A stretch of DNA of 64,000 nt, from contig PHCB01000003.1 in the NCBI GenBank assembly GCA_002842095.1, positions 1-64,000 on the forward strand. The letters run 5' to 3'. This DNA comes from a candidate division BRC1 bacterium HGW-BRC1-1. Lineage in GTDB: Bacteria; Sumerlaeota; Sumerlaeia; Sumerlaeales; Sumerlaeaceae. Made by a program: the position numbers and the translations under genes. This document shows, piece by piece, positions 1-64,000 of this stretch (position 1 is the stretch's first letter; every line of letters begins with the position of its first letter). The notes beneath the pieces were generated by a model. It did no database searches. It had not been told where the DNA came from and worked only from the letters and a program-made list of their open reading frames with translations.

Positions 1-1662
1 GGGGGGTGGTTGGGTGCCCAGCAATTCGTGGGCGCGAGTGATGGCGGCGTCGAGGTTGCCGAGTATGTTTTTCTCACCGATTTCCTTCCACAGGTCGCTG
101 GTCATGAAGGCCACGAGGGGCTGGGCGTGGACATCGCTCAAAATCAGATGCGTACCGTCGCGGTGCGATCCGGCGTGCAACTCGTGGATGAGGTTGAGGC
201 CCGTGGCGTCGATGGCGGGCACGTTGCGCATGCGCAGGATCATCACGCGGGGCGCCTTGCCCACGAAGCGCATGGTTTCCTTGAAGCTCTCTGCGGCACC
301 AAAGAAGAAGGGGCCGTTGATTTCGAACACCTCGGTGTCGGGCGGCAGACTGCGCAGCGACACGGCGTTGGGGTCGGGCTCTTCGTCGCGGTCGCGGAGT
401 TCGCGCGTCACCACGCCGATGTTGGTCACCTCGCTCATGCGGCGGATGAACAGCAGCGCGGCCATGACCACGCCCACCTGCACGGCCACGGTGAGGTCCA
501 CGACCACGGTCAGCACGAAGGTGCTGAGCAGCACCATCACGTCGCTGCGGGGCGAGCGCATGAGGCGCAGGAACTTCTCCCATTCGCTCATCTGGTAGCA
601 GACGACGACGAGGATGCCCGCCAGACAGGCCATGGGAACAGCCTGCGCGAGGGGCGCGAAGAGCAGCAAAATTAGCGCCAGCGTGATGGCGTGGATGATG
701 CCCGACACCGGGGTGCGACCGCCGCTTTTTACGTTGGTCGCCGTGCGGGCGATGGCCCCCGTGGCGGGGATGCCGCCGAAGACAGCTGCGCCGATGTTGG
801 CGAAACCGGTGGCGACCAGTTCCATGTTGCTCTTGTGGCGCGTGCCCATCATGCCGTCGGCCACGGTGGCAGATAGAAGACTTTCAATGCCCGCGAGCAG
901 GGCCACGGTGAGCGCCGGCGAGATTAGCTCGGGCAGCATGGCGAGGTCGAAGTGAGGCAGTGTGGGCGCGGGAAGGGTGTGGGGAAGGGCGCCAAAGCGG
1001 CTGCCGATGGTTTCCACGGGGAGATGAAAAAACTTGGCCGCAAGGGTCGCGAGCACCATGGCCACCAACATGCCGGGTATGCGTGGCGTGATGCGGCGCA
1101 GGCCAAACACGATGATGACGGTGCCAATTCCTATGGCTACAGCGGCGGTGTTCAGGGTGCCAAGCGCGCGGTAGAAGGCCGCCCAACGCGAGAAAAACTC
1201 TGCAGGCACGGTGTCCATGGTCAGGCCCAGGAAGTCTTTCACCTGCGAACTGAAGATGACAACGGCGATGCCAGAGGTGAAACCGGTCACAACCGGGAAG
1301 GGTATGAATTTGATCATGGCGCCGAAGCGGGCCAGTCCCATGGCGATGAGCAGGGCGCCTGCCAGCCACATGACCATGACCAGACCGGGATAGCCGTGCT
1401 TGGCGAGGATGCCCGCCACGATGATGACGAAGGCGCCGGTGGGACCGCCGATCTGGACGCGGCTTCCGCCGAGAAGTGAAATGATAAGCCCGGCTACTAT
1501 GGCCGTGAAAAGTCCGCGCTCGGGGCCCACGCCGGAGGCAATGGCAAAGGCCATGGCCAGGGGAAGTGCTATGACACCAACAGTCAGACCTGCTACAAGG
1601 TCACGCGAAAATGCCTGCGCGGAATAGGTGCGCAGGCAGACAACCAACTTGGGAACAAACAC
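1..1662 (-). CDS. SulP-family anion (sulfate) permease with C-terminal STAS domain, 3' end cut by window edge
   Basis: Reading the minus strand from about 1662 to the left edge gives 554 codons without a stop. The N-terminal part is a multi-helix transporter with the SulP signature stretch RDLVAGLTVGVIALPLAMAF and later GGPTGAFVIIVAGIL. The last 110 or so residues are a STAS domain containing the IDATGL motif. Family members are inner-membrane sulfate, bicarbonate or dicarboxylate transporters of about 550-600 residues, so only a few residues should be missing. The frame opens just after a TGA and has no ATG before the conserved region, so I take a GTG at 1662; its ribosome site is weak and the start is uncertain. 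The substrate cannot be read from sequence. No partner gene is visible. Confidence 0.9.
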   Translation of the reverse strand, partial: MFVPKLVVCLRTYSAQAFSRDLVAGLTVGVIALPLAMAFAIASGVGPERGLFTAIVAGLIISLLGGSRVQIGGPTGAFVIIVAGILAKHGYPGLVMVMWLAGALLIAMGLARFGAMIKFIPFPVVTGFTSGIAVVIFSSQVKDFLGLTMDTVPAEFFSRWAAFYRALGTLNTAAVAIGIGTVIIVFGLRRITPRIPGMLVAMVLATLAAKFFHLPVETIGSRFGALPHTLPAPTLPHFDLAMLPELISPALTVALLAGIESLLSATVADGMMGTRHKSNMELVATGFANIGAAVFGGIPATGAIARTATNVKSGGRTPVSGIIHAITLALILLLFAPLAQAVPMACLAGILVVVCYQMSEWEKFLRLMRSPRSDVMVLLSTFVLTVVVDLTVAVQVGVVMAALLFIRRMSEVTNIGVVTRELRDRDEEPDPNAVSLRSLPPDTEVFEINGPFFFGAAESFKETMRFVGKAPRVMILRMRNVPAIDATGLNLIHELHAGSHRDGTHLILSDVHAQPLVAFMTSDLWKEIGEKNILGNLDAAITRAHELLGTQPPP

Positions 1663-2297
1663 AGAGAAACCGCTCGATTCTATAGTGATATTTTGAAGAT
1701 CGCCCCGTCAGGTCGCGCGTGCGTCGCGTCTGTATTATTGGCGCCGGCACCGTGTGCGGAAGATGAAGTGAGCTGACGAATAACAGAATCGGGCGAGGGG
1801 GTGGGGTCATGTAAAGAGGAAAGTGCCAAATGCGGATTTAGGATTTGGGATCGTGAAATATGGAGAGGCGTAAATAATACCAATAAATTGCACGCGGCGG
1901 AGGAACTGGCACACGCTCTTTTTTGTTTGTCTGGAATTGCAACCGGCGTGCAACCGGTGTGCAACCGGTGTGCAACCGGTGTGCAAGCCCCCAAAACCCC
2001 CCCCACTTGATATTGGAATCGTCCGTGTCACTGTGCCTCTACGGTGAGATTTGTTTTTCGCTTTTGCCTCTCCGCATTCCCCGACCCATGCTTTTTAGAC
2101 CCCCGCTTCCTCTCTACCTCGCTTTTGGGCGGCGCATGGGGTCGATTTTTTTCGATACTTTCTCCTTGCTCCTGAATGACTGAAATTCAAGGCTTCACAA
2201 GGCCATGGGACGGATGGGCGACGGGGTGATTTTGCGATCGTAAGCCTCGCGTTGCGTCCGCACCGGAACACAATTCCGGCGGATGGCGGAGGTCGTC
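1663..2297. other. Intergenic region between divergent permease and histidine kinase genes
   Basis: About 630 bases without a convincing gene. It holds an array of 11-bp repeats (1939-1987) and is otherwise locally AT-rich. Short open frames here are overlapping reads of the repeat array. Promoters for both flanking genes are expected here, but I cannot assign boxes with confidence. Confidence 0.6.
1939..1987 (+). repeat. Array of 11-bp repeats, unit GCAACCGGTGT
   Basis: Four consecutive 11-bp units (1939-1949, 1950-1960, 1961-1971, 1972-1982) plus a partial fifth. The first unit reads GCAACCGGCGT and the others GCAACCGGTGT. The same unit, with some GCAAGCGGTGT variants, occurs in the opposite orientation at 36011-36068. 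The 11-bp spacing is close to one helical turn. Confidence 0.9.
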
Positions 2298-5200
2298 ATG
2301 GGACAGACAGGTGGGGCGGGGAACAAGCGCAACGCTCTTTCGCGGCGTCGGCAGATGGAGCGGTTGTCGCGCCGTATGTCGGGGCTGGATAATCTGTATG
2401 AGGGGGCGCAGGCTTTTGCGGCGGAGGCTGCCAGCCTGTTCGGCCACGATGCACTTTTGCTGGACATGCTGGACACGCATCGGCGTCGCTTGTGGACGAT
2501 TTATTGCGAGGATACCCCCGAGGGGGAAACCCGCCCGGTGTCGATGCGCCATTGGGGGATGGCGAACGCGGCCGATGAGGTAATGACCCGCTTGCGGGTG
2601 GGCAGCTGGGTTGTGAACCGCATGGAAGAAACGCCTCCGGCAGAGAAAGTTCCTTTCGGACACTTGAACCGCACGAGCCGAAGTCTGATGTTTGCCTGCA
2701 CGGAATACATGCCGGGTTATTTCCTGAGGGTAACGGCGCAGAGCTACACGCCGGGGCGCTACAACCGCCGCGATGCGCGATTGCTGGAATGTCTTTTGAT
2801 GCACACATGTCGGCCCATCATCGGCTTGAAGAATGCACAGGAACTGGTTCACGGAGAGGAGCGGTTTAAGCGCACGGCTATCTCGACCGGAAATGTGATT
2901 TATGAGGCCGATCTCGACACGGAACTGGTGTATTATGCAGGTGACATCGACGGGCTTCTGGGTTACGAGCCGGGCGAGTACCCGCGCACTATTAAGGGTT
3001 GGTCGTCCCTGGTGCATCCCGATGATTTGGAACAACTTATGCCGGCCTGGGAACGCCTGAAGAACAAAGGCGACTGGTATTCGAAAGAATATCGCATCCG
3101 CCATAAGGACGGCACTTGGCGCCATTGGATGGTTCAGGGGGGCGTGTGGCTGGAGGGTGACCTGACCCCGTCGAGGATATTCGGCGCTTTGAGCGACATC
3201 ACGGATCAAGTTCACGAACGTGAAGCGTTGCAATCGGCAGAAACGATTTATCGCTCCCTGGTCGAGCAATCGCTGGTGGGATTTCACATCATGCAAAACA
3301 GAAAGTTTTGTTATGCGAACCCCCAGCTCCTCCGCACACTGGGTTACACGGCTGAAGAATTGTACGCCATGGACAATGTGCTCGAGATCGTGGATCAGGT
3401 GGACCACGACGGCCTTCTTACGTATGCCCAGCGATGTTTGGAGGAAAAGGAGGAGCGTTTAGATCCCTTTACGGTGAGGTTGATCCGGCGTGATGGCAGC
3501 AGAATCGAGGTCGAAACAACAGCCTCGCGGATCGAGTTCAAGGGGGCTCCGGCCTTGCACGCCACGGCAGTCGATGTGACTGAACGGAATCATGCGGCGC
3601 GGGAGCGGGAGGCTTTTAACCAACTGCTGTTGCAGCTTTCCGGGGCGGATACTTTCGAGAGGGTGGGCGAGTTAGTTGCAGCTCGCGTGAATGCGTTGTG
3701 GAACCCAGACGTGATGCTGTTGCTGGCCCGGACCTCAGACTCTCAAATGTTCCATGCTTTGACGGGTCATGATACAATTAATGGTGAGCGCGTTGCAGTA
3801 AATGTGGAGTCATATCCGCTGACAACGGACATGTTGGCCGCCAAGCCATGGGCCAGTGGGGCCATACTCACGGATCGTTCAATGGGTGTGGATTCCGACA
3901 TGAGTCTCAAACCGTTCGGATCGGAAGACCGGCAATCCCTGTGCTTGTTGCACGCCCCCATTCGCGTGGCTGGTGAAATCGTGGGGATGATCACCATTCA
4001 GTCCTATGAGGGAGGGGTCTTCAACAATCTGGATCTGCGACTGTTGGACCGACTGGCAGGTTTGTTGGGGCCGAGTCTGGCGCGTTGTCGGGTGGAGGCG
4101 CGGAGTCGTCAACTGGCGTGGGCATTGGAACAGGCATCCGACGGTGTGGATATTTGTGACGCCGACGTGCGTCTGGTTTATGTGAACAAGGCCTGGTGTG
4201 ACACGACCGGTTGGGAGGCGGATGAAGTCATGGGCCTGGTTCCGTGTGACATCAATCTGCCCGTCACATGGGATTCGGAGCGGGAGGCGGAGATCGATAA
4301 AAGTCTGGCTGAGAAGGGAACCTGGTCGGGGGTTTGGAAAAGTCGCAAGCGCGACGGGACCGAGTTCGATGAGCATGTGACCATTTCGCCGGTGCTGGAT
4401 GAAGCGGGGAAGATCACGCACACGCTTGCGATGCGGCGCGACATTACGCGCGAGCTTACGCTGGAGGCCAACGCACGGCAGAGTGAGCGGCTGGAGTCGG
4501 TGGGTATGCTGGCCAGTGGCATCTCGCATGACTTCAACAACATACTTCAGATCATCATGGGTATCGCTTCCAACGCTTCCACCAAGCTGGACGCCGATGA
4601 TCCGCTGCGCGGCGATCTGGATAACATTGTCCGTCAGTCCAACCGCAGCGCGACCCTCATCGCGCAATTGCTTGCTTTCAGCCGCAGCCAAAAACTGTTA
4701 CCCCGCGATTTGCCCTTGAACAAGGCGGTGAACGATACGTTGCGCAATTTGAAGGTTCTTGTGCGCGAGGATATTGCGCTGGTGGTGATGACGAAGGCGG
4801 ACCCGGATCGGGTTTTCGTGGACCCGACTCAGATCGAGCAGATACTGATGAACCTGGCCACGAACGCGCGCGACGCCATGCCAAGCGGTGGGCGACTTTA
4901 CATTTCCACCGCGGGTCCGGTGCCGTTGCCGGCTTCGCTGGGTGTGGAGTCAGACCCCAAGGATTTGTTTGTGACTCTGGAAGTTGCTGATACTGGCGAG
5001 GGAATGACGCCCGAAGTTCTGGACAGAATTTACGAGCCATTCTTTACGACGAAACCCCTGGGCAGGGGCACCGGAATGGGTCTGCCCACCGTGTATGGTA
5101 TTGTAAAGCAGAGCGGGGGTCACATGACCATCCAGAGCACGATGGGAGAAGGAACGGTTTTCACCATTTATCTGCCGCGATCGACTGAAGCGGAAAGCAA

Positions 5201-5612
5201 CCAGACACCCCCGCCGGATGATGCGGAATCGCCGCGGGGAAACGAAACCATTCTGCTGGCCGAGGACGAGGCAGACCTCGCCAGGGTGGTGCGCTCGAAC
5301 CTTCAGTGGCTGGGCTATAACGTGTTGAGGGCGGGCAATGGCGTGGAGGCGCTGCATGTCATGGAGGAATGGACCGGACCCATTCATCTACTCCTGACCG
5401 ATGTCATCATGCCGCACATGGGAGGTGTGGAACTGGCCCAGAAGGTTCGCCAACGCTTCCCTCAGATGCCGGTAATTTTTCTTTCGGGCTATGCCGACGC
5501 GGTTTCAACCTCACTGGCAGAGCAACAGGAGGGTGCGATATTTTTGCAGAAGCCGTTGCAACCCGATCGTCTGGCGGTGGAAGTGAGAGCATTGCTGGAC
5601 GCATCGAAATAA
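2298..5612 (+). CDS. Cytosolic hybrid sensor histidine kinase (PAS-PAS-GAF-PAS-HisKA-HATPase-REC)
   Basis: A 1104-residue protein with no membrane segment. Order: an unassigned N-terminal region, PAS at about 195-305, PAS at about 315-430, GAF-like at about 440-600, PAS at about 605-725, then the dimerisation domain with the phospho-acceptor in ISHDFNN (His744). The ATPase domain carries NLATNARDAMP (N box), VADTGEGM (G1) and GRGTGMGL (G2). The C-terminal receiver has acidic residues in AEDEAD, the phospho-acceptor Asp1035 in LLTDVIMP and the conserved Lys in LQKPLQ. This architecture usually senses small ligands or redox state and relays phosphate internally to REC. I chose the ATG at 2298 because GGAGG lies 5 bases before it; ATG 2283 is the alternative. 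No response regulator is adjacent, so the output is unknown. Confidence 0.95.
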   Translation: MGQTGGAGNKRNALSRRRQMERLSRRMSGLDNLYEGAQAFAAEAASLFGHDALLLDMLDTHRRRLWTIYCEDTPEGETRPVSMRHWGMANAADEVMTRLRVGSWVVNRMEETPPAEKVPFGHLNRTSRSLMFACTEYMPGYFLRVTAQSYTPGRYNRRDARLLECLLMHTCRPIIGLKNAQELVHGEERFKRTAISTGNVIYEADLDTELVYYAGDIDGLLGYEPGEYPRTIKGWSSLVHPDDLEQLMPAWERLKNKGDWYSKEYRIRHKDGTWRHWMVQGGVWLEGDLTPSRIFGALSDITDQVHEREALQSAETIYRSLVEQSLVGFHIMQNRKFCYANPQLLRTLGYTAEELYAMDNVLEIVDQVDHDGLLTYAQRCLEEKEERLDPFTVRLIRRDGSRIEVETTASRIEFKGAPALHATAVDVTERNHAAREREAFNQLLLQLSGADTFERVGELVAARVNALWNPDVMLLLARTSDSQMFHALTGHDTINGERVAVNVESYPLTTDMLAAKPWASGAILTDRSMGVDSDMSLKPFGSEDRQSLCLLHAPIRVAGEIVGMITIQSYEGGVFNNLDLRLLDRLAGLLGPSLARCRVEARSRQLAWALEQASDGVDICDADVRLVYVNKAWCDTTGWEADEVMGLVPCDINLPVTWDSEREAEIDKSLAEKGTWSGVWKSRKRDGTEFDEHVTISPVLDEAGKITHTLAMRRDITRELTLEANARQSERLESVGMLASGISHDFNNILQIIMGIASNASTKLDADDPLRGDLDNIVRQSNRSATLIAQLLAFSRSQKLLPRDLPLNKAVNDTLRNLKVLVREDIALVVMTKADPDRVFVDPTQIEQILMNLATNARDAMPSGGRLYISTAGPVPLPASLGVESDPKDLFVTLEVADTGEGMTPEVLDRIYEPFFTTKPLGRGTGMGLPTVYGIVKQSGGHMTIQSTMGEGTVFTIYLPRSTEAESNQTPPPDDAESPRGNETILLAEDEADLARVVRSNLQWLGYNVLRAGNGVEALHVMEEWTGPIHLLLTDVIMPHMGGVELAQKVRQRFPQMPVIFLSGYADAVSTSLAEQQEGAIFLQKPLQPDRLAVEVRALLDASK

Positions 5613-5685
5613 AACTTGGTGGCTCAACATGGGACAGCGAAGAGCCAGCCAGATAACATGTAGCTTTTGCGACACCACGCAAAAT

Positions 5686-5773
5686 GGTGGGATGGCCGAG
5701 CGGTTTAAGGCAGCGGTCTTGAAAACCGCCAGGGTGAAAGCCCTCCAGGGTTCGAATCCCTGTCCCACCGCCA
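5686..5773 (+). tRNA. tRNA-Ser(UGA)
   Basis: The acceptor stem GGTGGGA (5686-5692) pairs with TCCCACC (5763-5769), followed by the discriminator G and an encoded CCA. The anticodon arm has the 7-base loop CTTGAAA, giving anticodon TGA. A long variable arm (class II) precedes the T arm, which carries GGTTCGAATCC. All of this is typical of serine tRNA. Confidence 0.97.
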
Positions 5774-5804
5774 CCTTCATCCTTTTGTCGGGAGGTTGTC
5801 CGCC

Positions 5805-6065
5805 ATGAACATTCATGATCTGATCACCTGGCGTCAGGCGAACGCCGCCGCGGTTTCGAAGTTCATCCATCAGCACCGCGAACTGGGCGGCATCCATTAC
5901 ATGGAGGGCGACGGAGCGGGGGCGTATATCGAGTTCTGCCTGAAGGATGACGACGATACCGAGGATCTCGAAGAGGAGATTCGCGAAGCGTTTCCGGGGA
6001 TTGCGTACAAGCTGGTGGTGGTGGAGATGGACGGGCCCTGGACGGAGCCGATAGAGCCGGGGTGA
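5805..6065 (+). CDS. Small acidic protein of unknown function
   Basis: Encodes 86 residues. GGAGG at 5791-5795 lies 9 bases before the ATG at 5805, a better start than the TTG at 5796. The middle is strongly acidic (CLKDDDDTEDLEEEI) and the end is GPWTEPIEPG. There is no signal peptide, membrane segment or metal-binding motif. It sits between tRNA-Ser and ispG on the same strand, 33 bases from ispG, so it could be co-transcribed with ispG. I recognise no family. The good ribosome site and coding-like composition support a real gene. Confidence 0.7.
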   Translation: MNIHDLITWRQANAAAVSKFIHQHRELGGIHYMEGDGAGAYIEFCLKDDDDTEDLEEEIREAFPGIAYKLVVVEMDGPWTEPIEPG

Positions 6066-6098
6066 ATGCCGGGCGGGGTGGGTCCGTAATTTTTTAGC

Positions 6099-7271
6099 AT
6101 GGACCCTCGTAATCTCCTCACCCCCCGCCGACGCACTCGCGAAGTGAAGCTCGGCCAGCTTGTTATTGGCGGCGACAACCCCATTCGTGTGCAGTCGATG
6201 ACGGCCACCGACACGCAGGATGCGGAGTCGACCATTGCCCAGATCAACGCGCTGGCGGAGGCCGGGTGCGAAATCGTGCGACTGACGGTCAACACGCGCA
6301 AGGCGGCGGAAATGCTGCCCGAGATTCGCGAACGCACAAGCGTTCCACTGGTGGCAGACATTCACTTCAACCACAAGCTGGCGCTGATGTCCGCGCCCTA
6401 CGTGGACAAAATCCGCATCAATCCGGGCAACATCGGTGCCGAGGAAAATGTGCGGGCGGTGGTGGAGCGCGCCAACGAATTTGATCTGCCCATTCGCATC
6501 GGCGTGAACAACGGTTCGCTGGAGCAGGACATTGCCATGAAGTACGGCGCGCACATGGAGGACAACATTCTCATGCCGCCCGAGAGCGGTTATCCGCCCG
6601 AGGCGCTGGTGGAGAGCGCCATGCGCAATGTCGAGTTGCTCGAGAAGTTCGGGTTCACGCGCACCATTATCAGCGTGAAGAGCAGCAACGTTCCGCTGAT
6701 GGTGGCGGCGTACCGCATGTTGAGTGAGGCGTGCGACTATCCGCTGCACCTCGGCGTGACGGAGGCGGGTACGAAGGACAATTCGAACATCAAGTCGAGC
6801 GTCGGGATCGGGGCGCTGCTGCTGGCGGGGATCGGCGACACGCTGCGGGTGAGCATCGCCGCGCGGCGCACGGAGGAGAAGATCGAAGAGGTGCGCACCG
6901 GTTTCAAAATTTTGCAGGCGCTGGGCCTGCGGCGGTTCGGCGTGGAGGTGGTGGCATGCCCCACCTGCGGACGCGAGGACATGGGTTTCGACACGACGCG
7001 CATCGCAATGGAAATTGAGGAAGTGAACGCCGGGCGCAGTAATCCGCTGAAGGTGAGCGTGATGGGCTGCTACGTAAACGGCCCCGGCGAGGCCGCCGAA
7101 TCGGATCTGGGCGTGGTGTCCACGGGAGCCACCGCGAAGATCTATCGGCGCGGTCGGGTGATCGAAACGCTCGTTCCCTTCGAGCGTGTCACGGCACGGA
7201 TGACGGAATTGATCCGCGAGTTTGACGAGGCGGCGGCAAGCGAGCCGGCACCGGCAGCGGAGAAAAGCTGA
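6099..7271 (+). CDS. ispG: 4-hydroxy-3-methylbut-2-enyl diphosphate synthase (IspG/GcpE)
   Basis: A 390-residue enzyme of the MEP isoprenoid pathway. It reductively converts MEcPP to HMBPP using a [4Fe-4S] cluster. The TIM-barrel part begins with RRTREVKLGQLVIGG and IRVQSMTATDT. The C-terminal cluster domain shows the cysteines in ACPTCGR (about 285) and GCYVNGPGE (about 322), and the conserved Glu follows the NGPG turn. Length matches the bacterial enzyme without the large plant-type insert. It lies 56 bases upstream of the rhomboid-like gene and may share a transcript. No strong ribosome site is visible before the ATG. Confidence 0.97.
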   Translation: MDPRNLLTPRRRTREVKLGQLVIGGDNPIRVQSMTATDTQDAESTIAQINALAEAGCEIVRLTVNTRKAAEMLPEIRERTSVPLVADIHFNHKLALMSAPYVDKIRINPGNIGAEENVRAVVERANEFDLPIRIGVNNGSLEQDIAMKYGAHMEDNILMPPESGYPPEALVESAMRNVELLEKFGFTRTIISVKSSNVPLMVAAYRMLSEACDYPLHLGVTEAGTKDNSNIKSSVGIGALLLAGIGDTLRVSIAARRTEEKIEEVRTGFKILQALGLRRFGVEVVACPTCGREDMGFDTTRIAMEIEEVNAGRSNPLKVSVMGCYVNGPGEAAESDLGVVSTGATAKIYRRGRVIETLVPFERVTARMTELIREFDEAAASEPAPAAEKS

Positions 7272-7326
7272 GGCGTTCCCGGGAGGGTTGATTCTCTCGT
7301 TGGGCTGCGGTAGGTACTGATGCCTC

Positions 7327-9684
7327 ATGCTCTCCATTTTGCTGTTCATCCTGCTTTTCACGGCGTTTTTGCCCTATGGCACAGACGTGCCGTGCGAGCG
7401 CAAACCCCTGATGACGATGTCGATTATCGGGGTGGCCGTGGCGGTGCATTTCATGATGCTGGTGGTCATGGTGGGGTCGGGAAGTGTGGGCGGGCTACTG
7501 GACGCAGAGACTGTGCAGACGCCAACGGCTGCCGATGGACTGCGGCAGATGATGGAGGACCTGAGTTTTATGCCCGGGCGCCTGCGCATGAACGGTGTCG
7601 GCGCCGTGGCGAGTATGTTTACCGCGCCTTGGTTCCACGTTCACTTCTTTCACATGTTGTTCAATGTTTGGGTGTTTTACATTTTCGGGGCCAATGTGGA
7701 GAACCTCTTCGGACGGGGCCGATATGGCGCCATGCTCATTGCGGCAGTTATCGTCTCGGCGCTGGGGGCTCTGCTGGTGGTTGGTAATCAGGGCGTCGTG
7801 GATGGGGAAACCTTCCGCGGCATGGATGGCCTCACAGCGGCGGTGGCGGGGGCCTTCCTGGTCTGCTTCCCGCGAAGTCACGTAAAGATCGTCCTGATTC
7901 TTGCACCTGTTTTTTGGATTCTGGTGTTCTTCATCATCGCGCCGGTCACCAGTCTTTCGCGTCTGTTCTTACCCCTGGACCTTTCGCAGGTTCTGGCCAT
8001 GGGGCTTTTTGTTGCATTGTTCGCGTTCATGCAACCCATGCGATCGGTTTTTGGTTTGCCGGCTGCCGTGTTTTTCGGAGTTAATATTTTCCTCCGACTG
8101 CCCGTGGGCGAAATGGGTGGCATCAATTTTTCATCCACCCAATCAGGGATTTATATCGGCGGATTTCTGGCGGGAGCCGTGGCCGGGTTGCTGGTGTATG
8201 GGGTGAAGGGCTTCGGTGAGCGTTACTCGGTGGAGGACCATCCGCGCGCTTATGTGACTGCGGCCATGCGACGACGCATGGAGGAATCCAAGCTGGAGGA
8301 GGACGGAAGTTCGGCGGCTTTGCGGGAGTTGTTGGGGCGGCGCGTTTTTACGGGGGATGCTCCGGAAGCGGTGAGGATGTATACGGAACAGATTTATCCG
8401 GACTTTCCGGACTTGTCGCTGGAGGACCCGCAGCTTCAGTTGTCGCTGGCACGGATGCTGGCCGTGCGACTTGTGGATCTGCCCGCGTTGCGCGCGTACG
8501 AATTGCTGCTGGCGAAGCCGGGGTTGGGCGAGGTTGAAACCACGGCGGCGTGTCTGGAGGGAGCGGCGCTGTGCGCCCGGGTGCCTGACAGTGTGGACAC
8601 GGGACGCGAGTTTCTTGCGAGATTGAAGGACGTAACCCTGACGCAGCGGGATCGCACGGAGGTGGAGCGGATTCAGGATTTGTTGGCGGCGGCCGCAGGC
8701 GCGCCTGAGAAGAAGATCCCGGTGGTTTCGCAACCGATCGTCCCGCAAAAAGAGGAATCCAAACCCGAGGGTCCGCCCAAGGTGACGCCCCGGGCACAGG
8801 GGCGGATGCAGGGGCTGAAGACTTTGGTACCGCTGGCGCCGGTGGCGGAAGGGCCCGTGGCGGCGTCGAAGGCGGAGGGGGGGGGCAGCGTTGTACCCGA
8901 ACGAAATTTCCCCTCCCGACAATATGCTCATCCGGGGTATGTGCCCGATCTGGGTGTGTATCCGGCCAAGCCGCGAGGCGGGGAGGCGGCATACGGTGGG
9001 TTGGTCGGCGGGGATGATGTCAGTGAGCAGTGGGTGGTTATCCTGCCTGGCGGGCCGGCGGACGATCCGGCAGATTTGTATGCCTGCCTCCGCGACCTGT
9101 GGCGCGATGACCAGCGTGCGCGGCGGGCGGTGGAGTCGGCCCGGGGCGTGGCGGGGCGCAACCTGAGCAAGGACGACGCGGAAGATTTGGTCGCGCGACT
9201 GGAGCGTCACGGGCTGGTGGGCAAAGCGATTGTTCAACCAGCGGAAGCGTTGACGATGCCGGATATTGCGGTGGCCATAGAAATTAACGCAGAGAAATTG
9301 CGCGTTCGAGTGGCATCGAAGTGGACCGAGTTTGATCTGGGGGCCACGGCCTGGTTGGGTTTGGCGAAGGTGAAACTGTCGCCGCAGTCGCGCTCGGCGC
9401 AGACCCTCGTCGACGTGTGGTTCAAAGCCGGGGTCGGCCGCATCTGGCTGCCGCTGGATTCGCTGGGCGGGGAGAACTGCCGCATTGATGGCGAGGCGTG
9501 TTCAGAGACGGACGCGGCCATTCAACTGCTGGGCGTCTTGCAACAGCGCACACTGCCCGAGCACCAGGCATCAACGTGGCGTGAAGCGCAGGGGCACTTG
9601 AAAAATGCACCCGTGTTCGACACCATGATGACCTATGAAAACGCTGTGCTGTGGGATAAACTAATGCAGTCTGGAAGCTACTGA
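7327..9684 (+). CDS. Rhomboid-fold membrane protein, probably catalytically inactive, with long C-terminal region
   Basis: Encodes 785 residues. The first 295 or so form a rhomboid domain with several hydrophobic helices. The helix-2 signature is intact: His104, His109 and Asn113 fit the H-x4-H-x3-N spacing of GlpG. The usual catalytic serine site (GxSG) reads DGLTA, with Thr170 at the serine position. The usual catalytic histidine before IGGF is Tyr276 (GIYIGGFLAG). Known families with such losses are pseudoproteases (iRhom-like) that bind or route membrane proteins. The remainder, about 300-785, is soluble, with helical repeats, a Pro/Ala/Lys-rich linker and a C-terminal domain I do not recognise. 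Its end overlaps the opposite-strand coiled-coil gene by 7 bases. Rhomboid fold is certain; inactivity is inferred from the two substitutions. Confidence 0.88.
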   Translation: MLSILLFILLFTAFLPYGTDVPCERKPLMTMSIIGVAVAVHFMMLVVMVGSGSVGGLLDAETVQTPTAADGLRQMMEDLSFMPGRLRMNGVGAVASMFTAPWFHVHFFHMLFNVWVFYIFGANVENLFGRGRYGAMLIAAVIVSALGALLVVGNQGVVDGETFRGMDGLTAAVAGAFLVCFPRSHVKIVLILAPVFWILVFFIIAPVTSLSRLFLPLDLSQVLAMGLFVALFAFMQPMRSVFGLPAAVFFGVNIFLRLPVGEMGGINFSSTQSGIYIGGFLAGAVAGLLVYGVKGFGERYSVEDHPRAYVTAAMRRRMEESKLEEDGSSAALRELLGRRVFTGDAPEAVRMYTEQIYPDFPDLSLEDPQLQLSLARMLAVRLVDLPALRAYELLLAKPGLGEVETTAACLEGAALCARVPDSVDTGREFLARLKDVTLTQRDRTEVERIQDLLAAAAGAPEKKIPVVSQPIVPQKEESKPEGPPKVTPRAQGRMQGLKTLVPLAPVAEGPVAASKAEGGGSVVPERNFPSRQYAHPGYVPDLGVYPAKPRGGEAAYGGLVGGDDVSEQWVVILPGGPADDPADLYACLRDLWRDDQRARRAVESARGVAGRNLSKDDAEDLVARLERHGLVGKAIVQPAEALTMPDIAVAIEINAEKLRVRVASKWTEFDLGATAWLGLAKVKLSPQSRSAQTLVDVWFKAGVGRIWLPLDSLGGENCRIDGEACSETDAAIQLLGVLQQRTLPEHQASTWREAQGHLKNAPVFDTMMTYENAVLWDKLMQSGSY

Positions 9685-9875
9685 ATCAGTTCCGACAGCT
9701 TGCTCAGGATGTCGTCGCGTTCGTTTTCCACGCTCGTCAGTTCTTCCACGCGCGCTTCCAGTTCCTGAATGCGTCCTTTTTGTTCCTCGAGCTGGATCTG
9801 CTGGTCGCGGATCACTTCGTTCTGCTCGATCATCTTTTCCTGGATTTTCTTGAGAATCTCTTCGCCACTGGACAT
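9678..9875 (-). CDS. Small coiled-coil protein of unknown function
   Basis: Encodes 65 residues, nearly all heptad-like charged helix: IQEKMIEQNEVIRDQQI followed by QLEEQKGRIQELEARVEEL. The ATG at 9875 has GGAG 9 bases upstream; a GTG at 9890 is the alternative and would add five residues. The stop overlaps the stop of the convergent rhomboid-like gene. There is no signal peptide or membrane helix. It is probably a small oligomerising cytosolic protein; I cannot assign a function. Confidence 0.75.
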   Translation of the reverse strand: MSSGEEILKKIQEKMIEQNEVIRDQQIQLEEQKGRIQELEARVEELTSVENERDDILSKLSELIQ

Positions 9876-9957
9876 GCGCTGTCGCTCCACATAACATCTG
9901 AGATTCTCAACCGCATAGGAGGGTTAGGACGGGGTTTCAAGGGAATTGAGGTGGCGG

Positions 9958-10080
9958 ATGGACGTTATGGACGAAATGGACACTATGGACTTAATGGACC
10001 CCGCTGGTCGCCGCGAGACGTTTGGTTAAACAGAACGGTTTTACCCGTCCATATCGTCCATAGTGTCCATATCGTCCATC
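9958..10080. repeat. 9-bp repeat array in two inverted arms (ATGGACNNN)
   Basis: The left arm (9958-10002) has five 9-bp units: ATGGAC followed by GTT, GAA, ACT, TTA and CCC. The right arm (10047-10079) has four GTCCAT units separated by ATC, AGT and ATC, the reverse complement of the same motif. The arms can pair over about 24-33 bases and enclose a 44-base loop. It lies between the starts of two divergent genes. It belongs to the same family as arrays at 13837, 21770, 27122 and 62384. Confidence 0.9.
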
Positions 10081-10178
10081 CCACTCCCCCCCAACAAACA
10101 GGACCAAACTTAGTCCGAATTTGATTTCCTGCCGTGGGTAAACTGACCCTTCCAGTTATTCCGATTGGTTAACACATT

Positions 10179-11162
10179 ATGAAAACACAGAAAAGAGATC
10201 GTATTACGAAAACACACACCCGGGGCGTTTCCGCCTCCACAGCAGCGCGTGTGTCGCTGCCTGATGAAGATGAGGGAGATGAACTGCGTCCGGTGGACGT
10301 GGAGGATCCCACACCCTTCGAAGAGCCCAAACTGGCCACGCTGGTCAGCAAGCGGCTGTACCAGAAAAGTCCCAAGGAAGCCGCCCTCGACAAAATGCTG
10401 TTGAAGCGCGCCGGCAAGGGATTACTTGGCCGCGTGGTGCAGGCCATGATCGACGACACGCTTATCGCGTCGATGCAGAATTACGCCAACATTGTCAGCA
10501 TACAGAGGCTCGGCTACAACGATCACGGGCCGGTTCACGCCCGCATCGTGGCGCTTAACTGCATGAGAATTTTTGAGATTTTACGCGAGGCCGGCATAAA
10601 GCCGAGCATCGTGGCGGAAGAAGTGGGCGACCCCGAGGATTCCATGGTCGCGATTTTCATCGCGGCTTTTCTGCACGATATCGGCATGTCCGTGGCGCGC
10701 GAGGATCACGAACAACAGTCCATCATTCTTTGCGACAATATGATCCTGAAGCACCTCGGCAATGCGTATCAGGATGAGGGCAAGGTTTACATGCTGCGCA
10801 GTCTGATTGCAGAATGTATCCTGGGCCACATGGGCCACTACCGCGTCCACAGCGTGGAGGCGGGGATCGTGATGGTGGGTGACGGGACCGATTGCACGAA
10901 GGGTCGCTCGATGATTCCGCAGCAGATCGCGCGCAATCCGATGATCGGCGACATCCACCGTTTCAGCGCGTCGGCCATCGACTCGGTGCACATTCGCCCG
11001 GGGCGCAACAAACCGGTGCGCATCGATGTGATGATGAACGCCACCAGCGGCATGTTCCAGGTGGAGGAAGTTCTCATGGGCAAGGCGAAGATGAGCCCCA
11101 TCATGAACCATCTGGAGATAGCAGCCCATCTGGATGGGCAGGAGCGGCTGTACCTGCGCTAA
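10179..11162 (+). CDS. HD-domain metal-dependent phosphohydrolase
   Basis: Encodes 327 residues. The HD superfamily ligands are visible: His in GYNDHGPVHARIV (about 113-125), the HD pair in AAFLHDIGMS (His166-Asp167), GHMGHY further on, and Asp in VMVGDGTDC. The family hydrolyses phosphomonoesters, nucleotides or cyclic dinucleotides in the cytosol; the substrate here is unknown. The first 90 residues are charged with no known domain (acidic stretch DEDEGDELRPVDVED). There is no membrane segment. It is monocistronic, downstream of the inverted 9-bp repeat and convergent with the M6 protease gene. Confidence 0.88.
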   Translation: MKTQKRDRITKTHTRGVSASTAARVSLPDEDEGDELRPVDVEDPTPFEEPKLATLVSKRLYQKSPKEAALDKMLLKRAGKGLLGRVVQAMIDDTLIASMQNYANIVSIQRLGYNDHGPVHARIVALNCMRIFEILREAGIKPSIVAEEVGDPEDSMVAIFIAAFLHDIGMSVAREDHEQQSIILCDNMILKHLGNAYQDEGKVYMLRSLIAECILGHMGHYRVHSVEAGIVMVGDGTDCTKGRSMIPQQIARNPMIGDIHRFSASAIDSVHIRPGRNKPVRIDVMMNATSGMFQVEEVLMGKAKMSPIMNHLEIAAHLDGQERLYLR

Positions 11163-11212
11163 GCCGCCGCCGCGGGATGTTGAAACACCCCCGGCCGGCG
11201 ACGAGAGCGAAG

Positions 11213-13657
11213 TCAGTCGATACTGAATTGTGAGACGGTAACCGGCACGGCCGCGCTGTTGCCGATGTACCAGGTGGAGAAGGCGGTGATCCCTTCCACG
11301 GTGGCTGTCCCCTGTCGGTAACTCACGGGGAATTGATCCTGAACGACACCGCCCACGACGCGGAATGCGGCGTCGACGGAATTGCCGGCGAGGGGCGCGG
11401 TTTCGGCGGTGGTAAGGGGCCATTCCATGCTGGCGGTGAAGGCGCCGAGACCATCGGCGACGATCTCCATGCGTCGGTCCACGAGCAGGCCGGGGTAGTT
11501 GATTCCCTCGGGTGCGGCACCGCGCTCGCTGTGCCCCGTGACGGTGATGGTGCTGCCTACCGCGGCGTTGGTGAGACGCAGTGTCAGATTCATATCGTCG
11601 GTCACGGGGAAGAGCAGCGTTTCAATCTCGCCGCCGGTTGGTCCGCCCGAACCACCCACCCCACCACCGGCCCCGCCCTTGACGACTTGCGTGAAGGAAC
11701 TGCGGGCTTCGACGTTGAGAAGAACGGTGGCCTGGGCCGAGGTGGGAACAGGCGACGCATTGCCCGCCACGTCGATAGCCTGCACGGCGAATTCGTAAAT
11801 GCCGTCGTCCAATGCTTGCGTGAAGGTGAGCGTGCCGGATGTGGCCGTGGCGATGGTAACTCCGGTATCCACAAAGTTGGTGGCGCCGGGGGTGCGGGCC
11901 CACAGTCGCGTGAGCGCAAGGCCCGAGAAACCGATGTCCATGGCGGTGAACTTCACGTCGAGGCTTGTGGCTCCAGCGCGGGTGGAATCGAGAACCGAGC
12001 AGGATGCGACCGGTGCCAGCAGGTCGGTCATGTCGCCAAAATCGAAGGTCATGTTGGCAGATGATGCGCTCACGTTGTCGATCTTGAAGGCGCTGGGGGA
12101 GTCATTCCACCAGTTGGAGTTGGGTGCTGTGCTGGAATCGATGACGGACCGCGAGGCGGCGTCGTAAAGGTCGTTGGAGTCGCCGTAGTTTTTCTTCTTC
12201 TCCAGGTCCCAATTGTTGTCGGACTGCACCAGAGTGACCTTGTAGTGCGACGTTGTCGTCATGGCTTCGTTGTTGTTGCTGCCATATTCGTCGATGTGCC
12301 AAACGGCCAGGCCCGCATCGGGGTAGCGCGATCCGCGCCCGGTTTTCTGCAGGTTGTTCACCAGGAAGTATTCGTTCGAAACGCCCGGCCGGTTGTATCG
12401 GTAAACCACGTTGGCCGCCGAGGGAGCCGGGAGCCCGGTGATTGGCATGGTCAGCATTCGCAGGTCGGCCCATCCGGCGCGCGCGGTGAAGTACGGGCAC
12501 GGCGGGACGGGGTTGGTGTTCGAGCCGCCGCCGTAGCCCATGAGGCAATAGTTGCCGATGCCGTAGCTCTCCGAGCCGTAGTCGTAAAGATCGGGCCAGC
12601 CGCAGATCATGTGTCCGTTTTCATGCAGAAAGGTTCGTATCTGCAGCGCGGCCTTCATGTCGGTTATCTGGTAGTTTCGGGTGGAGACACCATCGGCATT
12701 GAAATAGACGGACCACTGGTGGGGCCACAGGCCCTTGCTCCAGCCGCTGGAGACCGATCCGGCGTAGAAAACGTTCACGGCGTCGACATAGCCGTCGTTG
12801 TTGGAGTCGCACTGTGAGAAATCGAAACCCTGCACCTGATCGAGCCATGTGAGCGCTTCGGTAACCAGCTCGCGGGCTTTGGGTCCGGCTTCCTCGGCGG
12901 GGTTGTCGTAGTAGGATTTTGGCTGCAACGCGCGGTAATACACGGGAGGCACGTAGTTGGTATAATCGAGGTTACTGAGCGAAACATCACGGTAGTACTC
13001 GCGAATGGAGCCGGTGTTGCTGTTGTTGCGGTATCCGATGAGGTTGCAGAAGTTGTCGACCTCGGTGGGAGTAATGGTTCCGATGCTGTCGGAGAAATCG
13101 ACTATGATGCATACGCCATGAACGTTGCCGTTGTCGGTGTTGGCGGGCAGGATGGGTGCATCGGCCTGGATGGATCCGGGCGTGCTCCGCTGAGCGCGAT
13201 TGAGGGCGTCAATCTGCGCTGTGCCGGCGGTGAAGCTGGCGCGACGCGATGTTGCCTGAGCGGTGGCGGCGGTGGGATCAATGCGCAAATGGGGCGCGAG
13301 GCGGGTGGGGCGTGGTGTGCCGACACGGGCTCCGGTGGAGATGAGTTGTGTGCCGTCGGCGGAGACTTCGCCGTAGCAGATGACCTGCGTTTTGGGATCG
13401 CGGACGAGCGTGTAGCCGTCCAGCGATTCGACAACCTGATAAAACTCATCGCCCCAGATGCGCGTGGAAACGTAAGTGCCATCGGGTTGTGCCAGTTCGA
13501 ATCCTTCTCCCGCCACTGGTGCCGCCTGGATGTTTTGCATCCCAGGGATGGTGACCAGGACCAGTAGCGTGAAAAGAAACCGAACCGTTTTGAGGCTGCG
13601 TGCGCCGGTCCGCATGGATGTGTCAGCGGGGGCGGTGTGAGTCGCCCGGTTCGTCAT
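11213..13657 (-). CDS. Secreted M6-family (immune-inhibitor-A-like) zinc metalloprotease
   Basis: Encodes 814 residues. A signal peptide follows a basic N-terminus (VRFLFTLLVLVTIPGM, cleavage near IQAAP). The zinc site is HENGHMICGWPDLYDYG at about 345-361, matching the M6 pattern HExxH...GxPDLYD. A beta-sandwich-like region follows (about 540-640). Then comes a glycine-rich linker (GGAGGGVGGSGG) and a C-terminal beta-rich domain ending in VTVSQFSID. It is likely exported and degrades extracellular protein. ATG 13657 has GAGGA about 13 bases upstream; a downstream Met at 13615 would shorten the signal peptide. It stands alone, convergent with the HD gene. Confidence 0.92.
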   Translation of the reverse strand: MTNRATHTAPADTSMRTGARSLKTVRFLFTLLVLVTIPGMQNIQAAPVAGEGFELAQPDGTYVSTRIWGDEFYQVVESLDGYTLVRDPKTQVICYGEVSADGTQLISTGARVGTPRPTRLAPHLRIDPTAATAQATSRRASFTAGTAQIDALNRAQRSTPGSIQADAPILPANTDNGNVHGVCIIVDFSDSIGTITPTEVDNFCNLIGYRNNSNTGSIREYYRDVSLSNLDYTNYVPPVYYRALQPKSYYDNPAEEAGPKARELVTEALTWLDQVQGFDFSQCDSNNDGYVDAVNVFYAGSVSSGWSKGLWPHQWSVYFNADGVSTRNYQITDMKAALQIRTFLHENGHMICGWPDLYDYGSESYGIGNYCLMGYGGGSNTNPVPPCPYFTARAGWADLRMLTMPITGLPAPSAANVVYRYNRPGVSNEYFLVNNLQKTGRGSRYPDAGLAVWHIDEYGSNNNEAMTTTSHYKVTLVQSDNNWDLEKKKNYGDSNDLYDAASRSVIDSSTAPNSNWWNDSPSAFKIDNVSASSANMTFDFGDMTDLLAPVASCSVLDSTRAGATSLDVKFTAMDIGFSGLALTRLWARTPGATNFVDTGVTIATATSGTLTFTQALDDGIYEFAVQAIDVAGNASPVPTSAQATVLLNVEARSSFTQVVKGGAGGGVGGSGGPTGGEIETLLFPVTDDMNLTLRLTNAAVGSTITVTGHSERGAAPEGINYPGLLVDRRMEIVADGLGAFTASMEWPLTTAETAPLAGNSVDAAFRVVGGVVQDQFPVSYRQGTATVEGITAFSTWYIGNSAAVPVTVSQFSID

Positions 13658-13836
13658 TATGGTGATTTGTCCTCGTTAAGTTTTCGGTGTCACCTGAGTC
13701 GGGATGAGGGCAGCGTCATGGAAGGAGGCGTGCCGCGAAAAACGGGATGTTTGGTGGGTAACCAAAACAAGGTATATGGCAGGCAAAAGCGGGTAGTCGA
13801 CGGAAAACGTAATCGGGGGATGGGGGCAGGTGGGTG

Positions 13837-13908
13837 ATGGACGAAATGGACGTTATGGACGTTATGGACTATATGGACTATATGGACTATATGGACAGAA
13901 TGGACGCT
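13837..13908 (+). repeat. 9-bp repeat array (ATGGACNNN), 8 units
   Basis: Eight perfect tandem copies of ATGGAC, each followed by a variable triplet: GAA, GTT, GTT, TAT, TAT, TAT, AGA, GCT. The array lies in the 361-base gap between the divergent M6 protease and glycosidase-like genes. Nothing else in this gap looks like a gene. Confidence 0.93.
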
Positions 13909-14018
13909 AAACAGGGGGGAATGGGTTGAGGGGAATGGGGTCCATTTTGAATTGAGGTGTGGGGTCGTTGTGGGGAAGGAATGGGGATAATTGTTGGAAT
14001 GAAGGCGGAAAATTATTG

Positions 14019-17000
14019 ATGGCGGCGACGACGGGTTTTCGCGGGTGGGGTGCGGTTTGCATTTGGGCTTGGGTCGGCATGGCTGTGCTTGGATGGACTT
14101 CACCGGCCCTGGCACAGGATGCGGATGTGGAGCCTGCATCGGGGAAAACTTCCGCGACAGTGCCTGCTGCGGGAGACAGGTCGGTCCCGGCGGATTCGAC
14201 CACCGTGGCATCGGGCGGGAATCTGGATGATGCCACAACAACCGCGACCGACGAAGTTGCCCTGATACCCGCGCCGCGGCCCGCGCTTCCGCCGTTGAGT
14301 CGTCTCGGTGTTAACCTGGCAAAAGCCGTTTGGTTTGCATCGGCGGATCTGCCGCCGTCGGCCTCGCCCGAACAGATTCGTGCCTCGGCAACGCGCACCA
14401 GTCCCACGGTACAATTGCGCACCACGCCGGGTGAGTCAGGGGTGCTGTTCGCACTGCTGGAGCTGGAAAGCCCGCCGCTGACCGGAGCCGTGGTTACGCT
14501 GGGCGATGTGGATGGTTCGGACGAATGCTGGATGAACGGCACCCGCGTGGGGGGAACGTCGGGTCGTGGCATTACGGATTTCGGAGTGTCGCGCACATAC
14601 TATGTGCCGCGCGAGTCGATGCGCAAGGGAACCAACGTGCTGGCGCTGCGGTTGACGGGGGAATATGGCAAGGGCGAGTTCGGTTTGCGGCGCGAGCCCA
14701 TCACGTTTGGCTTTGTGCCGGCGCCGCCCCAGCGTCAGGCCGCGTTGCAGGCAGACGCACCCGAGGCGCTTCGGGGGCTTGCGGCTATCACACCGGATGA
14801 GGCGGCGAGAGCCATCGAGGCGGCGGACCCCGGAGTGACCGAGACGGCCGCGTTGGTGCGCCGTCGGGCGGGTTTTGGCCGGTTCGGATGGTTGATGAAC
14901 GACGGCCTTGCTGCCATGAGCGAGGTCAGTCCGACGCGGGTTGTAAACCGCGAGGGTCCCAAATTCGAGGTGGCGCTGGATCGCGTTGAAACTCTCGCCA
15001 TTGCATCCGGTGAAAAGGAACCGGGGATCGATTCGTACCACAAGCTGGTGCGGGTGAAGGGGCCCTGTGCGCGGCGTCCGGTGGAGTACACCATGCTTCA
15101 ACACGTGATGTATCCGGGGGCGGTCATCACGCTGGAAAAGGGCTCGCCGCTGCAACTGCGCGTGGAGTTTTCCGGGCGCGTGGGATCGATGCAAACACTC
15201 AGCGAGGCGGAAGTGGCGGCGGTATCGCCAAGTCTGGCGGAAGCCGGGGTTTCGGTTTTTGCGTTTTATGATGCGGACGAACGCTCGGTGCCGGCGTTGC
15301 TGGCGGTGGCGGGTGGAGCCGCCAACGTGACGTTGAGCGAGTTGCATATCGATGTGACGGTGTCGCGGGGCACCGATGCAAAATCACCCGCGAAGATTTA
15401 CATCTTTCATCCAACGGGTCTCGACCGTGTGGATTTGTCGGGCAAGCCGGCCAGCTTCTTTGCGCTGGCAGCGGCGGTGGTGCCGGGCGATGACCCCGTG
15501 CAGGTGGTGCGGCGATGGATGCGGTTGGGCCTCCACGAGCCGGTGGCGGTGGACGAATATGCGCGTGTTCATGCCTCGGAGGAATTTGTGCGGGTGTATC
15601 AGGTCGCACGCTATGCAGCTCCGGCGGGTGTTGATCTGGGGCCGGCGTACATGCCGCTACCACCACAGATTTCCTTCGCCAGGAGCACCTATCGCTATCC
15701 GGTGCGCCTGCCCGATGCGACGACCGCCACCGGGGTGATGAGCTTCTCCGGCCCCATGGAGGCGGTGGACGCCGATGCAGTTTCCACCGCATCGGATCTG
15801 GCGGTGGCGTCGTATGATCTGCCGATTCCTCCCATGAGCGAACGCGGCCTGATCAGCGTGCCGGGCACTGATGACCTGCGCGCGTTGCTCAACACCTGCG
15901 TAGAAGGCCTGACGTCGTCGCCGCTGGGAAATGGTGTCGATCTGTTTTACAAGGGGCGCACCCAGGCATTTCAGGCGTACAGCTACCTGACCACCGACAC
16001 GCGGACGCGGCTGCTGGAAAGCACCTCGGCCTTGTTGCCGGCGGCGCTGATTCAGTCGTCGTGGCAAGAAACCACGGAGCCGCTGTCGGGGCTGCCCTTC
16101 TGGTGGACGTATTATATCGAGGGTCCATACTTCGGGCGCTACGATCAGGACTGGGGCAATGGCCTGTCGCTGGTGGGACTTTACACGGCGGTGAAGTACA
16201 CGGGTCAGTGGGAAGTGGTGCTTGAGCATTGGGACGCAGTGGAGCGGATGGCGTCGTGGTTCGAGGCGACCGACGATTGGGAATGGATGCGGGCTTCGAA
16301 CGCGGTGCATGGTCATGGCACGGGGGCGGGCGATTGCGCATCGGCCACCTATGCGGCGGCGCTGGCCTATGCGCGCCTGGCACGCCACGCGGGACGCACC
16401 GACGACGCGTATTACGGCACCTGGCAGGCGGCGCGGGCTGCTGTGTTTTTGCTGAACCGGTTCGCCTACAACCCCCATGCGCAGGAACAGGATTTCAAGC
16501 AGGGGGAATCGCTGGTGCTGGGCTTCCACGAGGGACGCGGATTTCTTGAAGGCGAGCTGGATGGTTACCCATGGAACGTGACGTCGCTCATTTCGGGCAA
16601 CGGCGTGCAGCCGGAAAATTTCGATTTGTACGTGAAGTACGCCCCGAATTTGCTGCGCGAATATGAACGCACGTTCGAGAAGGCATATCCCAAATGGGCC
16701 GACGGCACGTTCAAATATGGGCGGCCGACCATCTATCGCGACAACTCCGGTTACATCACGCTCCCACACATTTATCTGCGGGCGAGGTTAAAGACCGACG
16801 GGGCCGAAGCGCTGGATAAATTGCTCACCTCGGCGCGGAAGAACGAGCACCTGTGGTGGCTGGCGCCCCCGGTGGTGGGCGAGGTGATGAACCTGCGCTA
16901 CGATGGTCTGGTGACAGACTGGGGTCGTTGCGGGTTCTTGGGCGCGGAAGTGATGCGCGACACGGCGGAGTCACGGCGGCGGCGCATCGAGGCGCATTTC

Positions 17001-17168
17001 GACAACCGTTTTGCCCCCGACACGGTGGAGTTCCAACTGCCGCGGCGTGCCGGTCAGGTGCAGATAAACGACGGGCCGGTGCCGTTGACGGATTTGAAAT
17101 ATGAGAACGGTCGCCTGCAGTTGCGGCTGAGACGACCCGGGCTGAACAAGGTGGTGCTGGTGTACTGA
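14019..17168 (+). CDS. Large secreted glycosidase-like protein of unknown specificity
   Basis: Encodes 1049 residues when started at ATG 14019, which places a signal peptide at the very N-terminus (WGAVCIWAWVGMAVLGW, cleavage near ALAQD). After a Pro/Ala/Thr-rich stretch comes a jelly-roll galactose-binding-like domain (about 95-215) with GDVDGSDECWMNG and NVLALRLTGEYGKG, as in glycosidase accessory domains. The second half (about 620-960) is rich in aromatic and helical segments (WWTYYIEGPYFGRYDQDWGNG, WEWMRASNAVHGHGTGAGD) and resembles an (alpha/alpha)6 six-hairpin glycosidase barrel. The C-terminus is a small beta domain. I cannot name the family or catalytic acids. It is convergent with mutS2, with a 9-base gap. 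Confidence 0.78.
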   Translation: MAATTGFRGWGAVCIWAWVGMAVLGWTSPALAQDADVEPASGKTSATVPAAGDRSVPADSTTVASGGNLDDATTTATDEVALIPAPRPALPPLSRLGVNLAKAVWFASADLPPSASPEQIRASATRTSPTVQLRTTPGESGVLFALLELESPPLTGAVVTLGDVDGSDECWMNGTRVGGTSGRGITDFGVSRTYYVPRESMRKGTNVLALRLTGEYGKGEFGLRREPITFGFVPAPPQRQAALQADAPEALRGLAAITPDEAARAIEAADPGVTETAALVRRRAGFGRFGWLMNDGLAAMSEVSPTRVVNREGPKFEVALDRVETLAIASGEKEPGIDSYHKLVRVKGPCARRPVEYTMLQHVMYPGAVITLEKGSPLQLRVEFSGRVGSMQTLSEAEVAAVSPSLAEAGVSVFAFYDADERSVPALLAVAGGAANVTLSELHIDVTVSRGTDAKSPAKIYIFHPTGLDRVDLSGKPASFFALAAAVVPGDDPVQVVRRWMRLGLHEPVAVDEYARVHASEEFVRVYQVARYAAPAGVDLGPAYMPLPPQISFARSTYRYPVRLPDATTATGVMSFSGPMEAVDADAVSTASDLAVASYDLPIPPMSERGLISVPGTDDLRALLNTCVEGLTSSPLGNGVDLFYKGRTQAFQAYSYLTTDTRTRLLESTSALLPAALIQSSWQETTEPLSGLPFWWTYYIEGPYFGRYDQDWGNGLSLVGLYTAVKYTGQWEVVLEHWDAVERMASWFEATDDWEWMRASNAVHGHGTGAGDCASATYAAALAYARLARHAGRTDDAYYGTWQAARAAVFLLNRFAYNPHAQEQDFKQGESLVLGFHEGRGFLEGELDGYPWNVTSLISGNGVQPENFDLYVKYAPNLLREYERTFEKAYPKWADGTFKYGRPTIYRDNSGYITLPHIYLRARLKTDGAEALDKLLTSARKNEHLWWLAPPVVGEVMNLRYDGLVTDWGRCGFLGAEVMRDTAESRRRRIEAHFDNRFAPDTVEFQLPRRAGQVQINDGPVPLTDLKYENGRLQLRLRRPGLNKVVLVY

Positions 17169-17177
17169 GTCGGGGAG

Positions 17178-19541
17178 TCAGCGAAACTCCACGATGGTCA
17201 CGGCGCCGGCGCCTTCGTTGGGGGCTCCGGGGCGGCAATCCTTTACGATGGGGTTCACGCGCAGGTGTTCGTGGATGGCGCGACGCAATGCGCCGGATCC
17301 CTGGCCGTGTATCAGGCGCACCCAGCCCAGGCCGCCGGCCAGTGCGTTGTCGATGTGTTTATCGACCATCTCCAGTGCCTCATCCACGCGACGCCCGTGC
17401 AGGTCCAGCGAGACGTTCACGTTTTCCGGTCTGCGGTAGCTGACCGCAATGCGCGATGGTTCATCAGGTTTGCGTTGTGCGCCGGGGCGGCGTGCGGGTG
17501 CCAGCAGGATAATGTCGCTCACGCGCACTTCCATCACCGAGTTGCGCAGCGCCACGCGGGCCGTGCCGCGGCGGGTGTTAATTTCCATCACCTCGCCCTC
17601 ATCGTTCACCTGCTTCAAACGCACCCGGGCCCCGATGGTCACCTCGCCACTGGCTGCGTTATCGGTTTCCACCGTCAGGTCGGCGCGGTCGCGGGCCACG
17701 GTTTGCATCCCCTGTTCCACGGCGGCTTTTGCTTCCTGAAGGGACCGCTTGGACGGCAGATGTGCGATCATCGATTCGATCTTCGCGCGCTCCTCGCGGA
17801 GCATGGTTTCGTGGGAGGCGAGCAGCGATTTGCGCATCGTGCGCTTCTCATCGCGCAGCTGCGCTTCGAGTCGCACCATGGCCAGACCGCGTTCGTGCAG
17901 GTCCGCTTGCTGGGCTTCCACGTCATCGATCCGCGAAGCCAGCTCGGTTTCTTTCGCCTGCAGGCTCAGCAGCAAACCCGTGGCATCGCCGTCGCCCGGC
18001 ATGATCAACTCGCGCGCGCGACGAATGATGGACTCGGGCAGACCCACCTGCTCGGCAATGATGAGCGCCTCGCTGATGCCGGGCATGTCGAGCGTGAGGC
18101 GGAACGTTGGGCGATGGTCCCGTTCGGAAAGACGGAACGACGCATTGCGCGCACCGGTAAAGGTGTGCGCCCAGGTTTTCATGGAGCCGAGGTGCGTGGT
18201 GGCCAGTGTGATGCTGCCGCGCAGGGCGAGACTTTCGAGCATGGCCACAGCCAGTGCGGTGCCTTCGCCGGGGTCGGTGGCGGTGCCCAGTTCGTCGAGC
18301 AGCACGAGGGATTGCGCTTCCGCCTGATCGAGAATGGAAGCCATGCGCCGCATGTGGGCGCTGAACGTGGAGACGCCCGTGAGGATGCTTTGCTCGTCGC
18401 CGATGTCGGCCAGCACGTGGGAGAACACCGGCATGTGGCTGCGGGACGACGCGGGCACGGGTACCGCGCTTTGCACCATGAGAATGATCAGGCCCACGGT
18501 TTTCAACGCGGTGGTTTTGCCGCCGGCGTTCGGGCCGGTGACGATGAGCACGCGATCGTCGCAATTGAGCGCGAGATTCAGCGGCTGTGATTGCGCGGGC
18601 GCGTGGGCGAAGAGCAGCGGATGGTGTGCGTCCACCAGCGACAGGGGGCGGTCGGAGCCGGTGAGGGAGGGAAACGCGCACCGATGGGCCTCGCCGAAGC
18701 GGGCCTTGGCGTTGATAAAATCGAGATCCGCGAGGATTTCCGTGTCGTAGTGAAGCACGTTCAATTCGTCGCGCACGTGGTTGGCGACCTGCAGGAGAAT
18801 GCGGTACACTTCCTCGCGTTCGCGCATGCGCAACTCGGCGAGGTGGTTGGTTTGCTCGAGAGTTTCGAAGGGCTCGATGAACACCGTTTCGCCGCTGTTG
18901 GATGAATCGTGGATGATGCCCTTGATGCGCCCGCGTGCGTCGGATTTGACGGGCAGCACATAGCGGTTATTGCGCAGCGTGAAGAAGTCGTCTTGCAGCA
19001 CACCGGAGTCGGTGAACTGTCGCACCATCTTTTGCAGGTCTTTCTGGATGCGCCCCTCGGTGCCGAGGATGTCTGAGCGGATGGCGCGCAATTCGATGCT
19101 GGCGGTGTCGCGGACGATGGCGTTGGGTGCAATTTTTTCGTCGATGGAACGCACGAGCGCCGGCGCGTGGTGGAGCGGCTGGGACAGTTGGTGAAGGTTG
19201 GGGGCGTCGTCGGCGTGGGCGGCGAAGAAGGCCCGGAGCCGACCGGCGGTTTCGAGAAAATCCTTCAGGTGAAGCAGTTCCTCGGGGTCGAGGGTTGCGC
19301 GCGCGGGGGCCACGCGGGCGAGGGATTCGGAGACGTCGCGCAGGTCGCCGATGGGCGGCGCGTTGCGCGCGGCCATCAGGTCCATCATTTCCCGGGTCAC
19401 GGCCACGGCGTCGGCCAGCGTGGCGGCGTCGGCCATGGGGGTCATCTCGGCCACGCGATGTCGGCCCAGGCCGCACACGCATTTTTCCGCGAGGAGCGAG
19501 CGCACCTCTTCAAATTCCAGAACTCGCAGGTCGAAGGTCAT
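17178..19541 (-). CDS. mutS2: Endonuclease MutS2
   Basis: Encodes 787 residues, the usual MutS2 size. Order: clamp/core region with the conserved NNRYVLPVKSDARGRIKG and VFIEPFETLE; ABC-type ATPase with Walker A GPNAGGKTT (about 334-342) and Walker B LVLLDELGTATDPGEG; a long charged coiled coil; and a C-terminal Smr nuclease domain with SLDLHGRRVDEALE and RLIHGQGSGALRRAI. Family members act on branched DNA to limit recombination, or split collided ribosomes. The LDLH variant of the Smr motif suggests nuclease competence, but the role cannot be decided here. It is followed upstream by the parvulin gene on the same strand, 63 bases away. Confidence 0.97.
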   Translation of the reverse strand: MTFDLRVLEFEEVRSLLAEKCVCGLGRHRVAEMTPMADAATLADAVAVTREMMDLMAARNAPPIGDLRDVSESLARVAPARATLDPEELLHLKDFLETAGRLRAFFAAHADDAPNLHQLSQPLHHAPALVRSIDEKIAPNAIVRDTASIELRAIRSDILGTEGRIQKDLQKMVRQFTDSGVLQDDFFTLRNNRYVLPVKSDARGRIKGIIHDSSNSGETVFIEPFETLEQTNHLAELRMREREEVYRILLQVANHVRDELNVLHYDTEILADLDFINAKARFGEAHRCAFPSLTGSDRPLSLVDAHHPLLFAHAPAQSQPLNLALNCDDRVLIVTGPNAGGKTTALKTVGLIILMVQSAVPVPASSRSHMPVFSHVLADIGDEQSILTGVSTFSAHMRRMASILDQAEAQSLVLLDELGTATDPGEGTALAVAMLESLALRGSITLATTHLGSMKTWAHTFTGARNASFRLSERDHRPTFRLTLDMPGISEALIIAEQVGLPESIIRRARELIMPGDGDATGLLLSLQAKETELASRIDDVEAQQADLHERGLAMVRLEAQLRDEKRTMRKSLLASHETMLREERAKIESMIAHLPSKRSLQEAKAAVEQGMQTVARDRADLTVETDNAASGEVTIGARVRLKQVNDEGEVMEINTRRGTARVALRNSVMEVRVSDIILLAPARRPGAQRKPDEPSRIAVSYRRPENVNVSLDLHGRRVDEALEMVDKHIDNALAGGLGWVRLIHGQGSGALRRAIHEHLRVNPIVKDCRPGAPNEGAGAVTIVEFR

Positions 19542-19604
19542 GATGAAACCATTACCCGCCGGCGGGTGTTGTCGTGCGGTTTGAGCAGGAAAAATCCTGC
19601 GCGA

Positions 19605-21641
19605 TCAAAAGCTGAACCGCACGTTGGCCTTTTTGAGTTGCTCGTCGTAGGTGCGGGCCGTTTTTTTGCCCACGGTTATGGTGCGATAAGTGGTGTAAAC
19701 CTGCGGGATGATTTCCTCGAAGGCGGGCTTGGGCAGCTTGCGCGCATCTTCCACGTACCACGACACGGCGGAGTTCCCCTCAAGGATCGGCTTGCTGAAG
19801 TCGCCGACGGGAACCTTGTCCACGCTGGCGGGCAGGCCGGGCACGTCTTCGAGATACACGAAGCCGAGGTCCTGATAGTTGAGGACGAAGTCGGAGCTTT
19901 TGTACGCGGCCACTTTTTCGCGCATGACGGTGGGGCCGATTTTGGGGAAGTAGCCGAGGGGAAGAATGGGAATGCCACGGGGCGCGGGGCGGTGTTCATC
20001 GGAGACGCTGCCCTCGTCCTCGGTCCACAATGCCTCCCCGCCGGCGGCAGGTGCGGCTGCGCCCGCGCCTCCGGGGCCGACTTGATTTGTGATGATGCTC
20101 TCGATAATGCCGGTGGTCATTTGCTCGGCAGGCATAGCCTGGGGCAGCGTGGGGCGCTCTTCGCCCGACACGATGAAAGCCAGTTCAGCTTGAGCATCGG
20201 CGGGGGTGAAGGCCAGTGAGACGGATTTTAGAGTGAGCTTCACGAGACGCTTCATGGCCAGCGGGGTGAACAGGCGCGGATTGTCGCGCCAGAATTTGCG
20301 GGCGACTTCTTCGTTCACGTTCAGGTTGTTGAACTGGCGCTCCACATAGGCGTCGCGTCGCGCCATGTTGGCGGCTATTTCGCGGGAACGCACCAAGACG
20401 GGGTCGTTGTCGAACCCACCCTCGCGCACAACCTGCGCCATGGCTTCGCGCTGGAGGAAAGCCGACATCGTATCGCGCAGGCGGGTCTGGTCGAGCTTCA
20501 GTTCCTCGCGCTCGATCTCGGGGAACGTCATCCAGAAATTGCATTTTTGAATCTGGAACTTGCCGACGGAACCAACGATGTCCTGGTCGTGCTTGTTGTC
20601 CCAATCGTTCACGTCGGGCAGGGGATGGCGGTCGCGGAAGAGTTGTTTCGTCGCAAACTCGAACTGACCCTTCACGGCCTTGGGGTAAAGCTTGTCCTGG
20701 ATGCGTTGCACGTGGACGGGGTTCTCCAGCGTGGGCTCCTCACCGAGAGTGGTTTCGATGAGTTGCACCATATACAGGCCCTGGGGCCCGCGGAAAACTT
20801 CGCTCACTTCGCCGGGTTTGAGAGCGGCGGTAAACTCCTGAAAGATGCTGAACATCTCGTTCCGGGCGAAGGCGGGAATCTCGCCCCCGTTGCCCGCGCT
20901 GGGCGCGTCGCTGTTGGCGCGGGCGGCCTCGGCGAAGGTGGTCTGACCCGAGAGGATGCTTTCGCGCAGGGTGCGCATTTCGTTTTCTGCAACGGCCTGA
21001 TCTTCGAGGGATTCGTCGTAGCTGGTGGTTTTCAGAATGTAGCGCACGCGGGTGCGGGCCGGATCGCCCACCTCGCTGCGGTGCTCCTGCATGTACTTCA
21101 CCTGGTCGGCCTTGGAGATGCAGACCTGGGGCGCCACGATGTTGAGGATGTACGCAATCTCATAGCCGCGCAGCCCATAGTAGTAGGCGCGCAGATCGCA
21201 TTCGGTGGGCGGAATATCGCCCGCGATGGCGGGGATGACCTGATTGGTGAACACGTAATCGTTGATGTGGCCGCGCAGTGTCACGGCAAACGCCTCGCGC
21301 TCGCTGGGGGTCTTCGCCTTGTTGTACTGGTCGATGAGGTAGGCGGGGGAGAAACTGTCGGAAAGAATGATCCACAGCCAGAGGTCCTGTTCGGTGACGG
21401 GGCCATAGGATGTGCGCGCCACGATCTTGTCGGGGCTGCCCATGTAGACCGACCGGAAAAGCGGGTGATCCACCTTGCCGGGCGGCGGCGCCTTGAATTG
21501 GGGCGTCATATAAATGCTCGTATCCACGGCACCGGGGCCGAGGTTGCGCGACTTCGCAATAAGATCGCTTTTGCTCTGCGCTGTCGCCATCGCGCAGACC
21601 GCCAAGCATGCCATAACCATCATCCGCAGTGCGGTGCTCAT
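19605..21641 (-). CDS. Exported parvulin-type peptidyl-prolyl isomerase (SurA/PrsA-like), unusually long
   Basis: Encodes 678 residues. A short signal peptide (MMVMACLAVCAMATA) is followed by a SurA-N-like helical region. A rotamase core follows at about 195-310 (RTRVRYILKTTSYDES, FAEAARANSDAPSAGNGGEI, ALKPGEVSEVFRGPQGLYMVQLIE). It likely assists folding of exported or outer-membrane proteins in the periplasm. Residues after about 340 contain a second, divergent helical and PPIase-like half (REAMAQVVREGGFDNDP, SFEEI-type ending) and an Ala/Gly-rich linker. The total is longer than SurA (about 430) or PrsA (about 290). AAGGAG lies 6 bases before the ATG. Confidence 0.9.
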   Translation of the reverse strand: MSTALRMMVMACLAVCAMATAQSKSDLIAKSRNLGPGAVDTSIYMTPQFKAPPPGKVDHPLFRSVYMGSPDKIVARTSYGPVTEQDLWLWIILSDSFSPAYLIDQYNKAKTPSEREAFAVTLRGHINDYVFTNQVIPAIAGDIPPTECDLRAYYYGLRGYEIAYILNIVAPQVCISKADQVKYMQEHRSEVGDPARTRVRYILKTTSYDESLEDQAVAENEMRTLRESILSGQTTFAEAARANSDAPSAGNGGEIPAFARNEMFSIFQEFTAALKPGEVSEVFRGPQGLYMVQLIETTLGEEPTLENPVHVQRIQDKLYPKAVKGQFEFATKQLFRDRHPLPDVNDWDNKHDQDIVGSVGKFQIQKCNFWMTFPEIEREELKLDQTRLRDTMSAFLQREAMAQVVREGGFDNDPVLVRSREIAANMARRDAYVERQFNNLNVNEEVARKFWRDNPRLFTPLAMKRLVKLTLKSVSLAFTPADAQAELAFIVSGEERPTLPQAMPAEQMTTGIIESIITNQVGPGGAGAAAPAAGGEALWTEDEGSVSDEHRPAPRGIPILPLGYFPKIGPTVMREKVAAYKSSDFVLNYQDLGFVYLEDVPGLPASVDKVPVGDFSKPILEGNSAVSWYVEDARKLPKPAFEEIIPQVYTTYRTITVGKKTARTYDEQLKKANVRFSF

Positions 21642-21769
21642 ACCAACTCCTTGATCATCTCGCCTTCAACCGATTGGGCGTACCGAAAATCAGGTCCAGT
21701 GGGCAAGCCAAAAACAAAGGCGGCAAGGGTTGAATTGAAAATGGTGGGAGAGGGCTGGTGGATGGAGGG

Positions 21770-21814
21770 ATGGACCAGATGGACGATATGGACGAAATGG
21801 ACGCTATGGACGCC
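21770..21814 (+). repeat. 9-bp repeat array (ATGGACNNN), 5 units
   Basis: Five tandem units of ATGGAC followed by CAG, GAT, GAA, GCT and GCC. A degenerate copy (ATGGAGGG) precedes it. It lies upstream of the parvulin gene and beyond the terminator of the aldolase gene. Confidence 0.9.
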
Positions 21815-21850
21815 GCGGGGCGATGGGTGGATATGTATAAGATTGAGCGC

Positions 21851-21897
21851 AAAAAAATACCCCGCTGCGCTGCCATGAATCTGGCGGCGCGGCGGGG
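21851..21897 (-). terminator. Rho-independent terminator of the aldolase gene
   Basis: Read on the minus strand: a 15-bp stem (21883-21897 pairs with 21860-21874; two G-T wobbles), an 8-base loop, then TATTTTTTT. It begins about 20 bases after the aldolase stop codon. This is the strongest intrinsic terminator in the window. Confidence 0.93.
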
Positions 21898-21916
21898 TTG
21901 ATTGCTTGTTTCGGGG

Positions 21917-22945
21917 TTACTTCTTTTTGGTATAGTATGAAACCATCTGGGTCAGTGACTTGACCTTGATCTTGTCGGCGAAGCCGGCCTGGCCGAAGGC
22001 GATCATGCGCTGCTTGCAGATTTCGGTCATGGCCTCGCGGGCGGGTTTCAGGTAGTCGCGGGGGTCGAACTTCTCGGGGGTCTCGGCGAACACCTTGCGG
22101 ATGGCCGCAGTGATGGCGAGGCGGTTGTCGGTGTCGACGTTGATCTTGCGCACGCCGTGCTTGATGCCGCGTTGGATCTGATCGACCGGCACGCCCCAGG
22201 CGGGCTTGAGGTCGCCACCGTACTTGTTCACCAGTTCGCGCAGTTCCTGCGGCACGCTGGAGGAGCCGTGCATGACAAGGTGCGTGTTGGGCAGCCGGCG
22301 GTGGATCTCTTCGATGAGGTCCATCTTCAGCACATCGCCGGTGGGGGGCGAGGTGAACTTATAAGCGCCGTGGCTGGTGCCGATGGCGACGGCCAGCGCG
22401 TCAACGCCGGTGTCGGCCACAAACTGCTCGGCCTGCACGGGGTCGGTCAGGTGCTTCATGGCTTCTTCGCCGGTCAGGCCTGCGCCGTGGCCGTCTTCGA
22501 TGCCGCCCAGGGCACCAAGCTCGCCTTCAACGCTCACGCCCACGGCGTGGGAAACTTCCACGACCTTCTTGGTTACGTTGGCGTTGTACTCGTAGTCGGC
22601 CGGGGTCTTGCCGTCGGCCTCAAGCGAGCCGTCCATCATAACGCTGGTAAAGCCGTTGGCGATGGCGCTGTAGCAGGTGGCGGCGCTGTTGCCGTGGTCG
22701 AGGTGCATGGCCAGCGGAATCTCGGGGTGCAGTTCGGCGGCGGCGAGAATCAGGTTGCGCAGGTAGGCATCCTGGCTATAGCTGCGGGCGCCGCGGGAGG
22801 CCTGGATGATGGCCGGCGAATTCGTCTCGACGGCGGCGGCCATGATGGCCTGGATTTGTTCCATGTTGTTGACGTTCAGCGCGGCCACGCCGTAGCCATT
22901 CTCGGCGGCATGATCGAGCAGAAGACGCATAGGTACCAAAGGCAT
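21917..22945 (-). CDS. fba: Class II fructose-bisphosphate aldolase
   Basis: Encodes 342 residues; interconverts fructose-1,6-bisphosphate with DHAP and glyceraldehyde-3-phosphate using Zn2+. Visible family motifs: [13 protein letters not shown] (metal His), [36 protein letters not shown] (metal His), [10 protein letters not shown] (metal His) and [10 protein letters not shown] (substrate phosphate). The ATG at 22945 has AGAGGA about 8-10 bases upstream and gives the normal N-terminus [19 protein letters not shown]; a longer frame from 23029 is unlikely. It is a single-gene transcript ending at a strong terminator. It serves glycolysis or gluconeogenesis. Confidence 0.97.
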
Positions 22946-23075
22946 TGCTTGTGGATCCTCTCGGTTTTTTAATTCTTCGGGTTTAAATCGGCGGCCCGTG
23001 GGGGGGCTTGTCAAGCATTCAGAAACCACCCGGGGCAGGGGGACCGCCGTGCCCCTGCCCGGGGGATTTCGTGGA

Positions 23076-25019
23076 TCAGTGTTTCAAAAAGGTTCCGCTG
23101 CCTTCCACGTTGCGTTCGTCGCGCCAGTCGGGACGCCAGAACAGGTGTGTGCTGTTGCCCGGTTCGGTGGTGTCGTGGTCGTGCTGCGTGAAGTTGACGC
23201 GCACGGCTTTCCAGTCGGCCTTCTGCTGCGCGTTGAGCCACGCCACGGGGATGGCGGCTTCCATGGCGATCCCCTCGTCGTTGGCCACGGCGGTGTATTT
23301 CGTTCCCGCGGGCAGTTTGTCCGGTTGGAAGATGACCGGTTTGTCACCGGCTGTGGCCGGCGGGGCGATGCTGATGATGAGGTGGTCGATAAAATCGCTG
23401 GCGGCGCGCCCGTGCGAGCGCGCGGGATCGGGCCGCGCGTCGATCCGCACTTCCACACCGTCCTGCTCCCACGGGTAACGCGTCGCGTCGAGGATGGTTT
23501 TGTCGTCGCGGGTTTGCATCGCGATGTACAGGTACTCATTGTCGTAAGACAAACCGGCGCGGAACGAAGCGTCGGCCACGCCGGTCCAGCGGGTCGAGGG
23601 CGGCTCGGCGGTTTTGGCCATGAGGGGCATATCGGTCCACTCCTGCAGATTGCCATCCACCGTTACGGCAGCGAGGGCGTGTTTGACGTGCATGTCGCGG
23701 ATAATGCCGATGTTGGCGGTTCCGGTCAGTTCGAGCGGTTCGGTACCTTTCGGTGACCAGATGGCGGACCATTTCGCCATTATGGGAGCCGTTATTTCCT
23801 CGGGGGCAACTCCGCCGGGGGCGGATATTGACAGGCTGATGGTGGTCGATTCCTGGGAGGCCAGATCGCGGGTCACAAGGGCGGGGTCGACGCGAAGCGG
23901 GGGTGCCTCGACGAATTCCACTTTCATGCGGATTGGGTCCGGGGTTGCATTCTTCAGCACAAATTCCGTGGTGGCGCTTGTAAAGGTGTCGTGGTCGGCG
24001 CGGATGACGACGCTTTTCAGCGCGGAGTTGGACATGCCGGAAACGTCGGCCTGCGTGGCCTCGGTGCGAACGTCGCGGGGCAGGATGCCGTCCAGCGCAA
24101 GGTTTGCGATGTCGGGGCCGTTGTCGTCCATGGTCACCCATACGATGTGATCGAACTCACCGTAGGTGCGCGCGCCGCGCAGTTTGCTCCCCCCGCCGGT
24201 GGTGGCCAGCACGATATGCTCATGATTACCGTTGCGCACGGTGTGGGCGTAGGCGTGGGTGTGGCCAGCGAACAGCGTGTACTTGCGGGGTTTCAGCAGG
24301 GCATCCATTTTCTCCCACTGGGTGCCGCCGTTGTCTTTCCAGGCGGCTTCGGTTTCCTCGATGCGCCACAGCGGCTCGTGCATGAAAACGAAGGTCCAGC
24401 GGGGGTCGGGGTTGTCTTCCAGCACCTTCTTGAAGTATGCTATCTGATCATCGCTCACGCGGGCCGGGTAGGGGTCTTCGCTGTTCACCACCAGAAAGAG
24501 GGCGTCCTTGTAGAGGAAGTGGTAATAGGGGCGACCGCGACGTTTTGTGTAAACATCCACCTCGGTGGGGTTGGACAGATCGTGGTTGCCGGGCACATAA
24601 AAGTAAGGTGAGTCCAGGTCCGATATCATCTTGTCGACTTCGTCCCATTCCTGGGTCAGCTTTTCGGTGTCGGTGGTGTAGCCGCCGATGAGATCGCCCA
24701 CCGAGATGACAAACTCGGGGTGGAGCATGTTGATCTTTTCGATGGCGCTTTCGAATATGCCCGCGCGGGCTCCGCCGGTGCGGTCGGACATGACGACGAA
24801 CTGAAAGTTGGCGGGGTCGTTCTGAAATTTGTCGTGAGTAAGGGGGCTGGCGGCGGGGGGCACGGGAGCATCGAGATGAAACTTGGCCACCTTCGCGGCG
24901 GGAGAGTCATGGCTGTGGCCATCGTTCTGATCATGGCCGGAGTGAGCCAGCGCGGTGAAGGGCAACAGCAGACAGGCCGCCAGGGCCGCGAAGCGGGGGA
25001 GATGGTGGGTGCGATTCAT
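23076..25019 (-). CDS. Secreted metallophosphoesterase with C-terminal CBM9/DOMON-like domain
   Basis: Encodes 647 residues from ATG 25019, which begins a signal peptide ([19 protein letters not shown]) followed by a His-rich linker ([14 protein letters not shown]). The calcineurin-like phosphoesterase core shows the metal ligands in order: [36 protein letters not shown] and [12 protein letters not shown] beta-rich middle domain follows. The last 190 residues ([43 protein letters not shown]) resemble family-9 carbohydrate-binding/DOMON-like domains. The substrate is unknown: an extracellular phosphoester, possibly on a carbohydrate-anchored substrate. AAGGAG lies about 13 bases upstream. Confidence 0.9.
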
Positions 25020-25132
25020 GGTGTGTGACAAAACTCCTTTGAGATGAAATGGAGCGTATATGGGGCGCGGGGCGTGGTTGGCAGCCCTCAAAGGATTTTA
25101 GGGGGTACAGCGGGGGATATTCGGTCAGGGTC

Positions 25133-25145
25133 AAAGCAGAGGCAT
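25133..25145 (+). repeat. 13-bp direct repeat, left copy (AAAGCAGAGGCAT)
   Basis: An exact match to 26030-26042; the two copies flank the acetyltransferase gene. The motif also belongs to a wider degenerate family seen at 26030-26072 and 30283-30310. Confidence 0.8.
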
Positions 25146-25253
25146 GGCGCAACTCGTTCCTTGTGCTTCTCAACGTTGCACTTCGCATCTGACCCGTGTC
25201 TATCGTCACATTAAAGTCAGACACTCCCCACCGAGAAAAAGGACCCGCTTCCG

Positions 25254-26012
25254 TTGACCAGCGACACCGACATGCGACTGAAGATGCACCACGCGCTCCT
25301 CGCCCTTGGCGTGCGGTCCGGTGGCGTGGTGATGGTGCATTCGTCCCTGCGTGCGCTGGGCCCGGTGGAGGGCGGTGCCGAAACCGTTGTCCTGGCGCTC
25401 CTCGACGCCCTCGGGCCCGAGGGCACCCTCATGATGCCCGCCCTCAGCTATAGCACCGTTGGTGCCGACAACCCCAATTTCCACGCCCTCGACACCCCCT
25501 CGTGCGTGGGCGCTCTCGCGGAGTATTTCCGCACCCGACCCGGCACCCTGCGCAGCATCCACCCGACCCACTCCGTCGCCGCCATCGGCGCGCGGGCCCG
25601 GGAGCTTCTCGCCCGCCACGAAGACGATACGACCCCGTGCGGCCCTCGCTCGCCCTTCCACCTGCTGCACGACATCGGTGGCCAATTGCTGTTTCTCGGA
25701 TGCGGCACGAAACCCAACACCATGATGCACGCCGTCGAGGAACTCGTCGAGCCGCCCTACCTCTTTGGGCGTACCATCACCTACGATTGCATCCGTCCCG
25801 ACGGCACCAGCCACCCCATGGCCGTTCGCAGCCACAACTTCGCCGGCGTCGCCCAGCGTTACGATCGCCTCGAATCTCTCCTGCCATTCCCGCATCTCCG
25901 CGTTGGCCCCGTCCTCGGCGCCACCTGCCACCTCCTCGAAGCCGCCCCCGCCTGGGACGCCGCCCTCGCCGCGCTCCAGCAAGACCCCCTCGCCTTCATA
26001 GAACCCGCGTGA
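25254..26012 (+). CDS. AAC(3)-fold N-acetyltransferase
   Basis: Encodes 252 residues of the Antibiotic_NAT family, CoA-dependent acetyltransferases that include aminoglycoside 3-N-acetyltransferases and relatives of other function. Motifs: VVMVHSSLRALGPVEGG near the N-terminus, LMMPALSYS, RSIHPTHSVAAIG, the DDTTPCGPRSPFHLL loop and LLFLGCGTKPNTMMHAVEE. I do not call it a resistance gene; many members act on other amines. The TTG at 25254 has AAGGA about 10 bases upstream; ATG 25272 is the alternative. Codons end mostly in C, unlike the flanking genes, and 13-bp direct repeats flank it, which suggests acquisition. Confidence 0.9.
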   Translation: MTSDTDMRLKMHHALLALGVRSGGVVMVHSSLRALGPVEGGAETVVLALLDALGPEGTLMMPALSYSTVGADNPNFHALDTPSCVGALAEYFRTRPGTLRSIHPTHSVAAIGARARELLARHEDDTTPCGPRSPFHLLHDIGGQLLFLGCGTKPNTMMHAVEELVEPPYLFGRTITYDCIRPDGTSHPMAVRSHNFAGVAQRYDRLESLLPFPHLRVGPVLGATCHLLEAAPAWDAALAALQQDPLAFIEPA

Positions 26013-26029
26013 GCCACCCCGAACACGGT

Positions 26030-26072
26030 AAAGCAGAGGCATCGACACAAAGGCACGAAGACACAAAGAAAA
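26030..26072 (+). repeat. 13-bp direct repeat (right copy) plus A-rich dispersed repeat
   Basis: Starts with AAAGCAGAGGCAT (26030-26042), identical to 25133-25145. It continues into an A-rich stretch, AAAGGCACGAAGACACAAAG. A degenerate copy of this A-rich part (AAAGACACGAAGAAAAG) is at about 30287. Confidence 0.75.
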
Positions 26073-26160
26073 GCAAGTCGACGGTTGCGTTTGGGCGTGT
26101 GGTGCGTTCAATTATAGGGGTCATAACAAACTGGAATCGTCGAGAAAGGGGACCATGGCG

Positions 26161-26508
26161 ATGGATGACAATGGGCGCATAACGCGTAGGAACATATTAG
26201 CCCTGTTGATGGCTGTGAGCCTACCCTTGGCATTGCTTCTTATAGGATGGGCCAAAGTTTCTTATGAAAATCAAAAGATTCGAAAATACTCGGCCGTGGG
26301 AATGCCCATAAGTGCGGCCGAAGAGAACTTGGGCGAGCCAACGCAGGAGTACACGCGAGTAGAATGGGATAAAGGTTCTTACTTCAAGGAGGCATCCATT
26401 CCTGAAGGAACCACGCGCGTGGTTAAGTACAGCTATTTGAGTGCATATTGTTACATTTTCGTGGGGGAGAATGGCATAGTTTTGGGAAGCTATTGGTTTT
26501 ACACCTGA
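26161..26508 (+). CDS. Small membrane-anchored protein of unknown function
   Basis: Encodes 115 residues. After a short positive N-terminus there is one hydrophobic segment (ILALLMAVSLPLALLLIGWA, about 10-29), then a soluble domain facing outward. The stretch GMPISAAEENLGEPTQEY followed by beta strands (CYIFVGENGIVLGSYWF) loosely resembles the BamE/SmpA fold, where a G-x2-xxEV-xxxLG-P pattern is usual; this is only a suggestion. ATG 26161 is preferred because AGGGG is 9 bases upstream, against 3 bases for ATG 26155. Base composition is visibly more AT-rich than its neighbours. Confidence 0.7.
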   Translation: MDDNGRITRRNILALLMAVSLPLALLLIGWAKVSYENQKIRKYSAVGMPISAAEENLGEPTQEYTRVEWDKGSYFKEASIPEGTTRVVKYSYLSAYCYIFVGENGIVLGSYWFYT

Positions 26509-26717
26509 ACGGTGGGCCGATAGGAAGGGGGTGGATATGACGCGGGGCGTTGCTATCGATATGTTGACAGAAATTATCCTGCGGGCATCGAATGCGCGGG
26601 CATGTATTTTTCGTCGCGATCAGGGGAGAAGTTTGTCATGAAACATGGGAGCCATCCGGTTGTGGGGATGATAAGTGTTCAGCGGTTGGCCACCATTGCC
26701 GATTGGAGTTTGTTCTG

Positions 26718-27107
26718 ATGGGAGTCTCGCGGGCGCAGGTGCGGACTAACTTGATGACGCTGGTTGCGATGCAGGCGGCGCGGGATCGGGAGTTTGGGGC
26801 GCTGGTGCTGGCGGTGTGGGTGCATGCTCAGGATGACGCGGAGGATGTTTATCTGCTGGAAGTGTTCGAGAGCTTTGCTTCGCCCGATGATGGGGCCGAG
26901 CGGGCGGTGTTGCGGTTCCCGGCCTTTGGGGATCTGTGGCTGCCGGGGATGTACATCGTGGAGACCATGTCGCGGGCGGAGTTTGATCGCGTGGCGGCGG
27001 CGGGGGACGACGAGGCGCTGGCATCTGCGAAGGAAGATCTGGCTCGCGGTGCTGCGGAAATTTTGTGGCCACCGCCGGAGAAGCGCGAGCCGTGGATGGA
27101 ATTGTGA
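26718..27107 (+). CDS. Hypothetical protein
   Basis: Encodes 129 residues from ATG 26718, with GGAG about 9-10 bases upstream. A longer frame from 26592 begins in sequence with no coding character. It contains mixed alpha/beta segments (FGALVLAVWVHAQDDAEDVYLLEVFES, given here in part: ALVLAVWVHAQ, VYLLEVFES; then PGMYIVETMSRAEFDRV). There is no signal peptide, membrane helix or metal motif. It lies just before a 9-bp repeat array and the thymidine phosphorylase gene on the same strand. I do not recognise a family. Confidence 0.65.
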   Translation: MGVSRAQVRTNLMTLVAMQAARDREFGALVLAVWVHAQDDAEDVYLLEVFESFASPDDGAERAVLRFPAFGDLWLPGMYIVETMSRAEFDRVAAAGDDEALASAKEDLARGAAEILWPPPEKREPWMEL

Positions 27108-27121
27108 CGGGGGCGGGTGGG

Positions 27122-27172
27122 ATGGACGATATGGACAAAATGGACTTTATGGACGATATGGACGTTGTCCAT
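27122..27172 (+). repeat. 9-bp repeat array (ATGGACNNN), 5 units ending in an inverted half-unit
   Basis: Units ATGGAC followed by GAT, AAA, TTT, GAT and GTT, then GTCCAT at 27167-27172. The end forms the small palindrome ATGGAC-GTT-GTCCAT. It lies in the leader of the thymidine phosphorylase gene, 24 bases before its start. Confidence 0.9.
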
Positions 27173-27196
27173 AATGGCTGATTTCAGGAGGCGTTT

Positions 27197-28531
27197 ATGA
27201 GGCCGACAGACGTTATCATTCGCAAGCGCGATGGGCACCCGCTTTCGGGGGAAGAAATAGCTGCGTTCGTGAAGGGGCTGGGCAGCGGCGATTGGGCCGA
27301 TTACCAGACCGCAGCGCTGCTTATGGCGATCTTCTTGCAGGGGATGAACTTCGACGAAACGGCCGCGCTGACCCGCGAGATGATGGAGTCGGGCGAGACA
27401 TACGATCTGACCGGGGTTGCGTCGGGCGGGCGGCGGCCGGTGGACAAGCACAGCACCGGCGGCGTGGGCGACAAGGTGTCGCTGGCGCTGGCTCCGCTGG
27501 CGGCGGCGTGCGGGCTGACGGTGCCCATGGTGAGTGGTCGCGGGCTGGGCCACACGGGCGGCACGCTGGACAAACTGGAGGCCATCCCCGGGTTTCAGGT
27601 GCGCCTCTCCACGCCGGATTTTCTGAAGCAACTGTCGCGGCTGGGCGTGGCGATGATCGGCCAGAGCGACACCTTTGTGCCGGCGGACAAGAAGCTGTAT
27701 TCGTTGCGCGACGTGACCGGCACGGTGGAGAGCATCCCGCTCATCTGCGCGTCGATCCTCAGCAAGAAGGCGGCGTCGGGGGCGGCGGCGTTGCTGATGG
27801 ACGTGAAGACCGGCAGCGGCGCGTTCATGGCCACGGTGGAGCAGGCACGCGAGCTGGCCAAGGGGCTGGCGGGCGTGGGCGCGGCGCTGGGGCGGCCCGT
27901 GCGGGCGATGATCACCGACATGAGCCAGCCGCTGGGGCGCGCGGTGGGCAACGCCAACGAAACCCGCGAGGCGATCGAATGTCTGCGCGGCGCCGGCCCC
28001 GACGACCTGCGCACGCTGGTGGTGGAGCAGGTGGCGGAGATGATCCTGCTGGCCGAGCCGACCCGCGAGGCGGGTCCGGCGGCACCTCAAGATTTGGAGA
28101 AGGCGCGGGCCACGGCCACGGAGGCGTTGGATTCGGGCAAGGCGCTGGAAAAGTTCGCCGCGATGATCGAGGCGCAGGGTGGCGACGCACGGGTGACGGA
28201 AGACATCGAGTTGCTTGAGTTGGCGTCCGACCGTGAGATGTTCGCCGCGTCCCGCGAGGGTGTGGTGGCCAGCGTCGACAGCCGCGCCGTGGGCAACGCC
28301 GCGCTCAGCCTGGGCGCGGGGCGCGTGCGCGCCAGCGACGATGTGGACCACGCCGTGGGTCTGCAAATGTGCGTGCGCATCGGGGACCGCGTGGAGGCCG
28401 GCGCGCCGCTGGTGGAGATCATCCATCGCGGTGGCCGCGGGCTGGAAGATTGCCGCGCGCGGTTGCAGCGGGCGTTTGTGATTGGCGATGAATCCGTGTC
28501 GCCGCCGGAACTGATTCTCGAGCGCCTGTAA
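27197..28531 (+). CDS. deoA: Thymidine/pyrimidine-nucleoside phosphorylase
   Basis: Encodes 444 residues; phosphorolyses thymidine or uridine to base plus (deoxy)ribose-1-phosphate in nucleoside salvage. The family signature KHSTGGVGDK is at about 83-92, followed by MVSGRGLGHTGGTLDKLE and the SADKKLYSLRDVTGTVES-like stretch (PADKKLYSLRDVTGTVE). The C-terminal PYNP domain is present (AVGLQMCVRIGDRVEAG). AGGAGG lies 5-6 bases before the ATG. The 445-residue length fits both DeoA and Pdp; sequence alone does not separate uridine from thymidine preference. It is convergent with the transglutaminase-like gene, 27 bases apart. Confidence 0.95.
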   Translation: MRPTDVIIRKRDGHPLSGEEIAAFVKGLGSGDWADYQTAALLMAIFLQGMNFDETAALTREMMESGETYDLTGVASGGRRPVDKHSTGGVGDKVSLALAPLAAACGLTVPMVSGRGLGHTGGTLDKLEAIPGFQVRLSTPDFLKQLSRLGVAMIGQSDTFVPADKKLYSLRDVTGTVESIPLICASILSKKAASGAAALLMDVKTGSGAFMATVEQARELAKGLAGVGAALGRPVRAMITDMSQPLGRAVGNANETREAIECLRGAGPDDLRTLVVEQVAEMILLAEPTREAGPAAPQDLEKARATATEALDSGKALEKFAAMIEAQGGDARVTEDIELLELASDREMFAASREGVVASVDSRAVGNAALSLGAGRVRASDDVDHAVGLQMCVRIGDRVEAGAPLVEIIHRGGRGLEDCRARLQRAFVIGDESVSPPELILERL

Positions 28532-28558
28532 TTTTCCGGTCAGGTGGCGCGGCGGTGG

Positions 28559-30208
28559 TTACTCGGGCCCCACGCGGAACGACCAGAGCGGCCCGCGCTG
28601 GTCGGCGGTTGTGCCCGTGGATACGCGCCAGTAGTACGTTTCGCCGGGCTTCAGCCAGCCCTCGGGCATGTCGAACCGGTTGGGTCCCTCGCCCACGGCC
28701 AGACGCGGCGCCAGCGCGGAGATGATTCCCTTGGGATCGCGAAAGACGCTCACCCGCCGCCACGCGGTTTGGCCGTCGGGCAGGTCCCACTCCCAGGTGA
28801 GTACCGGCGCGCTGGAGGTAATCGTGTCGCCGTTGGCGGGGATGATGGGGCGCGACGGTGGAGCAAGGTGCGGCTCCGTGTTCTCGCGCCAGACGTGGGT
28901 GATTTCCGCTTGCGCGCCGGGTTTGCCGGTCATCTCAAGTTCGAGGTCGTTCACCCGCCCCCCCAGCAGCGCGGGCAGTGACGCAGGGGCGCATTGGATG
29001 TCGGCATCCAGCGCGAAACCATTGAGGCCCGCGGCGGCTGGGGAGTGATTCACCCCGAAGCCCACTTGCACCGTGAAATTGTACATGGCCGGCAAGCGGT
29101 CCGCGGCAATGAATGCTTTGAGCGAAAAGGTGCGTTGTCCGCTGAACGGGCCCTTGATGGTGCCAAGGAGTTTCTGGCGCCGGGGAGCACGGGCCAATAC
29201 TTGAATCTGCTGCTCCGCCGTGGTCAGATGGGCGTCGATGGTTACCGTGCCATCCAGAAATGGATAAGCTGACTCCGCAGCGTACGTAATAAAAGCGGGT
29301 TGCTTTGGATCTTGAGCAAAGACAGCGGGGCCGGAGGTGACAGCCTGATCTTCGGTGCGGGAGGCCACGTTGGTGATGCGACTGAAATTGCGTCGGAACG
29401 CTGTGGTGGAAAAATCTTCTGTGTAGGTAAGCCGACCATTCCCGTAGGTGGGCGGCTCCTCGCGGCTCATTAGTGCGTGAAACTTTCCGCGGTTAGTGAA
29501 GCAACGCTCCAACGCCTCGCCGGGGCGCAGGCGCATGGCCATGGTGTGGGTGGTGGCATAGCCCTGCTGAAACATCACCTTGTTGGTTTCGCCATACATG
29601 TCGACGATGTTGGGGGGCGACACCCGCGCCACCAATTCGGTGCGGGAGGTGCAATCCTCCACCCCGGCTATGGTTTCGAGGTCTTCAAGGGGGTAGAAAA
29701 CATCGCGATCCGCATCGAGCATGGTGAACCGGTCGCCCAGTTTGAATTCGGAAATGATGTGGCCCGACATAACCCACGACCGCGCCTCGATGCCGGTGGC
29801 TTTCCACATATATTCCAGTGCCGTGGCCACGTCGTCGCAAAATCCGTAGCCGTAAACGTTAAACAATTTGGTAACGTCCTGCACCTCCGCGCCATCTTCG
29901 GCGGGCCACCAATGGGTGGTGTTGCGACGCACGAAATGCCAGGTTTTCCAGGCCTTTTCCAGCGGCGTGGAGGTTCCCCCGGCTGCCTCGGCGGCAATGC
30001 GGGGAGCGTCGAACCAGTCGCCCCGGCCGTTGGCCATCAGCCATGGGTTTACGATGTCTGCGGTGCCGGTATTGCGAATAATCACCGCGCGGTTGGCAAC
30101 GCGGGAATGGGTGGTGAGGTCGACCGCGTAACGCCCGCCGGAAGAAAGCCGCACGGTGTGGGAAGTCTCACCCGCGAAGGCCGCGCCCCACAGCGAAACC
30201 AAAACCAC
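28559..30208 (-). CDS. Exported transglutaminase-like protein with C-terminal fibronectin-type domain
   Basis: Encodes 549 residues from GTG 30208. The transglutaminase/papain-like core is at about 85-175 with the likely triad Cys124 (YGFCDDVATA), His150 (MSGHIISEF) and Asp165 (MLDADRD). Bacterial relatives are often secreted cysteine hydrolases or amidases. Beta-rich regions follow; the last 90 residues are fibronectin-III-like (PVLTWEWDLPDG, GETYYWRVSTGT). The frame stays open upstream to an ATT at 30235 that has AAGGA 7 bases before it. Starting there gives a complete signal peptide (IIFRIWCCGVVLVSLWGAAFA), whereas the GTG start lacks a positive n-region and a ribosome site. The true start may therefore be ATT. 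Confidence 0.85.
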   Translation of the reverse strand: MVLVSLWGAAFAGETSHTVRLSSGGRYAVDLTTHSRVANRAVIIRNTGTADIVNPWLMANGRGDWFDAPRIAAEAAGGTSTPLEKAWKTWHFVRRNTTHWWPAEDGAEVQDVTKLFNVYGYGFCDDVATALEYMWKATGIEARSWVMSGHIISEFKLGDRFTMLDADRDVFYPLEDLETIAGVEDCTSRTELVARVSPPNIVDMYGETNKVMFQQGYATTHTMAMRLRPGEALERCFTNRGKFHALMSREEPPTYGNGRLTYTEDFSTTAFRRNFSRITNVASRTEDQAVTSGPAVFAQDPKQPAFITYAAESAYPFLDGTVTIDAHLTTAEQQIQVLARAPRRQKLLGTIKGPFSGQRTFSLKAFIAADRLPAMYNFTVQVGFGVNHSPAAAGLNGFALDADIQCAPASLPALLGGRVNDLELEMTGKPGAQAEITHVWRENTEPHLAPPSRPIIPANGDTITSSAPVLTWEWDLPDGQTAWRRVSVFRDPKGIISALAPRLAVGEGPNRFDMPEGWLKPGETYYWRVSTGTTADQRGPLWSFRVGPE

Positions 30209-30404
30209 CCCACAACACCAGATGCGAAAGATAATGGAACCGTCCTTATTTGTCCGTTAAAGAACCAATGCTTCGACCCTGAGACTTAAAGACACGAAGA
30301 AAAGCAGAGCAAGTTAAGATAATCCCTCCCCGGCATCCGCCTTCATCCGTGGTCGAACCTATAGCTTGAAAGCTGCTTATTAGTGCGGTGCAGTCTCGTC
30401 CACT

Positions 30405-33400
30405 GTGACCCGCGCGCTCAAACCACTGTTCCGCCCCGAGGTTCTCCGCGACCATCTGCGTGTTTTTACGCCGGAGACTGACCTGCGTGCGGCGCGCGAA
30501 CGGCTGTCGCGTCTCGCCGATACATTATCCCGCCCCGACGCCCGCCGCCTTACGGAGGAGAACCTCAAGCCCGCGCTCTTCTCCGATGTCTTTTGCGACA
30601 CCCTCGGCTACCGCATGCCCACCCAGGCCCCCGGTGTTTTTACCTGTGTGCCGGAGTTCGCCGTTCCGGGTAGCGGCGGCTTTGCCGATGCCGTGCTGGG
30701 TCGCGCCCCCAGCGCCGCCGATCCCCGCGCCGTCTTCGCCGCCGTGGAGGTGAAGGGCCCCCGCGATCCCCTCGACATCCCCCACGCCGGACGCCGCCTC
30801 TCCGCCGTCGAGCAGGCCTTCGACTACGCCATCAATCTCGGCTGCGACTGGATCGTTGTCACCTCCATTGCCGAGACGCGCCTCTACTACAAGGGCGCCG
30901 ACCGTTTCACCTGCGAGCGCTACGATCTCGCCCGCATCGCCTCCAGCGACGAACACCTGCGCCGCTTCCTTTACGTGCTCGGCGCGCCCCGCATGGTGCC
31001 GCCCGTGGGCCAGCCGCATCTCCACAGCCTCCTTGCCCAGTCGCGCACCGTGGGCGAAAACATCACGCGCCAGTTCTACGGCGAATACTCGCGCCTGCGC
31101 GTCGAGGCGTTTACCGCCCTCGAACGCGCCAACCCCGCTGTGGCTGGCGACCAGCTTCTCGCCGCCACCCAGAAACTCCTCGACCGCATCCTCTTCTGCG
31201 CCTTCGCCGAGGATCGCGGTCTGCTGCCCACCAACACCATCCGCGCCGCCTTCGACCACGCCGACCCCTACCACCCGCGCGCCAAGTGGGAAACCTTCCT
31301 CGGCCTCTTCAGCGCCATCAACGGCGGCAACGCGACGCTTAACATTCCCCGCTACAACGGCGGCCTCTTCGCCCCCGACCCGCTGCTCGACAACCTTGTC
31401 GTGCCCGACTCCGTCTGCGCCATTTTCCGCCGCCTGGCGGACTACGACTTCGGCTCCCTCGATCCCCTCGATGCACCGCCGGGCGCTGACCCCGCGGCAA
31501 GCGATGGGGTGGTGGATGTGGAAATCCTCGGTCACATCTTCGAGCGGTCCATTACCGACCTCGAACGCATGCGCATCGAGCTGGACACGTCCGCCCCGCC
31601 AGACACCAGCAAGGCCAAGGGGCGTCGCAAGAAGGAGGGCGCGTTCTACACGCCCAAGTTCATCACCCGCTACATCGTGGAGCACGCTCTGGGCCCGGTG
31701 TTGCGCGAGCGGTTCGAAGCGCTGCGACTGCGCCACCACGCCGACGCCTCCGGCACGGCCCGCCGCGCGCTGGAAAACCCCGCCACGTTCGATCTGCCCG
31801 CCCTCAACGCCCCCCAGCGCGACGCCCTCATCGCGTTCCACCTCGCCTGGCGCGACGAGATTGCGAAGGTCCGCATCCTCGACCCCGCCTGCGGGTCCGG
31901 CGCGTTCCTCATCGAGGCCTTCGATCAGCTTCTGGCCGCCTATCAGGCCTCCAACGACCAGCTCGAACAGCTACGCGGGTACGCCGAATTGCTCGACCTC
32001 AACCGCGAAATCCTCCAGTTGAACCTCTATGGCGTCGACCTCAACGACGAGGCTGTGGAAATTTGCCGTCTCTCGCTGTGGATCAAGACGGCGGAACCGG
32101 GCAAAGTCCTCACCGCGCTGGACCACACCATCCGCGCCGGCAACTCCATCATCGCCGACCCGGCGGTCCACCCCCGCGCCTTCAACTGGCAGGCCGCCTT
32201 CCCCGAAGTCTTCGCCGACGGCGGCTTCGATGTGGTGGTGGGCAATCCGCCTTACATCCGGCAGGAATGGATCAGCCCGTTCAAACCGTACCTCGAAGCC
32301 AACTACAAAGCCTACTCCGGCACGGCAGACTTCTACCTCTACTTCATCGAGAAAGGCCTCGACCTGCTCAAACCCGGCGGACGCCTGGGGTTCATCACCT
32401 CGGGGACGTTTGTTCGTGGCAACTTCGCGGCACCTTTCCGCCAGTGGCTCCCGACGGTTGCGCGCTTTGAGTCGCTGGTAAACTTCGGGGAGAACCAACC
32501 CTTCGAAGATGCCGAGATGGTCTATCCGACAATCTCAGTATTCGAAAAGCGCACGGCCCCCGCCACTTTCCCCACGTTGTTCATCCACGAAAAAATCCCC
32601 ACCTCTCTTGACGAGGCAATCATCGAGGAAGGCATTACTTGCGACGAGTCGTTGTTCGACGAGTCAGAGTGGAAATTCCAGCCACGCGAAGTTACCCACC
32701 TCTTTCACAAGGTTATGAACGAGGGTGTACCGCTTTCGGTGGCAGTCAAAAAACGAATGTACCGGGGGGTGCTGACCGGCTTGAATGAGGCGTTCCTTAT
32801 CGACACCCCGACGCGGGATCGGCTGATTGCGACGGATCCCAAGTCCGCTGAGATACTGAAACCGATGCTCAAAGGGGAAGACCTGCGGCCCTGGTATCAG
32901 GATTGGGAGGGGCGTTACATTATCTTCTCAAGACGCGGTATTGATATCGACGCCTACCCCGCCGTTCACGACTACCTCGCGCAATATCGCGAACAGCTTG
33001 AACCACGTCCAACCGACTGGAAGGGTAAAAACGATGAGTGGCCGGGTCGAAAACCGGGAATCTACAAATGGTTCGAGTTGCAGGATTCCATAGAATATCA
33101 TGCAGAGTTTAGCCAGCCGAAATTGCTGTGGCCAGACATCCAGAAAATACCACGTTTCTCATGGGACGAGGATGGGTTTCTGGTCAATGACAAGGGATAT
33201 ATTCTGGTGCCGCAAAGCAGGGCCGTTCAAGCCTTACTCACCAGTCGGGTTATCTGGTTCGCGCTCTCGCAGCTCTGTCTTCCTCTTCGCCTTCGAGGGG
33301 GGCTCTGGCAGTATCAATCAAAATCACAATTCGTGGAACGTCTCCCGGTTCCAGGGGTTACGGATGTTGATGCCATCGCACTGGAGCGACTCGCCCTCTC

Positions 33401-33776
33401 CGCCACCGCCACGGCTCGGGAGCGGCAGGGGCTTCATGGTGCGGTGCGACAGCGCATCGCCACCGACCTCGGCCAGCCGGGAGCGTCGCTCAACAACGCC
33501 CTCACGCAGTGGTGGCGGCTCGACTTCCCCACCTTCCGCGCCGAACTCAAGAAGGCGTTAAAAGCCGACATCCCCGTGCGCGAGCGGGATGACTGGCAGA
33601 CCACCCTCGCCCAATGGCGCACCCAACACGAAACCCTGACCGCCCAACTGGTAGCCATAGAAGAAGAAATAAACGACCGCACCAACCACCTCTTCCACCT
33701 GACCCCCACCGAAATAAAAACCCTCCACGAATTCCAACAAAGAACCAAAACCTTCTACCCGCTGGGGGAGGTGTAG
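30405..33776 (+). CDS. Single-chain type II (IIG/IIL-like) restriction-modification enzyme
   Basis: Encodes 1123 residues. An N-terminal PD-(D/E)xK-like nuclease region (Asp in GGFADAVLG, then FAAVEVKG at about 112-119) is followed by a helical region. The adenine methyltransferase has motif I DPACGSGAFL (about 492-501) and catalytic motif IV GNPPYI (about 613-618). A TaqI/Eco57I-type target-recognition region follows (about 700-1000). Such enzymes methylate one strand and cut at a distance in one polypeptide, so no separate R or S gene is needed. Starts at GTG 30405 without a clear ribosome site. Codons end mainly in C, except in the recognition region, which is much more AT-rich. The last 26 codons are repeated at 35879-35957. 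Confidence 0.93.
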   Translation: MTRALKPLFRPEVLRDHLRVFTPETDLRAARERLSRLADTLSRPDARRLTEENLKPALFSDVFCDTLGYRMPTQAPGVFTCVPEFAVPGSGGFADAVLGRAPSAADPRAVFAAVEVKGPRDPLDIPHAGRRLSAVEQAFDYAINLGCDWIVVTSIAETRLYYKGADRFTCERYDLARIASSDEHLRRFLYVLGAPRMVPPVGQPHLHSLLAQSRTVGENITRQFYGEYSRLRVEAFTALERANPAVAGDQLLAATQKLLDRILFCAFAEDRGLLPTNTIRAAFDHADPYHPRAKWETFLGLFSAINGGNATLNIPRYNGGLFAPDPLLDNLVVPDSVCAIFRRLADYDFGSLDPLDAPPGADPAASDGVVDVEILGHIFERSITDLERMRIELDTSAPPDTSKAKGRRKKEGAFYTPKFITRYIVEHALGPVLRERFEALRLRHHADASGTARRALENPATFDLPALNAPQRDALIAFHLAWRDEIAKVRILDPACGSGAFLIEAFDQLLAAYQASNDQLEQLRGYAELLDLNREILQLNLYGVDLNDEAVEICRLSLWIKTAEPGKVLTALDHTIRAGNSIIADPAVHPRAFNWQAAFPEVFADGGFDVVVGNPPYIRQEWISPFKPYLEANYKAYSGTADFYLYFIEKGLDLLKPGGRLGFITSGTFVRGNFAAPFRQWLPTVARFESLVNFGENQPFEDAEMVYPTISVFEKRTAPATFPTLFIHEKIPTSLDEAIIEEGITCDESLFDESEWKFQPREVTHLFHKVMNEGVPLSVAVKKRMYRGVLTGLNEAFLIDTPTRDRLIATDPKSAEILKPMLKGEDLRPWYQDWEGRYIIFSRRGIDIDAYPAVHDYLAQYREQLEPRPTDWKGKNDEWPGRKPGIYKWFELQDSIEYHAEFSQPKLLWPDIQKIPRFSWDEDGFLVNDKGYILVPQSRAVQALLTSRVIWFALSQLCLPLRLRGGLWQYQSKSQFVERLPVPGVTDVDAIALERLALSATATARERQGLHGAVRQRIATDLGQPGASLNNALTQWWRLDFPTFRAELKKALKADIPVRERDDWQTTLAQWRTQHETLTAQLVAIEEEINDRTNHLFHLTPTEIKTLHEFQQRTKTFYPLGEV
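33696..33774 (+). repeat. 79-bp direct repeat, copy 1 (3' end of restriction-modification gene)
   Basis: Begins CACCTGACCCCCACCG and ends GAGGTGT. It matches 35879-35957 with three mismatches by my alignment (33702 A/C, 33761 G/C, 33767 G/A). This copy encodes the native C-terminus of the enzyme. Confidence 0.93.
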
Positions 33777-33937
33777 AGGGACACGGTGGTTAGCTGAGGG
33801 TTTTCTCGAATAAGCGTTTGTTGGAACTTGCGGGATTCCGTTAAATTTCCATTGCGATGTTGGCCGGTAATCCCTCTGATTGATTAAAATTTGCAGATAC
33901 TTCGCAAAACACGATCATGTTGGAAGGGAGCGAGGCG

Positions 33938-35248
33938 ATGCTTATCGAGTTCGAGGTCGGCAACTATTTGTCGTTCGCCGAGCCTGTTGCCCTGAGTATG
34001 CTTGCGGCAAAGGCGCTGAAGGACTCACCGGACAACATCCGCCAGAACCCGATTGTGGGTGGAGTGCTGACAAGTGCTGCCATCTATGGGGCAAACGCGA
34101 GCGGTAAGTCCAATTTCTTCAAGGCGGTCCGCTTTGCGAGAAGCATGATTCTTGGCTCCTCCAAGGATACCCAGGCGGATGAGCCAATATCCGTCGTTCC
34201 CTTCAAACTCGCGGAGGAATACGGGGATAAGCCGAGTCATTTTCAGTTCGTTTTTGGCGTGGGTTCAGAAGTTTACAGATACGGATTCGATGCGGACTCG
34301 TCCCAAATTCACAAGGAATGGCTGTTCCTTGTCAAAAAGCGATCGGAGGTTAACCTCTTTCTTCGCGAGTTCCAGGACATCACCATTACCAAAGCCTTTT
34401 CTGAGGGAAAAGGACTCGAGCCCCGAACGCGCAGAAACGCCCTGTTTCTTTCCGTTGCCGCACAGTTCAACGGTGAGATTGCGGGTAGAATTGTCGAGTG
34501 GGCTTGGCAGCTCACAGTCCTCTCACTAAGCCTTGGCGCAACTGGCACACGGAGAATTCCAGTTCTGCGGGACGAAGAGCTTAAGGGGGCATTGCTCCAC
34601 ATGCTGAAGCAGGCTGATCTTGGTATAAGCGGCCTCAAGGTTGAAGAGTTGGAGTTCGAGGACGCGTTCGGAAGTACAGAGATTACCGATTTGGACCGCG
34701 AGAAACTGACAGCAGCTTTCGGTGGCCCGAAGCTTTTAACGATTAAGGCAATGCACACGAAGTACAGGGCTGGACAACCCTGTGGCCATGTTGAGATGGA
34801 CTTTGATTCGGAGGAGTCGCTTGGTACAAAGCTCTTCCTTTCGCTTGGTGAGTTAATTCTCAAGGGGTTGCGGGATGGGGCCACTCTTTTTGCTGATGAG
34901 CTGGATACAAGCCTCCACCCCTTGTTGGTGCTGGCCCTCGTGCGACTCTTTCACTCGCACGAAACAAATAATCTGGGTGCGCAGCTAATCTTCTCTACCC
35001 ATGATACAAATATCCTTTCCTACGGTGGGCTACGGCGAGACCAGGTCTGGTTTATGGAGAAGAAGCAGTGTCAGGATACGGACCTGTATTCGCTCGCGGA
35101 GGTGAAACAATCCACCGGCAAAGTCCGAAAAGACGCCAGCTACGAAAAGGATTATCTCAGGGGTCGTTACGGCGCGATCCCCTATCTGGGCGATTTGCAA
35201 AATCTGTGGGAGGGTGCGGCTGTTGGGAAAACCGACAAAACGAAGTGA
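33938..35248 (+). CDS. AAA15/OLD-like ABC-type ATPase, RloA-like defence protein
   Basis: Encodes 436 residues. The N-terminus MLIEFEVGNYLSFAEP is typical of AAA15 ATPases. Walker A is GANASGKSN (about 50-58), an ABC-signature-like SLGELILKGL lies late, Walker B is ATLFADELDTSLHP and the switch His is in LIFSTHDTN. Such ATPases pair with TOPRIM or RloB effectors in anti-phage systems (RloAB/AbiL, PARIS AriAB). ATG 33938 is chosen because GGGAG lies 9 bases upstream; ATG 33917 is less well placed. It overlaps the next gene by 35 bases, implying translational coupling. Base composition is clearly lower in GC than the restriction gene, suggesting separate acquisition. Confidence 0.88.
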   Translation: MLIEFEVGNYLSFAEPVALSMLAAKALKDSPDNIRQNPIVGGVLTSAAIYGANASGKSNFFKAVRFARSMILGSSKDTQADEPISVVPFKLAEEYGDKPSHFQFVFGVGSEVYRYGFDADSSQIHKEWLFLVKKRSEVNLFLREFQDITITKAFSEGKGLEPRTRRNALFLSVAAQFNGEIAGRIVEWAWQLTVLSLSLGATGTRRIPVLRDEELKGALLHMLKQADLGISGLKVEELEFEDAFGSTEITDLDREKLTAAFGGPKLLTIKAMHTKYRAGQPCGHVEMDFDSEESLGTKLFLSLGELILKGLRDGATLFADELDTSLHPLLVLALVRLFHSHETNNLGAQLIFSTHDTNILSYGGLRRDQVWFMEKKQCQDTDLYSLAEVKQSTGKVRKDASYEKDYLRGRYGAIPYLGDLQNLWEGAAVGKTDKTK

Positions 35249-35900
35249 CCGTGATAAAGGCTGGTATAAGCGTCCCCTTGACCGCAGGGTTGATACCAGA
35301 TCCCCCAGAACACGGATCTTAATCGTCACAGAGGGGGAGCGAACGGAACCCAATTACTTCAACGCCATTAGCGAGAGACTGCCACGGGGAACGGTTGAGA
35401 TCGCTATCGAAGGGTGCGGATTCAATACTATCGGTCTGGTTAAAGAGGCCGCGCGCCTTCGCGACCTTAGAGAACCATTGCGCCAGTTCGATGAGGTCTG
35501 GGTTGTCTATGACAAGGACGACTTTCCGCCAGAGCACTTCAATGATGCCAGCCAACTCAGTGACAGACTTGGTCTAAAAGCTGCATGGTCAAACGAGGCA
35601 TTCGAACTCTGGTATGTGCTGCACTTTCAGGATTTGAAAAGCGGTTTGCCGCGAGATGATTACTCCAAAATGCTGAAAAAGCACTTGGGTGAGCCGTACG
35701 TGAAGAACGCGGTGGATATGTTTCTCAAGCTTGAGGGACTGGGGAGCTTGGAAGATGCCTGCCGTCGCGGGAAGCACCTCGCGGAGTTATCGAAAAATGA
35801 AACACCAGCGCATTCGAATCCATGCACGATGGTGTTCAAGCTGGTCGAGAGGCTGTTGGAGTTTCAAGAGGTGGACCGCACCTGCCCCCCACCGAAATAA
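35214..35900 (+). CDS. rloB: RloB-like TOPRIM-type defence effector
   Basis: Encodes 228 residues. After a basic N-terminus, ILIVTEGERTEPNYFNAI (about 35-52) gives the RloB/TOPRIM-like acidic Glu motif, and WVVYDKDDFP (about 95-104) the second acidic cluster. SNEAFELWYVLHF is the conserved RloB segment. It is probably a nuclease or other effector released by the preceding ATPase. GTG 35214 lies inside the ATPase gene; TTG 35223 has GGGAGG 8 bases upstream and is equally possible. The last codons (RTCPPPK and TAA) lie in the duplicated 79-bp segment, so the natural C-terminus may have been altered. Confidence 0.87.
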   Translation: MRLLGKPTKRSDRDKGWYKRPLDRRVDTRSPRTRILIVTEGERTEPNYFNAISERLPRGTVEIAIEGCGFNTIGLVKEAARLRDLREPLRQFDEVWVVYDKDDFPPEHFNDASQLSDRLGLKAAWSNEAFELWYVLHFQDLKSGLPRDDYSKMLKKHLGEPYVKNAVDMFLKLEGLGSLEDACRRGKHLAELSKNETPAHSNPCTMVFKLVERLLEFQEVDRTCPPPK

Positions 35901-35957
35901 AAACCCTCCACGAATTCCAACAAAGAACCAAAACCTTCTACCCCCTGGGAGAGGTGT
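35879..35957 (+). repeat. 79-bp direct repeat, copy 2 (remnant of a restriction-modification gene 3' end)
   Basis: Matches 33696-33774 at 76 of 79 positions by eye. If read in the restriction-gene frame it still encodes PPTEIKTLHEFQQ and so on, up to a stop. It forms the end of the RloB-like gene and its trailer. Confidence 0.93.
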
Positions 35958-36010
35958 GAGAGGATGCGGTATCGAACAATCAGAACTCCTGTTCGTTCGC
36001 GTTAATTTAA

Positions 36011-36068
36011 CCGCTTGCACACCGCTTGCACACCGCTTGCACACCGGTTGCACACCGGTTGCACGCCG
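36011..36068 (-). repeat. Array of 11-bp repeats (GCAACCGGTGT / GCAAGCGGTGT), inverted relative to 1939-1987
   Basis: On the minus strand it reads two GCAACCGGTGT units followed by GCAAGCGGTGT units at 11-bp spacing. It abuts the second copy of the 79-bp duplication by about 50 bases. Confidence 0.88.
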
Positions 36069-36284
36069 CCGGCAAGTGGCAAGTGGGCGGCGGTGGCATC
36101 AGGCACCCGGGCGCTGCCGTGATGGCCACCGACATCATGGATTTGCGGTCATAATTCGACATCCCAACGCACCACGAGTCTGTAATCATTTGAATCAGAA
36201 ATGCTCTATGGTCAGGGCCTTGCTGCCTTTCTCCCTTCCTAACCAAACACCGCCCAAACCCCGCTCATCCAGTACCTGTATGGT

Positions 36285-36310
36285 CCCCATTCACATTGGT
36301 GGGGTTTTTT
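36285..36310 (+). terminator. Possible weak intrinsic terminator
   Basis: CCCCA (36285-36289), a 10-base loop, TGGGG (36300-36304) and six T. The 5-bp stem is short, so this is tentative. It would end transcription from the defence island before nifJ. Confidence 0.35.
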
Positions 36311-36505
36311 CCTTGCGCCTCTGGCGGGGCAACCCCTCATTTTGTTTTATGTGATGATGAATCGATTGGGCGGCTGCACCCTGGGTCTTTTATTTCTGCA
36401 CTTCAGCCCCCGCGCATCTAATCACCCCGCCCATGATTCACCGACCGAAAGCCTTCGAGCCTCGGCGTGTGTGTGTGCGTGCATCAAACCTTGAGGAGTG
36501 GCTTC

Positions 36506-39500
36506 ATGGCAGAAAGGCGTAAAATCACGATCGACGGCAACGAGGCAGCAGCTTCGGTCGCTTATCGGATCAGTGAGGTCATCGCGATTTATCCCATTAC
36601 CCCGTCGTCAAACATGGGCGAGTGGAGCGATGAGTGGGCGGCTAAAGGAAAGAAGAACGTGTGGGGTGTTGTTCCCCAGGTTACCGAAATGCAAAGCGAG
36701 GGTGGCGCCGCCGGTGCCGTTCACGGCGCGTTGCAGGCGGGCAGCCTCAGCACCACATTCACGGCCAGCCAGGGATTGTTGTTGATGATCCCCAACATGT
36801 TCAAGATTGCCGGCGAGTTGACGAGCTACTGCATGCACGTCTCGGCGCGTACGGTGGCAACGCATGCGTTGTCCATCTTCGGCGATCACAGCGACGTGAT
36901 GTCGTGTCGGCAGACGGGTTTCGCCATGCTCTGCTCGAACTCGGTGCAGGAAGCGCACGATCTGGCGTTGGTCGGCCATGCCGCCACGCTGAAGGCGCGC
37001 GTTCCCTTCCTCCACTTCTTCGACGGTTTCCGCACGTCGCACGAAGTGCAGAAGATTGAAGAACTGACGGACGACGATCTGCGTTCGATGATCACCGACG
37101 ACCTGATCGAGGGGCACCGCGACCGCGCGTTGACGCCCGACCGCCCCGTGCTGCGTGGCACGGCGCAAAACCCCGATACGTTCTTCCAGGCGCGTGAAGC
37201 GTGTAACGGTTTCTATTTCGACACGCCGGCCATTGTGGAAGATACCATGAAGCAATTCGCGGCGCTTACGGGCCGCGAGTACAAGTTGTTTGAGTATGTC
37301 GGCGCGCCGGATGCGGAGCGCGTGGTCGTGATCATGGGTTCGGGTGCCGAAGTGGCTCACGAGACCGTGAACTACCTGTTGGCCAAGGGTGAAAAGGTTG
37401 GCCTGGTCAAGGTTCGCCTCTATCGTCCGTTCTCGGTCAAGCACCTGATGTCGGTCCTGCCGGCCACGGTGAAGTCGATCGCGGTGCTCGACCGCACGAA
37501 GGAACCCGGTGCGCTGTCTGAGCCGCTGCATCTGGATATCCTTGCCGGTATTCACGAGGCGTTTGAAGCAGGCGAAGCTCCCTTCGAGAAAATGCCCAAG
37601 GTTGTGGGCGGCCGTTATGGTTTGTCGTCGAAGGAATTCACGCCAACCATGATCAAGTCGGTTTACGACGAGCTGGGGAATGCGAAGCCGAAGAATCACT
37701 TCACGGTTGGCATCCTCGACGACGTGACGCGGCTGTCGCTGCCCTTCGATGCGGATCTCGACATCGAGCACGATTCCGTTCAGCGTTCGGTGTTCTTTGG
37801 ACTCGGGTCCGACGGCACCGTGGGCGCGAACAAGAACTCCATCAAGATCATCGGCGAGGAAACGTCGAACGAGGCACAGGGCTACTTCGTGTACGACTCG
37901 AAGAAGTCGGGTGCCATCACGATTTCCCACCTGCGTTTCGGGCCGGAGAAGATTCGTTCCGCGTACCTCATCAAGAGCGCGCAGTTCATCGGCGTTCACC
38001 AGGTCTCCTTCCTGGAGAAGTACGACGTGATGTCGTACGCAACCCAGGGCGGCGTCTTCCTGCTCAACTCGCAATTCCCCGCGGAGAAGGTGTGGGCCGA
38101 GCTTCCCGAAGAGGTGCAGAGCGTCCTTATCGCGAAGAAGATGAAGTTCTACGTGATCGACGCCTACGACGTGGCCGCGAATACGGGCATGGGCCGTCGC
38201 ATCAACACGGTCATGCAGACGTGCTTCTTCGCCATCTCGGGCATTCTGCCGCGCGACGAGGCTATCGATCAGATCAAGAAGTCGATCGAGAAAACCTACG
38301 GGCGCAAGGGCGCCGACGTGGTGCAGAAGAACTTCGAAGCGGTGGATCACACGCTGGCGCATCTGTTTGAAGTACAGGTGCCCGAGAAGGTGAACGCTTC
38401 GTGGAGCCGTCCGCCGATCGTATCGACGGAAGCCCCGGACTTTGTGCAGCGCGTGACGGCGTTGATGCTGTCCAACAAGGGCGACATGCTTCCCGTGAGC
38501 GCCTTCCCCGTGGACGGCACCTGGCCTACCAATACCAGCCGCTGGGAGAAGCGGGCCATCGCCCTCGAAATCCCTGCGTGGGATTCGTCGATCTGTATCC
38601 AGTGCAACAAGTGCGCCATGGTCTGCCCCCACGCGGCCATCCGTCCGAAGTACTACGACCCGGCCTGCCTCGAAGGCGCGCCGGATACGTTCCAGGCGGT
38701 GGACTTCAAGAGCCCCGATGTCAAGGGCATGAAGTACACGCTGCAGGTGGCTCCGGAAGACTGTACGGGTTGTACGCTGTGCGTGATGGTCTGCCCCGCC
38801 AAGGACAAGGCCAACCCCCGCCACAAGGCCATCAACATGGTGCCCATGGCGCCGTTGCGCGAGGCCGAGCGTGATAACTATGCGTTCTTCCTCGACCTGC
38901 CGAACCCCGACCGCACCACGCTGAAGCCCGCCGAGGTGAAGAGTGGCCAGTTCTTCGAGCCGCTGTTCGAGTACTCGGGTGCCTGCGCCGGTTGCGGTGA
39001 GACCCCGTACATCAAGCTGATGACGCAGTTGTTCGGTGACCGCATGCTGGTGGCCAACGCCACGGGCTGCAGCTCGATCTACGGCGGCAACCTGCCCACG
39101 ACTCCGTATGCGACAAACGCAGACGGGCGCGGTCCGGCGTGGAGCAACTCGCTCTTCGAGGACAACGCTGAATTTGGTCTGGGTATGCGCCTCGCCGTGG
39201 ACAAGCAGACGGAGTTCGCCCGCATGCTGGTGCTGCACCTGGCATCGGAAGTCGGCGAAACGCTTGTGGATGGCCTGCTGAAGGCCGACATGACGAACGA
39301 GGCCGGCATTGCCGAGCAGCGTGCGCGTGTGACCGATCTGCGCTCCAAGATCAAGGGAATCGACAAACCCGAGGCTCGTCGCCTTGAGAAGGTCGCCGAT
39401 TACCTCGTGAAGAAGAGCGTCTGGATCATGGGCGGCGACGGCTGGGCCTACGACATCGGCTATGGTGGTCTCGACCACGTCATCGCGACGGGTCACGACG

Positions 39501-40072
39501 TGAACATCATGGTGCTCGACACGGAGGTCTACTCCAACACGGGCGGTCAGGCCAGCAAGAGCACGCCGTTGGCGGCCTCGGCGAAGTTCGCCATGGCCGG
39601 CAAGGCAATGCCCAAGAAGGACCTGGGCCTCATGGCGCTCAGCTATGGTCACGTTTATGTGGCGCGCATCGCATTCGGAGCGCGCGACAACCAGACGGCC
39701 ATGGCAATCAAAGAGGCCGAGAGCTATCCCGGTCCCTCGCTGATTATCGCCTACAGCCACTGCATCGCGCACGGTTACGACATGGCGCACGGTCTCGACC
39801 AGCAGAAGCTGGCCGTGGATTCAGGTTACTGGCCGCTGTTCCGTTTCGACCCCCGCCGTGCCATCACGGGCGAGAACCCCTTCAAGCTCGATTCGGCCCA
39901 GCCCAAGCAAGCCCTCTCCGCCTTCGTGGCCAACGAGACACGCTTCCGCATGGTGCAGCAGATGAACCCCGAGCGTTACAAGGAACTCATGGATCAGCAG
40001 GAGAAGTTCCTCAAGGACCGCTATGCCATGTATCAGCAAATGGCCGCTGGCGCAACCCCCACCGGCAACTAA
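36506..40072 (+). CDS. nifJ: Pyruvate:ferredoxin (flavodoxin) oxidoreductase
   Basis: Encodes 1188 residues; converts pyruvate and CoA to acetyl-CoA and CO2, reducing ferredoxin or flavodoxin. All domains are fused as in NifJ: pyrimidine-binding domain with EVIAIYPITPSSNMGE, then the gamma-like domain. A two-cluster ferredoxin insert follows (CIQCNKCAMVCP at about 697 and CTGCTLCVMVCP at about 752). The TPP domain has CAGCGETPY (about 827) and GDGWAYDIGYGG (about 977) with YSNTGGQASKSTP. GAGGAG lies 7 bases before ATG 36506; the longer frame from 36467 is unlikely. It is followed after 15 bases by a flavoprotein gene, a pairing often seen in anaerobes. Confidence 0.97.
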   Translation: MAERRKITIDGNEAAASVAYRISEVIAIYPITPSSNMGEWSDEWAAKGKKNVWGVVPQVTEMQSEGGAAGAVHGALQAGSLSTTFTASQGLLLMIPNMFKIAGELTSYCMHVSARTVATHALSIFGDHSDVMSCRQTGFAMLCSNSVQEAHDLALVGHAATLKARVPFLHFFDGFRTSHEVQKIEELTDDDLRSMITDDLIEGHRDRALTPDRPVLRGTAQNPDTFFQAREACNGFYFDTPAIVEDTMKQFAALTGREYKLFEYVGAPDAERVVVIMGSGAEVAHETVNYLLAKGEKVGLVKVRLYRPFSVKHLMSVLPATVKSIAVLDRTKEPGALSEPLHLDILAGIHEAFEAGEAPFEKMPKVVGGRYGLSSKEFTPTMIKSVYDELGNAKPKNHFTVGILDDVTRLSLPFDADLDIEHDSVQRSVFFGLGSDGTVGANKNSIKIIGEETSNEAQGYFVYDSKKSGAITISHLRFGPEKIRSAYLIKSAQFIGVHQVSFLEKYDVMSYATQGGVFLLNSQFPAEKVWAELPEEVQSVLIAKKMKFYVIDAYDVAANTGMGRRINTVMQTCFFAISGILPRDEAIDQIKKSIEKTYGRKGADVVQKNFEAVDHTLAHLFEVQVPEKVNASWSRPPIVSTEAPDFVQRVTALMLSNKGDMLPVSAFPVDGTWPTNTSRWEKRAIALEIPAWDSSICIQCNKCAMVCPHAAIRPKYYDPACLEGAPDTFQAVDFKSPDVKGMKYTLQVAPEDCTGCTLCVMVCPAKDKANPRHKAINMVPMAPLREAERDNYAFFLDLPNPDRTTLKPAEVKSGQFFEPLFEYSGACAGCGETPYIKLMTQLFGDRMLVANATGCSSIYGGNLPTTPYATNADGRGPAWSNSLFEDNAEFGLGMRLAVDKQTEFARMLVLHLASEVGETLVDGLLKADMTNEAGIAEQRARVTDLRSKIKGIDKPEARRLEKVADYLVKKSVWIMGGDGWAYDIGYGGLDHVIATGHDVNIMVLDTEVYSNTGGQASKSTPLAASAKFAMAGKAMPKKDLGLMALSYGHVYVARIAFGARDNQTAMAIKEAESYPGPSLIIAYSHCIAHGYDMAHGLDQQKLAVDSGYWPLFRFDPRRAITGENPFKLDSAQPKQALSAFVANETRFRMVQQMNPERYKELMDQQEKFLKDRYAMYQQMAAGATPTGN

Positions 40073-40087
40073 GGAGCCACCACAACT

Positions 40088-41080
40088 ATGGACATGAAAA
40101 CGAAATACCTGGGCCTCGACCTTGCCCATCCGCTTATCCCCGGTGCCTCGCCCCTCGTGGACGACATCGACATGGTCCGGCGGTTGGAAGATGCCGGCGC
40201 ACCCGCCATCGTGATGCACTCGATCTTCGAAGAGCAGATCACCATGGAAGGCAACAGCACCATTCGGGCCTATGAGGAAACGACGGGCCTGAATCCGGAA
40301 TCAGAGAACTACTTCCCCAAACCGGGAGAGTTCCGACTGGGACCGGACCAGTATCTCGAACAGATTCGCCGCATCAAGGAGATGACCTCCGTGCCGGTTA
40401 TCGGTTCGCTCAACGGCGTTACCGATTCGGGCTGGATTGATTACGCGAAACTGATCCAGCAGGCTGGTGCTGATGCTCTGGAACTGAACGTGTATTACCT
40501 GTCGACCAACGTCAGCGAAACCGCTTTGCAGGTTGAGAAGCGCGCCATCGACATCACCCGCAAGGTGAAGGCTACCGTGGACATTCCCGTCTCGGTGAAG
40601 CTGTCGGTGTTCTACTCCTCGCTGCCGAATCTGGCGGTGGAGTTGGACGCGGCGGGCGCTGATGGCCTGGTGCTGTTCAACCGCTTCTATCAGCCCGACA
40701 TCGACATCGAAGCGATGGAAGTTGTCCCGTCGCTTCAGTTGTCGGATTCCAGCGAACTGCTCATGCGGTTGCGCTGGGCGGCGATTCTCGCCGGGCGCAT
40801 CAAGGCCAACATTGCCGTTAGCGGTGGCGTGCACACGCCCACCGACGCCATCAAAAGCGTCATGTGCGGTGCCGACGTGGTACAGGTGGTCAGTGCGCTT
40901 CTGCGTAACGGCCCCGAGTACCTCACCCGCCTGCGCGATGGCATGCAGGCCTGGATGGAGGAGCACGAGTACGAGAGTGTTGCCCAGATGCGGGGCAGCA
41001 TGAGTCTCTTCCGCAGCCCCAACCCGGCCGCCTTCGAGCGCGCCAACTACCAGAAGATCCTCCAAAACTGGAGACCCTGA
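40088..41080 (+). CDS. Dihydroorotate dehydrogenase-like flavoprotein
   Basis: Encodes 330 residues with the FMN-binding TIM barrel of the DHOD/PreA family: GLDLAHPLIPGASPLVDD at the N-terminus, PVIGSLNGVTDSGW, ADALELNVYYLSTN and the phosphate site NIAVSGGVHTPTDAIK with GADVVQVVSALL. It lies 15 bases after nifJ with AGGAG about 12 bases upstream of the ATG, so the two form an operon. In many anaerobes such a gene follows pyruvate:ferredoxin oxidoreductase. A role with reduced ferredoxin or in pyrimidine metabolism is possible; I do not call it PyrD. A strong hairpin follows at 41145. Confidence 0.9.
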   Translation: MDMKTKYLGLDLAHPLIPGASPLVDDIDMVRRLEDAGAPAIVMHSIFEEQITMEGNSTIRAYEETTGLNPESENYFPKPGEFRLGPDQYLEQIRRIKEMTSVPVIGSLNGVTDSGWIDYAKLIQQAGADALELNVYYLSTNVSETALQVEKRAIDITRKVKATVDIPVSVKLSVFYSSLPNLAVELDAAGADGLVLFNRFYQPDIDIEAMEVVPSLQLSDSSELLMRLRWAAILAGRIKANIAVSGGVHTPTDAIKSVMCGADVVQVVSALLRNGPEYLTRLRDGMQAWMEEHEYESVAQMRGSMSLFRSPNPAAFERANYQKILQNWRP

Positions 41081-41144
41081 AGTAGCCGGGTAAGCTGACG
41101 AGTGGAAAATTCCCAAGTCATCCAGGACCCGACATCATGACCCT

Positions 41145-41180
41145 GCGGCGCGGCCCCCACGAAAGTGGGAGCCGCGCCGC
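41145..41180 (+). terminator. Strong hairpin after the nifJ operon
   Basis: A 16-bp stem (41145-41160 with 41165-41180, one C-A mismatch) closed by a GAAA tetraloop. It is followed by TTCATTATT and, about 20 bases on, a T-run. It probably terminates or stabilises the nifJ-flavoprotein transcript. Confidence 0.8.
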
Positions 41181-41229
41181 TTCATTATTAACTCAGGTTT
41201 TTTTGCTTTCCCCCCGTGCCATAGCTCCC

Positions 41230-41258
41230 TTGACAGACCGGCGTTTTCTTTCACAATA
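41230..41258 (+). promoter_or_regulatory. Possible sigma-70-type promoter for the Hsp70-kinase gene
   Basis: A perfect TTGACA lies at 41230-41235. The best -10 candidate about 17 bases on is ACAATA, a poor match. This would place a transcription start about 90 bases before the start codon. Tentative. Confidence 0.3.
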
Positions 41259-41355
41259 TCCGATTTTGGTATGGACCCTCTGGGGAGATGGGTTGTTGCA
41301 TTGAAATCGCTCAGTGGCATCATTTTTGTTCAGCAACGGACGGCGGACTTACGGC

Positions 41356-44300
41356 ATGGTGGACTCTGAACACATTATCGGCATAGACCTCGGCACCACA
41401 AATTCGGTGGTGGCGATACTTGAGGACGATCAACCTCGCGTGCTGATCAATAGTGAGGGATCCACACGAACACCATCGGTCATCTGCATTCTGGAAAACG
41501 GCGACGTGCAGGTGGGCGAGCTGGCCCGGCGCCAGGCTGCCATCAATCCGTCGCGCACCATTACCAGTGTGAAGCGCCTCATGGGCCAGACCCTTGAGGA
41601 TGTGGCCTCATTGCGCGATCGCCTCTCCTTTGCTCTTACGGCCGATGAAGGCAATCTCTACGTTCAGGTGGGCGAGAAGGGCTACACGCCCGCTCAGTTG
41701 TCCGCATACATTTTGCGCAAATTGAAGCAAGCCGCCGAAGATTACGTGGGCGAACCAGTCACCAAGGCGATCATCACGGTGCCGGCGTATTTCGATGACG
41801 TACAGCGTCAGGAGACGATGGACGCCGGGCGTTTGGCGGGACTGGATGTGCTGCGCCTCATCAACGAGCCCACGGCTGCGGCCATGGCTTATGGCCTGGG
41901 GCGCACCACCCAGGAGCGCGTGGTGGTGTTCGATTTCGGGGGCGGCACCTTCGACGTGTCCATTCTCGACATCGATAACAACGCCTTCGAAGTGCAGACA
42001 AGCTTGGGCGACACGCAACTGGGCGGCGACGACATCGATGATCTGGTGATCAATTACCTACTCGACCAGTTTCGCCAGGTGGCCGGGGCGGATTATCAGC
42101 CCGACCCCATGGCATTGCGCCGCCTGCGCGAGGCTGCGGAGAAAGCCAAATGCGATTTGAGCGTGGCGCGTCAGTCGCTCATCCAACTCCCCTTCCTCTC
42201 GCAGGCCGATAACAACCCCCTGCATCTTGAGATAACTCTGGCGCGCGATACGCTCGAGGAGTTGATAGAGCCTCTGGTGGAGCGCGCCATCGACATTTGC
42301 GAGCGGGCTTTGGAAGATTGTGGACTGCAAGCCAACGAGATCGACCGTGTGCTTATGGTGGGGGGCTCCACGCGCATACCACTGGTACAAACCGCCGTGG
42401 GCGATTTTTTCGGGATCGCGCCGTTCAAGGGTCTTAACCCCGACGAGATTGTGGCCATGGGCGCGGCCACCCAGGCGGGCGTCATGGCGGGCAAATTAAA
42501 GGAAGTTATTCTGCTGGATGTGACGCCCCACTCGCTGGGTGTGGAAGTGGCGGATAACCGCATTTCGCGCATCATTGAGAAAAACTCGACGATCCCCATC
42601 AAGGCCGCACGGCTCTTTACGACAACCGATGACAATCAGGAAATTGTGCAGGTGCACGTGGTGCAGGGCGAGGAGGAAAAGGCCGCCGACAATCGCTCGT
42701 TGGGCCGCTTCACGCTGACGGGCATCCAGCCCTCCCGCGCCGGAGGCCCCCGCATTCAGGTTGTGTTCCATATCAATGCCGACGGCATGGTGGAGGTGCT
42801 GGCCGAAGACATGGCCACACGCGAGCAGGTGACTATGAACCTGTCCATCTCCTCCGAAGATGCAGGCTCGGGTTCTCCCGATGGCACCGCCAGCCGCCGC
42901 CGCGCGCAGATGCGCCGACGCAAACCACGCAAAGGTCGCAAATCCGGTTCGACCCAGGACACTTCGGAAATTATTGTTCCGAATGCTCCTGTTGGAGGGA
43001 AGAGTCGGCCCGGGCAAAGTTTCTCGCTGAAGGGTGGTGTGCAGCCGTCGTTCCACACGCTGGCACCGTCGCAGCCGGAAGAGGCGATGGCCCCCGTGTT
43101 TCTTTCCGCGACGGAGCAACCTGATGTGGGGGTGGAGCAAACACCAGCCCCGCCCGTGAAGGCAGAAAAACCAAAATCAAAATCTTCTGAAGTGAAGCCT
43201 TCGTTACCGCCCGCCGAAACCCAACCCCGGGACGAAACGCCGGTGCCGGCTGCAAAGAAACCGCGCGAACGTTTGGCGGCAACTCCCGCGAACCTGAGTG
43301 ATCTCGGCAAGCAGGCACTCGATTACGTGCGCAAGGGGATCGCGTCGGCCACGGCGTTGACAACGTGCGTGCGTGCCTATCAGGAACTGGTCGACTACAC
43401 CACCGCCAATCCGGAGGACGCCGATGTTCTGGAGCATACGGTGAAGCTGCTGCTTCAGATTAACGAGCCGGATCTCGCCTCGCATTTGCTCAGCCATGTC
43501 GAAACGGCCAAGGCTCTGTCGGGCGAGAAACTGGCCTCGCTGTATGATTTGTATCTGGCGAAATTCCCGGACGATGATATTGCGGTTACTAACCGTGCCT
43601 GGGTTCTGGCTTCCACAGGACTCGTGGACGTGGCCATCGCAGATTTCGAGCGGGTTTGCGGCGACGAGCGCGGAACGGATGCGCAGGTTGAGCAACTCAT
43701 TCTTCTGTATAACAACAAGCTCAGCACCCGCGACGACCACAGCATCCGGTTCAAATTGGTGAAGCTGCTCGTGCGGCGGGGGCGTGTGGATGAAGCCATC
43801 AATCTGTTGCAGCAGCTCATCAACATCGACAGCTATCGCCAGCGTTCGTTGCAGGCTCTCGGTTTCTGCTTCTGGCAAAAAGGGATGCACTACCTCGCCT
43901 GGCAGAAATTCCAGCAGCTTCCACTGAACGACGAACTGCGCGACATCCTGTATCGTCTCGCCAGCGACATGGAAGACACCGAACAGTTGCTGAACGCCAA
44001 AAGCGTGTGGCAGCATCTGGCGGAGAGCGATTCGGGTTACCGCGATGTGCAATCGCGTTTGCGCAAATGCGAAGTGGCTCTGCGCGCGCAGGGCTCGCCG
44101 GGGACCGGCCCCGAGCACGACAGCGTTCCGGTCGGCTTCCGCAATTCACGGTTCAACATTCTGGAAGAGGCCAACCGCGGTTCCATGGGCATTGTGTATC
44201 GCGCCAAGGACAAGGTGCTCGATGAGATCGTCGCGCTGAAAGTTCTCAACGATTACATGACCAGCGATCCGCGCGCCGTGGAGCGGTTCAAGCGCGAGGC

Positions 44301-44928
44301 CCGCGCCGCGCGCAAGCTGTCGCACCACAACATCGTGCGCATCCACGACATGTATGAGTTCGGCACGAAGCGGCTCATCAGCATGGAGTTCATCGATGGG
44401 CGCGACCTGAAGGCCATCCTTCACCAGCGCAAGGTGCTGCCGCCGGAGGAGATCATCCCGATCATTCTGAGCGTGTGCGATGCGCTGGCCTACGCGCACC
44501 AACTGGGCATCGTGCATCGCGATGTGAAACCGGCCAACGTCATGATTACCAGCAAGGGCGAAGTGAAGGTGACCGACTTCGGCATCGCGAAGTTCATTCT
44601 GTCGGGCTCGCCCGAGCAGACCCGGTCGGGCTCACAGATTCTGGGCACGCCGCTATACATGTCGCCCGAGCAAATCCGCGGCGAACAGATCGACGTGCGC
44701 ACCGACATCTATTCCATCGGTGCCATGTTGTACGAAATGACCAGCGGCCGTCCCCCCTTCCACGAGGGTAATATCGAGTACCACCATCTGCACACGGTCC
44801 CCGCCCCCATGCCCGAAACGGTGCCCCTGAAGCTGGGCGAAATCATCGCCCGATGCCTCGAAAAAGAGCCAGAAAACCGCTATGCGGATGTGCCCGCATT
44901 GCAGGTCGATTTAAAAACAGTTTTGTAA
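41356..44928 (+). CDS. Hsp70 (DnaK-like)-TPR-Ser/Thr protein kinase fusion
   Basis: Encodes 1190 residues in one uninterrupted frame. Residues about 5-380 are a complete Hsp70 nucleotide-binding domain: GIDLGTTNS, INEPTAAAMAYGL, VFDFGGGTFDVS and VGGSTRIPLVQ. The interdomain linker region VILLDVTPHSLGVE leads to a beta substrate-binding domain (about 395-497) with VHVVQGEEEKAADN and LGRFTLTGI. The helical lid is absent. It is replaced by a basic linker (RRRKPRKGRK), a Pro/Lys-rich stretch and a TPR-like helical region (about 650-915). The last 260 residues are a Hanks-type kinase: glycine loop RGSMGIVY, Lys962 in ALKVL, HRD with Asp1056 (VHRDVKPAN), DFG with Asp1074 and SPEQIRG. All key residues are present. 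It is cytosolic. ATG 41356 opens directly on the Hsp70 domain. A TPR protein gene follows. Confidence 0.95.
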   Translation: MVDSEHIIGIDLGTTNSVVAILEDDQPRVLINSEGSTRTPSVICILENGDVQVGELARRQAAINPSRTITSVKRLMGQTLEDVASLRDRLSFALTADEGNLYVQVGEKGYTPAQLSAYILRKLKQAAEDYVGEPVTKAIITVPAYFDDVQRQETMDAGRLAGLDVLRLINEPTAAAMAYGLGRTTQERVVVFDFGGGTFDVSILDIDNNAFEVQTSLGDTQLGGDDIDDLVINYLLDQFRQVAGADYQPDPMALRRLREAAEKAKCDLSVARQSLIQLPFLSQADNNPLHLEITLARDTLEELIEPLVERAIDICERALEDCGLQANEIDRVLMVGGSTRIPLVQTAVGDFFGIAPFKGLNPDEIVAMGAATQAGVMAGKLKEVILLDVTPHSLGVEVADNRISRIIEKNSTIPIKAARLFTTTDDNQEIVQVHVVQGEEEKAADNRSLGRFTLTGIQPSRAGGPRIQVVFHINADGMVEVLAEDMATREQVTMNLSISSEDAGSGSPDGTASRRRAQMRRRKPRKGRKSGSTQDTSEIIVPNAPVGGKSRPGQSFSLKGGVQPSFHTLAPSQPEEAMAPVFLSATEQPDVGVEQTPAPPVKAEKPKSKSSEVKPSLPPAETQPRDETPVPAAKKPRERLAATPANLSDLGKQALDYVRKGIASATALTTCVRAYQELVDYTTANPEDADVLEHTVKLLLQINEPDLASHLLSHVETAKALSGEKLASLYDLYLAKFPDDDIAVTNRAWVLASTGLVDVAIADFERVCGDERGTDAQVEQLILLYNNKLSTRDDHSIRFKLVKLLVRRGRVDEAINLLQQLINIDSYRQRSLQALGFCFWQKGMHYLAWQKFQQLPLNDELRDILYRLASDMEDTEQLLNAKSVWQHLAESDSGYRDVQSRLRKCEVALRAQGSPGTGPEHDSVPVGFRNSRFNILEEANRGSMGIVYRAKDKVLDEIVALKVLNDYMTSDPRAVERFKREARAARKLSHHNIVRIHDMYEFGTKRLISMEFIDGRDLKAILHQRKVLPPEEIIPIILSVCDALAYAHQLGIVHRDVKPANVMITSKGEVKVTDFGIAKFILSGSPEQTRSGSQILGTPLYMSPEQIRGEQIDVRTDIYSIGAMLYEMTSGRPPFHEGNIEYHHLHTVPAPMPETVPLKLGEIIARCLEKEPENRYADVPALQVDLKTVL

Positions 44929-44961
44929 CATAAACGACTGGTAATAAACGGCTTGCGACTT

Positions 44962-44973
44962 GCGGAATTCCGC
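44962..44973. repeat. 12-bp perfect palindrome GCGGAATTCCGC
   Basis: Lies in the 135-base gap between the Hsp70-kinase and TPR genes, about 90 bases before the TPR start. The context ACTTGCGGAATTCCG resembles ACTTGCGGGATTCCG at about 33827, upstream of the RloA-like gene. It could be an operator; tentative. Confidence 0.4.
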
Positions 44974-45063
44974 TGATTTTGGCGATTTATGTTGCCTTTC
45001 AGCGCCCCATTTCCTACGATTTAACTGAATCGGACATCAGTCAAATTGGGAGGGTTTTGGGAT

Positions 45064-47034
45064 ATGACTAAAGCTGTCGTTTGTCCAGAATGTGGGTCCT
45101 TGGAGACGCATTTTAGCAAGTCTCGGGGTGAGTGGATTTGTGATAGTTGTAATCACCGGTACGTTGCACCGGTCGCTAAGAGGAGAAGTCCCAAAACCTC
45201 AACCCGCCCCCTGCACGAACTCGCCATTGAGAATGCATGGTGGCACAAAAGCCTTGCCGAAAAATGGAACGGCATCGCTCTCTGCCGTGAGAAGAATGGG
45301 CAGCTCGAGGACGCACTTGAAGCGTCAAGAATCTCCCTCGATATCACGCGTTGTCTCTGTATCCTGGACGGCGAAAACCTTGAGTGGGCTCGCGACCTCG
45401 CCGAGTCTTTAATTCAGCTGGCCCATGTGTTGGAAGTGCTGGGGAGGTTCGACGAAGCTCTCGAGGTGTATAACTCTGAATTCTGTCTCCGCCAATACTT
45501 GTGCGAATCCCAACCCTCGATTGCCGCACCGATACATGATCTTGCCATGGCTTGCGGCCGTCTCGGACACATTCGCGAATTGAAGGATATGTCCGCAGAG
45601 ACTCTCGCTGGCTACGAGGGCGGACTCGCCATCATGCGATTGCTTTATACGGAGAAGGTGCTGAACGCGGAATGGCAGATCGACTTTGCCGTGTTAGCCG
45701 ATAATGTGGGCCGTCTCAGCAATTCGCAGGGCAAGATCGACGAGGCCGTCGAGGCGTATCGGGATTACCTCGCCATCATGCAATACCTCTGTCAGCAGAA
45801 CCCGTTAAACGCAAGGTGGCGAGCCGACTTGGCTGGGAAGTCATTCATCATTGCCGGCCTCCGACAAGAGCTGGGTATGCTCGACGAAGCAATAGAGGCC
45901 TATGAAATTTGCGTCGAACACAGGGGATACCTCTGTGAGCTGTATCCTGAGGATTCAAAATTCAGGACTCTCCTCGCCACGGCATGGAATTTCCTGGGTC
46001 AGGCCCACAAGGCGAAGGGAAGATTCGATGATGCAGCCCGGGCATTGGATGAGGATCTCAAGATTACACGCCTTCTCTGCGAAGAAGACCCGGAAGATGC
46101 TGAGAAGCAGCACAGCCTGTCGCTCACATGGAATTCCATCGGTACACTTTATCTGGATCAGGGGAGACTCGATCAAGCCCTCGAGTCCTACGAGGCCGAC
46201 CTCGCGATTCTTAGATGCCTTTGCGAGGATGACCCTGACAACGATGAATTGCAGCGCGATTTGTCTATGACCCTGGTTTCTATCGGCGCTGTCCGCGACG
46301 CCCAGGGGTTGGGTGACGAGGCAATAAAGTCCCATGAAGCTTCGCTCGAAATTCGACGCCGTATCCATGAGGAGGATCCGGAAAACACAGTGGGACAGTA
46401 TGACGTTGCCAATTCATGGGCTCATATCGGCTGCGCACGCGAGACGAACTGCATGATGGACGGAGCGGCCGAGGCGTTTCAAAACGCGATCACAATATTG
46501 GACAATCTTTGCGAGCATGATCCTCAAGAGCCCAATTGGCCACGGTACCTCGCAAAGGTCTGGAATCGCATGGGATGCGTTCTGGAAGAACAGGACAAAA
46601 TTGATGAGGCCGTTGAGGCCCATAACAAGGAACTCGCCCTGATTGCGAGTGTCTGCGAGCAGAACCCTTACGATGCGGATATGCAGTACGAACTGTACAC
46701 GGCGCAATACCGCCTGGCCTCAGTTAATGAAGCCAATGGTGATTTGGAGGAGGCGCTGGAAGCATTCAAAGAAGCTGCCAGAACGCTCCGCCATCTCATT
46801 GTTCACCACCCGGAAAAAGCGGCATGGTGCAGGGAGCAGGCTTGGACGTGTGTTTACGCGGGCGAGATTCTTGAAGGACAGGACAGGTTCCTCGAGGCCC
46901 AGGTGTACCAGCGCGAGGCGCATCGTCTCTTCGCACAACTGCAAGAACGTGGTGTGGAACTCAATGAGGAAGACCTAAACGAACTGGGAGACCTAAATGC
47001 GAAGTTCGGACCTGGCGGCAGCTTGTCCGCCTGA
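45064..47034 (+). CDS. Zinc-ribbon protein with about eleven long TPR-like repeats
   Basis: Encodes 656 residues. The N-terminus is a zinc ribbon: CPECGS (about 7-12) and CDSCNH (about 28-33), 21 residues apart. From about 55 to 640 there are tandem helical repeats of about 48 residues with the pattern DP-x2-x-W/L-x3-LA-x5-G-x6-G-x2-DEA-x3-Y-x3-LAI-x2-LC. Cys recurs at the same place in most units. Such arrays bind proteins. There is no signal peptide or membrane helix. GGGAGGG lies 10 bases before ATG 45064. It follows the Hsp70-kinase gene on the same strand; TPR proteins are classic Hsp70 partners, so it may be a partner or kinase substrate (inference). GC is lower than in the Hsp70-kinase gene. 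Confidence 0.88.
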   Translation: MTKAVVCPECGSLETHFSKSRGEWICDSCNHRYVAPVAKRRSPKTSTRPLHELAIENAWWHKSLAEKWNGIALCREKNGQLEDALEASRISLDITRCLCILDGENLEWARDLAESLIQLAHVLEVLGRFDEALEVYNSEFCLRQYLCESQPSIAAPIHDLAMACGRLGHIRELKDMSAETLAGYEGGLAIMRLLYTEKVLNAEWQIDFAVLADNVGRLSNSQGKIDEAVEAYRDYLAIMQYLCQQNPLNARWRADLAGKSFIIAGLRQELGMLDEAIEAYEICVEHRGYLCELYPEDSKFRTLLATAWNFLGQAHKAKGRFDDAARALDEDLKITRLLCEEDPEDAEKQHSLSLTWNSIGTLYLDQGRLDQALESYEADLAILRCLCEDDPDNDELQRDLSMTLVSIGAVRDAQGLGDEAIKSHEASLEIRRRIHEEDPENTVGQYDVANSWAHIGCARETNCMMDGAAEAFQNAITILDNLCEHDPQEPNWPRYLAKVWNRMGCVLEEQDKIDEAVEAHNKELALIASVCEQNPYDADMQYELYTAQYRLASVNEANGDLEEALEAFKEAARTLRHLIVHHPEKAAWCREQAWTCVYAGEILEGQDRFLEAQVYQREAHRLFAQLQERGVELNEEDLNELGDLNAKFGPGGSLSA

Positions 47035-47071
47035 CGCATGGACCTAAATGTGATTGCAGACATTCTTGCGT

Positions 47072-48847
<1,776 letters not shown>

Positions 48848-51052
48848 CTAAAGGGGCCGCAGCGGACGTGGGTCGGCGTGCAGGAACTCCAGCACGGGCC
48901 CGCGCAGGGTCTTCCAGAGGGGATCGTGCTGGAAGGGGAGGTAATAGTCCTCGGGGGCCGCGATGCGGTCATACTGGGCGCGGACGTCGTCGATGCCCAG
49001 GGCGCGCAGCGGGACCGTGGCGTATTGTTCGAGGAAGCGCTTGAGCTCGGCGGGGTTGACGAGCACATGGGTGATGCCGGCGGCGCGGAGGCGGTCGGCC
49101 ACTTCCGCGCCGTTGCGCGCGCCCTGCGCCAGGCGCAGAAGCTCGCTGTCATCGAATACGGTATTATACACTGCGGCGCGATGGAGGAGCCACGGGCGCG
49201 CTTCGTAGACCATCAACACGCGGGCATTGGCGGGCAGGTTGGCATTAGCGTCGTTCATCACTACGCCCAGTTCGCCGAGGTTGTGGGCCAGATAGGCGGC
49301 GCGGCGAGCGGCGGGAGGCAGCGGCTGGGGCGAAGTCTGCTGCGAGGCGGGCGGGTAACCCGCAGCCCAGGCGGGGACGCCGCTGAAGTCGAGCTTGATG
49401 GCGTGACCGACAAGGGCCGTCACGGCGGGGAAGAGTAGCAGCGCGGCAAGGGCGTTGCGCCAGGCCACCGGGCGCAGGTTGGTCATCACGTCGGCGGCCA
49501 CCACGATGCAGATCATGATGGATGGTAGGAGAAAACGGTTCTGGCTCTCGCCAATAAGGTTCCAAAGCAGAAGCGACCCGACCACAACGCCCAGCAGGCG
49601 AAGGTTGTGGCGCGCACGGGCCGCGGGGGCGAGGGCGAGAACGAGTCCGACAAGTGGCGCGAGAAGGTGCCATCCGATGGCGTTGAGACGCAGTGGGAGG
49701 CGCTGCCAATAAACCGTCGACAGGATGGATTGCGGAAAGTGGGCGTTAATGTAGACCTGCTCGCGCCACGCGGCGGCGGTGTCGGCGGGGCGGAACCATC
49801 GGATGAAAAATGGTTCGAGGGGGTTGCCATAGAAAATCACATTTTTGCCGAGCCAGAAGACAAGGGGCAGCGCGGCGAGAGCCATCGCGATCGCAATGGT
49901 GCGTCGGTGTCCGCCGCGCCACACCGCCAGCAGCGCGGGCAGAAAGATGAAGAGGCCGACCGGCGCGAGATAAATCTGCGCGGTCGTATATTTCGAGGCT
50001 AGCGCCCCGCCCAGGAGCAAAGCGCCGGGGATGAGGAAAGCGTGGGTGGCGTGGGCGGGAGTGTCGGGGGATTCGGGCGTCACGCGCATCAGCGCAACAA
50101 TGCCGCCCACCAACAGCAGCGCCACGGCGGCATCGATGGTCGCATCCATGCTGACCTCCAGCAGGGCTGCGTGGCCAAGGAAGAGCGCCACGCCCCACAG
50201 GCACAGGGCACAGGGTGTGCCACGGCGGTGCATCCATGTGGAGAGAAGCAGCGCGCACAGAGCGACAAACAGCGCATTGAGCAGCTTGGGTCCGGCCTCG
50301 GCAGCGGGCAGAAGTTGCACGGCGGCGAAGTAGAGGGCCTCGATGGGAAAGGGAAAGCGGGCGTAATAATTGTGGGGCACCGGCACAAAGCGCGCCGCGC
50401 CGAAAGCGTCACCGGCGGCCGCGGCCGCGAGCCGGTAGTCCATCAACGCGCCGAGGTGGTATTCGGTCACGTCGTAAAGAAGCGGCGGCGTGAGGGCCAC
50501 GAGGGCCAGCATGACGAGGGCTGAGGTCGCAAGGAAGACGGCGATGAGCGCGAGGGCGCGGGTGGACCGAGAGGATTCGGACAGCGTTGCGAGGGCTGGC
50601 GGTGGGATGGTGTCGGTGTTGCCCGGCGGGAAATCGCGCGTTTTCCTGAAGCGAATCACCGCGACTATTACGGCGGTTAAGATGATCGCGGCAAGCAGTG
50701 CAGCAACAGGGATGGGCGCTAACCATCCGCCCATGCCCAGCACCAACAGGCCGCAGGAGAGGAGCGGCACGCCGCCGGCCAGGCAAAGGACGCTTCGCTC
50801 GGAGGGGTTGCATTGCCTCCACACTGCGGATGGAAGAACCAGCCAACCCATGGCGAAAAGTGCGATGCTGATGGCGAGGGCCGGTAGGGAATCACCGGCG
50901 ATTTCACGAAAACGCAGCAGCGTGAAAATTGCTTCATCCTGGGTGATCGCCATGGTCAGCGCCCCGGCGGCGGCAACAGGAATCAGGATGCGCGAGAGAC
51001 GCATCAGCCGGGGTGTGGGTGACCAGGTCGGTGTGGGCGTGGAGGTTTTCAT
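48848..51052 (-). CDS. Multi-pass membrane protein, GT-C glycosyltransferase-like
   Basis: Encodes 734 residues from ATG 51052. About twelve hydrophobic helices span residues 20-560, followed by a soluble domain of about 160 residues. An early loop has YDVTEYHLGALMDY, and further loops contain FPFPIEALYF and the Lys-Tyr pair in ALASKYTTAQIYL. The pattern resembles lipid-sugar-using GT-C transferases (ArnT/PMT-like), with acidic loop residues after helix 1-2. The C-terminal domain (VLMVYEARPWLLHRA, GITHVLVNPAEL) is typical of these predicted transferases. A TTG at 51091 with GGAG nearby is an alternative start. It probably glycosylates a lipid, polymer or protein at the periplasmic side; the substrate is unknown. 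Confidence 0.8.
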   Translation of the reverse strand: MKTSTPTPTWSPTPRLMRLSRILIPVAAAGALTMAITQDEAIFTLLRFREIAGDSLPALAISIALFAMGWLVLPSAVWRQCNPSERSVLCLAGGVPLLSCGLLVLGMGGWLAPIPVAALLAAIILTAVIVAVIRFRKTRDFPPGNTDTIPPPALATLSESSRSTRALALIAVFLATSALVMLALVALTPPLLYDVTEYHLGALMDYRLAAAAAGDAFGAARFVPVPHNYYARFPFPIEALYFAAVQLLPAAEAGPKLLNALFVALCALLLSTWMHRRGTPCALCLWGVALFLGHAALLEVSMDATIDAAVALLLVGGIVALMRVTPESPDTPAHATHAFLIPGALLLGGALASKYTTAQIYLAPVGLFIFLPALLAVWRGGHRRTIAIAMALAALPLVFWLGKNVIFYGNPLEPFFIRWFRPADTAAAWREQVYINAHFPQSILSTVYWQRLPLRLNAIGWHLLAPLVGLVLALAPAARARHNLRLLGVVVGSLLLWNLIGESQNRFLLPSIMICIVVAADVMTNLRPVAWRNALAALLLFPAVTALVGHAIKLDFSGVPAWAAGYPPASQQTSPQPLPPAARRAAYLAHNLGELGVVMNDANANLPANARVLMVYEARPWLLHRAAVYNTVFDDSELLRLAQGARNGAEVADRLRAAGITHVLVNPAELKRFLEQYATVPLRALGIDDVRAQYDRIAAPEDYYLPFQHDPLWKTLRGPVLEFLHADPRPLRPL

Positions 51053-51243
51053 GAAGGTTGGATGCGACTTGTTTTTTTCCGGGAACGCCAATCTCCTGAT
51101 TGGCGCTTTTCCTTATTCGGGCAAAAGTATTTGTTCGGGATGCAGGGAAATGTAAGCCCAAAAAACCGAGCCCATGGAGAAGAGCATTTTGCTTCGCCAC
51201 TCAGAAGCTTGGCGTTTCCGGGAAAATCGGCCCTGCTTTAAAT

Positions 51244-51365
51244 GTGGGACCGCCGCCCTCGGCGGTCGCCTGACAACGGGTTCGATGGCGAAACCAAAAA
51301 GGTGTGGGTCAGAAAAATATCCTCATCTGCCCATTGGGGTTTGCTGCGACCGGCGCCGGTCCCAC
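51244..51365. repeat. Small element bounded by 9-bp inverted repeats (GTGGGACCG / CGGTCCCAC)
   Basis: The ends 51244-51252 and 51357-51365 are perfect inverted repeats. Inside, each end extends into its own palindrome: GACCGCCG-CCCT-CGGCGGTC (51248-51267) and GACCGGCGCCGGTC (51348-51361). There is no coding sequence inside. The roughly 400-base gap from 51053 to 51450 holds this and the next repeat but no gene. Confidence 0.7.
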
Positions 51366-51407
51366 GTCTGTTGGTTTGGGAGGGGAACAGATTTTATGCG
51401 GAAAGAC

Positions 51408-51439
51408 GATTGGGCGAACACACAGGTTCGCCCCTACGA
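51408..51439 (+). repeat. Palindromic dispersed repeat (GGGCGAAC...GTTCGCCC), copy 1
   Basis: Reads GATTGGGCGAACACACAGG followed by TTCGCCCCTACGA. It is nearly identical to 57937-57968. The core forms a hairpin of GGGCGAAC with GTTCGCCC. Confidence 0.85.
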
Positions 51440-51450
51440 AATGCTGTCGC

Positions 51451-52131
51451 TCACGGCCGTGGATGGAAAAATAACAGGTCGTTGCCAATTACGTTGGCGG
51501 GAACTTCCGCCGGGGGGAACGCACCTTTTAACCTCGCGGCTGCTTCGACTATGGTTTCGATGAACACCTCTGAGCGACGGCGTTCGCGCAGGGCGGCGAT
51601 GGCGATGTCCCGCAAATCCTCGATGCCACGCGCGCCCAAGACTTCTGCTGCCGGGGCATCGGCCAGAATGATGGCGCGGCGTTCGTACAACGATACGAAG
51701 ATGAGCACCCCGCCGCCCGAGCGCGAACACGATAGGCGCGCCCGCGCAAAGATGTGCTGAGCCGCCCGGGCGAGGTTGTCGTCCATCTCAGCCTGGCTGG
51801 TCAGCAGTCGCCGCAGCGAATGCCAGTAGCTGCCTACCACGTTGCCGGTGATGAAGCCCAGCGTGACCGCCAGCGCGAGCCACGCCAGCGCCGCCCCGCC
51901 GCCCCAGTCGCCACTGTCGGTGGGCGACGCGCCCAGTCGCAGGGCATACGCCGCACTCAGAAATATCAACGCTCCCGCCAGACCCACGATCGCCTCGGCG
52001 CGGTCGTAGCGGCCCGACTCGGTGGCCACGGCGCACACCACTTCGGCGCTGGTGCATTCCTCGACGGCCTTGATGGCCTCACCCACGGCCACCTTGTCGC
52101 TCTCGGATAAAAACTCCTGGGCAGTAATCAT
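51451..52131 (-). CDS. TPM-domain membrane protein
   Basis: Encodes 226 residues. The frame is open far upstream, but ATG 52131 has GGGAG 9 bases before it. The N-terminus ITAQEFLSESDKVAVGEAI with SAEVVCAVATESGRYDRAE is the TPM (TLP18.3/Psb32/MOLO-1) fold start. Two hydrophobic segments follow (AIVGLAGALIFLSAAYAL and ALAWLALAVTLGFITGNVV). The second half carries the remaining TPM-like strands (GGGVLIFVSLYERRAIILAD). Relatives sit in the membrane and are linked to membrane-protein complex upkeep; the biochemical role is unclear. It is 31 bases after the next TPM gene, so they form a two-gene operon. Confidence 0.87.
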   Translation of the reverse strand: MITAQEFLSESDKVAVGEAIKAVEECTSAEVVCAVATESGRYDRAEAIVGLAGALIFLSAAYALRLGASPTDSGDWGGGAALAWLALAVTLGFITGNVVGSYWHSLRRLLTSQAEMDDNLARAAQHIFARARLSCSRSGGGVLIFVSLYERRAIILADAPAAEVLGARGIEDLRDIAIAALRERRRSEVFIETIVEAAARLKGAFPPAEVPANVIGNDLLFFHPRP

Positions 52132-52162
52132 GATGTGCATCTCCCGTTTGTGATGACGACCG

Positions 52163-53128
52163 TTACCAACTTCCCGACGCTCCGCCGCCGCCGCTGAATC
52201 CACCGGACGAGAAGCCGCCTCCGCCCGACGAGAAACCTCCGCTGGAGAAACCTCCTCCTCCGCCGCGGCCGCTGCCTCGGTTGCCCCTGCCAAAAATCAT
52301 GGCGAGGACGATGAGGATAACCCACGTGAACATTCCAATGACGATGAGCGCGACACCTGCTATGAGCAACGGTTTGCGATATTGGGGGAGAAAAATAGCT
52401 GCAATGATCAGCAGAATGCCGAGACCGATCATCCCCATGAGAGTGTTCTTCGAGAACGGGCTGATGGAGTCCGCGCGACCGGCCGCCTGATCCATTGCAC
52501 CGGGCATGTTCTCGTCGGGGGGATCCAGATCGGAAGGCATCATGCCCGGAGCCAGGTCAGTCGGTGCGCCGGGCACGGCCTGGGCAGCATCGGACGGCAC
52601 GGATTTCGGACCCCGCGCCGCCATTTCGCCCAGCGCGCGGGCGCCGGCGAGAATGCCTCCGTTGAAATCGCCTGCTTTGAAATGGGGAATGATGCGGTTG
52701 TCCATGATGTTACGTGACGTGGCATCAAAGGCGCGGCCCCAGTCGGCCCCCAGCTCGATGCGCGCCTTGCGATCGCCCAGCGATACGAGCAGCAGGATGC
52801 CGTTGTTGGAGAGCGAACCGTCTTCGAGTTTCTTGCCGATGCCCCATTGGTTGAACCAGCGGGTGGTGAATTCTTCGATGCTCATGTTGGCCGTGCCGTA
52901 GTCGCGCATGCTGCGCACCGTGACCACAATGATGGGCGCGTGATGCTCGGTGTAGGCGACGCGCTGAACCTCGCCGATGGCGTCCATGGTGGATTTTTGC
53001 AGCACGTTGGCGTAGTCGATGACGAACTTGCCGTCGGCGGGCACCTGAGGAATTTTTTGCGCGAGCAGCGGCGACGCGGCGAAAAGCAGAACGAGCATCA
53101 GACCGAAGATATGATGGAAACGTCGCAT
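52163..53128 (-). CDS. Exported TPM-domain protein, YgcG-like, with Gly/Ser-rich tail
   Basis: Encodes 321 residues. Signal peptide FGLMLVLLFAASPLLA is followed by the TPM domain: FVIDYANVLQKSTMDAIGEV, IIVVTVRSMRDYG, FNQWGIGKK, NNGILLLVSLGDRKARIELG. A Pro/Asp-rich linker leads to two hydrophobic helices (MGMIGLGILLIIAAIFL and IAGVALIVIGMFTWVILIV) and a Gly/Ser/Phe-rich tail ending GGGGASGSW, the usual YgcG layout. ATG 53128 gives the signal peptide at the N-terminus; AAAGGGG lies about 11 bases upstream. It is divergent from anmK, with a 159-base gap for both promoters. Confidence 0.92.
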   Translation of the reverse strand: MRRFHHIFGLMLVLLFAASPLLAQKIPQVPADGKFVIDYANVLQKSTMDAIGEVQRVAYTEHHAPIIVVTVRSMRDYGTANMSIEEFTTRWFNQWGIGKKLEDGSLSNNGILLLVSLGDRKARIELGADWGRAFDATSRNIMDNRIIPHFKAGDFNGGILAGARALGEMAARGPKSVPSDAAQAVPGAPTDLAPGMMPSDLDPPDENMPGAMDQAAGRADSISPFSKNTLMGMIGLGILLIIAAIFLPQYRKPLLIAGVALIVIGMFTWVILIVLAMIFGRGNRGSGRGGGGGFSSGGFSSGGGGFSSGGFSGGGGASGSW

Positions 53129-53287
53129 GGCGGTTGTGTCCCCTTTGGTTGGTGTGCAAACAATGTCCGACAAGCGCGGCGAAAAAAAGGATGGGCGGGG
53201 TGTGGAGGGAAATGCAATCAGGAATGCCCGCCGCACTCGTGTAATTATCGTGGAAATTTGGCGGCGTGGGGGGTAGGAGTTGCGATT

Positions 53288-54526
53288 ATGCTGATCCATC
53301 CTCCGCCAACCAGCGCTACTATTATCGGGATGATGTCGGGCACAAGCGTCGACTCGATCGACGCGGTATTGTGTGAACTGACGGTGGACCCCTCGGGGCG
53401 TATCTCCGCGTCGCTCACCGGGTTTTATGAGCATCCAATTTCCGACCATCTGCGCGAGCGAATTTTCCGCTTGTTCAGCGATCCGGCCGGGGCGCTGGCG
53501 CTGACGTGTTCGCTCAATTTTGAAATCGGAGCGGCGTTTGCCGAGGCCGCGCGGGTGCTGCTGGATTGCACCGGACGCAGGCCCGACGACATCGACGCCG
53601 TCGCCAGCCACGGGCAGACGGTGTGGCACATTCCGCCCCATGCGGCGCGCGCGGGTGAGGCGGTGGCTTCCACGTTGCAGATCGGTGAGGCGAGCGTGAT
53701 CGCCGAGGCGTTGCAAATTCCGGTGATCAGCGACTTTCGCACCGCCGATATGGCGGCGGGTGGCAATGGAGCGCCGCTGGTGCCGTTCGCCGACTGGCAT
53801 CTGTTCAGCCGCCCCGACCGCACGGTGGTGCTGCAAAATATCGGCGGCATCGCCAACTGCACGGTGCTGCCCGCCGGGGGTGGTTTAACGGATGTGGTGG
53901 CGTTTGATACGGGGCCGGGCAACATGATCATCGACGCGCTGATGAAGCGGTTTGCGGGCGAGCCGTTCGATCGCGACGGCGTGCGCGCGGCCCGTGGCGG
54001 GGTGATCGAACCGCTCCTTGCGCAATGGATGGCGCACCCGTACATCACGATGGCGCCGCCCAAGACCACGGGGCGCGAGTTGTTCGGCGAGCAGTTTACG
54101 CGGGAAGTCGTTGATTCAAATCCTGCCGCCGCGCCCGATGATTTGATCGCCACCGCCACGGCGTTCACGGCGCGATCCATCGCGCAGGCCATCGCGCTTC
54201 ATGCCGCGCCGGGCGGGCGCGTGGACGATCTGTATCTCGCGGGAGGTGGGGCGTTGAACCCGACCCTCACGGCGATGTTAAAAGCGGATCTTGAGCGCGC
54301 GCTGCCCATGGCTCCGCCACGCGTTGCGCTGCTGGATACAACCGGCCACGGGGCGAAGGCTCGCGAATGCACCGCGTTCGCGCTGCTTGGTTTCGCGCGG
54401 TTGATCGGCGTGCCGGCCAACGTCCCCTCGGCCACGGGCGCGCATCACCCCGCGCTGCTGGGCAAATTCACCACGCCCCCGCCGGTTTTTCCTGCTGACA
54501 TCGCCGATGAAACCACGGCAACCTGA
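53288..54526 (+). CDS. anmK: Anhydro-N-acetylmuramic acid kinase
   Basis: Encodes 412 residues; phosphorylates 1,6-anhydro-MurNAc released in cell-wall turnover, giving MurNAc-6-phosphate. Sugar-kinase motifs: IIGMMSGTSVDSIDAV near the N-terminus, ASHGQTVWHIP, RTADMAAGGNGAPLVPF, NIGGIANCTVLP, FDTGPGNMIIDALM and LAGGGALNPTL. AGGAG lies 9 bases before ATG 53288. aroQ starts 7 bases after its stop, so the two form an operon. The presence of this recycling gene implies a peptidoglycan wall. Confidence 0.96.
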   Translation: MLIHPPPTSATIIGMMSGTSVDSIDAVLCELTVDPSGRISASLTGFYEHPISDHLRERIFRLFSDPAGALALTCSLNFEIGAAFAEAARVLLDCTGRRPDDIDAVASHGQTVWHIPPHAARAGEAVASTLQIGEASVIAEALQIPVISDFRTADMAAGGNGAPLVPFADWHLFSRPDRTVVLQNIGGIANCTVLPAGGGLTDVVAFDTGPGNMIIDALMKRFAGEPFDRDGVRAARGGVIEPLLAQWMAHPYITMAPPKTTGRELFGEQFTREVVDSNPAAAPDDLIATATAFTARSIAQAIALHAAPGGRVDDLYLAGGGALNPTLTAMLKADLERALPMAPPRVALLDTTGHGAKARECTAFALLGFARLIGVPANVPSATGAHHPALLGKFTTPPPVFPADIADETTAT

Positions 54527-54533
54527 TCGCGCC

Positions 54534-54977
54534 ATGAAGAAAATACTACTCATCAACGGTCCCAACCTGAATCTCCTCGGCGTGCGCGAACCCGAAACCT
54601 ACGGCCATGAAACGCTGGCAGATGTGGAAACGCACATGACCAAAAGCGCGCAGAAGAGCAACGTGCAGATGGAATTTTTTCAGAGCAATCATGAGGGCGA
54701 ACTCATCGACCGCTTGCATGAAGCGCGGGGAAAAGTGGCTGCGGTTATTTTTAACCCGGGCGGTTACACCCACACCAGCGTTGCGCTGCGCGATGCGGTG
54801 TCGGCTATTGCGCCCACGCCGGTCATCGAGGTTCATCTGTCCAACGTGTATGCGCGGCCCGATGCGTTTCGCCACCACAGCCTGCTGGCGCCGGTATGCG
54901 TGGGCCAGATAAGCGGGTTCGGCACGCAGGGTTACCTGTTGGCGCTGGAAGCGGCGCTGGAGTTCGACCAGCCCTGA
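54534..54977 (+). CDS. aroQ: Type II 3-dehydroquinate dehydratase
   Basis: Encodes 147 residues; third step of the shikimate pathway. The type II motifs are clear: LLINGPNLNLLGVREPETYG (with the catalytic Tyr in ETYG), FFQSNHEGELID, IFNPGGYTHTSVALRDA, EVHLSNVYAR (catalytic His region) and GQISGFGTQGY. The dodecameric family is usually about 145-150 residues. ATG 54534 is chosen over an in-frame ATG at 54507 because the latter overlaps anmK and precedes the conserved start. It is translated from the anmK transcript. Confidence 0.97.
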   Translation: MKKILLINGPNLNLLGVREPETYGHETLADVETHMTKSAQKSNVQMEFFQSNHEGELIDRLHEARGKVAAVIFNPGGYTHTSVALRDAVSAIAPTPVIEVHLSNVYARPDAFRHHSLLAPVCVGQISGFGTQGYLLALEAALEFDQP

Positions 54978-54985
54978 GCTGGCAG

Positions 54986-57799
54986 TTAAGGTTGCGGAGT
55001 TTCGCGTGAGATCAGCATGATCCGTCGCCGACGCTTGGCCAGATGCAACGCCCGCGCCAGAACCAGCGTTACGGCGAGATAGCTGAGAAATGCGCCGAGG
55101 CGGAACGAAAACGGGTCGTAGGTCAGGGTCACGGTGCCGAGTCCGGCGGGCACAACCACTCCGCGCAGGGCCACGTTCAGCGGCAACACCGGCAGACGAT
55201 TCCCACGGGCATCGGTGGCGAGCCAGCCGGGTGCGAAATTTTCCGCCAGCGGGATGATGCCGCGTTTGTCGCCCACGTGTTTCATCACGATTCGCGAGGG
55301 TGCCCAGCTTTCCAGACGCGCCGCCTGGCTTTGCGCGCCCGCTTCCACGTCGGCCGCTTTCAGTGCGCCGGGTTCGGCCAGATAGGCCTCGGCGGCCAGT
55401 TGCGGCAGCAGCGAGGGGATCAGGTCGGGGTCTTGCACTTCCAAAATTTTCGCGTTGCTGCGTGCCCAGGGGCGGGGTTCGCCCGCCCATTTCCACACGG
55501 CTTCGGGGCCGTATTGGCCCAGCTTCTCCCACGTTCCCGCGGGTGACTGCGATGTGTAGGTGTGGGCGTAGGTGATGTCGTACAGGTTGCCGAAGGCCGG
55601 CGAGGTGGACCCCAGCATGGCGGTGAGGCGCTCGTAGCGTCCGAGCACGATGGGGTGGTAACCGGTGGGCACACCCACTTCATGCAGGATGGCATCGATC
55701 TTCAGGCCGCGCTCCTCCAGCAGACGCAGCGGGCGTTCCGGGGCATCTTTCAGGGTGGAGTAAAGTGCCTGGTTTTCCAGGAATTGGCGATAACCGGACA
55801 GGGGTTCGAGGCGGATGAAGTGCAGGCTGGCGGAGGCCAGCAGGACGATGGACAACCCGCCCAGCGCGGCGCGTGTTATGCGACGGCGGGATGACCCGAC
55901 CGGCGTGGAGAACACGGCGAGGATCAGGATGGCCGCGAGAAGGATTTCCAGCGCGGATCGCACGATAATGGCGTAGTGGTGGTGGAGCAGAAATTCTGCG
56001 CGGGTGGCAATGGTGAGGTCGACGCCGAGATTTTCGTAGGTGGCCCATGCCCCCACGAGCAGCGCGATGGCGGCTACTCCACCCAGCGACGCGGCGAGCA
56101 GTCGGCGGCGATCCGCCCGCACAGCGGCGCGACCCAGTTCATCCATGCCCAAGGCGGCAAGGGTCAGCACGCAAAAATTGGTGATGAACATGAAGGTGCC
56201 GGGTGAACGGAAACGGTTGAAGCCGGGCACCAGCGCGAAAAGGACTTTGTAGAGGGGTGTGAATTGCCCCAACCCGATGATGAGTGCCACCAGCCCGGCA
56301 GCCGCGAGGAACCATTTCATGCGGCCCCGTCGCAGGACCAGGCCGACCACGGCCAGCGCCACGATGAGGGCACCGAGGTAATCGCTCACGATGCGCTCGC
56401 CCCACGCGCCGTAATACGGCACCGCCGAGCCGCGCACGCTGTCGCCGCGCATGCGGGGAACGATGTACTCGGCAATCTCGCCGGGGGGGTACGACGTTTC
56501 AACGGCCTCGGTGAAGGAGACGCCATCCGCACGATTGGAGATGCCACTCATTTCCATGCCCGGGAACATCTGCATTCCGGCGAAGAAAAAGCCCAGTGTG
56601 AGGGCGGCAACAAAGAGCACGCCACGGATGGATGCCCGCAGGAGGGTCTGGTGGGCGATGGGCGGGGTTGTGGTGGTGGAGGACGACGCGATCATCGCCA
56701 TGCGACGGCGGCGGGCGTCCCACACTTGCGCCCCGGCCGCTGCGGCGGTGTAGGCTGCGCAGAGAATAATGGTGGCGTAGGCAATCTGCGTGTGGCTTGC
56801 GAGAAACTGCATGGCGATGGCCACGGCCAGCAGCAGCGCTCCGCGTCGGGCGTGGGGGGGCGGCAGGGCATCGCGCCAGGAAACACGCGTGGGGGGAGGT
56901 GCGCCGGGGCGTCGGCGGATAATAATGCGCGTGGCACCCAGGGCCAGCGGCACCCAGGCCAGGGCCATCATTTTTTGCAGATGGCCCGCGTAGGTAAGCG
57001 TGAGGAAATGGCCCGACAGCGCCATGGCAGTTCCCCCCCAAAAGGCCGTGGCGGCCCCGCAATGAAGGTTCCGCCGCAGCCACCACCAGAACAACCCTCC
57101 GGCGGCCCAGACCGCCGCCACGTATTGCAGCGTGAAAGCGGTGTTGTGGGGAAACAGAAAATAGAAAAGTTGAGACGGATAAAACGGACACAGCGCAAAT
57201 GATGCGATGAACGGCGTGCCGCAGAAAAGATACGGACACCACAGGGGCAGGCGTCCGGCGTTCAGGATGGAGTCCCATCCATACAGGTGCATGATGTAGT
57301 CGTGGGAATAGGTGTCGGTGCCGAAGAGAAACCAGTTGTCGCCCAGGGCGCGTCCGAAGAGCAGCAGCGGCAGCAGCAAAAACCAGAGGGGGACGAGCGC
57401 GGCCTTCACCCGGGGTGCCGCAGGGTGCGCGAGGAGTTTCGTTGCATGCGCGGTGAGGGAATCAAAAAAAAGTGATGTGGCGGCCGGCGCGATGGCAGCC
57501 GAGGACGCAGCCGGTATGCCCGATGTGGGCGGCATGGCGGTGGCCTGCGGGGAGGCCGGAGTTGCGGGTCTGGGCGTACGCGATTGTTTGGGCGGGGCGG
57601 ACGGTTTATCGGCGGAAGCAGGAGCAGCCCTGGGCGCTTTTTTTTCTGCGGCAGTCTGCGCGGCCAGTTGCGCGGCGTGGGCCTCGGCCTGCTCGGCTAC
57701 GGCGCGGTCAAAGGCGCGGGCCTTTTCATTGGGCAGAGAAACAGCCTTGGTGCCCAGCGGCGGGGTCGGGGGAATGTCATCGGGTTCGGTGGGTTTCAT
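54986..57799 (-). CDS. YfhO-like multi-pass membrane protein with long Ala/Pro-rich N-terminal extension
   Basis: Encodes 937 residues. The first 130 or so are low-complexity (Ala, Pro, Lys, Thr). Then follow about a dozen membrane helices with the YfhO/GT-C features FLFGTDTYSHDYIMHLYGWD, LPLWCPYLFCGTPF and FPHNTAFTLQYV. The last 250 residues form a soluble domain (AGTWEKLGQYGPEAVWKWAG, VPAGLGTVTLTYDPFSFRLG), then a final helix. YfhO proteins are linked to glycosylation of teichoic acids or polymers. Here it may modify a surface polymer; the donor and acceptor are unknown. ATG 57799 is 6 bases after an in-frame GTG. It is divergent from the solute-binding lipoprotein gene. Confidence 0.88.
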   Translation of the reverse strand: MKPTEPDDIPPTPPLGTKAVSLPNEKARAFDRAVAEQAEAHAAQLAAQTAAEKKAPRAAPASADKPSAPPKQSRTPRPATPASPQATAMPPTSGIPAASSAAIAPAATSLFFDSLTAHATKLLAHPAAPRVKAALVPLWFLLLPLLLFGRALGDNWFLFGTDTYSHDYIMHLYGWDSILNAGRLPLWCPYLFCGTPFIASFALCPFYPSQLFYFLFPHNTAFTLQYVAAVWAAGGLFWWWLRRNLHCGAATAFWGGTAMALSGHFLTLTYAGHLQKMMALAWVPLALGATRIIIRRRPGAPPPTRVSWRDALPPPHARRGALLLAVAIAMQFLASHTQIAYATIILCAAYTAAAAGAQVWDARRRRMAMIASSSTTTTPPIAHQTLLRASIRGVLFVAALTLGFFFAGMQMFPGMEMSGISNRADGVSFTEAVETSYPPGEIAEYIVPRMRGDSVRGSAVPYYGAWGERIVSDYLGALIVALAVVGLVLRRGRMKWFLAAAGLVALIIGLGQFTPLYKVLFALVPGFNRFRSPGTFMFITNFCVLTLAALGMDELGRAAVRADRRRLLAASLGGVAAIALLVGAWATYENLGVDLTIATRAEFLLHHHYAIIVRSALEILLAAILILAVFSTPVGSSRRRITRAALGGLSIVLLASASLHFIRLEPLSGYRQFLENQALYSTLKDAPERPLRLLEERGLKIDAILHEVGVPTGYHPIVLGRYERLTAMLGSTSPAFGNLYDITYAHTYTSQSPAGTWEKLGQYGPEAVWKWAGEPRPWARSNAKILEVQDPDLIPSLLPQLAAEAYLAEPGALKAADVEAGAQSQAARLESWAPSRIVMKHVGDKRGIIPLAENFAPGWLATDARGNRLPVLPLNVALRGVVVPAGLGTVTLTYDPFSFRLGAFLSYLAVTLVLARALHLAKRRRRIMLISRETPQP

Positions 57800-57936
57800 G
57801 GACACAAAAGGAAACCGACACCAAGCGCGGGTCCGTGTTCAAGCACTACCACAGGTTTTTGGGTGGGTTCATCATCGGGGGCACCCGTCGCAGCCGGACG
57901 CCTTTCCCCCAAACAACCGGTTTCTCTGCCCCCCGC

Positions 57937-58024
57937 GATTGGGCGAACACATAGGTTCGCCCCTACGATGTCGGGTCATTGGTGTTCCGGAGGAACTGTA
58001 GGGGCGGACCTATGTGTCCGCCCT
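57937..58024. repeat. Inverted pair of palindromic dispersed repeats (GGGCGAAC...GTTCGCCC)
   Basis: Copy 2 at 57937-57968 reads GATTGGGCGAACACATAGG then TTCGCCCCTACG. Copy 3 at 57998-58023 is in the reverse orientation (GTAGGGGCGGACC then TATGTGTCCGCCC). The copies differ at two symmetric bases and can form a 26-bp stem. They fill most of the 310-base gap between two divergent genes; no gene is present there. Confidence 0.88.
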
Positions 58025-58109
58025 GCGCGTCCGCCCTCCGCCTCTCGTTATTATTGATATTCCTCCCCGACCCACGTGAGGTGGCTTCACTTGCAGGGAG
58101 GTTTTGGTC

Positions 58110-59540
58110 ATGGCGAAATGGTGGTTTGTGGTCCTCTGCGCGCTCGGCGCAGGCTTGTTCGCGGGGTGCAGCAGCGCCGAACAAAAGACTCATGACGGCG
58201 ACGTGACCATCGAGTTCTGGGATTTTCCCCATCTGCCCGAGACCAACGCCTATCTGGCCGAGGCCATGAAAAGTTTCGAGCACGAGAATCCCGCCGTGAA
58301 GATTCGCTACACGCGCCTCCCCTGGCAGGACGGCCAGCAGAAGGTCATTCTGTCGGTGAACAGCGGCGGCTGGCCCGACGTTTGCGGCCAGGTGGGGGTC
58401 AGCACCTCCTTCATCGCGCAGGATGTGCTCGAGCCCATGAACGAATACCTGGCACCCATCCGCGACGATTTTCATCCGTCCATCATCGATGCAGTTACCT
58501 ACGAGGGGACGATATACGCCGTGCCGTGGTACAAGGCGTGCTACGTCATGCTGCTCAATCTCGACGTGTTCGATCACCTCGGCGTGAAGCCGCCGGAGAA
58601 TGGACGCTGGTCGTGGGACGAGTTTCTCGTGGCCATGAAAGCTCTCACCAAATACGAGACCCCCGATGGCGTTTTGCACGATGGACCCCTGCCGCCGGGG
58701 TCGTTGATCAATGCGAAATTATATCACGGTCTCGTGACCAACCTCGGGCCCATGGAGTACGAGGCGTATTCCATCATCTTCAACGCGGGCGGGCGCATCC
58801 TGCGCAAGATGGCCGACGGGTCCATTGTGTCGGGCATTACCGATCCGGAATTTATCAGGGGTGTAACCCGCCTGGCGGACCTCGAATATGTGCACCGCGT
58901 GACGGTGCCGGGCATGGGGGCGATGACGCAGGAGCAAAGCTGGAACGTGTGGCGCGACACGCGTCGCGTGGGGGCGACCATTCAGGGGGCGTGGTGCATC
59001 GCGGCGGTGAAGCGTTACAACGAGGAAGTCGAGCGCACTAACGTCCGCAAGCGTGCCGAGGGGCGCGAAAGCGAAGTGGCGCAACCCATCCGGGTCGCCA
59101 TCGCCGCGCCGCCGTCGAACGATGCCAACACCACGCCGGTGCTGGGCAGCACGGGGCTGGGGACGTATGTGGTTTTTCGCCAGAAAGACAAGGCCAAGCG
59201 CGACCTGTGCGCGAAGTTTGTGCGCCACCTCATCGAGGGTGAGGGGCAGAAGGTGCTGCGTTTCGAGAACGTGTATCCGAGCCTGAAAAGCGCGGGGAAT
59301 CCGTATGCGGGCGACCCGATGCTGGAGTCGGTGTTCGCGCTGTTCCCCGAGGGAGTGCTGGCTCCGCTGCTGCCGGGAGGCGAGCGGGTTGATCGCGTGT
59401 TGCAGCAGGAGATTCAAAAAGCGTTGTTGCGCGACCCCTCCACGGGGGGAGCCCAGGCCACGCCAGCGCAGGCGTGCGAGGCCGCTGACAGCAAGGTGGA
59501 AGCGATCATCGAACGGGCGAAGCGGCGCTTCGGGAACTAA
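58110..59540 (+). CDS. Sugar-type ABC solute-binding lipoprotein without adjacent permeases
   Basis: Encodes 476 residues. The lipoprotein signal ends in LFAGC (Cys at about 20). The family-1 solute-binding fold is clear: TIEFWDFPHLPETNAYL, VKIRYTRLPWQDGQQK, GGWPDVCGQVG, YAVPWYKACYVMLLN and WSWDEFLVAMKAL. It would capture a sugar or oligosaccharide in the periplasm for an ABC importer. No permease or ATPase gene is near: downstream is an opposite-strand hydrolase overlapping the stop. GGGAGG lies 8 bases before ATG 58110. The ligand is unknown. Confidence 0.92.
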   Translation: MAKWWFVVLCALGAGLFAGCSSAEQKTHDGDVTIEFWDFPHLPETNAYLAEAMKSFEHENPAVKIRYTRLPWQDGQQKVILSVNSGGWPDVCGQVGVSTSFIAQDVLEPMNEYLAPIRDDFHPSIIDAVTYEGTIYAVPWYKACYVMLLNLDVFDHLGVKPPENGRWSWDEFLVAMKALTKYETPDGVLHDGPLPPGSLINAKLYHGLVTNLGPMEYEAYSIIFNAGGRILRKMADGSIVSGITDPEFIRGVTRLADLEYVHRVTVPGMGAMTQEQSWNVWRDTRRVGATIQGAWCIAAVKRYNEEVERTNVRKRAEGRESEVAQPIRVAIAAPPSNDANTTPVLGSTGLGTYVVFRQKDKAKRDLCAKFVRHLIEGEGQKVLRFENVYPSLKSAGNPYAGDPMLESVFALFPEGVLAPLLPGGERVDRVLQQEIQKALLRDPSTGGAQATPAQACEAADSKVEAIIERAKRRFGN

Positions 59541-60328
59541 ACGTCGAAGGACAATCCGTCGTAGGCCAGGGCTATGCCGGGCGGCAGCGTTGCGTTGGTG
59601 GCGTCGTGGTCAAGGTCGTGGCACATGTGGATGAACCAGGTCTGCCGTGCGCCGATACGCTTGGCGACCTCCACGGATTCCGAGATGCACATGTGGGTCG
59701 GGTGGGGGCGGCGGCGCAGCGCGCTGGTCACCAGAACTTCGACGCCTTCGAGGGCCGCGAAGGTTTCCTCAGGGATGCGGCTCACGTCGGTAAGGTAAGC
59801 GAAGCGCCCGATGCGGAACCCAAGGATGGGCAGCGTGCCGTGGAAAATTGTGAGGGGCCGCACCGCCACGCCTTCGAGCACGAGATCCGTGTCGGCCTCG
59901 ATGGGATGCAGCGTGAGCTGTGGCACACCGCCACCGGGCGGGGCGGGGCGGAAACAATAGGCGAAGCGGGCGCGAAGGTCGTCGAGGGAGTCCGACTGTC
60001 CGTAAACATTGATCGCGTGTCGATGCACCATGTTGTAAGCGCGCAGATCATCCATGCCGTTCACGTGGTCGGCGTGGGTGTGGGTCAGCAGCACCATGTC
60101 CACATCGGTGATATGGTTGGCGATGGCCTGAGTGCGCAGGTCGGTGCCGCAATCGATGAGTATGCGCCTGCCGCAAGTTTCGATGTAGGCGCAGCAGCGC
60201 ATGCGCTTGTTGTGCGGGTCGGTGCTGAGGCACACATCGCAGGTGCAGCCGAGGGTCGGCACGCCCGCGGAGGTTCCGGTGCCGAGAAGGACGACTCGCA
60301 GGTCGGGGCCGGTGGATGGCGTCGTCAT
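59537..60328 (-). CDS. MBL-fold metal-dependent hydrolase, PhnP-like
   Basis: Encodes 263 residues. Starts VVLLGTGTSAGVPTLGC, then CTCDVC (cysteines typical of a structural zinc in PhnP relatives) and IDCGTDLR. The metal motif is LTHTHADHVNGMDDLR, with further His in THMCISE and MCHDLDHD. PhnP cleaves cyclic phosphodiesters; this relative may do so, but no phn gene is near. ATG 60328 is preferred to a longer frame from 60493 that overlaps the divergent gene. The stop overlaps the stop of the solute-binding protein gene. Confidence 0.92.
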   Translation of the reverse strand: MTTPSTGPDLRVVLLGTGTSAGVPTLGCTCDVCLSTDPHNKRMRCCAYIETCGRRILIDCGTDLRTQAIANHITDVDMVLLTHTHADHVNGMDDLRAYNMVHRHAINVYGQSDSLDDLRARFAYCFRPAPPGGGVPQLTLHPIEADTDLVLEGVAVRPLTIFHGTLPILGFRIGRFAYLTDVSRIPEETFAALEGVEVLVTSALRRRPHPTHMCISESVEVAKRIGARQTWFIHMCHDLDHDATNATLPPGIALAYDGLSFDV

Positions 60329-60424
60329 GGTGCGGGGAGCAAACCCGCTGTGGCGGGCAACCTTCAACAACAAACCGCAAGCTATGATGTTGACGCGGCG
60401 GGCGGGGCGCGTTGGGATGGGGCG

Positions 60425-61228
60425 ATGGTGAGTGACGAGCAGACGACGGAAAATGCGCCCCCCGCGGATCGACTGCGGGGAAATGCTGCGCATTACACCC
60501 GCGACGCGGCGGAGTACGACTATGCGCCGTCGGTGGATTCGGAACTGGGTCAGATAGAACTGCGCCGCGCGCAGCTACTGCTGCGTCTGGCGGGGCTGGA
60601 CCAGCCCGCGCCCGCGGGCGAGAACCAAGGTCTCGTGGCGGATTTCGGAATCGGTGGCGGCCAACTGGCGGCCATGATGGCCGAGCTTGGTTGGCGACCC
60701 CTGGGGCTGGACATCGCCTGGCACAACTGTGCGCGGGCGCGATCGGAGCGGCAGGCGTTGGGTGATGGAAAATCCGGCGCGCGCTTTTCGGCGGCAGATT
60801 TGTATGCGCTGCCGCTGCCCGACGGCTGCGTGAAAGCGGGAGTGGTCAGTGAGGTTCTGGAGCATCTGGAAGAGCCCGGAGCGGCGGTGAAGGAACTGGG
60901 GCGGGTGTTGCAGCCGGGCGGGGTGCTCGTGGCCAGTTGTCCCTACCGCGAGAAATTGGTGTGGCATTTGTGCATCCATTGCAATCAACCGACGCCGGCC
61001 AACGCCCATTTGCATTCGGTGAGTGAATCGAAGATGGCGGGCTGGATGCGCGATGCGGGTCTGGAGCCGGGGCGCGCGGTTTTCTTCAACCACAAGGCAC
61101 TGGTGGCCATGCGCTGGAACCGTCGCGTGCGGCGACTGCCGTATGGTTTATGGCGCGCCGGCGAGGCGGCGGCACTGGCGTTGTGGCGCAAACCGTACCA
61201 TTTCGCCATGGTGGGCGTGAAAAAGTGA
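60425..61228 (+). CDS. Class I SAM-dependent methyltransferase
   Basis: Encodes 267 residues. Motif I VADFGIGGGQLAAMM, acidic residue at the end of beta-2 (LGLDIAWHNC), SAADLYALPLPDG and the post-motif VVSEVLEHLEEPGAAV followed by RVLQPGGVLVASCPYREK define a type-11 methyltransferase. The C-terminal part has CIHCNQPTPANAHLH, which could bind metal or substrate. The acceptor is unknown; the fold is common for quinone or small-molecule methylation. ATG 60425 follows an unclear ribosome site; GTG 60428 is equivalent. It is divergent from the MBL gene, 96 bases apart. Confidence 0.88.
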   Translation: MVSDEQTTENAPPADRLRGNAAHYTRDAAEYDYAPSVDSELGQIELRRAQLLLRLAGLDQPAPAGENQGLVADFGIGGGQLAAMMAELGWRPLGLDIAWHNCARARSERQALGDGKSGARFSAADLYALPLPDGCVKAGVVSEVLEHLEEPGAAVKELGRVLQPGGVLVASCPYREKLVWHLCIHCNQPTPANAHLHSVSESKMAGWMRDAGLEPGRAVFFNHKALVAMRWNRRVRRLPYGLWRAGEAAALALWRKPYHFAMVGVKK

Positions 61229-61329
61229 TTTGTCGCGAAAGCGCATTTATGTTTGATTCCCTGCTCTGATTTCCCAGAAATGGCGGATGTGACGGGGGGC
61301 ATGTTGCACGGGAAGCAGGAAGGACGATT

Positions 61330-62367
61330 ATGGCCAAGCTCATCCTGATAGAGAACGGCACTGCCACGGAGGTTCCTCTGAGTCAGGAACTGACGATTGG
61401 CCGCGCCTATTCGAACCTGTTGCGTCTCGAAGGGGACGAGATTTCGCGGGTGCATTGCATCCTGTATCGGCGCGGTGAGGAAACTGTGCTGCGCGATCTG
61501 GACAGCAAAAACGGCGTGTTGGTCAATGGCACGAAAACCGGAAATTTCGCCCTGTCGCAGGGCGACGTGATTCAGGTGGGCAAGTACGTGATGTTGTTTG
61601 ATCCGCCGTCGCAGGATGTGGTGGACGAGTTTCTGGTGCGCTACGATGTTTCACCGTCGCGACCCGTGGAGGCCGCGCGTCCGGGCATGGGCGGGTCGGC
61701 GGTGGGCGCGGCGGCGGTGCCGGTGGCGGGCGCACAGGCGTATGTGCCGGACGGCGCAACTTCGGATGCCGACATGACGCTGCACACGTTCCGTTCGGAT
61801 TCCATGACGCCCATCACGTTTTCTCCGGCGGAAATTGAAGGGATGGCAGACACCCAGTTTGCACGGCACAACGAGGAATTCACCGCCGAGTTGATGCGTC
61901 TCATGCGGCAATTGACCGTGGCGGTTTCGGGCGATGAGGACGAGGGCGACGATGCGGTGTATACGCGGTTTGCCAATGCCCTCATGGTGGCCACGGGGGC
62001 CGAGCGCGCCGTGGTGGTGCTGAAGGATGAAACCGGCGACACGTTGCGGCTGGGGACGGTCCTCCCATGCGACCAGGATGTGTCGGTGAATCGTGTGGTT
62101 TTGAAAGCCGTGTTGCGCGAGCACAAGGCTGTGCTGTGCAACGATGCCGAGGGCGATCCGCGGTTTCTGCAAACTGAGACGGTGCGCAAGGAAAACATCG
62201 GGAGTCTGGCGGCGTATCCGTTGATGCGCGGGGACGTGGCGTGGGGTTTGATTTATCTGGATGTGCAGGGCCGCAAAGGTGCGTTTCGGCGCGACCAGTT
62301 GTTGCTGATGCACTTCGCCGCAAGGTTGCTGAGCCTGTTGCATCTGGGGCAGAAATCGAAGGCGTAG
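61330..62367 (+). CDS. FHA-GAF domain protein
   Basis: Encodes 345 residues. The FHA domain at about 1-95 has LTIGRAYSNLLRL, ISRVHCILYR and DLDSKNGVLVNG, the usual phosphothreonine-binding loops. A Gly/Ala-rich linker follows, then a GAF domain (about 205-335): MVATGAERAVVVLKDET, AVLCNDAEGDPRF, SLAAYPLMRGDVAWGLIYLD. It has no catalytic domain, so it should read phospho-Thr marks and a small ligand or act as an adaptor. The Ser/Thr kinase fusion at 41-45 kb is the only Hanks kinase in the window, but no direct link is shown. AGGAAGGA lies just upstream of the ATG. Confidence 0.93.
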   Translation: MAKLILIENGTATEVPLSQELTIGRAYSNLLRLEGDEISRVHCILYRRGEETVLRDLDSKNGVLVNGTKTGNFALSQGDVIQVGKYVMLFDPPSQDVVDEFLVRYDVSPSRPVEAARPGMGGSAVGAAAVPVAGAQAYVPDGATSDADMTLHTFRSDSMTPITFSPAEIEGMADTQFARHNEEFTAELMRLMRQLTVAVSGDEDEGDDAVYTRFANALMVATGAERAVVVLKDETGDTLRLGTVLPCDQDVSVNRVVLKAVLREHKAVLCNDAEGDPRFLQTETVRKENIGSLAAYPLMRGDVAWGLIYLDVQGRKGAFRRDQLLLMHFAARLLSLLHLGQKSKA

Positions 62368-62383
62368 TGGGCGGCGGGGAGTG

Positions 62384-62419
62384 ATGGGAGTAATGGGACT
62401 GATGGGACTTATAGGACCT
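62384..62419 (+). repeat. Degenerate 9-bp repeat array (variant ATGGGACTN)
   Basis: Units ATGGGAGTA, ATGGGACTG, ATGGGACTT and ATAGGACCT. The same 9-bp period as the ATGGACNNN arrays but with an extra G and fewer variable bases. It lies between the FHA-GAF and FKBP genes. Confidence 0.75.
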
Positions 62420-62534
62420 GTATGAGCTATGGGTGACGCAGCTTTAACAGGCCACCGAAAAAGTTTCTCCTTTGCGGGTGTATTGGAACTTCCGGCGGTG
62501 TAGGCCGCTCAATTATTAAGTGAGGAACTAATCA

Positions 62535-62996
62535 ATGAAGTCACAAAACCTGTTCCGCGCGCTGGCGTTTGTTGTCTGCGTGGCTCCCGGTGCGGTGTTT
62601 GCCGCAGAAACTTCCGCGACAGCCCCCATGGGCGCTGCTGAAACAACCATGACGCAGGTCGTGAAAACTAAGGGCGGCACCATCGTGGAAGACACCGTGG
62701 TGGGCAAGGGCGCCGAGGCCAAAGTCGGCTCCATGGTGAAGGTGCATTACAAAGGCACGCTGAAGGACGGCACCGTTTTTGATTCGTCGTACAAGCGCGG
62801 TGAGCCGATCGAACTGAAGCTTGGTTCGGGCATGGTCATCAAGGGCTGGGACGAAGGCATCGTGGGAATGAAGGTCGGCGGCAAGCGCACGCTGACGATT
62901 CCTTATTCGCAGGCCTACGGCGAAGCCGGCCGTCCGCCGGTGATTCCGCAGAAGGCAGATCTGATTTTTGAAACGGAACTTGTGGAAGTAAAATAA
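62535..62996 (+). CDS. Exported FKBP-type peptidyl-prolyl isomerase
   Basis: Encodes 153 residues. Signal peptide LFRALAFVVCVAPGAVFAAE is followed by a short linker and one FKBP domain: KVGSMVKVHYKGTLKDG, TVFDSSYKRGEP, IKGWDEGIVGMKVGGKR, LTIPYSQAYGEAG. It would isomerise X-Pro bonds in the periplasm, alongside the parvulin at 19.6-21.6 kb. GAGGA lies about 10 bases before the ATG. Length fits small secreted FKBPs. A large hairpin follows at 63026. Confidence 0.95.
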   Translation: MKSQNLFRALAFVVCVAPGAVFAAETSATAPMGAAETTMTQVVKTKGGTIVEDTVVGKGAEAKVGSMVKVHYKGTLKDGTVFDSSYKRGEPIELKLGSGMVIKGWDEGIVGMKVGGKRTLTIPYSQAYGEAGRPPVIPQKADLIFETELVEVK

Positions 62997-63025
62997 CGCG
63001 GTCGGCTCCTCCGGGGTCGTTCGCC

Positions 63026-63073
63026 GGCGGGCAGACACGCTGGGGCTTCGGCCCGGTGCGGTGTCTGTCCGCC
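63026..63073 (+). terminator. Large hairpin with TTCG tetraloop after the FKBP gene
   Basis: The outer stem 63026-63038 pairs with 63061-63073 (13 bp, one wobble). Inside, GGGC-TTCG-GCCC forms an inner stem at 63043-63054. There is no T-run, so it may stop transcription with Rho or stabilise the mRNA end. Confidence 0.6.
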
Positions 63074-63235
63074 GCCATCGTCTGTGCTTCCGCCTTGGGC
63101 TTGACAGTCACCGGGTGTTTGGACGCTGGATGCTTGTTTGACTTGAATCGTGCGGCCGTTTCTCGCGGGATGCCTCCTTGGCATGCCGGCGCGGGGCGAT
63201 TCCGTGCGGTATAGCCGCGCGGTGGCAGGAGCTTG

Positions 63236-64000
63236 ATGTACAATAAATTTTTCGGTCTGGCCGAAGCGCCATTCAACATCACCCCGGATTCGCGTTTCCT
63301 GTTCCTGAGCGAACGGCATCAGGAAGCGATGAGTGCGTTGTTGTATGGCATCAAGGAACGCAAAGGGTTCATCCTGCTGACGGGTGAGATTGGCAGCGGG
63401 AAGACAACCGTATGCCGCGCGCTGGTGAACGAGCTGCGCAGCGAGGAAGTGCACCTGGCGCTGATCCTGAACCCCGACCTTTCCGAGCTGGAACTGCTCA
63501 AGGCCGTTAACGACGAGTTTCAGATCCCTTCGTACTACAATACGAAGAAGGGTCTCGTGGATGAACTGAACCGGTTTCTCATCGCCGAGAATCAGCGCGG
63601 GAGCAACGTTGCGCTGATCATCGACGAGGCGCAGACGCTTTCGCCCGAGTTGCTTGAGCAAATTCGTCTGCTGTCGAATCTCGAAACCGAAAGCGACAAG
63701 CTGATCCAGATCGTGTTGATCGGCCAGCCGGAACTGAAAGACACCATGGCGCTGCCGGAACTGGAGCAGTTGAACCAGCGGATCCAGGTGCGCTACCACA
63801 TTAAACCCCTCACGCTGGACGAGATGGAGCAGTACATCCGTCACCGGCTGTTCGTGGCGCGGGCGAAGGTGGATGTGGAGTTCACCGAGGCGGCCCTGCG
63901 CATGTGTTTCGAGTATACGGCGGGCGTGCCGCGCCGGGTGAACAGCGTGTGCGACCGCGCTCTGCTGGCCTGTTATGTGGCGGGGACGTATACGGTTGAC
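63236..64000 (+). CDS. ExeA/GspA-like AAA ATPase, 3' end cut by window edge
   Basis: The first 255 residues are visible. The N-terminus MYNKFFGLAEAPFNITPDSRF is diagnostic of the ExeA family. Walker A is GEIGSGKTTV, Walker B VALIIDEAQTLSPE, sensor-like residues LIQIVLIGQPEL and an arginine-finger region LNQRIQVRYHI; the second domain ends at the edge (TAGVPRRVNSVC). Relatives serve type II secretion or exopolysaccharide/exosortase loci; the missing C-terminus would decide. AGGAG is 4 bases before ATG 63236, a rather short spacing. About 240 bases upstream hold only the FKBP hairpin. Confidence 0.92.
   Translation, partial: MYNKFFGLAEAPFNITPDSRFLFLSERHQEAMSALLYGIKERKGFILLTGEIGSGKTTVCRALVNELRSEEVHLALILNPDLSELELLKAVNDEFQIPSYYNTKKGLVDELNRFLIAENQRGSNVALIIDEAQTLSPELLEQIRLLSNLETESDKLIQIVLIGQPELKDTMALPELEQLNQRIQVRYHIKPLTLDEMEQYIRHRLFVARAKVDVEFTEAALRMCFEYTAGVPRRVNSVCDRALLACYVAGTYTVD

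Follow-up and report, generated by a model that had tools for sequence, protein, structure and literature searches.

We have found that a 64,000-nucleotide stretch of Sumerlaeota DNA (the window) contains a complete gene (41356..44928, on the plus strand, as are all features of the gene given below) whose 1190-residue product joins an Hsp70 chaperone to a Hanks-type Ser/Thr kinase by way of a disordered linker and an arm of TPR-like helices. The assignment is based on Pfam matches and on relatives encoded in one frame in 27 further genomes. Chaperones and kinases usually come together as distinct polypeptides, the Hsp90-Cdc37-kinase system being an example, and whilst the domains of the fusion are known, their combination appears to be new. 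The retention of the fusion across this little-studied phylum suggests a direct link between the handling of proteins and their phosphorylation. The reading we tentatively favour, at somewhat less than an even chance, is of a cytosolic chaperone-kinase that arose in one ancient fusion and in which the Hsp70 part would recruit clients for a tethered kinase, with no rigid gate between the two.

The frame encoding the fusion is open over 41314-44928. The ATG at 41356 agrees with the start of the Hsp70 part in relatives, and an in-frame GTG at 41314 offers an alternative start. A possible sigma-70-type promoter, TTGACA-16-CACAAT, lies upstream (41230..41257); it is a consensus match only, in a region where the number of such sites is no higher than chance. 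Pfam matches HSP70 to residues 7-500 (607.5 bits, profile positions 1-500 of 599) and Pkinase to residues 941-1177 (185 bits against a cut-off of 31.7). The TPR matches between them are weak, each falling under the cut-off, and Pfam gives no match to a PilZ domain in the window protein. An AlphaFold2 model of the full chain (mean pLDDT 79, pTM 0.50), which does not give the relative placement of the domains, contains an Hsp70 ATPase domain, a beta substrate-binding domain (SBD-beta), a disordered stretch, a helical solenoid and a kinase, and has no lid; the TPR-kinase part modelled by itself has a mean pLDDT of 86.7. Pfam, these models and the relatives all uphold an earlier note on this DNA, which had described an Hsp70, TPR-like helices and a kinase in one open frame and had called for the structure prediction. 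Hydropathy analysis reveals no membrane helix in the fusion protein, which is predicted to be soluble and cytosolic.

The Hsp70 part is about 50% identical to DnaK over the nucleotide-binding domain (NBD) and SBD-beta. It scores 673.8 bits against the NCBIfam profile PRK00290 (cut-off 648) and 651.3 bits against TIGR02350 (cut-off 822.55). The NBD (residues 7-380, 41374..42495; Pfam, alignment and structure match) aligns with the DnaK NBD structure 7rax across 385 residues (Z 56.2, rmsd 1.5). Equivalents of DnaK D8, K70, E171, D194, T199 and D201 are all present (26-27 fusion copies), and the catalytic residues are invariant or nearly so among 27 copies, as is the interdomain linker VxLLD. In the window protein this linker reads VILLDV (residues 384-389, 42505..42522) and aligns with DnaK 389-VLLLDV. 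The fusion Hsp70s also retain R167, N170, D148, E217, V218, P143 and R151 (DnaK numbering), together with the hydrophobic pocket positions F426, V436, I438 and I472 (I or V). Y145, K155 and several GrpE-contact positions have diverged, leaving the dependence on co-chaperones uncertain.

The SBD-beta (residues 390-500, 42523..42855; Pfam, alignment and AlphaFold2 model) has an altered arch. When the arch and lid-contact residues of 27 fusion copies are set against those of 37 DnaKs, position M404 is Lys or Glu in 23 of the fusion copies and Leu in 36 of the DnaKs. Position A429 is Thr in all 27 fusion copies, 22 of which have Lys or Arg at V407 and 18 of which have Ala at R467, a lid-latch residue of DnaK; the window protein itself has Ala, Thr and Ala at positions M404, A429 and R467, respectively. 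This remodelling suggests a narrower or different range of clients, and a charged arch could even mean that peptide binding has been lost. The rewritten arch also weakens the proposal in the earlier note of a switch responding to unfolded protein, since it favours particular clients over unfolded protein in general. Unlike DnaK, the fusion has neither helical lid nor tail, and it carries 690 further residues including the kinase. No helical lid follows SBD-beta either in the Pfam match, which ends at 500 of 599, or in the AlphaFold2 model. A naturally lidless Hsp70 that has long been under selection should help in exploring the purpose of the lid.

In place of the lid, as the earlier note had also recognized, there is a Pro-rich linker (residues 501-642, 42856..43281; alignment and AlphaFold2 model), which the model renders as disordered over about 504-642, with pLDDT values of about 24-41 in the linker. 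Among relatives the linker varies from 86 to 265 residues and its sequence is not conserved. Near its start the window protein has an Arg/Lys-rich stretch (about residues 513-530), and a basic block of 7-12 Lys/Arg per window of 20 lies behind SBD-beta in 26 of the 28 relatives, the exceptions being G006 (5 Lys/Arg) and G039 (2 Lys/Arg). By eye, many relatives have after SBD-beta a stretch similar to the beginning of lid helix A of DnaK, as in the motif HSxLxxxE, and in many of them this helix-A-like stretch is then followed by the basic block.

The linker leads into a TPR-like solenoid of 15 helices (residues 644-913, 43285..44094; AlphaFold2 models and sub-cut-off Pfam matches), in agreement with the helices proposed earlier, and then into a PknB-like Ser/Thr kinase (residues 930-1190, 44143..44925; Pfam, alignment and structure match). 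All the Hanks-type hallmarks are found in the kinase, namely the Gly loop, VAxK, HRDxKxxN, DFG and the activation loop. Lys962, Asp1056 and Asp1074 are as the earlier note gave them, accompanied in the window protein by G942, N1061 and an activation-loop T/S, and the catalytic residues do not vary among the 26-28 copies that extend over them. The kinase is of the RD type with a conserved activation-loop T/S. PknB kinases are the best solved structural relatives of the TPR-kinase model. The fusion differs from PknB-type kinases in its lack of PASTA repeats and a membrane helix (profile match and hydropathy) and in the C-terminal position of the kinase behind the TPR arm; a PASTA kinase profile scores 300 bits against a cut-off of 450, in a match confined to the kinase part.

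A search of 40 genomes of the phylum, with inspection of the loci, showed that 28 encode the fusion as one open frame, which is complete in 24 and cut at a contig end in four (G024, G028, G035 and G036, the contig of the last being L107). Five more genomes have contig-end pieces only, with both halves in G014 and G016 and the Hsp70 half in G017, G023 and G038. The fusion was not seen in this search of 40 genomes in G003, G012, G020, G022, G025 or G027; three fusion-less genomes belong to one family (f6), where loss is possible. A motif scan of the named genomes found kinase motifs everywhere and at least one true relative, L107. Identity to the window protein is 44-56% for matches over the full chain and falls to 39-45% in G039, the most distant relative and the one fusion genome outside the window's class. 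Domain by domain, the median identity is 56% in both the ATPase domain and SBD-beta, 47% in the kinase-proximal TPR and 60% in the kinase, compared with 16% in the linker. The 56-60% in the enzyme domains implies that both enzymes are constrained, whilst the linker sequence is free to drift.

An assembly or gene-calling artefact joining two genes has a negligible probability, as 28 independent genomes with unrelated neighbours carry the identical architecture. The one-frame fusion in these genomes rules out the sequencing error that had been named earlier as a possible refutation. No evidence supporting an artefact was found; in the G002 fusion gene a run of N separates the two halves of the Hsp70 part.

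The two halves were placed in separate trees. The Hsp70 tree has 81 domains, in which E. coli DnaK, HscA and HscC, the phylum's remaining Hsp70s and Hsp70s from other phyla stand beside 27 fusion copies; these copies cluster together with support of 0.97. The kinase tree has 78 domains, and its 26 fusion copies likewise cluster, with support of 0.98 when G039 is left out and only 0.35 when it is included; G039 is the first to branch in both trees. With each half of the fusion clustering in its own tree, one ancient fusion is the simplest history, and the data fit a single event predating the diversification of the phylum. The fusion kinase adjoins the long TPR-kinases of the phylum, the nearest being those of about 1630 residues. 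These proteins, such as a 1629-residue frame of the window genome, have in common with the fusion the proximal TPR and an NRG[SA]MG-like glycine loop but have no Hsp70 part. We infer that a DnaK-type Hsp70 with a lost lid was joined to a TPR-kinase. The 1629-residue TPR and kinase frame lies on G000 C21, L009 and L106, and most genomes of the phylum contain relatives of it.

Beyond the phylum, no counterpart was seen among the matches listed, nor in 30 genomes rich in kinases. The search outside the phylum covered 383 genomes from many phyla, for the most part a few from each family, and scored the two best candidates of each genome. Apart from two genomes of the window's phylum, the matches listed (down to about 526 bits) are all Hsp70s whose frames run to 611-815 residues; a fusion with the closeness of most copies would top this list, whilst one as remote as that of G039 (about 484 bits for the Hsp70 part) could fall below the listed matches. 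Among 30 kinase-rich genomes of other phyla, the 14 loci with long Hsp70 frames that were examined have no kinase in that frame. No Hsp70-kinase fusion was met elsewhere in these samples, and rare, distant or independent cases are possible. The open-licence literature searched yielded no description of such a fusion. The nearest precedent is provided by the PilZ-DnaK chaperones CsdK1 and CsdK2 of Myxococcus xanthus, in which an Hsp70 and a signalling domain occupy one chain and which have a known client, CdbS, that they probably stabilize; they differ from the fusion in having a c-di-GMP-binding PilZ domain and no kinase (PMC10313047). Two PilZ-Hsp70 frames of this known kind (PMC10313047) were encountered at L303:3651-7133 (G174) and L304:4325-8188 (G074). 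In the L303 frame the match to PilZ is weak, and that to the Hsp70 profile, like the fusion's, ends at position 500 of 599; this protein may therefore lack a lid as well. Forty contigs classed as viral (L262-L301) have Hsp70 genes 41-49% identical to that of the window, with no frames of more than 750 residues seen among them.

We envisage that an ATP-dependent Hsp70 cycle, probably assisted by general J-proteins, would capture a restricted range of clients, whether proteins or peptides. The lidless domain would hold a client only briefly, and meanwhile the flexible linker could bring the kinase to the held client, or to a partner bound by the TPR arm, and phosphorylation would follow. General J-proteins are the probable helpers because none is encoded beside the fusion. 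It is possible, and we hold it with still more reserve, that the Hsp70 ATP cycle picks the targets of the kinase throughout the phylum, so that protein folding state would be converted to phosphorylation within one polypeptide. The fusion, kept with both active sites intact, can be regarded as a natural experiment asking whether client recognition by a chaperone can specify phosphorylation.

The earlier note had suggested that the Hsp70 part gates or targets the kinase. Targeting is compatible with the evidence presented here, but gating by ATP state is less favoured, since the halves are parted by a disordered and unconserved linker, and so long a tether favours client recruitment to the kinase over a rigid gate. 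An allosteric gate, in which the client or nucleotide state of the Hsp70 would switch kinase autophosphorylation and make the protein a direct sensor of protein stress, is consequently unlikely, even though the Hsp70 allosteric residues (the VxLLD linker, P143, R151 and R167) are kept, an RD kinase with a conserved activation-loop T/S is suggestive of control by autophosphorylation, and the basic block behind SBD-beta could be a contact surface in most relatives. The absence of a CIRCE-type heat-shock site upstream of the 24 fusion genes inspected likewise counts against such a sensor.

The kinase might instead tune the chaperone, by phosphorylating the Hsp70 part to which it is joined, or J-proteins and other Hsp70s, in response to a signal read by the TPR arm. 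The grouping of the kinase and proximal TPR with the TPR-kinases of the phylum, from which it follows that the TPR-kinase input may predate the fusion, is in keeping with this arrangement, which we nonetheless regard as distinctly improbable. It is more doubtful still that the Hsp70 part and basic block serve for localization, placing the kinase at ribosomes, the nucleoid or aggregates without a folding cycle. The presence of the basic block in all but two relatives would suit this role, but the block is missing in the most distant of them, and fully conserved ATPase residues and interdomain linker would be unnecessary.

The neighbouring genes of the fusion are common only to small groups of close relatives. 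An operon partner or dedicated J-protein was considered and rejected, as no neighbour is widely conserved and J-domain genes are located elsewhere; two of the three other Hsp70 genes of G004 have a J-domain gene within 3 kb, and the fusion has none so close. On C21 a J-domain gene near the paralogous TPR-kinase is a suggestive pairing, unrepeated in the genomes compared. The gene downstream of the fusion in the window (45046-47034), whose adjacency to it is not conserved, encodes a TPR-rich protein with a zinc-ribbon-like N-terminus. At the end of contig C21 of the window genome (L258:1490-2745), a DnaJ-type frame gives way after about 80 residues to sequence resembling a patatin-type lipase, possibly reflecting a chimeric contig end.
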